Below are positions 1-30,493 of a DNA stretch of 30,493 bases, in pieces (position 1 is the stretch's first letter; every line of letters starts with the position of its first letter). This DNA is from a virus: positions 1-30,493 of IMG/VR virus record IMGVR_UViG_3300031622_000010. One strand, written 5' to 3'. The position numbers and the translations under genes are program-made. Under the pieces are notes generated by a model that worked only from the letters and a program-made list of their open reading frames with translations, ran no database searches and was not told where the DNA came from.

Positions 1-99
1 AACGTCGATGCCGACGCATTCAGAATACGAGCTAATAAGTGGCTCGAAACTAGGTTCCCTGCGGAACTCCTCCGCAGCGTGTACGCCTCTCCACGTTAA
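1..99 (+). CDS. C-terminal end of an upstream gene (partial)
   Basis: The first frame is open from the window edge to a TAA at 97-99 and encodes 32 residues (NVDADAFRIRANKWLETRFP..., ending YASPR). It lies 36 bases before the next gene on the same strand, so it is probably the end of the preceding replication-module gene. Too little is present to name a family. A 7-bp perfect inverted repeat (CTGCGGA at 59-65, TCCGCAG at 71-77) falls in its last codons but has no T run after it, so I do not call it a terminator. It could also be a chance open frame, since only about 100 bases are seen. Confidence 0.5.
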   Translation, partial: NVDADAFRIRANKWLETRFPAELLRSVYASPR

Positions 100-135
100 A
101 TGGGGCGCTAAATTCGGTAATCCAAGGAGATTTAA

Positions 136-729
136 ATGCCGTTAAATATAATACAAAGTGGGTCAGGCTCACCATTCATTCGGTTTTCGATTGAAGAAAA
201 TACTTGGTCAATATCAAGTGAAGGTGGGGATTTGCAGCCAGTAAATATGTCTGATCTACCCGTTGTCTTCGATGTTTCAAACGTCCAGATGGGTTGGTTG
301 AAGCTTGCTGGTGGACGCGATTGGGCGCCGTGGCCCAATAACGAACCTTCGCAGCTAGCTCGTCCATCAGATGCTCACTCCCAAGGTTTTAGCATAAAGC
401 TTTTTTCCAGCAAACTGTTCGGAGATGAACCAGTGCGTGAACTATGCACATCGCAGATCGGCATGATGGACTTCATTAAAAACTTGTATGATGAATGCGA
501 ACGTTCGCCAGAATTTAAAACAAAGGTTCCGGCTATAGTGCTTGGCGATGCCCCAAAAAGAAAACTTGGGCGCGGTTCAACAAGAACACCATCCTTCACA
601 ATAAAAGCGTGGGTAAAGCGCCCAACGGAATTGGCAGAAGAGGGTAGTCCTGTCCCTTCTTCGCCAGCAGCGGTTGGTGACTCCCAGCCAGCCGCGAAAT
701 CAGATGACGATATTTCCTTCGAAATCTGA
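136..729 (+). CDS. Hypothetical replication-module protein, possible ssDNA-binding protein
   Basis: A 197-aa protein with a strong ribosome site (AAGGAG, 8 bases before the ATG). I do not recognise a named family from the sequence. The N-terminal two thirds are mixed and probably beta-rich (for example FIRFSIEENTWSISSE). A basic stretch follows around residues 139-162 (KRKLGRG, FTIKAWVKRP). The last 35 residues are a low-complexity Pro/Ser/Ala linker ending SDDDISFEI. An OB-type body, a flexible linker and an acidic-aromatic tip is the usual build of single-stranded DNA-binding proteins, whose tip is typically DDDIPF, and the gene sits directly before the primase-helicase. The SSB-like role is inference from tail and context. 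It is followed at once by a strong terminator. Confidence 0.75.
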   Translation: MPLNIIQSGSGSPFIRFSIEENTWSISSEGGDLQPVNMSDLPVVFDVSNVQMGWLKLAGGRDWAPWPNNEPSQLARPSDAHSQGFSIKLFSSKLFGDEPVRELCTSQIGMMDFIKNLYDECERSPEFKTKVPAIVLGDAPKRKLGRGSTRTPSFTIKAWVKRPTELAEEGSPVPSSPAAVGDSQPAAKSDDDISFEI

Positions 730-736
730 TAACTTG

Positions 737-765
737 GGGCCGCGTAAAATGCGCGGCCCTCTTTT
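737..765 (+). terminator. Intrinsic terminator between SSB-like gene and primase
   Basis: A perfect 8-bp stem (GGGCCGCG at 737-744, CGCGGCCC at 752-759) with a 7-base loop is followed by TCTTTT at 760-765. This is a standard rho-independent terminator. It lies in the 51-base gap before the primase, so it would separate or attenuate transcription between the abundant SSB-like protein and the helicase. Confidence 0.8.
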
Positions 766-780
766 CCCAAGGGGTCGGCA

Positions 781-2919
781 ATGACAAAAACAAAAATAGA
801 ATGGGCAAATTATTGGTACGACCTCGGCTTTAGTGTTGTTCCAGTGCATTACAACCTTCCGAGCGGCGGTTGCAGCTGCCATCAGGGAATGGATTGCCCG
901 TCGCCTGGTAAGCACCCTGCCCCAAAAAGTTGGCAGAAATTTCAAAACAATCGTGCAGATAAAGAGACACTAGAATTTTGGTTTGGAGGCCGGTTTGCAG
1001 AATTTAACATGGGCGTTGTCACTGGCTCAATATCCGGCAACGTATTTGCCGTAGATGTGGACATAGGCGAAGGCAAAGAGGGTGAAGACAGTTTGCACGA
1101 TCTGCAAATGCAGAACGACGATCTCCCCGAAACTTTGGCTCAAGTCACCGGCAGCGGTGGCAAACATTACTTCTTTCGAGCCCCGAAAGACGAAAAAATT
1201 ATTACTGGCAAGAACACATTAGGTCCGGCGCTCGATACGCGCGGCGAAGGTGGATTTGTTGTTGTTGCTCCATCGAACCATAAGAGCGGTGGAAACTACC
1301 ATTTAAACGGCGCAGCCGACTTCGACATCGAAGCCTCACCGTCTTGGCTCACAGCAATGAGTTTGCAAGAAAACTTCCATTTTTCCGAAACATCCGCAAT
1401 GCAGCAGACCGCTACAAACAAGTGGGGTGATCTGGTTGATGGACGCGAGGGGTACATGGTTCAGCTTATCATGGGTACACTAAGGACTTGGTGGGCGGAA
1501 AAGGGCATACTTCCAACGATTGAAGAACTGATCGAAGACGCTTGGCCTGTGTATGATTTAAAAGCTTCTGCGCGCGGTTTAACTCTCGATGATGACAACC
1601 GTGGTCGCAAATTATTTGAACAACGCGCGCAATATCAGTTAAAGAGAGCGGAACGTGGTCAGCTTAGAATCATAAATGAGGTTCAAGGCGGCTCAGAATC
1701 ACCAGCAGAAGGGTTTGCTCCAAAAATCCCATCTGTAGCGGTGAGCGAAGGGGACAGTTTGCCGACCGCGCCCCTTCGCATTCTCGATTGGGGCGTTGAT
1801 CGGTACGCCGGAACAGCGCCAGAGCAAGAATGGCTCATAGAAAACGTACTGCCCAAGCGAATACCTGGACTAATTGCTGCAATAGGAGGGCTGGGTAAGT
1901 CGTTCATCTTGCTCGATCTATGCCTCAAGGTAGCTGGTGGAGATCAAGCACTGCATCAAGAGAGCGCGCTGGGCGGTAAAATCGTCCATAACGGCAAAGT
2001 CGTTTTTTTGGGGGCAGAAGACAGTGCCGACAGCATCCATAGACGCATAGAAAGCATTGCCGGTCCCAACCTGATGCAGCGCGCAGCCGGAAACCTGTTT
2101 GTAGTCCCTTTGCCCGATGCCGGCGGCCCTGTTCCACTGATCCAGAACGTCATGGGTCAATACGCAATCACGCCCCAATATTTAGAACTGCGTCGGCAGC
2201 TGCAAGAAATGGGTGACATTGCTTTGGTTGTGATAGATCCGCTGCAAGCATTTGCCCATGCAGACATCAACACTGATCCAGCAGCCGGACAGTTTTGGTG
2301 GACAGTGATGGCAGAGCTTTGCGTATCAGTGAATGCAAACGTCATTATCGCCCACCACATGCGAAAAGAAGGCACGTTTGCAATTAAAAAGTCCTCGCAA
2401 GCGCGGGAGGCGATACGCGGCACAACAGCTTTGGTTGACGGAGCGCGCTGGGTCTACAGCCTGTGGGCCATGCCAGAGCAAGACGAAATCATTATTGCGC
2501 AAAAAATGAGCTTCGAAAGTGGCGTGGGTAACTGCGTTATGGGTGGTGTCGTCAAGATCAACGACAAAGCAGACAAAGGAACGCGCACCTACGTTCGAGC
2601 CGAAGATGGACTTCTGATCGATAAAACTAGCGAAGTATCGCAAATACTGGACGCCTCTCTAAAGCTAACAAGAATGCAAACTGACGCCATATTCCACGAA
2701 ATCAACACGCGATGGCACAGCGAAGAGCCGTTTTCGATGGCCGTAAACACTGGCAGATCAATACAGAAATACATTTCAGCTGAATATGCCATGCCGAAAC
2801 ACGCAGCAAAATTCCATGTCGAAGCATGGGTCGAGCAGAAAATGCTGGAAAACGCAATTCACAACAAAGTCACGAAAGCAAAGGGCATCAAGGTTTTAAG
2901 AAATATGGGGGACAGCTGA
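781..2919 (+). CDS. Fused prim-pol primase and RepA-type hexameric helicase
   Basis: A 712-aa protein that should prime and unwind DNA at the phage fork. Residues 8-190 match the bifunctional prim-pol domain. They show the Cys/His-containing insert (CSCHQGMDCPSPGKHP, 31-46), the catalytic acidic motif in FAVDVDIGEG (89-98), a GSGGKHYF motif (124-131) and the TRGEGGFVVVAPSNH stretch (153-167). The second half is a RecA-fold ATPase of the RepA/AAA_25 type, with Walker A GGLGKS (369-374, Lys373) and Walker B LVVIDPL (Asp486), then a C-terminal tail after about residue 630. Fusions of this sort are common in phages and plasmids. The ribosome site is weak (AAGGGG). No DNA polymerase gene is present in the window, so one lies elsewhere or the host enzyme is used. 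Confidence 0.93.
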   Translation: MTKTKIEWANYWYDLGFSVVPVHYNLPSGGCSCHQGMDCPSPGKHPAPKSWQKFQNNRADKETLEFWFGGRFAEFNMGVVTGSISGNVFAVDVDIGEGKEGEDSLHDLQMQNDDLPETLAQVTGSGGKHYFFRAPKDEKIITGKNTLGPALDTRGEGGFVVVAPSNHKSGGNYHLNGAADFDIEASPSWLTAMSLQENFHFSETSAMQQTATNKWGDLVDGREGYMVQLIMGTLRTWWAEKGILPTIEELIEDAWPVYDLKASARGLTLDDDNRGRKLFEQRAQYQLKRAERGQLRIINEVQGGSESPAEGFAPKIPSVAVSEGDSLPTAPLRILDWGVDRYAGTAPEQEWLIENVLPKRIPGLIAAIGGLGKSFILLDLCLKVAGGDQALHQESALGGKIVHNGKVVFLGAEDSADSIHRRIESIAGPNLMQRAAGNLFVVPLPDAGGPVPLIQNVMGQYAITPQYLELRRQLQEMGDIALVVIDPLQAFAHADINTDPAAGQFWWTVMAELCVSVNANVIIAHHMRKEGTFAIKKSSQAREAIRGTTALVDGARWVYSLWAMPEQDEIIIAQKMSFESGVGNCVMGGVVKINDKADKGTRTYVRAEDGLLIDKTSEVSQILDASLKLTRMQTDAIFHEINTRWHSEEPFSMAVNTGRSIQKYISAEYAMPKHAAKFHVEAWVEQKMLENAIHNKVTKAKGIKVLRNMGDS

Positions 2920-3083
2920 TGAAACAAGATAATGCAAAACTGTACGTCACCGGAATAATTCGAGCAGCTAATATAATAAAGACGGACGCAAAGCAGAAAC
3001 ACGAAAATTACTCTCTCGCGCAACAAGCCGAAAACATCAAAGCGATGGCTGAAAATCTCAAGCGCTTGCTCGATGAAATGTAA
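2919..3083 (+). CDS. Small helical protein, unknown
   Basis: A 54-aa protein whose ATG overlaps the primase stop (TGATG at 2917-2921), implying translational coupling; GGGGGA lies just upstream. A longer in-frame start at 2826 exists inside the primase gene but has no ribosome site. The sequence is charged and mostly helical (KQKHENYSLAQQAENIKAMA, then LKRLLDEM), suggesting a short coiled coil. I do not recognise a family. Its place suggests an accessory replication factor, which is inference only. Confidence 0.65.
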   Translation: MKQDNAKLYVTGIIRAANIIKTDAKQKHENYSLAQQAENIKAMAENLKRLLDEM

Positions 3084-3279
3084 ATTGTGCGATGGAAGCG
3101 GAGAAGCTTATTACGAAAAGCCAGTGGTTGATTACCAGAACGGCGGCTTCTTGGACACTGTTCTGATGGAATGCGACGACTGCGGCGGATCAGGCGAAGT
3201 GGAAGACGAGGATGAAGATGACTACGGTGATTGGCTGTACGAACGGTGGAAGGATAAAAAGCATGAAGACGATGGATAG
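3073..3279 (+). CDS. Small DnaJ-type zinc-finger protein
   Basis: A 68-aa protein with two Cys-x-x-Cys-x-Gly-x-Gly motifs: CKLCDGSG near the N-terminus and CDDCGGSG at about residues 35-42. This is the signature of the DnaJ central zinc domain, reduced here to one zinc site (two knuckles). It is followed by a very acidic tail (EVEDEDEDDYGD). It overlaps the previous gene by 11 bases in another frame. Free-standing zinc knuckles like this are frequent small phage proteins with no settled function; protein binding or host-factor recruitment is possible. Confidence 0.75.
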   Translation: MKCKLCDGSGEAYYEKPVVDYQNGGFLDTVLMECDDCGGSGEVEDEDEDDYGDWLYERWKDKKHEDDG

Positions 3280-3463
3280 CCTTTCAAATTGCCCGAACTG
3301 CAATCACAAGCTCGTAACGTGGGACAGCAGACCGCACACCAATTACGGCTACGCAACTATCAAGCGCAAACGAAAATGCGTGTACTGCGATCACCGCGTT
3401 GTTACAGTCGAAATCCCCATCGAACTCGGCAACTCGATATTTACGGAGGATTATGATGAATAA
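3263..3463 (+). CDS. Lone NrdR-like zinc-ribbon protein
   Basis: A 66-aa protein. I chose the ATG at 3263 because AAGGA sits 9 bases upstream; an in-frame start at 3212 lies deep in the previous gene and lacks a site. It holds CPNC and CVYC knuckles separated by about 28 residues, with DSR after the first and RKRKC before the second, then HRVVTVEI. This order (CPxC..DSR..RKRxCxxC..RxxTxE) matches the N-terminal zinc ribbon of NrdR, the repressor of ribonucleotide reductase genes. The ATP-cone domain of NrdR is absent. Phage Ogr/Delta-type activators have a related layout, so a transcription role is plausible but unproven. Confidence 0.75.
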   Translation: MKTMDSLSNCPNCNHKLVTWDSRPHTNYGYATIKRKRKCVYCDHRVVTVEIPIELGNSIFTEDYDE

Positions 3464-3734
3464 GCTGTGCCAAAACTACGGAAATGGGCGCACTTCCCCC
3501 CCTAAAACTACGGAAGTGACGCGGGGTCGCTACCCCAAAACAACGGAAGTAAGCACTTTTGTTACGGAAGTAAGCTATTGTTTTACGGAAGTGACGCGGG
3601 GTCGCTACCCCAAAACAACGGAAGTAATTTACGGAAGTAAACCCCCATACCCCTTACACACTACTTCCGTAAAAACGGATTGTAGATGTGATGCTGTATG
3701 GGAACTGTGCGCGGGAGAAATGAAAAATGGCTAG
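3456..3734 (+). CDS. Possible 92-aa protein overlapping an iteron array
   Basis: A GGAGGA site at 3445-3450 precedes ATGATG at 3453-3458; the second ATG has better spacing and the frame overlaps the previous stop. The product is low-complexity, with TEVTRGRYPKTTEV present twice and further TEV units, because the frame runs through the DNA repeats listed separately. It ends with three cysteines and overlaps the next gene by 8 bases. The repeats occur in two frames and also inverted, so they look selected as DNA, not as protein. The reading frame could be a leader whose translation matters, or may not be a real gene. Confidence 0.35.
   Translation: MNKLCQNYGNGRTSPPKTTEVTRGRYPKTTEVSTFVTEVSYCFTEVTRGRYPKTTEVIYGSKPPYPLHTTSVKTDCRCDAVWELCAGEMKNG
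3509..3552. repeat. 44-bp direct repeat, copy A
   Basis: An exact 44-base unit that recurs at 3584-3627, giving a 75-bp period. Each copy starts and ends with an ACGGAAGT iteron and contains the inverted repeat GGGGT-CGCT-ACCCC (3523-3536 here), which can form a 5-bp GC-rich stem with a four-base loop in DNA or RNA. Confidence 0.9.
3584..3627. repeat. 44-bp direct repeat, copy B
   Basis: Exact second copy of the unit at 3509-3552, with its hairpin at 3598-3611. No base differs between copies, which suggests recent duplication or strong selection on the DNA. Confidence 0.9.
3628..3673. repeat. 12-bp perfect inverted repeat closing the iteron array
   Basis: TTTACGGAAGTA at 3628-3639 is the exact reverse complement of TACTTCCGTAAA at 3662-3673, with a 22-base, C-rich spacer between them. 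Each arm contains one iteron, so the pair may be both a protein site and a cruciform or RNA hairpin. Confidence 0.8.
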
Positions 3735-4335
3735 CTCAAGATATGCAAAGGTAAAACGTAAACCGAAACACAAAACAGCTGATGACAGTTGGACCGCGCC
3801 AGCGATGTTTAGTGACCACAGATTAGATACTTGCAACTCTGCAATTAATAGCGTCGATCAGGTCGCAAGAAAACTCGAACAGCTGTGGGGCATAGGAAGG
3901 CTGGAACGCCTCGCATCGCCAAAGCTAGCAGTACAGTTTGAACAAGCCAGACAAAACTTTAACGCAGCCGCCAACGGTGACGACAGTAACTACCTAGCCG
4001 ATAAAGCAGCCAACCTAATCACAGGATGGAAAGCGCTCGAACAGTCAGCGGTCAAAAATGGAAACAAACCAGATGATCCTAAAGTGTGGCACTTCATTGG
4101 TCCAGATGATCTGGGAAACAAAAAGTATGCCATCGTAGATCATTCCAGCGAAGTAAACGATACAATCTATAAAAGTGCGGATTGCGTCTACTCACTCGAT
4201 GAAGTGGCAAGAATTATAGCTGAATGGGAAAAAACGCACCTTGGTGACATGGCTGCAAAAGTCAAAGAGTTGTTCCCAAAATCTAAAATTACAAGAATTA
4301 AAGATGGAGACTTCATCGATGAAATACCCTTCTAA
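3727..4335 (+). CDS. Unknown protein with an SSB-like acidic C-terminal tip
   Basis: A 202-aa protein with GGGAGA before its ATG, overlapping the previous frame. The first 20 residues are basic (KVKRKPKHK). The middle is helical and charged, with WGIGRLERLASPKLAVQFEQ. A compact segment follows at about 121-170 (VWHFIGPDDLGNKKYAIV). The C-terminus ends GDFIDEIPF, close to the DDDIPF tip with which bacterial SSB recruits repair and replication proteins. I do not recognise a family for the body. Its place after the primase and iteron array supports a replication or recombination role. The tip is seen directly; the interaction is inference. Confidence 0.8.
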   Translation: MASSRYAKVKRKPKHKTADDSWTAPAMFSDHRLDTCNSAINSVDQVARKLEQLWGIGRLERLASPKLAVQFEQARQNFNAAANGDDSNYLADKAANLITGWKALEQSAVKNGNKPDDPKVWHFIGPDDLGNKKYAIVDHSSEVNDTIYKSADCVYSLDEVARIIAEWEKTHLGDMAAKVKELFPKSKITRIKDGDFIDEIPF

Positions 4336-4681
4336 CGATAAACCAAAGATGGAGACTGCAACTAGCATGACCCCCAGAAGAACGCTTCTCCTGGAAGCCG
4401 CAGAAATTGTCGAAAATGTTAGAAATTTGGAATATGGGGAACCATCAGAAAACATGACGCGCACGGCTGCCCTCATGTCTGCGTATTTCGGAACACGTAC
4501 TGGATCAAGCTTCTCCGCACATGACGTTGCAGTGTTCGGGATTATTCTAAAGCTTGGACGCATTGCAAACGATCCAACAAAACGTGACAATTGGTTAGAC
4601 GTTTGCGGGTATGCCTCGATCGGTTACGAGTGCATTGAAAAAGGCGGCACTTTCGCACCGCCTTCTAAAAGTCAGACCTAA
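4319..4681 (+). CDS. DUF6378-like phage protein
   Basis: A 120-aa protein. I chose the ATG at 4319, which has GGAG 11 bases upstream and overlaps the end of the previous gene; an upstream in-frame start at 4241 lacks a ribosome site. The pattern LLLEAAEIV...LEYGEPSENMTRTAALMSAYFG...SAHDVAVFGIILKLGRIAND....DNWLDVCGYASIGYE matches the phage family DUF6378, whose helical fold suggests a relation to MazG-like nucleotide pyrophosphatases. The activity is not established, and I would not assign catalysis. Its last codons contain the hairpin that terminates the opposing operon. Confidence 0.8.
   Translation: MKYPSNDKPKMETATSMTPRRTLLLEAAEIVENVRNLEYGEPSENMTRTAALMSAYFGTRTGSSFSAHDVAVFGIILKLGRIANDPTKRDNWLDVCGYASIGYECIEKGGTFAPPSKSQT
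4638..4662 (-). terminator. Terminator of the minus-strand operon, inside the converging gene
   Basis: Read on the minus strand, GGCGG...CCGCC arms (4643-4647 and 4658-4662) extend through two wobble pairs and one GC pair to a GAAA tetraloop, and TTTTT follows directly (4642-4638). This is a good rho-independent terminator for the operon ending at 4690. On the plus strand the same hairpin is followed by TTCTAAAA and would be weaker. It lies within the coding end of the DUF6378-like gene. Confidence 0.75.
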
Positions 4682-4689
4682 AGGCTATC

Positions 4690-4899
4690 TTATAAGCAAT
4701 CGTTTTCAGTCCACTGGGGTTCGCTGCCAGCTTCTATTTTTGCAACGCCCCAGATGGCTAGGTCGTCATTATCATCAATCATGCCTTGCACGATCTCCAT
4801 AACTGGCGCTTCGTCTTTGTGAATTGAATAATGATCTGTCGTGTTATCAACTACGCGAGGACCACCCTTGTAAACAGAATAAAATAAAACGTATGGCAT
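4690..4899 (-). CDS. Small acidic protein, unknown
   Basis: A 69-aa protein and the last gene of the minus operon. The ATG at 4899 has GGAGG 8 bases upstream and overlaps the preceding stop (TAATG). A longer in-frame reading to 4995 has no comparable site. The N-terminus is hydrophobic/aromatic (MPYVLFYSVYKGG), and the rest is acidic, with VMEIVQGMIDDNDDLAIWGVAKIEAG. No family recognised. The order and spacing suggest a cytosolic accessory protein. Confidence 0.7.
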   Translation of the reverse strand: MPYVLFYSVYKGGPRVVDNTTDHYSIHKDEAPVMEIVQGMIDDNDDLAIWGVAKIEAGSEPQWTENDCL

Positions 4900-5099
4900 T
4901 ATTGATCCTCCAGAACTAGCTTGATTTGAGCTTTGGCGCGCTCGATGTCTTTGCTTGAAACAAATCGCGCCACCCTCTCCGCTCGTTTTATCCACGCCTT
5001 TGACTTCATATCACATTCAGCAGTAATCGCATTTTTCAGCGCATCCGTTAACAAAATATATGCACCGCTTTTGAATTGTGTCTCTTGTGTAAAGTCCAT
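4899..5099 (-). CDS. Small basic-acidic helical protein, unknown
   Basis: A 66-aa protein starting at the ATG at 5099 (MDFTQETQF), where GGAGA is well spaced; the alternative at 5105 is too close to that site. It is rich in Lys, Arg, Asp and Glu and probably all helix (KNAITAECDMKSKAWIKRAE, then KDIERAKAQIKLVLED). Its stop overlaps the next start by one base. No family recognised. Confidence 0.7.
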   Translation of the reverse strand: MDFTQETQFKSGAYILLTDALKNAITAECDMKSKAWIKRAERVARFVSSKDIERAKAQIKLVLEDQ

Positions 5100-5101
5100 T
5101 A

Positions 5102-5542
5102 TCATTCTCCAAAATAGAAACGTGAGCAAAACCAATCGAGCGCTTTTGCAACTTTGTTATCATCAAAAATAGGCAAAGCTTTCCAAGGCAAAAACCAATC
5201 CTGATACTCAACTTTAATGGACTCAGCATCACCTTGCTCAGATATTTCACCAACAATTTGAACAGCTGGCCCACCAGTAGAAAGCAATATTCTGAACTCT
5301 TCTGGAATAGCGCCATCTTTGAAATCTGCCCAGCTGCCCCAACCGCTGCGTACTTCAATACTTAAAGGCATTTCGTCAATTTCGCGCTCTATTTGTTCGC
5401 AGTCCTCGCTCTCTTCGTAAAATTCTTTTTCAAGAAAACTGGTGTGAAGATCGATAATGTGGCTCAATCTAGATGTTGCGCTTAAATATCCGTTGCGCTC
5501 GTTTTCGGGCAATCCTTCCGGAGCTTCTTTTAGATCAAACAT
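5102..5542 (-). CDS. Acidic phage protein, unknown
   Basis: A 146-aa protein. I chose the ATG at 5542, 9 bases after GGAGG; a GTG start three codons earlier would abut the ribosome site with no spacing. The protein is strongly acidic (FYEESEDCEQIEREIDEMP). It has a conserved-looking core of GWGSWADFKDGAIPEEFRIL, GGPAVQIVGEI and VEYQDWFLPWKALP, ending in a helix and aromatic tail (ALDWFCSRFYFGE). I believe similar proteins occur in other phages without known function. The gap to the next gene is 2 bases. Confidence 0.75.
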   Translation of the reverse strand: MFDLKEAPEGLPENERNGYLSATSRLSHIIDLHTSFLEKEFYEESEDCEQIEREIDEMPLSIEVRSGWGSWADFKDGAIPEEFRILLSTGGPAVQIVGEISEQGDAESIKVEYQDWFLPWKALPIFDDNKVAKALDWFCSRFYFGE

Positions 5543-5543
5543 T

Positions 5544-5681
5544 TTATACACCCTCCATGATCGATGCGGCTACAAGGCCAAGATAACAAATTCCAAATAG
5601 CGAAATCACTCCAGCCAAATCACCCCAAAATTCAATTGGGCGTTTGCGATATTGCCTGATTACGTCTTTTAAAACTTCCAT
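5544..5681 (-). CDS. 45-aa single-span membrane protein
   Basis: A tiny gene with GGAG 8 bases before its ATG, which overlaps the preceding stop (TAATG). The product MEVLKDVIRQYRKRPIEFWG has a short basic N-terminal part followed by one hydrophobic segment at about residues 22-42 (AGVISLFGICYLGLVAASIM), so it should be an inner-membrane protein with its basic N-terminus in the cytoplasm. It is not next to the lysis cassette, so a host-takeover or exclusion role is more likely than a holin role; this is a guess. Confidence 0.65.
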   Translation of the reverse strand: MEVLKDVIRQYRKRPIEFWGDLAGVISLFGICYLGLVAASIMEGV

Positions 5682-5794
5682 TAATATTGCTCCATTTTAT
5701 GACCTGACAAGGCATCCTCATCAGCGAAGCGTTGCCGCGCTTCGGACGGGCATCTCTGCCCGTTTCGGTTATTGTAGGTCACTGGTTTCGACAT
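5681..5794 (-). CDS. 37-aa micro-protein, unknown
   Basis: A 37-aa reading frame fitted between its neighbours by one-base overlaps at both ends (TAATG at 5796-5792 and at 5683-5679). The product is polar and basic (MSKPVTYNNRNGQRCPSEAR). No strong ribosome site is visible, so it would depend on translational coupling to the preceding gene. The exact fit is the main evidence. It could instead be a spacer that keeps ribosomes moving to the next gene. Confidence 0.5.
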   Translation of the reverse strand: MSKPVTYNNRNGQRCPSEARQRFADEDALSGHKMEQY

Positions 5795-6150
5795 TATTGC
5801 CAATCGCCCTCAATATAGAGCCTCTGGTTGTTTTCCTTGTAGCTCGAAGCGTGGTAAGCTTTTGCGACATAATGAGTGGCGTTTATGCCTTCGTCGTCCG
5901 TGAACATCTCATCAAGATATTTTGCGTTTATATCTATGATTGGACGCGCAGCGCTCCCCGAAATCTTGCGCTTGCCGTTCTCTTTGAAATCAAGGCGCAG
6001 CCCATATTCTGAAATGAAAACAATATTGAAACGCATCCCAGCTGAAAGGCCAGCACGCAAAAGAAACTTGCCTTCCATCCAGATACGAAAATTGCCACGG
6101 TGTCGCCCAAGCTTAAAAGTCTTTTTGGTTCTTATCGATAAACGGCTCAT
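5794..6150 (-). CDS. SymE-like small protein next to the methyltransferase
   Basis: A 118-aa protein starting at the ATG at 6150, with AGGAGGG well placed and a four-base ATGA overlap with the methyltransferase stop. The segment FRIWMEGKFLLRAGLSAGMRFNIVF resembles the swapped-hairpin (SymE/AbrB) pattern of W-[LE]-x-G-x-x-[LF]-x-x-A-G-[FL]-x-x-G. It is followed by GLRLDF, RKISGS and PIIDIN. From memory, similar sequences occur fused to or beside phage cytosine methyltransferases, which would make this a DNA-recognition partner. The pattern is seen; the partnership is inference. A stand-alone SymE-type toxin is the alternative. Confidence 0.7.
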   Translation of the reverse strand: MSRLSIRTKKTFKLGRHRGNFRIWMEGKFLLRAGLSAGMRFNIVFISEYGLRLDFKENGKRKISGSAARPIIDINAKYLDEMFTDDEGINATHYVAKAYHASSYKENNQRLYIEGDWQ

Positions 6151-6899
6151 GCTCTGGCCCTCCTTTCTTGCACTGCCCAGCTGCCCCACTGGTCAGCAAT
6201 CGCGTCAGCAATACCTCCATAAAACTTGCTCCGTTTTTTCCAACGGTCAGCGCTGGGCGCCATGTTGTGGCACTCTGCCCGTGCTGTCGAACCATCGAGC
6301 GTTCCAGTGGGCTTGAGCTTTGGCAAATTGCGCAGCCAAAAGCATGTGCGCTTTTTGACGTTATCAGCGCCAGCATCATTGCGCCCGAACTGCCAAGGCT
6401 GGACGGACTGCGAGAATTGCTTAAAATTTCTAATGCGTTCTTTTGCGTGGCGGTGGATCACTGGGTTCTCGATAGCGAGGCACGGAACGTCAGCGTTCCA
6501 CAGATCAGAAAACAACGCGCAGCCCTCGTCCAGTTCGCTCCACATCTGTTCTAATGTTTTGTTGGGTGGTGCTTTATGCAGCCACCTGACGCCAGAGTTG
6601 CACAATCTGGTGCAAGGTGGGTGGGCGATCATAACAAGGTCAAAGGTTTCCCGCGCTAGAACATTGCGCACATCATCTTGCATGTGCCGATTGGTCTGGG
6701 TGTCTGCTGGCAAAACATCACAAGACCAAGCGTCAAACCCAGCCCTCTCGAACGCGCTGCGTACAATGCCGGAAGTCTCACAACCTACCAAAACCTTGGT
6801 TGCGGCGTTTGCCTCAAGGATTAACTGTTCGAGGTCGGTCTGGCGCTCCCCAACTTGGGAAGCGCTGCCGTTATTAAACATATCTAATTGGTCGAGCAT
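6147..6899 (-). CDS. C5-cytosine DNA methyltransferase-like protein
   Basis: A 250-aa protein, starting at the ATG at 6899 that overlaps the previous stop (TGATG). After about 34 residues it shows the S-adenosylmethionine motif VLVGCETSGIVRSAFERAGF, then an acidic strand end (CDVLP). The catalytic loop is HPPCTRLCNSG (motif IV, nucleophilic Cys in PPC), and an AIENPVIHRHA segment stands where classical enzymes have ENV. It is shorter than typical C5 enzymes (over 300 aa) and belongs to a divergent phage group. No restriction nuclease lies nearby, so the likely role is protecting phage DNA from host enzymes. The target sequence cannot be read from the protein. Confidence 0.85.
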   Translation of the reverse strand: MLDQLDMFNNGSASQVGERQTDLEQLILEANAATKVLVGCETSGIVRSAFERAGFDAWSCDVLPADTQTNRHMQDDVRNVLARETFDLVMIAHPPCTRLCNSGVRWLHKAPPNKTLEQMWSELDEGCALFSDLWNADVPCLAIENPVIHRHAKERIRNFKQFSQSVQPWQFGRNDAGADNVKKRTCFWLRNLPKLKPTGTLDGSTARAECHNMAPSADRWKKRSKFYGGIADAIADQWGSWAVQERRARA

Positions 6900-7207
6900 C
6901 ACATCACCGCCAATTCTAAAGCGTGGGATTGAATGCGCTCGATGCTGTCCCAGCTTCGAACGTCACTGCGTGTGCAGCTTCTCTCGGTAATGTTCCATTC
7001 AATATCGCGGATCTTGGATGCGTTGTGCAATTTGTAGGCATCGCAATCCTCTTCAAGTGCAAATACGCGCTTACCATCAATTACACTGGTATAGCTGAAA
7101 TGGCTAAAGTCTTCAGCTGTAAGGCCAGTTAGTTTAACTGAGCTTTCGGATACAACTAACCAACCGTGGCCAGCGTCACTTTCGTGCAATATATTTATAG
7201 TGTTCAT
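6899..7207 (-). CDS. Unknown protein with a DAGHGWL motif, first gene of minus operon
   Basis: A 102-aa protein with GGAG seven bases before its ATG. Its N-terminal part contains ESDAGHGWLVVSESSVKLTGL, a motif that I recall from many uncharacterised phage and plasmid proteins (xDPGHGWLxV). The middle has SVIDGKRVFALEEDCDAYKL. No catalytic function is known to me. As the first gene after the divergent promoter it should be made early with the methyltransferase behind it. Confidence 0.75.
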   Translation of the reverse strand: MNTINILHESDAGHGWLVVSESSVKLTGLTAEDFSHFSYTSVIDGKRVFALEEDCDAYKLHNASKIRDIEWNITERSCTRSDVRSWDSIERIQSHALELAVM

Positions 7208-7252
7208 TGTTTCGCTCCATTTTGTTTACGCAGCTGCCGCGCTGCTGTCTGC

Positions 7253-7280
7253 ATTGTACACTTTGTCCGGTGTTGTTCAA
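7253..7280 (-). promoter_or_regulatory. Minus-strand sigma70-type promoter
   Basis: On the minus strand TTGAAC (7280-7275) and TACAAT (7258-7253) are separated by 16 bp, with 4/6 and 5/6 matches to consensus. It is placed 45 bases before the first ATG of the minus operon. Confidence 0.55.
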
Positions 7281-7284
7281 CAAC
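7272..7284. promoter_or_regulatory. Palindromic operator candidate between divergent promoters
   Basis: GTTGTT-C-AACAAC is a perfect 13-bp palindrome that covers the -35 boxes of both divergent promoters. A dimeric regulator bound here would control both directions at once. No regulator gene is recognised close by apart from the zinc-ribbon and SymE-like proteins. Confidence 0.5.
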
Positions 7285-7301
7285 TTTCGACGGCCTACAA
7301 T
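7273..7301 (+). promoter_or_regulatory. Plus-strand promoter for the small terminase gene
   Basis: TTGTTC (7273-7278) and TACAAT (7296-7301) are 17 bp apart, with a good -10 box and a poor -35 box. It points toward the gene at 7332 and overlaps the minus-strand promoter at the -35 region. The weak -35 box suggests need of an activator, or may mean that it is not used. Confidence 0.4.
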
Positions 7302-7331
7302 ATAGCCAGCAAATTGGAGGAATTGGCTGCA

Positions 7332-7793
7332 ATGCAATTAACGAGAAAAAGGACGATTACCGATCAGCAAAAATCATTCGTTGATTACGTGGTCGCAGAA
7401 CAAAAGAACCCAACGGAAGCCGCTCGGTTGGCTGGGTATGCGCATCCAAAGCAAAGCGCATATATATTGACCAGAAATCCAGCTGTTGCCACCTTATTGC
7501 GGCAAAGCCGACAAACGATGTACCAAACCGATCTGGCCAGCTTGGCGGCTCACACACTGAAAAACGTCATGAAAGATGTGGATGCACCAGCATCGGCCAA
7601 AGTATCGGCCGCTCGAACGGCTCTGGAACTTGCTGGTGATCTGGGCAAGAATGCAATTGACCAGGCTAATGGTAAAAGTCTGGCTGAGATGTCGCCAGAC
7701 GAACTAAGCAGCCTCATCGATACTTGGGAAGGCGAGCGCGCGGCGAAGGCAAAAGACGTGTCAGCGCAACCAACAGCGCAAGAACTGTTGTAA
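7332..7793 (+). CDS. terS: Terminase small subunit
   Basis: A 153-aa protein that should recognise phage DNA for packaging and feed it to the large subunit. The N-terminal segment TITDQQKSFVDYVVAEQKNP-TEAARLAGYAHPKQSA...LTRNPAVATLLRQ follows the Terminase_2 pattern, including the helix-turn-helix region. A helical oligomerisation part and an acidic/charged tail follow (LAEMSPDELSSLIDTWEGER). I chose the ATG at 7332, 11 bases after GGAGG; upstream in-frame starts would run through the divergent promoter region. Unusually it stands about 7.5 kb before terL, with fibre and lysis genes between. Confidence 0.8.
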   Translation: MQLTRKRTITDQQKSFVDYVVAEQKNPTEAARLAGYAHPKQSAYILTRNPAVATLLRQSRQTMYQTDLASLAAHTLKNVMKDVDAPASAKVSAARTALELAGDLGKNAIDQANGKSLAEMSPDELSSLIDTWEGERAAKAKDVSAQPTAQELL

Positions 7794-8070
7794 GCTGCTG
7801 TTGTTATGATGTTTGATTAGTGCCATCCGCACCAATCACGCATTGCGGAGGGGAAGGAACGCGCGCAACGCACCCAAGCGCGACCCGCGAACCCGACCCA
7901 CCCCCCTGGGGTGTCCGAGAGTTGGCGGCTTGTCCATCATCGGCTCACGCATAAATTTTACGGAAATCTCAATCTTTGTCGTCTTTGTTGATTGAGGCGC
8001 GCAACAGGGTTATACTGTTCACAGAACAAACGACAACAGACCGATGAATATCATGGAAGTGTAATCAGGC
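7794..8070. other. Non-coding gap after terS
   Basis: This 277-base gap has no convincing gene. Its first half is strongly C-rich on the plus strand and contains the inverted repeat CACCCC-CCT-GGGGTG (7899-7913), with no T run after it. Its second half carries a promoter (listed separately). Because packaging start sites often lie in or beside terS, this region is a reasonable candidate for a pac or cos element, which is speculation. Confidence 0.5.
7988..8016 (+). promoter_or_regulatory. Sigma70-type promoter for the fibre/late genes
   Basis: TTGATT (7988-7993) and TATACT (8011-8016) have an ideal 17-bp spacing and match consensus at 4/6 and 5/6. Transcription would start about 50 bases before the gene at 8071 and run into the tail-fibre and lysis genes. 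Confidence 0.65.
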
Positions 8071-8244
8071 ATGAGTTTATATAAAAACATTAATGCGCGT
8101 AAGGCCAACAACACCAGTAGGCCCAAGTCCAAGAGTACCGTTAGTGCCTCTAATTACGCTGATATGAAGGCTGGTTTCCCGAAAAGCACGAAGAACAAGG
8201 CAAAGAAGAGATCTTCGATGTCCAAGGCAATGGGTTACGCCTAA
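8071..8244 (+). CDS. 57-aa basic phage protein, unknown
   Basis: A small Lys/Arg/Ser-rich protein (MSLYKNINARKANNTSRPKS, then a second basic run KSTKNKAKKRSSMSKAMGYA). I recall similar short basic proteins starting M-x-L-Y-x-N-I in marine phages, usually near structural genes and without assigned function. The charge suggests DNA or capsid-interior binding. The ribosome site is modest (GGAAG at 8055). It is the first gene after the late promoter and lies 39 bases before the tail fibre. Confidence 0.75.
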   Translation: MSLYKNINARKANNTSRPKSKSTVSASNYADMKAGFPKSTKNKAKKRSSMSKAMGYA

Positions 8245-8283
8245 CGGATGGCGTGAAACCTATCGAATTAAACGGAGAGATTA

Positions 8284-10155
8284 ATGGCCCAACCGCGCGA
8301 TTATACCCGCCAGCACGATTTCAGCGATTTTCAGACGACGAGTCCAGCCGAACCGTTACGCGGCACACAGGTTGATGCTGAGTTAGACAATGTAAAGCTG
8401 ACGCTCGATGATTTAAACACTAACATTGGGCTTATCCAGCGGGACGACGGTAAGCTTGGCAACGCTTCTGTCCACAAGGATGCGTTTGACACTGGTTCTT
8501 TGGCCTTGATGTCTACTGGCAGTTACACGCCACGCGGTGATTGGGTTACAAGCACTGCTTATGTTGTTGGTGATTTGGTTGATTTTAACGACTCGACGTT
8601 TTTGGCGACTACGGCTCACACTGCTGCTGCTTCTTTTTCTGCTGACTCTGCTTATTGGATATTGCTTGCGAACGCGGCTATTTCGGGTGCTAATTTTGCG
8701 GTAGACAAGTTTGAGGGCAACGGTTCCACGACTGCTTTCACTTTGACGTATAATTATACTGGCAATGAGGCGGTACAAGTTTATGTCAACGGCGCGCTTC
8801 GCAATCCTGGTGATGATTATACTATAAGCGGCACGACATTGACGTTTTTTACAGCCCCTAGCGCCCCTGCTGTAAGTGGCAATGAGAACGTCATTGCTTG
8901 GGGGCCACCTGTTGTTACTCAGGCGGCGGCTAATGCTGCGGCGGCTTCTGCGTCTAACAGTGGTGGGTTTGCTGACGAGAGTGAGCGGTGGGCCAGTAAG
9001 GTTGATGGCATTGTTGAGACTACGGATTATTCGTCCAAGGCTTATGCTGTTGGGGGTACGGGTGTTAGCACTGGGTCTGGATCATCGAAGGATTGGGCGA
9101 CCAAGACCGGCGGCACGGTAGGCAATACGAGTGAGTATTCATCGAAGAAACATGCTGCGGATAGTTCAGCTAGTGCCAGTGCGTCAGAAACGTCTAAGTT
9201 GGCGAGTGTTGCGGCACAGGCGGCTGCGGAGACTGCTGAGACGAATGCTGAAACGGCAGAGACAAATTCTGCGGCATCTGCGTCTGCTTCTCAGGTTTCT
9301 CGTTTAGCTAGTGTTGCGGCGCAAGGTTTGTCGGAGACAGCGCAAACGGCTTCTGAAACGGCTCTTGCGAATGCTACAACCCAAACTGGACTTGCCACTG
9401 CTCAAGTTGCTTTGGCTACTACTCAGGCTAGTACAGCAACAACTCAAGCGAGTACGGCAACAACTCAAGCTGGTATTGCGACGACCAAAGCTGCTGAAGC
9501 GGCGGCTAGTGCTGCGTCTATAACGGATGAAGAGGCGAATGCAGCGGCTAGTGCTACAGCGGCGTCTGGTTCAGCAACAAGTGCCGCGAATAGCGCGGCG
9601 TCTGCTGCTACTGCGCTAGATAACTTTGAGGATAAATACTTAGGTTCTTTAGCTTCAGAACCCACAACGGATTTAGACGGTAACGCGCTTGTTTCTGGGG
9701 CGCTTTACTTCAGCCAATCATCTAGCTCGATGCAAGTTTACGATGGGGCTAATTGGATTGCTGCATCAAGTGCTGGTGTCTCTTCGCTTAACCTTTTTGA
9801 GTACACAGCGACTGCTAGTCAGACCACGTTTAGCGGTACAGATGATAATGGTTTAGCCATGTCGTTTATCGCTGGAAATAACATCTTTGCGTTGAATGGT
9901 ATTATTCTAGACCCTTCTGATTTTAACGATACATCAGGAACATCAGTTGTTCTTGCTGATGCGGCGGTAGTTGGCGACTTGCTCAATGCCTACTGCTTCA
10001 AATCGTTTACTGTTGCTGACACGGTTAGCGCGTCAGGTGGCGGTACGTTCAGCGGCAACGTGACGGTCAACGGAACACTAACAGCAACTACATTTTCACC
10101 AGACTTCGCGGCACAGATAGCTGACGTTGAAGCATTAGCCTTAGCAGGGATGTAA
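8284..10155 (+). CDS. Tail fibre protein (main shaft)
   Basis: A 623-aa fibre with GGAGAG upstream. Residues 1-65 (MAQPRDYTRQHDFSDF...GTQVDAELDNVK...LIQRDDGKLGNASV) are a standard podovirus fibre/tail-attachment start. Residues 84-130 (GDWVTSTAYVVGDLVDFND...SAYW) resemble a carbohydrate-binding CBM5/12-like module. Residues 140-206 form a beta module (FEGNGSTTAFTLTY...VYVNGALRNPGDDYTISG), and a related unit recurs near the C-terminus (TTFSG...FALNGIILDPSDF). Between them is a long Ala/Ser/Thr-rich coiled-coil shaft with six clean heptads at about 365-406. It ends with a Gly-rich GTFSGNVTVNGTL segment. It binds the tail and presents the distal fibre proteins encoded next. Confidence 0.88.
   Translation: MAQPRDYTRQHDFSDFQTTSPAEPLRGTQVDAELDNVKLTLDDLNTNIGLIQRDDGKLGNASVHKDAFDTGSLALMSTGSYTPRGDWVTSTAYVVGDLVDFNDSTFLATTAHTAAASFSADSAYWILLANAAISGANFAVDKFEGNGSTTAFTLTYNYTGNEAVQVYVNGALRNPGDDYTISGTTLTFFTAPSAPAVSGNENVIAWGPPVVTQAAANAAAASASNSGGFADESERWASKVDGIVETTDYSSKAYAVGGTGVSTGSGSSKDWATKTGGTVGNTSEYSSKKHAADSSASASASETSKLASVAAQAAAETAETNAETAETNSAASASASQVSRLASVAAQGLSETAQTASETALANATTQTGLATAQVALATTQASTATTQASTATTQAGIATTKAAEAAASAASITDEEANAAASATAASGSATSAANSAASAATALDNFEDKYLGSLASEPTTDLDGNALVSGALYFSQSSSSMQVYDGANWIAASSAGVSSLNLFEYTATASQTTFSGTDDNGLAMSFIAGNNIFALNGIILDPSDFNDTSGTSVVLADAAVVGDLLNAYCFKSFTVADTVSASGGGTFSGNVTVNGTLTATTFSPDFAAQIADVEALALAGM
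9376..9501 (+). repeat. Six 21-base heptad repeats in the fibre shaft
   Basis: Six successive 21-base units encode TTQTGLA, TAQVALA, TTQASTA, TTQASTA, TTQAGIA and TTKAAEA, with the middle units nearly identical in DNA. They form a regular trimeric coiled-coil segment, and slippage here could change fibre length in steps of one heptad. Confidence 0.8.
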
Positions 10156-10158
10156 ACA

Positions 10159-10689
10159 ATGACAATTAATACAACAACACTTGAGGCTAACCTCACAACT
10201 AAAATTAACGCAACATCTGGCACTACAGATGGCAAAGAGTTCTTGCTCTTAGGTAAGGCTGTTGAGGCACTTACTATTCCAGCTTCAGTCTCAGCTATGA
10301 CTACAGCGGGTACTACTCAGGTAGGCTTAGTAACTACAGAGGGAACAACGCAAGTTGCTGCCGTACAAGCGGCGGCTGCAAACTATGCGCTGCTAGTAGA
10401 AAGTATCTATACCGTATCTGGCACAACACCAGCCTTAGACCCTGCTGATGGGACAATTCAGTTTTGGACACTAACCGCTGCCTCAACGCCGACCTTCGAT
10501 TCCACATGGCAAAACGGAGAAAGCGTTACGTTTATGATAGAGGATGGCACTGCTTACGCTATTACTTGGCCTACTACTAATTGGTCTGGTGGAGCAGCCC
10601 CAGCACTAGAAGATGCTGGTCACAACGTAATTGTAATCTGGAAAGCTGGTAATGAGTTTTACGGTGCATTGAGCGGTCTGTACGCATGA
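10159..10689 (+). CDS. Fibre-associated structural protein
   Basis: A 176-aa protein three bases after the fibre gene. The N-terminus (MTINTTTLEANLTTKINATS...DGKEFLLLGKAVEAL) is a helical segment of the sort found in small phage fibre-associated proteins, followed by Thr-rich repeats (MTTAGTTQV, TTEGTTQV). The C-terminal half is a beta-rich domain with aromatic residues (ESVTFMIEDGTAYAITWP...VIVIWKAGNEFYGALSG), seen as a cap domain in many phage tail proteins. It probably extends or caps the fibre. The next gene overlaps its stop (ATGA). Confidence 0.75.
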   Translation: MTINTTTLEANLTTKINATSGTTDGKEFLLLGKAVEALTIPASVSAMTTAGTTQVGLVTTEGTTQVAAVQAAAANYALLVESIYTVSGTTPALDPADGTIQFWTLTAASTPTFDSTWQNGESVTFMIEDGTAYAITWPTTNWSGGAAPALEDAGHNVIVIWKAGNEFYGALSGLYA

Positions 10690-11312
10690 TAAATTTATCT
10701 AATAGGTTGTTGTTAACCACCAGTCCACCACCTTCTATTGAGTATATTACAGGCAGCGTAAAGACTGGTGACATTGTAATTACAAACACTGGAAGTGCAA
10801 CGAGTGCTGACTATAACTATTCAGCACCTAGCTGGACTTTGCTTGGTAAAATTTATGGTGGATTTTGGGCTGGTGGAAGTCTGCCCCAATATAGAAATTG
10901 GGCGGGTTTACATGCTAAAATTATAACATCTGATGGGGAAAGCCTCGCTATTCCTTGGGGCATCAACTATCGCATATATAGGATGCACAAACCTATTCAA
11001 TCCTTTTCTGCTTCTGCGGGTCAAAGCACCAGCCTACCTGCAAATAGAAGTTACAGTGACCCTAATAATGGTACTGACGCATACATAGTTATTGATTACA
11101 CTAAAGTTTGGGCTTCACCCTCCAATAGAACTACAAATATCCAGCCTGACCATAATTCTTCATGGACTAATAATACAATGTATACCAAAGCCTTTCTTAC
11201 TGGCGAAGGGTCAACAGTTAGCCTTTCTGGCCCAAGTACCGATCCTGGACCTTATGGCAATGGCGGTCAACAAAACCCCCAAATCTACACCACTATGACA
11301 CTCTCCGTTTAA
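10686..11312 (+). CDS. Distal fibre/adhesin protein 1
   Basis: A 208-aa protein beginning in the stop of the previous gene. It is rich in Ser, Thr, Asn, Gly and Tyr and probably all beta (VKTGDIVITNTGSATSADYN, then WTLLGKIYGGFWAGG). It lacks signal or membrane segments. Base composition is more AT-rich than the structural genes nearby, which fits a frequently exchanged receptor-binding gene. Followed 12 bases later by a small protein with a chaperone-type C-terminus. No family recognised; the adhesin role is inferred from position and composition. Confidence 0.6.
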   Translation: MINLSNRLLLTTSPPPSIEYITGSVKTGDIVITNTGSATSADYNYSAPSWTLLGKIYGGFWAGGSLPQYRNWAGLHAKIITSDGESLAIPWGINYRIYRMHKPIQSFSASAGQSTSLPANRSYSDPNNGTDAYIVIDYTKVWASPSNRTTNIQPDHNSSWTNNTMYTKAFLTGEGSTVSLSGPSTDPGPYGNGGQQNPQIYTTMTLSV

Positions 11313-11324
11313 AGGAACCTTACA

Positions 11325-11756
11325 ATGTATATTAAAATTACAGATGGTAACCAAACATCTTATTCCATTGGTCAACTTCGCAGAGACAATTCTAATGTCT
11401 CGTTTCCACGCAGTATTTCAGATGCTACGTTAGCAACGTATGGCGTTTACCCTGCGACTACAGGTGATACTCCAAGCCATGACCCATTGGTGCAAGACTT
11501 AGTAACAGCAACAGAAGCTACTCAGGTTGGCGGTGTATGGACATACGTCACAACTGCCCAAGACAAAACTGGTGCTGCTCTTGAAGAAGGTATTCGTCTA
11601 AAGCGCACAGGTCTTCTTATGTCTACTGACCACTACGGCATGAGCGACATGACCATGACCGCTGCTATGACAACATACCGTCAGGCGTTGCGTAATGTCC
11701 CCGCTCAAGCTGGTTTTCCAACTACGATTACTTGGCCCAGCATCGAGGGCGCATAA
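11325..11756 (+). CDS. Tail-fibre assembly chaperone-like protein 1
   Basis: A 143-aa protein with AGGAA before its ATG. The N-terminal half (MYIKITDGNQTSYSIGQLRRDN...FPRSISDATLATYGVYP) is a beta domain I have seen at the start of phage tail-assembly proteins. The C-terminus (MTTYRQALRNVPAQAGFP, then ITWP) matches the ending typical of tail-fibre assembly chaperones (Phage_tail_APC/DUF4376 types). The same ending recurs in the protein at 12912, so the two are partial paralogs. It likely helps trimerise the neighbouring fibre protein. The next gene starts in its stop codon (TAATG). Confidence 0.75.
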   Translation: MYIKITDGNQTSYSIGQLRRDNSNVSFPRSISDATLATYGVYPATTGDTPSHDPLVQDLVTATEATQVGGVWTYVTTAQDKTGAALEEGIRLKRTGLLMSTDHYGMSDMTMTAAMTTYRQALRNVPAQAGFPTTITWPSIEGA

Positions 11757-12901
11757 TGACTAAATCAAAAAACAGAAAAATAGCTGACCTCATCTCCACT
11801 GGCAGCGCGTTTGCTGACGGTTCAGTGGCTGCATCAGAGGTCACTGGCCTTGGTACAGCAGCTACTACAGCAGCAACCGACTATGCTACGGCTGGTCAGG
11901 GTACACTTGCAGCTAGTGCTTTGCAGCCTTCGGGTGATGGTAGTGGTTTAAGCGGAATACTTTTACCCAACGGGTCAGGTGCTAACTTAACTAACCTACC
12001 CATCTCGCCTTCAGTAAATAACATATCTACAGAAGCGTTTGGCGACAGTGGTACATTCACCGCAAAGACTGCTGGAACTTATATAATCCAGCTTGTCGGC
12101 GGAGGTGGCAGCGGTGCATATGGCGCACACCAAACGGCGAATGGAAAAGTATCAATATCAACAGGTGGTTCTGGCGGGGGTTATTCTAGACTAAAAGTGG
12201 CAATGGACGTTGGCGACACTCTAGCAATCGTTATCGGAGGGAGTGGGGCTGCGCCTTCTGGGCAGATAACTGGAAGTTCTAGCTCCGCTGTTGTAAAACA
12301 AGGCAACGCTGGTGGTAACTCGACCTGTCAAGGAAGCAACATTGGCGCAGGGAACGTAACAGTCAACATGGCGGCAAACGGCGGCGGTGGTGGCAACGCG
12401 CAAGCTTACACTGCTGGTGGCAGCACTGCCCTTTCATTGGACAGTGATGCTGGCGGAACAGCGTCAGGTGGCGATATAAATTATACTGGTGGGCAATCGA
12501 AAGCTAGTGGTAATACTGGCTACACATCGGGTCTTACGCAAGAACCTGCAAGTTTTAGTTTGTATTCTAATGGTAGCGGCGACCAAGTTGGCTTACAATC
12601 TCACGGAATAAATATTGGCTCTGTCGGCAATGCTAACGCAGGTGAATACCCAGCGTCATTACTGTTGTACCAAATAAAAGAAATCGTCGCTATGCCATTT
12701 TCGGAAGGTGGCATTAACGCAGTGCAGCCTTTTATAGCAAACTCAATTTATGCTTCTGGTCAAAACAAAGAATATAGAACAATGCAAGGTGGTCGCGGGT
12801 GCGGCGGCGGAAGCGGATACTGTTATTACGGAAACTCCTACATGTATGGCTCTTCTGGAGGCCAAGGTTTTTGTTACATCACGCTATTTGGCACACTTTA
12901 G
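11756..12901 (+). CDS. Glycine-rich distal fibre/adhesin protein 2
   Basis: A 381-aa protein starting at the ATG that overlaps the preceding stop. Residues 1-85 are an Ala/Thr/Gly-rich connector (VTGLGTAATTAATDYATAGQ...LPNGSGANLTNLP), as in many fibre tips. A beta segment (SGTFTAKTAGTYIIQLVGGG) leads into repeated poly-glycine stretches (GGGGSG, GGSGGG, NGGGGGN, GGRGCGGGSG). Four cysteines occur, three of them in the last 40 residues. Poly-glycine helices packed as a sandwich form the receptor-binding tip of T4-type gp38 adhesins, and this protein may work in the same way. It is followed by its own chaperone-like gene. Confidence 0.75.
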   Translation: MTKSKNRKIADLISTGSAFADGSVAASEVTGLGTAATTAATDYATAGQGTLAASALQPSGDGSGLSGILLPNGSGANLTNLPISPSVNNISTEAFGDSGTFTAKTAGTYIIQLVGGGGSGAYGAHQTANGKVSISTGGSGGGYSRLKVAMDVGDTLAIVIGGSGAAPSGQITGSSSSAVVKQGNAGGNSTCQGSNIGAGNVTVNMAANGGGGGNAQAYTAGGSTALSLDSDAGGTASGGDINYTGGQSKASGNTGYTSGLTQEPASFSLYSNGSGDQVGLQSHGINIGSVGNANAGEYPASLLLYQIKEIVAMPFSEGGINAVQPFIANSIYASGQNKEYRTMQGGRGCGGGSGYCYYGNSYMYGSSGGQGFCYITLFGTL

Positions 12902-12911
12902 GAGATATGAA

Positions 12912-13244
12912 ATGCAATTAGCACAAATAACTGACAACGTAGTTACAAACATTATTGCCGTTGACCCTTCTGACATACCTGACTTTTGTACAGATTGGCC
13001 TGATGCAACGCACTTAAAAATGGGACAGACGTATGATGCGGATGTTGTGGCTGCGCTTATTCTTGAAGAAGATACATCAGATGCTCGTTTACTGAGGAAT
13101 ACACTTCTATCCGAAACCGATTGGTGGGCTGTAGCAGATCGAACAATGACTGACGCAGAGAAGAATTATCGTTCTTTGCTGAGATTTGTTCCACAGCAAG
13201 CTGGTTTCCCAACTACCATTTCATGGCCCACTAAGCCTGAGTAA
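12912..13244 (+). CDS. Tail-fibre assembly chaperone-like protein 2
   Basis: A 110-aa protein; I chose the ATG at 12912, which has GGAG seven bases upstream, over an earlier in-frame start inside the fibre gene. The C-terminal half (LRNTLLSETDWWAVADRTMT...NYRSLLRFVPQQAGFP, then ISWP) follows the Phage_tail_APC family closely, including the RNxLLxxxDWW motif. The N-terminus (MQLAQITDNVVTNIIAVDPS) is a short beta start. It should assist folding of the glycine-rich fibre encoded immediately before it. Its stop overlaps the next start (TAATG). Confidence 0.85.
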   Translation: MQLAQITDNVVTNIIAVDPSDIPDFCTDWPDATHLKMGQTYDADVVAALILEEDTSDARLLRNTLLSETDWWAVADRTMTDAEKNYRSLLRFVPQQAGFPTTISWPTKPE

Positions 13245-13441
13245 TGGCTGAAGAAAGAACAGCGGCTTCGTCGCATGACCGCATTGATGAAATAGAGAAG
13301 GATATGGTGGCGATGGAAGCGGTGCTGAAATATCAGTTTAAAGATTTGTTTTTTCGCGTGAAACGAATGGAAGGTATCATGCTTGCTGCCGCTGGCGCGA
13401 TTATAGCGCTCCTTGTCGCAGTTTTGATGAAGATGGGCTGA
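13244..13441 (+). CDS. Small coiled-coil membrane protein, XhlA-like
   Basis: A 65-aa protein with a charged helical N-terminus (HDRIDEIEKDMVAMEAVLKY) and one C-terminal membrane span at about residues 45-62 (IMLAAAGAIIALLVAVLM). This matches the plan of haemolysin XhlA-type proteins, which sit in phage lysis cassettes and help the holin. The following gene starts in its stop (TGATG). The family match is by layout only. A tail-tape anchor is less likely. Confidence 0.65.
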   Translation: MAEERTAASSHDRIDEIEKDMVAMEAVLKYQFKDLFFRVKRMEGIMLAAAGAIIALLVAVLMKMG

Positions 13442-13914
13442 TGATTGATCCTATTACAGCAATGGCTGCGGCTACCGCTGCATATAAGGGGATTAAGAAG
13501 GCCGTAGAGTTTGGGCAAGGCATTTCCGAAATGTCTGATAGTGTCGCTAAGTTTGCCAAAGCCGCATCTGATATAGATTTTTTAGAAAAGAAATCTCAGA
13601 AGCCTCCGATGTGGCAAATGTTTGGAGACACAGAAGCCAACGCTCTAGAAATCTGGTCTAAAAAACAGAAATTGGCCGAATATCGTGAGGAACTCCGAAC
13701 GCATATCAGTTGGACCTACGGCCCAAGCGCTTGGGAATCCATCGTAAAAATTGAGGGACAGCAGAGAAAAAGACAGCAAGAACTAGTATACAAGAAACAA
13801 GAGTTTATTGATAACCTTATCAGTTGGGCTATCGGTGGTGCTTTGCTTCTGGGCGGTGTCGGTGCGCTTATAAGCGTTATTGTTTTGCTAGGCATAAAGC
13901 CTGGAAAATTTTGA
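13441..13914 (+). CDS. Phage protein with C-terminal membrane span
   Basis: A 157-aa protein. It starts MIDPITAMAAATAAYKGIKK, a start that I recall from many uncharacterised marine-phage proteins located near lysis genes. A charged helical middle (ALEIWSKKQKLAEYREELRT) ends in one membrane span at about 128-150 (LISWAIGGALLLGGVGALIS). It probably lies in the inner membrane with its long helical part in the cytoplasm. Function unknown; a lysis-regulating role is suggested only by its place. Confidence 0.75.
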   Translation: MIDPITAMAAATAAYKGIKKAVEFGQGISEMSDSVAKFAKAASDIDFLEKKSQKPPMWQMFGDTEANALEIWSKKQKLAEYREELRTHISWTYGPSAWESIVKIEGQQRKRQQELVYKKQEFIDNLISWAIGGALLLGGVGALISVIVLLGIKPGKF

Positions 13915-14084
13915 TGTGGGTGTTGGTGTGGTTCCAGCTACTCAACAATAGCGTCAACCATTTCGAGTTAGGCCAGTTCGAGGATAATAGCTCATGCGTT
14001 AGAGCAAAAGATGAAGCAAAAGTTCTTATCACAGATAGCAACACAGTTACTTACTGTTTCCAAATCCAGGATAGAAAATTATGA
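13914..14084 (+). CDS. 56-aa protein with hydrophobic N-terminus
   Basis: The ATG overlaps the preceding stop (TGATG) and the stop overlaps the next start (ATGA). The product begins MWVLVWFQLLNNSVNHFELG, a short hydrophobic start too brief for a firm membrane span, and ends in a beta-looking part with two cysteines (SSCVRAKDEAK, VTYCFQIQ) that could form a disulfide if exported. It could be a small periplasmic or spanin-like protein, but no lipobox is present. A longer frame upstream lies inside the previous gene and is not used. Confidence 0.6.
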   Translation: MWVLVWFQLLNNSVNHFELGQFEDNSSCVRAKDEAKVLITDSNTVTYCFQIQDRKL

Positions 14085-14407
14085 CTAACTACGATTTAAA
14101 CGGCAACGGCAAGATCGATGCAGATGAACGAGAAATAATGCTTGAGGATCGGCGGCGCAATATGGAAGATGCTGACGCAAAAAGAGACACACAAAGAAGA
14201 CTAACGGTTGCCTGTGCTTCTGGTATGTTAGCCTACCCTTTCGCTATTGTGGGTGCCTCTGCGCTGGGCCTTGACGCTGCTTCTAACCTGATTGCTGATA
14301 TTGCTGCCGTGTATGTGGTCGCGGCTTCTGGTGTCGTTGTAGGTTACTTTGGATTTAACGCAATGGAGAGCAAAAATGCTGCAAGCACTAATCGGACCAG
14401 TGGCTGA
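14081..14407 (+). CDS. EF-hand membrane protein, holin-like
   Basis: A 108-aa protein. Residues 5-16 (DLNGNGKIDADE) form a complete calcium-binding EF-hand loop with D, N, N, G, I, D and E at the seven canonical places. A charged helix (REIMLEDRRRNMEDADAKRD) follows, and then two membrane spans (about 43-63 and 70-95; ACASGMLAYPFAIVGASALG, then VYVVAASGVVVGYFGF). Two spans in a lysis cassette suggest a class II holin or antiholin. Calcium control is inferred from the loop only. AGGAT precedes the ATG. The next gene overlaps it by 32 bases. Confidence 0.75.
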   Translation: MTNYDLNGNGKIDADEREIMLEDRRRNMEDADAKRDTQRRLTVACASGMLAYPFAIVGASALGLDAASNLIADIAAVYVVAASGVVVGYFGFNAMESKNAASTNRTSG

Positions 14408-14768
14408 GTTAGCTGGTGGGTGGCTTAAAGGTAAGGCAAGCGCACAGGCCGCGAATGCAAACCTAAAGATGGTTGAGGCGGAAGCGAAGGCCACCATAAT
14501 GAAGTCGGCTGCTACCTCAGAAGCTGACTGGGAAAAGATTATGGCGCAGGGTACACAAAATTCGTGGAAAGACGAATATCTTGTTCTACTTTTTTCGATC
14601 CCGCTAATTTTAGCATTTTTGCCGTTTGAATGGGCAGACAAGGCTGTAGCTAATGGCTTTGCTGCGCTCGACACTATGCCGGATTGGTACAGCTACACGT
14701 TAGGCGTAATTGTTGCCAGTAGCTTTGCAGTACGGTCAGCAACTAAATTTTTCGGAGGTAAAAAATGA
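14376..14768 (+). CDS. Holin-family protein
   Basis: A 130-aa protein. I chose the ATG at 14376 (MLQALIGPVAELAGGWLKGK), which has GAGAG upstream; a start 27 bases earlier lies deeper in the previous gene. A long charged helix precedes NSWKDEYLVLLFSIPLILAF, a membrane span, and a second hydrophobic segment (YSYTLGVIVASSFAVRS) ends the protein. The WKDE-then-membrane layout resembles the three-span holin/GTA-holin proteins of alphaproteobacterial phages. It should let the endolysin encoded next reach the cell wall. The next start overlaps its stop (ATGA). Confidence 0.75.
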   Translation: MLQALIGPVAELAGGWLKGKASAQAANANLKMVEAEAKATIMKSAATSEADWEKIMAQGTQNSWKDEYLVLLFSIPLILAFLPFEWADKAVANGFAALDTMPDWYSYTLGVIVASSFAVRSATKFFGGKK

Positions 14769-15316
14769 AAAAGAACTGGGAACCGTTTTTTGAAATGCTG
14801 ATCGAGCATGAAGGAAATTTTACTGACGATCAACGCGACAGCGGCAACTCTAGGGGCGATGGTCACGGAAACCAAGGCTCCACAATGCTTGGCGTCACGT
14901 CTTGGAATTGGGCGAAATACACTGACAAGCCAGCGCCGAAAGATGTGATGCAAAAGTTAACAAAAGATGATGTTAAACCGCTGTACAAGCAAAACTATTG
15001 GAACGCCATTAAAGGTGACGACCTTCCTTCTGGGGTAGACGTAAGCTGTGCTGATCTTTGTGTTAATGCCGGACCAGGCCGCGCAGCTAAGATACTTCAA
15101 CGCGCAGTATCGGCGAAAGCTGATGGGGCAATAGGGCCGAAAACGGTAGCGTCGGTTTATGACCATGATCCAATAGACGTTTTACACAAATACTATGATG
15201 GCCGCGAAGCGTTTTACCGCTCTCTGGACGACTATAAAATTTACGGAAATGGGTGGAGTAGGCGGAACACCGAAACGTTAGAAAAGGCATTGGATTTAGT
15301 CGATGAACGAGATTAA
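14765..15316 (+). CDS. GH108-type endolysin
   Basis: A 183-aa peptidoglycan hydrolase with a perfect GGAGG six bases before the ATG. The catalytic glutamate is probably Glu16 in IEHEGN, where the family usually has EGGY or EGGF. The substrate-loop motif reads GSTMLGVT (38-45), with an unusually long polar stretch before it. The C-terminal half has a peptidoglycan-binding-3-like part (ADLCVNAGPGRAAKILQRAV, DGAIGPKTV). No signal peptide is visible, so export depends on the holin. It overlaps terL by 14 bases, joining lysis to packaging. Confidence 0.88.
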   Translation: MKKNWEPFFEMLIEHEGNFTDDQRDSGNSRGDGHGNQGSTMLGVTSWNWAKYTDKPAPKDVMQKLTKDDVKPLYKQNYWNAIKGDDLPSGVDVSCADLCVNAGPGRAAKILQRAVSAKADGAIGPKTVASVYDHDPIDVLHKYYDGREAFYRSLDDYKIYGNGWSRRNTETLEKALDLVDERD

Positions 15317-16883
15317 GCGTTTCGAAGATCTTGATAAAAAGATTGCGTCTGCAAAGCGGCTAAAGAAGGCCATTGAATGCAGAACCAGCTTTATAGACTT
15401 TGTGAAGTACACAATGCCTGATCCAGAAGACCCAGATGACATTCAGCTGAGTATGTTCAAGGATGCAAAGCACCATCGAGCTTTGGCAAAAGTGTTAGAG
15501 AAAGTAGAAAAAGGTCACATTCCGCGTTTGATTGTTTCTATGCCACCGAGACATGGAAAATCTGAGCTAGTTTCACGGCGATTTGTTCCTTGGATACAAG
15601 GTAAAGACCCTTACCGAAACGTTATCTTTGCCACATATAACGAAGATTTTGCAAAAGACTTTGGTGCAGATGTTCGAAGTATAATGAGCGCACCTCAATA
15701 CAAGCACGTATTCCCTAACCATTCGTTTAGAAAAGGCGGTGCATCTAAGTCTCGTATTCAAAGCGGTGCTGGTGGCATGTCTGTATTTGTGGGTAGAGGT
15801 GGGTCGATCACAGGCCGAGGTGGTGATTTTGTCATACTGGACGACCCTATTAAGGATAGTTTAGAAGCAAATTCGCCAGCATTGCGTGAACAGCTTTGGT
15901 CATGGTTTACTCAAGTTTTAATGACGCGACTAATGACATCATCAGCATCGATCGTAATTGTTCAAACTCGTTGGCACGAAGATGACTTGGTTGGGCGTCT
16001 TACTGATCCCACCAATCCTCATTACACGCCGGAAGAGGCGTCGAAGTGGAAGATAATTAACCTCCCTGCCCTTGCAGAAGAAGATGATCCTCTTGGCCGT
16101 AAACCTGGGGAATTGCTTTGGCCGGAACGCTTTGACATGGAGTTTATGGAAGCACAGCGCCGTTTAGATCGACGCGGGTTTTCTGCTCTTTATCAAGGCA
16201 AGCCAACGCCAGAGGACGGAGATTTATTTCGCAGAGAGCATTTGGTTTTCTACAATAAGGCTGATTTACCAAAAGATTTAAGAATTTACGCCGCTTCCGA
16301 TCACGCTGTTGGCGTTGATAAAACTCGAAATGATGCTACTTGTTTGCTAATCGTGGGTGTCGATCATAACGACGATATATACTTGATTGACTGCTGGTGG
16401 CAGAAGCAGCCAACAGACAAGGTAGTGGATGCCATGCTGGACTTGATGCGTAAGCACAAACCATTGATATGGTGGGCAGAAAAAGGTCATATATCTAAAG
16501 CTATCGGCCCATTTCTGCGCAAGCGTATGGCTGAAGAAAAGGTTTACTGCCGGATCGAAGAGGTAACGCCCGTAGCAAATAAAGTGCAACGCGCACAAAG
16601 TATTTTGGGTCGCATGGCTATGAAAAAAGTACAGCTACCCAAGAGCGCCCACTGGACACAGGGAGCGGTTGACGAGCTTTTAAAGTTTCCGCAGTCGCGT
16701 CACGATGATTTTGTTGATACACTGGCATGGATTGGCATGGGTTTGTCTCGAATAGCTTCACCAGGCGGTGCAATTGTTAGAGACAATAGAACTCCAGAGG
16801 TTGGAACACTCGCGTGGGTTAAGTTTGCGGGTAACGAGCAAAAGAAATTAGAACGCATGTTTAATGCGACCGGAGGTTGGTAA
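15303..16883 (+). CDS. terL: Terminase large subunit (packaging ATPase/nuclease)
   Basis: A 526-aa motor that drives DNA into the prohead and cuts it. Walker A is PPRHGKSE (81-88), Walker B is FVILDD (176-181), and the coupling motif is in QTRWHEDD (221-228). The C-terminal nuclease (RNase H fold) shows IYAASDHAVG at about 335-344 and IYLIDCWW, and ends with HDDFVDTLAW, which supplies the last metal-binding aspartates. Length is normal for the family. It begins inside the endolysin gene and ends in the portal start (TAATG), so all three are translated as a unit. Confidence 0.97.
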   Translation: MNEIKRFEDLDKKIASAKRLKKAIECRTSFIDFVKYTMPDPEDPDDIQLSMFKDAKHHRALAKVLEKVEKGHIPRLIVSMPPRHGKSELVSRRFVPWIQGKDPYRNVIFATYNEDFAKDFGADVRSIMSAPQYKHVFPNHSFRKGGASKSRIQSGAGGMSVFVGRGGSITGRGGDFVILDDPIKDSLEANSPALREQLWSWFTQVLMTRLMTSSASIVIVQTRWHEDDLVGRLTDPTNPHYTPEEASKWKIINLPALAEEDDPLGRKPGELLWPERFDMEFMEAQRRLDRRGFSALYQGKPTPEDGDLFRREHLVFYNKADLPKDLRIYAASDHAVGVDKTRNDATCLLIVGVDHNDDIYLIDCWWQKQPTDKVVDAMLDLMRKHKPLIWWAEKGHISKAIGPFLRKRMAEEKVYCRIEEVTPVANKVQRAQSILGRMAMKKVQLPKSAHWTQGAVDELLKFPQSRHDDFVDTLAWIGMGLSRIASPGGAIVRDNRTPEVGTLAWVKFAGNEQKKLERMFNATGGW

Positions 16884-18943
16884 TGCACGAAGAAATGTTG
16901 ATAGAAGGGACCGACACCGAAAGAAAGGAGCCAACAGCGCGACGAAAAGCTCTTGTTTCTGGTTGGCTCTCAAAGATTAAATCCGCAAAAGGTTTCCATG
17001 ATAAAGCGTACAAGCAAATGCGCAAAGATATGGACGCTACGCTCAAAGGTTTTGACGCCGCGCTCTGGGATGATAGTCAGTATGTCGCAAACATTTTGCA
17101 ACGGCATGTTCAGCAGCGAACGGCGCAACTATACGCAAAAAACCCCAAGGCTGTGGCTAAACGTAGAAAGCGCATGGAGCATGTGGCGTGGGATGGCGAC
17201 CAAAAGACGCTTATGATGGCCTATGAGGCATCTCAGCAAGCAGCGGAAATGGGAATGCCCCCTCCACCCGAAGCGGCTATGATTATCCAAGATTTTCAAA
17301 ACGCCAAAAACAACAATAAAATGTTAGACAATACTGCGCTTACTCTGGAAAACCTTTTTGACTATTACATGAAGGAACAGACCCCGACTTTCAAAAACGA
17401 AATGAAAGCCTTGGTCCGTAGGGTTGTGACAACCGGCGTTGGTTTTGTAAAAGTGAACTACCAGCGGGAGATGCAGCGTTCACCAGAGGTATCAGCAAAG
17501 ATTTCGGATGTTCAATCTCAAATAGACTTTCTGCGCCGTGTTTCGTCTGAAGCGGCAGAAGGCGAGATCGAGCAAGATGATCCACAGATCGAAGAGTTGA
17601 TGCTTTCGATGAAGGCGTTAATGGATCAGGACATGATTACGGTGCGCGAAGGTCTGGTGTTTGATTTCCCAGAGGCCAATAGCATAATTATCGATCCGAT
17701 GTGCCGACAGGTACGGGGTTTTGTTGGCGCTGGGTGGTTGGCACATGAATTGTATCTGTCTCCAGACGAGATCAAAGAAATTTATGATGTCGATCTAAAA
17801 AACCAGTTCCGTTCATATGATATGAAGGGCCGCTTAACCGGCAGCAACGACCCGTATGACCAGAAAGTTTCTTACAACGAACAGAATGGTGAAAGCGTCA
17901 ATAAAGGCTTAGTGCAGATATTTGATATATTTGATAAGAAAACTGGAGTGCAATACTGCGTAGCTGACGGATACGATGACTTTCTTCGTGAACCGTCCAG
18001 CCCAGACATTCATGTAGAAAGCTTTTGGCCCATCTTCTCGTTAGTTTTTAATGAGGTAGAACACAAAGATCACCTATATCCACCAAGTGACGTTCAACTG
18101 CTAATGCCGATGCAGCACGAATATAACCGTGCGCGGCAAGGATTGCGTGAGCATAGACGCGCAAACCGTCCAAAGTATGCAGCCCCAGCCGGTGTTCTTG
18201 AGCCAGCGGATAAAGAAAAGTTGTCAACTCACCCCGCCAATGCGGTGATCGAACTTCAAGCATTAGCGTCTGGTCAGAAGGTTAGCGATGTCATCCAACC
18301 TATTGGTCAGATTGGCATTGATCCAAATCTTTACGAAGTACGCACCATCTTTGATGACATTCAGCTGGTTGTCGGTGCGCAAGAAGCACAGTTTGGTGGC
18401 GTCAGCAAAGCGACTGCTACTGAGACTTCGATTGCGGAGTCGGCTCGAATGTCGAGCTTGGGTGCGAACATTGACGAGCTTGACAGCTTTATGTCTGAGA
18501 TCACGCGCGCAGCTGGACAGGTTCTATTGCAAGAGATGTCTGTTGAGGCGGTTAAAAAGATTGTAGGTCCAGGTGCTGTTTGGCCGGAGCTTACTCGATT
18601 AGATGTAATGGAAGAAATTCTATTAGAGATCGAGGCCGGCTCTACTGGCAAGCCCAACCGAGCAGCTGAATTGCAGAACATGGAGCGGATCATGCCGTTC
18701 CTACTGCAAATTCCTGGAATTGATCCACAATGGTTAGCGAAAGAATTGTTGAAACGGCTTGATGACAAGCTGGAGCTAAACGAAGCTTTTGCAGATCAAG
18801 TACCTAGCATTGTTGCAATGAACCAATTGCAGCGACCAGGAACGGGTGATCCCGCACTACAAGGATCGCCACAAGGAGGTGCGGATAACGCGCCACAAAT
18901 GGCTTCTGGTGGTAGTTTGCCACCAATGGGAGCTAATCAGTAG
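16883..18943 (+). CDS. Portal protein
   Basis: A 686-aa protein; GGAGG lies seven bases before the ATG at 16883, which overlaps the terL stop. An in-frame TTG two codons earlier is too close to the site. Portal features are helical and mixed segments (NTALTLENLFDYYMKEQTPT, RRVVTTGVGFVKVNYQRE) that match the long podovirus/P22-like portals. A sequence of DVQLLMPMQHEYNRARQGLR is typical of the crown and wing regions, and the end is Gln/Pro/Gly-rich and probably disordered. Twelve copies form the ring at the capsid vertex through which DNA passes and to which the adaptor binds. Confidence 0.93.
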   Translation: MHEEMLIEGTDTERKEPTARRKALVSGWLSKIKSAKGFHDKAYKQMRKDMDATLKGFDAALWDDSQYVANILQRHVQQRTAQLYAKNPKAVAKRRKRMEHVAWDGDQKTLMMAYEASQQAAEMGMPPPPEAAMIIQDFQNAKNNNKMLDNTALTLENLFDYYMKEQTPTFKNEMKALVRRVVTTGVGFVKVNYQREMQRSPEVSAKISDVQSQIDFLRRVSSEAAEGEIEQDDPQIEELMLSMKALMDQDMITVREGLVFDFPEANSIIIDPMCRQVRGFVGAGWLAHELYLSPDEIKEIYDVDLKNQFRSYDMKGRLTGSNDPYDQKVSYNEQNGESVNKGLVQIFDIFDKKTGVQYCVADGYDDFLREPSSPDIHVESFWPIFSLVFNEVEHKDHLYPPSDVQLLMPMQHEYNRARQGLREHRRANRPKYAAPAGVLEPADKEKLSTHPANAVIELQALASGQKVSDVIQPIGQIGIDPNLYEVRTIFDDIQLVVGAQEAQFGGVSKATATETSIAESARMSSLGANIDELDSFMSEITRAAGQVLLQEMSVEAVKKIVGPGAVWPELTRLDVMEEILLEIEAGSTGKPNRAAELQNMERIMPFLLQIPGIDPQWLAKELLKRLDDKLELNEAFADQVPSIVAMNQLQRPGTGDPALQGSPQGGADNAPQMASGGSLPPMGANQ

Positions 18944-18950
18944 CAGTTTG

Positions 18951-18979
18951 TTGAAAGTTGTGACAAATCGCGTTAAACT
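18951..18979 (+). promoter_or_regulatory. Promoter before scaffold and capsid genes
   Basis: TTGAAA (18951-18956) and TAAACT (18974-18979) are 17 bp apart, with 5/6 and 4/6 consensus matches. It begins in the gap after the portal gene and would boost scaffold and capsid transcription. A short hairpin (ACGGCA-TC-TGCCGT, 18986-18999) lies in the resulting leader, before the AAGGA ribosome site. Confidence 0.55.
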
Positions 18980-19018
18980 AAATCAACGGCATCTGCCGTA
19001 ACTTATAAGGACGATAAC

Positions 19019-19969
19019 ATGGTCGATCAGATCGAAGAGTTGGAACCGTCCACCGACTCTGAAATACCCCAGGACGAAGAGGTGCTTTCGTCAAGCGCAG
19101 AAAGCGAAACTGAAGAAGATTTACTAAGTGTTGTTCAAGATGCAATGCAGATGTCTACTACGGACGAGGGTTCGCAACCCGAAGAGACTGAAACTGAAGA
19201 GGATAACGAGTTTATTGCGTCTACAGAGGATTCTTCTGATGAAGATGAAAGCTTTGAAGACGTACCCTTTAATAAACATCCACGTTTTAAAAAATTAATT
19301 GAAGAAAGAAACAGCTACAAGCAAGGTGCTAATCAGTACAATCAGATACAAAGCTTTTTAGATCAAAACTCTGTATCTGCTGATGAAGCAGCCACCGGCC
19401 TTCAAATCATGGCATTGATGAAGAACAATCCAGCCGAAGCGTTAAAAGCCTTGCAGCCTTATGTAGAAAATCTTTCAGTCGTAACGGGTTCTAAAATTCC
19501 GCAAGACATTCAATCGAAAGTGGATGACGGCTATCTGGATGAAGATGCTGCTAGAGAACTATCCGTGTCACGGATGGAAGCACAGCGTCAAAAGCAGATG
19601 CGTGAGCAGCTGGAGCAGCAAAACGCTGCATCAACAGAACAGCAAAACAAAAGTTACTTGGCTCAAACCGTTACTACTTGGGAAGAAAAAACTCGTCAAT
19701 CTGATCCAGATTACAGCCTCAAAGAAGCAGAAATTGATGATCGCGTTCGATTGTTGGTTTTGGATCGTGGAAGGCCGCAAACAAGTCAAGAGGCGTTATC
19801 GATGGCAAAGGAAGCCTACGATACTGTTTCTGAGCGGTACACAGCACGTTTCAAAAATGTCCGACAAATCAAACCGGCATCAGGTGGCAAAATAAGCGGA
19901 ACACCCGAAGCAGCGCCGAACAGCTTAATGGAAGCAGTTCAACACGCGCTGACTAACGGAGCCGCATAA
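19019..19969 (+). CDS. Capsid assembly scaffold protein
   Basis: A 316-aa protein directly before the major capsid gene, the usual place. The first 85 residues are extremely acidic and disordered (EETETEEDNEFIASTEDSSD). Then come helices (FNKHPRFKKLIEERNSYKQG), a long coiled coil rich in Gln and Arg (MEAQRQKQMREQLEQQNAAS), and a short basic C-terminal region (RFKNVRQIKPASGGKISG). Acidic tail, helical body and basic end match podovirus scaffolds (T7 gp9/P22 gp8 type), where the basic end binds the coat protein. It leaves or is lost when the prohead matures. Confidence 0.88.
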   Translation: MVDQIEELEPSTDSEIPQDEEVLSSSAESETEEDLLSVVQDAMQMSTTDEGSQPEETETEEDNEFIASTEDSSDEDESFEDVPFNKHPRFKKLIEERNSYKQGANQYNQIQSFLDQNSVSADEAATGLQIMALMKNNPAEALKALQPYVENLSVVTGSKIPQDIQSKVDDGYLDEDAARELSVSRMEAQRQKQMREQLEQQNAASTEQQNKSYLAQTVTTWEEKTRQSDPDYSLKEAEIDDRVRLLVLDRGRPQTSQEALSMAKEAYDTVSERYTARFKNVRQIKPASGGKISGTPEAAPNSLMEAVQHALTNGAA

Positions 19970-19981
19970 AGGAGCGTAGAA

Positions 19982-21034
19982 ATGGCATTTTCATCTGCCG
20001 AACTGGCGAACATCGCCAACGCCGCACTCGATTACTACATCGATAAAGGCAACGTCTACAGCCAAAGCCTCCAAGACAAACCTTTGCTGAAAGCTATTGA
20101 TGGCGCAGCAAAGACGTTTCCTGGTGGTAAAGCTGAATTAAGTGTAGCTGTTAAAGGCACTTACACTACAACTGTAGCTGGTTATACGCATAACGATACT
20201 GTCGCTTATGCAAACCCAGCTAACATAAAACGTGCTAACTATGCGTGGAAAGAACACCATGCTGGTATTTCGCTTACACTGACCGAACTTAAAAAGGACG
20301 GTATTAGCGTAACGGACAGCACAACGTCGGGCGGAACTTCTAACCACAGCGGTCGTGATAGCACTGTTTTGGTTAATTTGTTTCAAGACAAACTCGATGA
20401 CATGATGGAAGGTTATGCCCGTGGCATGAACGATTTCCTTTATGGTGACGGTACAGCTGACGCAAATGCGATTGCTGGTATTCAGTCTTTGATCGTTGAT
20501 GATCCAAGTGCATCTGGAACAACCGTTGGTGGATTGTCTACCGTGTCAAACACATGGTGGAGAAATCGCTCAAATGTTGCGATTACAACATCTGCAACTG
20601 GTCAAGAATTGATCGAAACGCTGCACTCAGAAATGCGACAGCTAAAGCGTTTTGGCGGCAAGCCTAACATTGCTGTTTGTGGCTCTGCTTTCCTTGATCG
20701 ACTAGGCGACGAACTTCGCCGCAATGGTAACTACTCGCAAACTGGTTTTGCGCGCGGTCAAAACATTGCAATGGGTGAGATCAATTACAATGGGCTTAAC
20801 TTTGTATATGATCCGGCGCTTGATGATCTGACTATATCAGGCAAGAACCCAGACAAGCGGTGCTACATCATGGATACGTCTAAGCTGTGCATGTACTACA
20901 TGGACGGTGAAAAGATGAAGCGTCACAGTCCAGCGCGTCCAGCGACACAATACGTCATGTATCGCGCTATCACTACTACCGCAGCACTTTCAGCAACTCA
21001 GCTGAACTGCCACGGTGTTTACGAAATTTCGTAG
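19982..21034 (+). CDS. Major capsid protein
   Basis: A 350-aa coat protein. Its start (MAFSSAELANIANAALDYYI), a central FQDKLDDMMEGYARGMNDFLYGDG segment and the C-terminal motif YMDGEKMKRHSPARPATQYV are typical of HK97-fold capsid proteins of podoviruses. The order scaffold, capsid, adaptor, nozzle supports it strongly. GGAGCG lies before the ATG and a strong terminator follows. Length is usual for the family, and no extra decoration domain is evident. Confidence 0.92.
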   Translation: MAFSSAELANIANAALDYYIDKGNVYSQSLQDKPLLKAIDGAAKTFPGGKAELSVAVKGTYTTTVAGYTHNDTVAYANPANIKRANYAWKEHHAGISLTLTELKKDGISVTDSTTSGGTSNHSGRDSTVLVNLFQDKLDDMMEGYARGMNDFLYGDGTADANAIAGIQSLIVDDPSASGTTVGGLSTVSNTWWRNRSNVAITTSATGQELIETLHSEMRQLKRFGGKPNIAVCGSAFLDRLGDELRRNGNYSQTGFARGQNIAMGEINYNGLNFVYDPALDDLTISGKNPDKRCYIMDTSKLCMYYMDGEKMKRHSPARPATQYVMYRAITTTAALSATQLNCHGVYEIS

Positions 21035-21041
21035 ACTAATC

Positions 21042-21073
21042 GGGGGATGGCCTCGGTCATCTCCCTTTAATTT
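21042..21073 (+). terminator. Intrinsic terminator after the major capsid gene
   Basis: GGGGGATGGC pairs with GTCATCTCCC (with two GT wobbles) around a short CTCG loop, and TTTAATTT follows at 21066-21073. It probably ends most transcripts from the scaffold promoter, so that capsid protein exceeds tail proteins. Confidence 0.8.
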
Positions 21074-21084
21074 AGGAGTTATTA

Positions 21085-21504
21085 ATGTTTGATGTATGTA
21101 AATGTACTGTGGCTATCGGGGGCGATGTTAGGGCTGTAGTAAGTAAACCTTTTGTAACAATAGCTGAAATTGTTCTGTTACAAACAATACACGGCGGTGA
21201 CGCTGTAAATAACATTCGCGTTTGGGACCAGATAGACAGTTCGACTGAAATTGAGCGGGATCGTCTGGGAGTTTTATACAAAGATGCAAAGGTTATAGAA
21301 ATTTTCCAACAATTTGGTGAATTGCCTAAAACGTTAAGTGAAGCACGAATTTCACCAGAACTACTTGACCCAAGTTGGGACAAAGAAAAACCAAAAAAAC
21401 CAAAGAACAAGCCAGCCTCTCGCAAGCGCGCGAGAACTGAAAAAGGTCATTTTGTTAAAGATGATCCCGAAACGCCTGACAACGAGGCTTACGTCGAGGA
21501 ATAA
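21085..21504 (+). CDS. Virion-region protein, unknown
   Basis: A 139-aa protein with AGGAG before the ATG, the first gene after the capsid terminator. The N-terminal 75 residues are compact (MFDVCKCTVAIGGDVRAVVS, TIAEIVLLQTIHGGDAVNNI). The C-terminal third is a basic, disordered tail (KKPKNKPASRKRARTEKGHF) ending acidic. I recall similar IAEIxxLxxIHGxDAV proteins beside phage capsid genes, without an agreed role. It may be a minor capsid or DNA-contacting protein. Confidence 0.75.
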   Translation: MFDVCKCTVAIGGDVRAVVSKPFVTIAEIVLLQTIHGGDAVNNIRVWDQIDSSTEIERDRLGVLYKDAKVIEIFQQFGELPKTLSEARISPELLDPSWDKEKPKKPKNKPASRKRARTEKGHFVKDDPETPDNEAYVEE

Positions 21505-21507
21505 AGT

Positions 21508-22221
21508 ATGGCTAGAGGTACAACATTAGGTCAGTTGATTGATGATCTTAGAGCGGAAGCGGGTCACTCTCTGCAACCAAACTTAGGTAAATCAACGCGA
21601 GACGTTTTAATTAACTTATTAAAGCGCACTCAGCGGAGGCTTTGGGATGATTACGCTTGGCCTTTTTTGCGTATAACGTCGGATCTTAATGTAGCAGCGG
21701 GTCAACGTTACTACGATGTGCCTCAAAATATGGTTTTTGAAAGAATTGAAAAGATTGAAACTAAGCATGGAGATGTTTGGGATCGGCTTCATTATGGTAT
21801 TGGCGGTGACGAATACAACAACCACGATAGCGATCGTGGCATAAGGTCATCGCCGGTACGAAAATTCGATGCGTATGGAGCCAATCAGATTGAAGTTTGG
21901 CCCATTCCGGCAAATAATATTATTACATCTACTGGAGCAAACTCTATTCGGATTACCGGAATCCGCAACTTATCGGCATTTGTTGCGGAAGCTGACACAG
22001 CTGATTTGGACGATCAGCTGTTGGTTATGTTTGCCGCAGCAGAGCTTTTGACCAGACAGAAACAGGCTGACGCTCAGAACAAACTAGCACAAGCACAAGC
22101 GCACTACATGCGTCTGAAAGCGCGCAACGCTAAAACAGAAACTTTTGTTATATCTGGGGGTGAGCCACAGGGCATGTACCGGCCAAAGGGGCCACCTCTT
22201 ATCGCCACAACGGGGTCATAA
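21508..22221 (+). CDS. Head-tail adaptor (gp4/gp11-like) protein
   Basis: A 237-aa protein with GAGGAA before its ATG. The start (GQLIDDLRAEAGHSLQPNLG) and the conserved WDDYAWPFLRITSDLNVAAGQRYY segment match the podovirus tail-accessory/adaptor proteins that attach below the portal (P22 gp4 or T7 gp11 role). The middle contains IEVWPIP and a helical C-terminal part (QKQADAQNKLAQAQAHYMRL). It precedes the nozzle gene by one codon, the usual order. Choice between P22-like and T7-like lineages cannot be made by eye. Confidence 0.85.
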   Translation: MARGTTLGQLIDDLRAEAGHSLQPNLGKSTRDVLINLLKRTQRRLWDDYAWPFLRITSDLNVAAGQRYYDVPQNMVFERIEKIETKHGDVWDRLHYGIGGDEYNNHDSDRGIRSSPVRKFDAYGANQIEVWPIPANNIITSTGANSIRITGIRNLSAFVAEADTADLDDQLLVMFAAAELLTRQKQADAQNKLAQAQAHYMRLKARNAKTETFVISGGEPQGMYRPKGPPLIATTGS

Positions 22222-24288
22222 ATGCCATACGTTCTAATTGAAGACTTTAGGGGTGGATTAGACTCTCGCAGAATGAACCAAACGGCAACTCCTGGTTCTT
22301 TAATTGAGTTAACCAACGCGCACATAACTCGCGGCGGTGAGATCGAGAAGCGCCCCGCTTTTGTTGAGCTTGCAACATTGCCTTCCAACACAATCGGGTT
22401 GGCGGCAGCCGGTGGTCAGATTTATGTTTTTGGCTCTGACGCAGTATCAAGCGTGACGTTTGCAGCTGGGACGCCAAGTAACATTTCTTATATCAGGTTA
22501 CAGCACCCGTCCGGCGAAGCTTTAACAGATGTTCTTTCAAGTGACTTTTACAATGGACAGATTTATGCAGCTGCGCGGTTTGCTGATGGTCGGATTTATC
22601 ATTATTACAACGGCGTAAGAATTACAGATTGGTTTGATGGTAGAGCCAGATCAACGTTCGAGGTAACAGCGGGTTCAGCTGGCGGAACGGCTGCAACGGC
22701 ATCGATCACGGTAACAGGCGGCACAGCTAATCCAAGTGATAACTTGCGAGTGCTGCGGATCAATAACGTAGACCTTATTGCATCTCCAGTAGCCCACACA
22801 GGCACAGACAGCACTACAGCGACTAACATCGCAACAGCTATAACAAACGGCTCTCATGGGTACACAGCGGCAGCTTCTGGCGCGGTTATCACTATATCCG
22901 CCCCGCTAGTTGGAATAACTTACAACGCGTTCCAGCTGACGTTTGAGATTCAAGGCGCGGTAACGATGGGTTCAGTAGTTCACATGAGCGGTGGAGTTGA
23001 TAACGCTGTAACAAACATCACGGTAAACGGCGTTTCTATTATTGGCTCACAAGTAGTTTGGGGAACCAGCCACAGCTACACAGCGTCCCAAATAGCTAAA
23101 GAAATAAACGATTTTCCATCTTCACCAGAGTATGAAGCGACCGCAATTAACCAATTTGTAAACATTATCAGCAAAGAAAGCGGTTCTTCATTTAACAATC
23201 TAGCCGTTGCAATTGTATCTGCTGGTAACGTCACGACAGCTTTTGATCCAGCGTCACAAACCTATCTCGACGGAGGGGCTAATGCTTCATCTGTTCAAGG
23301 TTACACTCCTGGTGCTTTTGTTCGTCCGGTCAAAACAAAGATGTACGCGCTTAGTGACAGCTTGTTACATTTTTCTGGCATAGATGATCCAACGGAGTGG
23401 AATGATACGTCTACCGGCGCTGGGTTTATTAACCTTGCCAACCATAGCCGTGGGTCTGAAGATCTTAAATCGATTGCCAGTTACTTTAATAACATTGCTG
23501 TGTTTGCAGAAGAAGCTGTTCAAATATGGTTTGTTGATCCAGATGCAAATTTAAATCAGCAAATACAAGTTTTACAAAACACAGGTACGATTGCTCCAGA
23601 CAGCGTAGTTGAGTTCGGAGATAATGATGTCTTTTACTTAAACCTTTCTGGCATTCGTAGCTTGCGGTCGCGCGATAGCTCGAACGCTGCTTACGTTGGG
23701 GATATTGGCAACCCGATTGACTCGCTTATTGTTGCAGACATTCGCACAAATCGTGCGGCAGCTGAAGAAGCGCAAGCTATATTAGAGCCGCGTGACGGTC
23801 GTTATTTCCTTTCCATTGGTTCAAAAGTATATGTTTTCAGCTTTTTTCCTTCATCAAAGGTAAGTGCATGGTCGATTTATGAACCAGGTTTTGTAGTAGA
23901 TAGGTGGGCATATGATGGTCGTCAGACGTTATGTAGAAGTGGTAATAAGTTATATTCGTTGGGAGGTGAGAACGGAAATACTTACGATGCAAGTGAGGTT
24001 GTGGTGCAAATGCCATTCTTGGATGCGTCGGCTCCAGCGACTTACAAAACGTTTTCGTCGCTTGATGTGACTTGCGAAAACACATGGACGGTCAGTGTGG
24101 CAACCGATCCACAGGACATATCACTTAGAGAAGAGGTTGCAACAGTTCACCAAACTACATTCGGATTAGGTCGAGTAACGTTGTCTGGGTACTCAACTCA
24201 TTTAGCCCCAAGACTTGTTTGCTCTGCAAGCGGAGCCGCAAAGCTGGGAAACCTTGCTATCCACTACGAAGGCGGGGAGAGCGGCTAA
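22222..24288 (+). CDS. Tail nozzle (gp12/gp10-like) protein
   Basis: A 688-aa protein that starts MPYVLIEDFRGGLDSRRMNQ, the usual opening of short-tail nozzle proteins. It goes on with EIEKRPAFVELATLP and a beta-propeller-like series (AAGGQIYVFGSD, DFYNGQIYAAARFADGRIYH). A 190-residue insert in the centre (about 145-350) has repeated Ala/Thr/Asn-rich beta units (GTDSTTATNIATAI, TASQIAKEIND) that look like Ig or domain-level repeats. The C-terminal part (ALSDSLLHFSGIDDPTEWND, VDPDANLNQQIQVLQNTGTI) resumes the propeller. Six copies form the tube end and carry the fibres. Confidence 0.88.
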   Translation: MPYVLIEDFRGGLDSRRMNQTATPGSLIELTNAHITRGGEIEKRPAFVELATLPSNTIGLAAAGGQIYVFGSDAVSSVTFAAGTPSNISYIRLQHPSGEALTDVLSSDFYNGQIYAAARFADGRIYHYYNGVRITDWFDGRARSTFEVTAGSAGGTAATASITVTGGTANPSDNLRVLRINNVDLIASPVAHTGTDSTTATNIATAITNGSHGYTAAASGAVITISAPLVGITYNAFQLTFEIQGAVTMGSVVHMSGGVDNAVTNITVNGVSIIGSQVVWGTSHSYTASQIAKEINDFPSSPEYEATAINQFVNIISKESGSSFNNLAVAIVSAGNVTTAFDPASQTYLDGGANASSVQGYTPGAFVRPVKTKMYALSDSLLHFSGIDDPTEWNDTSTGAGFINLANHSRGSEDLKSIASYFNNIAVFAEEAVQIWFVDPDANLNQQIQVLQNTGTIAPDSVVEFGDNDVFYLNLSGIRSLRSRDSSNAAYVGDIGNPIDSLIVADIRTNRAAAEEAQAILEPRDGRYFLSIGSKVYVFSFFPSSKVSAWSIYEPGFVVDRWAYDGRQTLCRSGNKLYSLGGENGNTYDASEVVVQMPFLDASAPATYKTFSSLDVTCENTWTVSVATDPQDISLREEVATVHQTTFGLGRVTLSGYSTHLAPRLVCSASGAAKLGNLAIHYEGGESG

Positions 24289-24794
24289 TGTGTTGGATGA
24301 GCCTTTCCGAGCCGGAAGATGTTTACAATGTAGCACTGTCGATGCGAACGAAAGATTATGAGGAAATATCTGCCGTTCGCTGGGAAGACGACAGAGAAAC
24401 CCTTGCTCAAAATCTGGCTAATTCATTCGGTGACTATCACAACGTTTATTCATTCGGTGAAGGCGACGAGTGTATTGCAATATTTTGTTACGTTCCACAA
24501 CGCATAGGCGTTTGGTCTTTGGGGATGTTTGCGACTGACAGCTTTCAAAAAGTAGGCAAGTTTCTGACAAAGCGCATAATTCGGGATATAATACCAGCAT
24601 TAGTCCGAGCCAACGCACACAGAGTAGAAGTGCAATCAATATGTGGATACGACGAAGTGCATAACTGGATACGGTTTTTGGGCTTAAAAGAGGAAGCGAT
24701 GTTAAAAAGCTATGGAAAAAATGGTGAAGATTTTAAGCAATTCTCTTGGACGAAGAACGATCCAGTAAAGTGGAGTGATGAAAAATGTGTTTAG
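24288..24794 (+). CDS. GNAT-like protein, T7 gp13-type
   Basis: A 168-aa protein, starting at the ATG that overlaps the nozzle stop (TAATG), with GGAG eight bases upstream. It has the acyltransferase-like shape of phage gp13-type internal virion proteins: MRTKDYEEISAVRW, ECIAIFCYVPQRIGVWSLGM, a central ATDSFQKVGKFLTKRIIRDI helix and HRVEVQSICGYDEVHNWIRF-LG near the end. The usual acetyl-CoA loop is not obvious, so catalysis is doubtful. In T7-like phages this protein helps virion assembly. The next gene overlaps it by 10 bases. Confidence 0.8.
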   Translation: MCWMSLSEPEDVYNVALSMRTKDYEEISAVRWEDDRETLAQNLANSFGDYHNVYSFGEGDECIAIFCYVPQRIGVWSLGMFATDSFQKVGKFLTKRIIRDIIPALVRANAHRVEVQSICGYDEVHNWIRFLGLKEEAMLKSYGKNGEDFKQFSWTKNDPVKWSDEKCV

Positions 24795-25405
24795 GTGATG
24801 GTGGGCAAGCACAAGCTCAAGAGCAAGCAGAATTGCAGCGCGCGCAAGAACAGGCGCGACAAGGAAGAGTTCGTGCTGGGAAAAACAATATTGACAGCAC
24901 CTTTGCTGGATATGATGATGATTTTTACGACAGTAGAACGCAGTCATACATTGATTATGCAAAACCGGAGGTTGCCGACCAGTTTAAAGACGCCACCCTC
25001 CAGCTTCGTGCGGCTCTTTCGCGTAATGGTATGTTGCAATCGAGCGTATCCGCCGACCAGACCGCTAAGTTATCTGGTCAAAACTCCGATGCTTTAAGAA
25101 GTGTGGCCGACAAAGGGCGGGAGTATTCCAACAACACCCGCAAGAACATAGAAAACGCAAAAGCCAATTTGATTGCTCAAAACCAAAGCCTCGCAGATCC
25201 AGTTTTGGCAGCTAACCTTGCCTCAAGCAGAGCCACTTCTGCCGCTGAAATCCCCAGCTATTCGCCGATAGCACAGCTTTTCGGAGGTGTCACAAGCGGG
25301 TTGGCTAACCAAGCGCAGTTAGAGCGAAGAAACCAAGCACGTTATGGCAACGTAATCGGTGATGGATTTGATAAACTGAGTTCTTCGAGGATTATTTATA
25401 ATTAA
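24785..25405 (+). CDS. Internal virion protein (ejection) 1
   Basis: A 206-aa protein with GGAG nine bases before the ATG. It begins MCLGDGGQAQAQEQAELQRA, with a Gln/Ala-rich helix, and continues helical and polar (QFKDATLQLRAALSRNGMLQ, then SVADKGREYSNNTRKNIENA). A Gly/Val segment comes near the end. The size, helical make-up, Met-Cys start and place resemble the T7 gp14 class of ejected proteins that open a channel in the outer membrane. The match is by layout, not by close similarity. Confidence 0.7.
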   Translation: MCLGDGGQAQAQEQAELQRAQEQARQGRVRAGKNNIDSTFAGYDDDFYDSRTQSYIDYAKPEVADQFKDATLQLRAALSRNGMLQSSVSADQTAKLSGQNSDALRSVADKGREYSNNTRKNIENAKANLIAQNQSLADPVLAANLASSRATSAAEIPSYSPIAQLFGGVTSGLANQAQLERRNQARYGNVIGDGFDKLSSSRIIYN

Positions 25406-26434
25406 ATGTATAATTTTAATCAAAAAATGATGCGATGCGGAGCGAAGGAAGGTGATAAAACACCTGGTAAAACTGGCACATCAAATTTAGCACCAGTAAA
25501 GATTACAGGAAGGCCACGCCCAAGGCCAAAGCCTCCTGGCATAGTTCAAAAAATTGCTACTGATGTTAATATGGGTAGAATTGATTTAATGTCGGGTGGT
25601 GCTTTTGGGGATCGTGATAAAGGTCGCGCCGCATTGGGTAAAGAAGGCTACACTGACGACGAGATTACTCAATATTACAAGCGCACAGACGAAACCATTG
25701 CTCGAAATAAACAATTTCCAAATGAGCAACCTAACGATGGTAACGGCAGTTCGGCTTCTGGCCGGTCGCCATATACGGTTTCTGCCCCACAAAGGCCGTT
25801 AACTTTAGCCGAAGCAATTCAAGCTAGGTCTTCGGCAATGACAGAAAAGGAAAGCCAAGTTAATAGCGCCTTTTCGTTTGCCACGCCTGATTACTTTTCT
25901 AATATGATTGCTGACCCATCAGCAGAGTTTAATACAGCTTTTGATGAAAGCACTCGCGGGATTTACGACTACTACAAAGGCGCTGGGCTGTTATCACAGG
26001 ACGACTTAAATAGTCGTTTGGGTATGCTCAGTGACAAAGACACTGCATTTGCGAAATACAGTGATAGCGTTGGGGCTACGAGCCGCCAGAATGTTTCGGA
26101 TGGACGTAAATCTATATCAGATGCGCTTGCCGCCTTTTCTTCGCCATCTACCAACATCGGTGAAGTTCAGAATCAAACTAACAAAATAAGAGGCTATGAC
26201 GTAGCCGGAGCAGTTGACCCATATCGCAAAGCACAATCCAGTGTGGACGATTTCTTTTCTGGTTACACGCGAATTGCGAATGATCCGACAGCCAACACCA
26301 GCCCAAGCACAGCAACCAATTTAGCTTCAAGGGCGTCAGGTAGTGTCAATAGAATAGGTACAAACACGCAGCCAAGCGCGTTGAGCGGGTTGCGCTCTCC
26401 GTACTCTGGTTCATCAATAAGGGTAGTAGGTTAA
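25406..26434 (+). CDS. Probable internal virion protein 2
   Basis: A 342-aa polar protein adjacent to its neighbours. It starts right after the preceding stop, with only a weak ribosome site, so an alternative start at MMRCGAKEG (25427 or 25430) is possible. The first 50 residues are basic and Pro-rich (TGRPRPRPKPPG). The rest is low in hydrophobic stretches and mostly helical (DEITQYYKRTDETIARNKQF, LAEAIQARSSAMTEKESQVN). Position between gp14-like genes suggests a virion core or ejected protein. No family recognised. Its stop overlaps the next start. Confidence 0.65.
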   Translation: MYNFNQKMMRCGAKEGDKTPGKTGTSNLAPVKITGRPRPRPKPPGIVQKIATDVNMGRIDLMSGGAFGDRDKGRAALGKEGYTDDEITQYYKRTDETIARNKQFPNEQPNDGNGSSASGRSPYTVSAPQRPLTLAEAIQARSSAMTEKESQVNSAFSFATPDYFSNMIADPSAEFNTAFDESTRGIYDYYKGAGLLSQDDLNSRLGMLSDKDTAFAKYSDSVGATSRQNVSDGRKSISDALAAFSSPSTNIGEVQNQTNKIRGYDVAGAVDPYRKAQSSVDDFFSGYTRIANDPTANTSPSTATNLASRASGSVNRIGTNTQPSALSGLRSPYSGSSIRVVG

Positions 26435-27027
26435 TGTGTAATCCAACTTTAATTATGGCTGCGGGTTCGCAAATCATGGGCGCTTCAATGCAGCAAAATG
26501 CAACGCAAAGTGCTGAATCTGCTAAAGCTCTAGCGTTGAACGAAAACACGGCAAGGAACACTGCTTTGGAGAGCGAAGCGCGAGGTGGTATCGATCAGTC
26601 GGTCGCTGGTATGGAGCGCCAAAACTTTGACCAAGGAGTGTCAAATATTGGTCAAAGTTTAGCTAACCTTTATTCCGAAACCATAGGCGCGGCCCCTGCC
26701 CCATCGATGTCTCCGTCATCGGGAAATGCGCCGCGCGTTATACAAGATGTCATGTCTGCCGCGATGAATGCCCAAGCCAACAAGGACGCTGCACGTAACC
26801 TACAGCTAGCAGATTTAAATAGTGTCAATGATTATCTGGGAAATACAATTAGCCCACTCATGGCGTCAAGCGGCGCAGGGGTAAGCCAAAATGCAGGGTT
26901 TATGCGAGGCAACAGCGTACCGCTGGATGCGGAGCTTTTGGCAGCTAATAAGAAAGCATACAGCCCTATGGCACAGATTCTGACAGGGGCGGGTCAAACG
27001 GCAGCTGGTTACGGCTTAAAAAAATAA
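26434..27027 (+). CDS. Internal virion protein, T7 gp14-like
   Basis: A 197-aa protein starting in the preceding stop (TAATG). MCNPTLIMAAGSQIMGASMQ followed by a Gln/Ala/Glu-rich helix (ATQSAESAKALALNENTARN) closely follows the pattern of T7 gp14 (Met-Cys, hydrophobic helix, then long polar helices). The end is Gly/Ala-rich (MAQILTGAGQTAAGYGLKK). It should be packed inside the capsid and leave it early in infection to span the outer membrane. Confidence 0.78.
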   Translation: MCNPTLIMAAGSQIMGASMQQNATQSAESAKALALNENTARNTALESEARGGIDQSVAGMERQNFDQGVSNIGQSLANLYSETIGAAPAPSMSPSSGNAPRVIQDVMSAAMNAQANKDAARNLQLADLNSVNDYLGNTISPLMASSGAGVSQNAGFMRGNSVPLDAELLAANKKAYSPMAQILTGAGQTAAGYGLKK

Positions 27028-27040
27028 GAAAGCGGGATAA

Positions 27041-28612
27041 ATGGCACGATATAACCCCTACGCGATGGACCCAGGAATTGCAGCTGGCTTTAGTAATCTT
27101 ACGGCTGCACTGTTAGGTTCAGCGGATGACGATGCCGCGATGGCGAGAGCGCGCGCGAGTGATGCGTCTGCGGCAAACAGCTACGCAGCAGCCGAAGCAA
27201 ATCGAGAACTGGCGAGAGGTCGCGGAGTTTCCGCAGACAGAATGGCAGAATTAGCTGCAATAGCAGGCGAAAACAATCCCGCTATAATGAGCAAAATGGC
27301 TGAAGTGATGGGACTAAACGCTAAAATAGACCCCTTCGGAAATTTGGTTAAGCCACAGAACCCTCTTGGTCCTAAAATGTCTATTCCGGCATATCCAGGT
27401 GCTGATGGCGTCGGAACTGATATGGGAATTGGGAATTTAGCTAACGCATTCTTTGGCGATCTTTCGGCTAACCCACAACAGTTTACAGCTGGCCTAAATA
27501 ATTTGAGTGAAGGTGCTGACAGCACGTTAGCTCGTTCAATGATTTTGAACGGTGATGATGATGCGGCAGCACGGGCCGCTTTGATGCTATATCCGGCTGG
27601 TGGTAAAAATCAAAATCCTGGATTTGCTCAACTTGAGTTGGATTCAAATTCAGCAGATTTCCGTTATAACTCTCGGCGAGATCAAGAGGCTGATGAATAC
27701 AGAACTGACGTGCAATTTGGGGAAGGTGGTTCTGAAGAATTTAAGGCTTTATCGCAAGAGAAATGGAAAAACTACAGCGCCGATCAAATTAAGAGCGCAC
27801 AGATCGAAATTGCCACAATGGATGATGCCACAAAAATTCAGATCGCAAAAGACAAACTAGCCGCAGAAACAAAGCGCTTAGAAAGCACGGACATCAATAA
27901 GCAATATATAGCGGTGAACGGCAACCTAGTTATGTCTGAGGCTCTTGCTAAAAAATTGGGCGTTACTACAAAAGTGAAGGTAGACGGGCAAGATGTTTAC
28001 GCATTCAGAACGCCATCTCCCACTGAAGAGGGCGTTACTATCTATCTCGGTGAGGGTGAGAATGCTAAGACGATTACTGTTACTGCCGCTTCTCTCGATC
28101 AAATTGCGCCTAAGTTGATAAACGGTAGGCTGACTATCACAAAAGATCATCCTTGGAAGGTGGGGAGTACAGCAGCGCCCAACTCTCGAACAAGTTTTTC
28201 TGGAGATAATTTGAATGAGCAACAAACGAAAGATCTTTCAGCGAAAGCAAACGCACAAATAGCAGCCGGTTTAGGAGATCTTAGTGTAGCTACGCAGCTA
28301 GGACTCACAAACTACATCCTCCAAGAATTTGACTCAGGGCTAGCAGTAGAAGGTGCGACTATTCTTAGTCTTGAGAACACTATTCTCAGCCCGATTGTTA
28401 GTGGTGGAACAATAAACCCTGATATTTCTGGACTAAACGGTATCTCAGTTCCTACCTACTTTCATAACAGATGGACAGCCCAAGCCGCTCAATTCTCTAC
28501 GACTCCTAGCTTCACGGAAGATCAATTCAAACAGGCAGTTGTAACACAAGCTATGGCTCTGGGCTACACGCAAGCAGAAGCCAAAAAGCTGGCGACAGCT
28601 TACAACTACTAA
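27041..28612 (+). CDS. Internal virion protein, gp15-like position
   Basis: A 523-aa protein in the place where T7-like phages have gp15. The first 70 residues are Ala-rich and helical (DDDAAMARARASDASAANSY), followed by SADRMAELAAIAGENNPAIM and a long Gln/Lys/Ala-rich helical middle. There are no clear catalytic motifs or membrane spans. The C-terminus (FTEDQFKQAVVTQAMALGYT) is helical. It probably forms part of the ejected core tube. Assignment rests on length, order and composition. Confidence 0.7.
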   Translation: MARYNPYAMDPGIAAGFSNLTAALLGSADDDAAMARARASDASAANSYAAAEANRELARGRGVSADRMAELAAIAGENNPAIMSKMAEVMGLNAKIDPFGNLVKPQNPLGPKMSIPAYPGADGVGTDMGIGNLANAFFGDLSANPQQFTAGLNNLSEGADSTLARSMILNGDDDAAARAALMLYPAGGKNQNPGFAQLELDSNSADFRYNSRRDQEADEYRTDVQFGEGGSEEFKALSQEKWKNYSADQIKSAQIEIATMDDATKIQIAKDKLAAETKRLESTDINKQYIAVNGNLVMSEALAKKLGVTTKVKVDGQDVYAFRTPSPTEEGVTIYLGEGENAKTITVTAASLDQIAPKLINGRLTITKDHPWKVGSTAAPNSRTSFSGDNLNEQQTKDLSAKANAQIAAGLGDLSVATQLGLTNYILQEFDSGLAVEGATILSLENTILSPIVSGGTINPDISGLNGISVPTYFHNRWTAQAAQFSTTPSFTEDQFKQAVVTQAMALGYTQAEAKKLATAYNY

Positions 28613-28627
28613 TACTTGGAGTAAGCC

Positions 28628-30493
28628 ATGGGTTTTGATAGATTTGGGTTTCCGACTACGGACACAAAAGACGCAACAATTAAACCAGAACTAAATTTAG
28701 AGCCAAAACCGTCTGGCGCTTTAGACAGGTTCGGGTTCCCAATTGATTCACCGTCTGGCGCTTTAGACAGGTTCGGGTTCCCAATCGATCCACTGGCGGG
28801 CGTAACTCCTATTTTGCCTGCGCCCTCTGGCAAAAGCTCGTCGGTGGAACTTACAGAGGAAGGTATAACCCCTGCGTCTCTAGCAGTCGCAGCGCAGCCT
28901 GTTCGCTTGCCAGGAGAGAACCCGCAAGAGTTTATGATTAGAACTGGTAATCGAGTTGAAAGCAATCCAGACCTAGTACTGCCGAGTGTGTTTAATCAAG
29001 TAGAGCCGGAGCCAGCGCCTTTAACTAAGTTTGAAATAGAGAAGCAGAGGCTAACCGATCTCTTTAAACAACCTGGACCTCTGCAAGCGAAGGTCGATGC
29101 CAACTTAAATAAAGGGTTTTCTAATGTTTCGGGCGTTCCTGGTAATTATTATCTTCGCTTACCAATAGGCGTTACACCGATCAGCGATGAAGATGCGACT
29201 ACTTTTTTGGCTCAATCCAATACCTTTGAGGCAACGAACAATGCACTTATGCGCGGATATGGTAGGCTTTTAGGTGTGACGAACGTCATTACTAAAGAGC
29301 TTGGGTTGCAAGACCCGCAGTCTTTTATAGAAAATATGCAAGAATTAGACAGAGTGTTTCCTGACGCACCACCCGAAGTCAACGATGCGTTAAGAGAGAT
29401 ACAAGAAGCCGAAGGCGTTTATAACGTAACCAAAGCAATTCTTGATAACCCTGGCGCTGTTTTGAGCGTAGTAGGTGAGTCTTTACCGACTTCCCTGCCC
29501 ACTATTGCAGCTGCTTTTTTAGGACCATTTGCGCCAGCTGGGGCTTTTGCAACGTCTTGGGCAACTGAATACGCAGTCGTCATAGATGAAGAAATTAAGT
29601 CTATGGGTATCGATCTCCAAGACGATGCCGCAATGCTGGAACTTTTGTCTGATACCGCTTTCTGGGAGAAAGCCAGAAGCCGTGCAAAAACTCGTGCTGG
29701 TCCGATTGCTGTATTCGATGCACTTTCTATGGGCATTGCTGGCAAGTTGCTTAGCAAGGTGGTTGCCAGAGGGGGCAGTAGAGCGGCAGTTGGGGGAGCA
29801 TTAGGAGCAGAAGTTCTAACGCAAGGCGCTTTTGGTGGAGCCGGTGAAGCAGCGGCGCAACGCTTTGAAATGTATAGGGGTATGAAGGACAAATTCGTTC
29901 TTGGTGATGTTGCTCTTGAAACTGTAGGGGAGTTTGTTCCTGGCGCTGGGGAAATTGCAGTTAAAGCAAAACCTTCAATAAACGCCGCACTTGAAAACCA
30001 ATTCCAGCAAGCGCTTGATGCAGCGGAAATCGAAGCGAACCAAAAAAGCGCGATGCAGGGCGCTATCGATCTTCTAAATCCCAATTCAGCTGCATACCAA
30101 CCGCAAGGTGAATTAACTGCAACAAGGGCTGATATTATATCTGAAGCATCCCGCCTTGCTGATAGGATGGAAGCAGCTGGGGCGGAAGGTCAGAATTTTG
30201 CTAAAGGTCTTCGCATAAGGATTAATAATCTGCCGAATGACAAAGAGCTTACGGATCAGGACTTGGACTTTTATAGGGACATAGTATCTGATCTAGAGGC
30301 CACGCCATCCGAAATAGCCGAGCAGACAAAAATTTTGCAGAGGTTTTTTGAAACAAAGAAAGGCCCTTCAAACACTCAAGCAAAGTACGAAAAAGTTATA
30401 AGTGAAGGGTCTTATGCACCCGTTATCCAACAAGCAGAAGCCCGTTTGAACGAACTCGCCAACCAGCTGCGGGAGTTGGGTTTCGATTTTACA
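28628..30493 (+). CDS. Large internal virion/ejection protein, gp16-like position (partial)
   Basis: An open frame of 622 codons from the ATG at 28628 (GGAG upstream) to the window end, with no stop, so the gene continues. The N-terminus carries three DRFGFP motifs. A Pro-rich linker follows, then a folded part (KQRLTDLFKQPGPLQAKVDA). A hydrophobic region (about 276-310: VLSVVGESLPTSLPTIAAAF, then LGPFAPAGAFA) and a Gly/Ala-rich stretch (AVGGALGAEVLTQGAFGGAG, near 387) precede a helical end. Such long proteins with membrane-active segments are the ejected gp16-type proteins of podoviruses. No lytic transglycosylase motif is seen in the visible part. Confidence 0.75.
   Translation, partial: MGFDRFGFPTTDTKDATIKPELNLEPKPSGALDRFGFPIDSPSGALDRFGFPIDPLAGVTPILPAPSGKSSSVELTEEGITPASLAVAAQPVRLPGENPQEFMIRTGNRVESNPDLVLPSVFNQVEPEPAPLTKFEIEKQRLTDLFKQPGPLQAKVDANLNKGFSNVSGVPGNYYLRLPIGVTPISDEDATTFLAQSNTFEATNNALMRGYGRLLGVTNVITKELGLQDPQSFIENMQELDRVFPDAPPEVNDALREIQEAEGVYNVTKAILDNPGAVLSVVGESLPTSLPTIAAAFLGPFAPAGAFATSWATEYAVVIDEEIKSMGIDLQDDAAMLELLSDTAFWEKARSRAKTRAGPIAVFDALSMGIAGKLLSKVVARGGSRAAVGGALGAEVLTQGAFGGAGEAAAQRFEMYRGMKDKFVLGDVALETVGEFVPGAGEIAVKAKPSINAALENQFQQALDAAEIEANQKSAMQGAIDLLNPNSAAYQPQGELTATRADIISEASRLADRMEAAGAEGQNFAKGLRIRINNLPNDKELTDQDLDFYRDIVSDLEATPSEIAEQTKILQRFFETKKGPSNTQAKYEKVISEGSYAPVIQQAEARLNELANQLRELGFDFT
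28709..28785 (+). repeat. Tandem 42-base repeat at the start of the ejection protein
   Basis: A 35-base unit at 28709-28743 is repeated exactly at 28751-28785 (42-base period; the flanks differ by single bases). It encodes PSGALDRFGFPID twice, and a diverged third motif (FDRFGFP) lies at the protein start near 28635-28655. Confidence 0.9.

Follow-up and report, generated by a model that had tools for sequence, protein, structure and literature searches.

The stretch of DNA analysed here, referred to as the window, comprises 30,493 nucleotides of an IMG/VR virus record and carries near its left end a gene cassette with an array of short repeats (Table 1). The array lies between the gene for a fused primase-helicase, which we call P, and the gene for a protein that we call X; a probable single-stranded DNA-binding protein is encoded in the same cassette.

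Table 1. Features of the cassette and its repeat array, with positions in the window
Feature	Position	Strand	Remarks
Probable ssDNA-binding protein	136..729	+	same cassette; synteny with genes annotated as ssDNA-binding protein in roseophages
P	781..2919	+	Prim-Pol primase (aa 14-189) fused to an RSF1010 RepA-type helicase (aa 330-531), followed by the C-terminal domain
P C-terminal domain, predicted winged helix, proposed iteron binder	2614..2916	+	aa 612-712
Wing tip HNKVTKAKG	2860..2886	+	aa 694-702; V697 proposed reader of the unit's first base
Variant iteron ACGGAAAT	3478..3485	+	one-base variant of ACGGAAGT
44-bp duplicated segment, copy 1	3509..3552	+	two iterons with GGGGTCGCTACCCC between them
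Iteron ACGGAAGT	3510..3517	+	exact copy
Iteron ACGGAAGT	3543..3550	+	exact copy
Iteron ACGGAAGT	3564..3571	+	exact copy
44-bp duplicated segment, copy 2	3584..3627	+	perfect match to copy 1
Iteron ACGGAAGT	3585..3592	+	exact copy
Iteron ACGGAAGT	3618..3625	+	exact copy
Iteron ACGGAAGT, terminal inverted module, half 1	3631..3638	+	exact copy
C-rich core CCCCCATACCCC between two inverted iterons	3642..3653	+	CCCC-N1-3-TA pattern in 54/55 measurable arrays
Inverted iteron, terminal module, half 2	3663..3670	-	31 bp centre to centre
X	3727..4335	+	uncharacterised, 202 aa; ends in the SSB-like tip DEIPF; follows the array in every case

Proteins of the cassette

P matches the Pfam families PF09250 (Prim-Pol) and PF13481 (AAA_25). 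Its helicase region matches RepA of plasmid RSF1010 (1g8y) both by sequence (E 8.7e-13) and by fold (E 1e-13), and its primase region matches the prim-pol of pRN1 ORF904 (1rni) by fold. In the structure model of P (mean pLDDT 76), the C-terminus contains helices at residues 616-627, 631-645, 661-668 and 673-685, followed by strands at 689-695 and 700-705. This predicted secondary structure suggests a winged-helix fold, in which residue 697 would occupy the tip of the wing; sequence-profile searches with the C-terminal domain returned no confident match.

X was found downstream of P in every locus that is long enough, and searches of Pfam and PHROG with it gave no match. Nearly all aligned X proteins finish in a D-x-x-[IL]-P-F tip, and the DEIPF end of the window protein resembles the acidic tip of bacterial SSB. 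The N-terminal part of the X structure model is helical. Fold searches returned weak helical-bundle matches only, the DnaK lid among them and none above Z 7.8; we treated these as uninformative. The candidate ssDNA-binding protein likewise has no match in Pfam or PHROG. In the family of the window the tip DEIPF is found on X (4270-4335 in the window) and the SSB-like protein ends in DDDISFEI (700-729), while in roseophages the arrangement is reversed, with an SSB tail of DDALPF or DDDIPW and an X without the tip (L117, L118, L119 and L120); the SSB-like tip seems to sit on either X or SSB.

Elsewhere in the window, a DUF6378 protein is encoded at 4319-4681 (+), and a DUF6378-type gene follows X in relatives too. 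A DNA methyltransferase family protein lies at 6147-6902 (-; phrog_757, E 1e-53), and the large protein at the window end opens with (A)LDRFGFPID peptide repeats (28628-28800).

The repeat array of the window

The initial annotation had described eight occurrences of an 8-bp unit, or of a one-base variant of it, in fewer than 200 bases at close to whole helical turns, one of them inverted and with no exact copy elsewhere. These observations were reproduced. ACGGAAGT occurs as seven exact copies (six forward, one inverted on the minus strand) together with one variant between 3478 and 3670, and the start-to-start steps are 32, 33, 21, 21, 33, 13 and 32 bp, so that six of the seven are 21, 32 or 33 bp. 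A search of the whole window found zero exact copies outside the array; matches with one mismatch number 24 in the whole window against 19.5 expected, which is not significant. The clustering, in contrast, is significant: when the whole window was simulated 100 times with a first-order Markov model, three was the highest count of any one 8-mer within 200 bp, as compared with the seven observed. The 44-bp duplication supplies part of this density, so the copies in the window are not all independent, a concern that is removed by the arrays found in relatives.

The array neighbours the primase-helicase in a loose sense only, since it starts 558 bp past the P stop codon and ends 57 bp ahead of X, and the gap holds small open reading frames (ORFs). 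Two of these ORFs are zinc-ribbon-like (3073-3463): the one at 3212-3463 has an NrdR-like N-terminal domain (E 4e-8) and the one at 3073-3279 a weak DnaJ zinc-domain match; comparable small ORFs were seen by eye in some relatives (L003-L005), not in all. In a 60-bp GC profile no A+T-rich stretch, such as an iteron origin would use for unwinding, is marked in or beside the array, the lowest GC content being 37% (3720-3779). The window strand folds better than shuffled sequences (z -3.6), with pairing that comes largely from the repeats and the inverted iterons, and an Rfam search of the array returned no family, leaving an RNA element unsupported. A comparison of array DNA with phage records found no similarity.

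Arrays in IMG/VR relatives

Scans of IMG/VR for relatives yielded 67 non-redundant loci. An array lies between P and X in 56 non-redundant relatives of P, and the order P, array, X is kept in every relative with a complete region, at a distance from P of roughly 100 to 1,800 bp. The initial annotation would have been contradicted by relatives that share the primase and lack a cluster; the relatives do carry one, though often of another unit, and so did not refute it. The unit varies by lineage: ACGGAAGT is shared by the window and L045, GCGGAAGT is found in most arrays, GCGAAAGT is the unit of one large clade and of L094, and some arrays mix units. The dominant unit is missing from the remainder of nearly every locus.

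Site spacing is phased across the family. In 189 same-strand steps from 32 distinct architectures, the steps group at 10/11, 20-22, 31-33 and 43 bp, with a period of 10.5-11 bp (R=0.86 near 10.75 bp) and R=0.24 at a period of 3; some of these steps are common to related arrays, so that the effective number is below 189. When sites were jittered by up to 5 bp, the observed R was reached in 0 of 2000 draws. A C-rich inverted module with half-sites 31-33 bp apart terminates 52 of the 55 measurable arrays, that is, those in which a plus/minus pair of sites could be measured, and its core is typically CCCC-N-TACCCC. A scan with a 22-base pattern of this terminal module retrieved 22 contigs, all of which carry X, and P wherever the contig reaches that far.

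Four loci (L042, L089, L044 and L095) have compact tandems of about 11 bp, of CCGG or GCGG type, with units that were read by eye. In this clade, with arrays at 3721-4153 in L044 and 2634-3066 in L095, the P proteins are 89-96% identical and the units differ. L044 and L095 have outer GCGGGAGT sites in common, and the clade looks like a case of recent unit switching in progress.

By eye, ORFs that resemble a tyrosine-type integrase precede the cassette in some relatives, on the minus strand of L003 (410-1477) and at the 5' end of L005; part of the group may therefore be temperate. A scan of a genome collection for P gave distant matches to the N-terminal third only, mostly in Actinomycetota, and identified no prophage host.

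Co-variation of the unit with residue 697 of P

Each column of the P and X alignments of the IMG/VR set was compared with base 1 of the unit. Among 775 columns of P and 275 of X, P697 is the only one that separates A, C and G units: V or A accompanies A-units, T accompanies C-units, and K, R, H or Q accompanies G-units. These classes were drawn up after inspection of the first set of genomes, and in the final run mixed-array genomes (several with S at 697) and incomplete genomes were set aside. P697 was already the sole separator in the first set, and this was unchanged after later loci were added. Two loci outside the first set agree, L168 with K and a G unit and L191 with A and a unit that mostly starts with A, while L192, with S and a mixed array, is in line with the tendency of the earlier S genomes; no genome looked at once the rule had been set contradicts it. 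The nearest relatives of the window (P 72-73% identical) have Q at 697 and a G unit. Q was a new residue placed in the G class afterwards; the case fits the contrast with V of the window and is not a prediction.

Two near-minimal contrasts illustrate the association. Between L044 and L095 the domain differs by T697R and one other residue, and the unit changes from CCGG to GCGG; between the window and L147 the wing differs by V697Q, and ACGG becomes GCGG. On a tree of P from which the C-terminal domain had been left out, all three independent base-1 switch pairs of the first set are concordant, too few for significance in a sign test. A second assignment, in which residue 699 would read base 3 (K with G, N or H with A), fitted the first set but was dropped because it failed on L168, which has K699 and the unit GCGAAAGT.

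Cultured roseophages

The same cassette is present in five cultured Roseobacter phages (PMC12629253), a paper in which the words "iteron" and "primase" are absent and the lone "origin" concerns gene ancestry. Phages of the CRP-822 type share with the window the series of nuclease, SSB, P, array, X and a DUF6378-like gene, but their P and X are only about 24-26% identical to those of the window, and their arrays have other units and the core ACCCTTTAGGGT. In CRP-811, CRP-821, CRP-823 and CRP-831 the gap between P and X holds such arrays, with GTATAAA-like units in CRP-821 and CRP-831, ACTACAAA-like units in CRP-811 and CRP-823, and the ACCCTTTAGGGT core common to all four. In the protein alignment, most positions that track the unit lie in the part of P that is C-terminal to the helicase, and the N-terminal part of P from CRP-821 groups with that of CRP-823. 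X and SSB differ little, X being 87-96% identical across the two unit types. Profile scans with roseophage P and X added one further genome only, L122, which has a ACTACAAA array and a matching P C-terminus.

The array as a candidate replication origin

Several short, helix-phased direct repeats near a candidate initiator gene are what an iteron origin is recognised by, and this arrangement is found here. The array is most likely the site at which replication starts. The proposal of an initiator-bound phage origin, made from the window sequence alone, is still the best reading in view of the conserved position, the phasing and a candidate binder in the C-terminus of P, which tracks the unit, unlike X, and so suggests that P reads the iterons with its own C-terminal domain. 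We consider it probable that replication in this marine phage family originates at the array and that P binds there through its winged-helix-like domain, residue 697 reading base 1. The cumulative GC skew that had been suggested as a check is uninformative because it follows gene strand, in the window as in the complete CRP-823 genome, and so lends support to neither side.

From these features we infer the following sequence of events. One P domain would occupy each 8-bp iteron, all sites facing the same side of the helix, and residue 697 at the tip of the wing would read base 1 of the unit. P molecules bound to the array and to its terminal inverted module could then assemble into helicase rings. 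The DNA would open near the conserved C-rich core and be primed by the Prim-Pol domain of P, after which the phage SSB, X and the host polymerase may take over, and the SSB-like tail of X could recruit host replication proteins.

The same arrangement might instead be an operator or enhancer for X and later genes, with P as an autoregulator that does not bind an origin. The last site lies 25-97 bp ahead of the X start codon in 50 of the 56 arrays; however, the distance is 180-220 bp in the other six, and the L048 group has a small ORF (seen by eye) between the array and X. Moreover, 8 to 13 phased sites over about 200 bp exceed the usual needs of an operator, a search of 2850-3850 gave no sigma-70-like promoter (phage promoters may differ), and it is a replicative primase-helicase whose sequence follows the unit. 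We regard this explanation, the main rival, as unlikely.

Slightly less likely still is an origin at which X acts as a RepC-like, sequence-specific initiator and P is only the helicase-primase that is loaded. X is always present and adjacent, and RSF1010 pairs a separate RepC with its RepA helicase (PMC4234260). Against this, zero of the 275 X columns separate the three unit classes, and roseophage X shows few residues that track the unit, unlike the C-terminus of P. Nor does X have a recognisable DNA-binding fold, although a fold may be missed. With no column following the three classes, X was rejected as the binder that determines the unit. That the repeats are a functionless by-product of tandem duplication or a coding repeat, as the 44-bp duplication and a 111-codon open frame running through the array might suggest, is highly improbable, since sites with unrelated sequence between them change in concert, both the position and the terminal module persist where P is only 48-73% identical, and a spacing period of 10.75 bp and not 3 speaks against the coding version.

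Comparison with known systems

Searches of the open-licence literature found no described origin of this kind, and several known systems share parts of it. SaPI Rep uses its C-terminal domain to recognise short iterons that lie immediately after its own gene, as stated in PMC7581432, where the same is shown in vitro for SCCmec Cch2. The proposed recognition of iterons by the C-terminus of P, at an array downstream of its own gene, resembles both. However, those proteins are D5/DUF927-type initiator helicases, whereas P joins a RepA-type hexameric helicase to a Prim-Pol; no D5 or DUF927-type helicase domain was found in P, which matches AAA_25 and RSF1010 RepA instead. The array also differs in lying about 100 to 1,800 bp from the gene and in ending with a C-rich inverted module.

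The α protein of P4 combines primase, helicase and origin binding in one polypeptide that acts on a repeat-bearing ori, and its primase is of the Toprim type (PMC4234260). P resembles α as a single polypeptide with repeats at its candidate origin, where its binding is proposed only, and differs in that its primase is an archaeo-eukaryotic Prim-Pol and its helicase is of the RepA type. The helicase of α is of the SF3 type.

RSF1010 divides these functions among three separate polypeptides, RepA, RepB' and RepC, of which RepC recognises the origin oriV (PMC4234260). P has a helicase domain homologous to RepA in both sequence and fold, but its primase and helicase are fused and the proposed iteron reader is its own C-terminus. 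ORF904 of pRN1 has a Prim-Pol, a helicase and a C-terminal winged helix, with a putative origin downstream that contains a stem-loop instead of iterons, and its helicase is of the SF3 type (PMC4234260). P shares this domain order, including the predicted winged helix, and the Prim-Pol folds match; the window differs in having iterons and a RepA-type helicase. On our best reading of these analogies, the mode of action would be closest to that of SaPI Rep/Cch2 and P4 α, with RSF1010 providing the helicase type and pRN1 the primase type.

Implications

Few replication origins are known for uncultured marine phages, and the array offers a candidate for a group represented by dozens of contigs and by cultured roseophages. 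Its position is conserved across dozens of marine phages despite the changing repeat. The analysis also names a likely binder and provides near-minimal pairs at residue 697 (V/Q and T/R), which would show the specificity of an initiator shifting while all sites of its origin must follow. Iteron recognition would thereby be placed on a RepA-type helicase fused to a Prim-Pol, a task for which RSF1010 itself uses a separate protein. It is possible, though we advance it only tentatively, that origin and initiator wing have changed together repeatedly in a wide range of marine phages, with one wing residue setting one iteron base as a natural specificity code. If so, close phage relatives would possess mutually unrecognisable origins, and their replication would be incompatible in co-infection.
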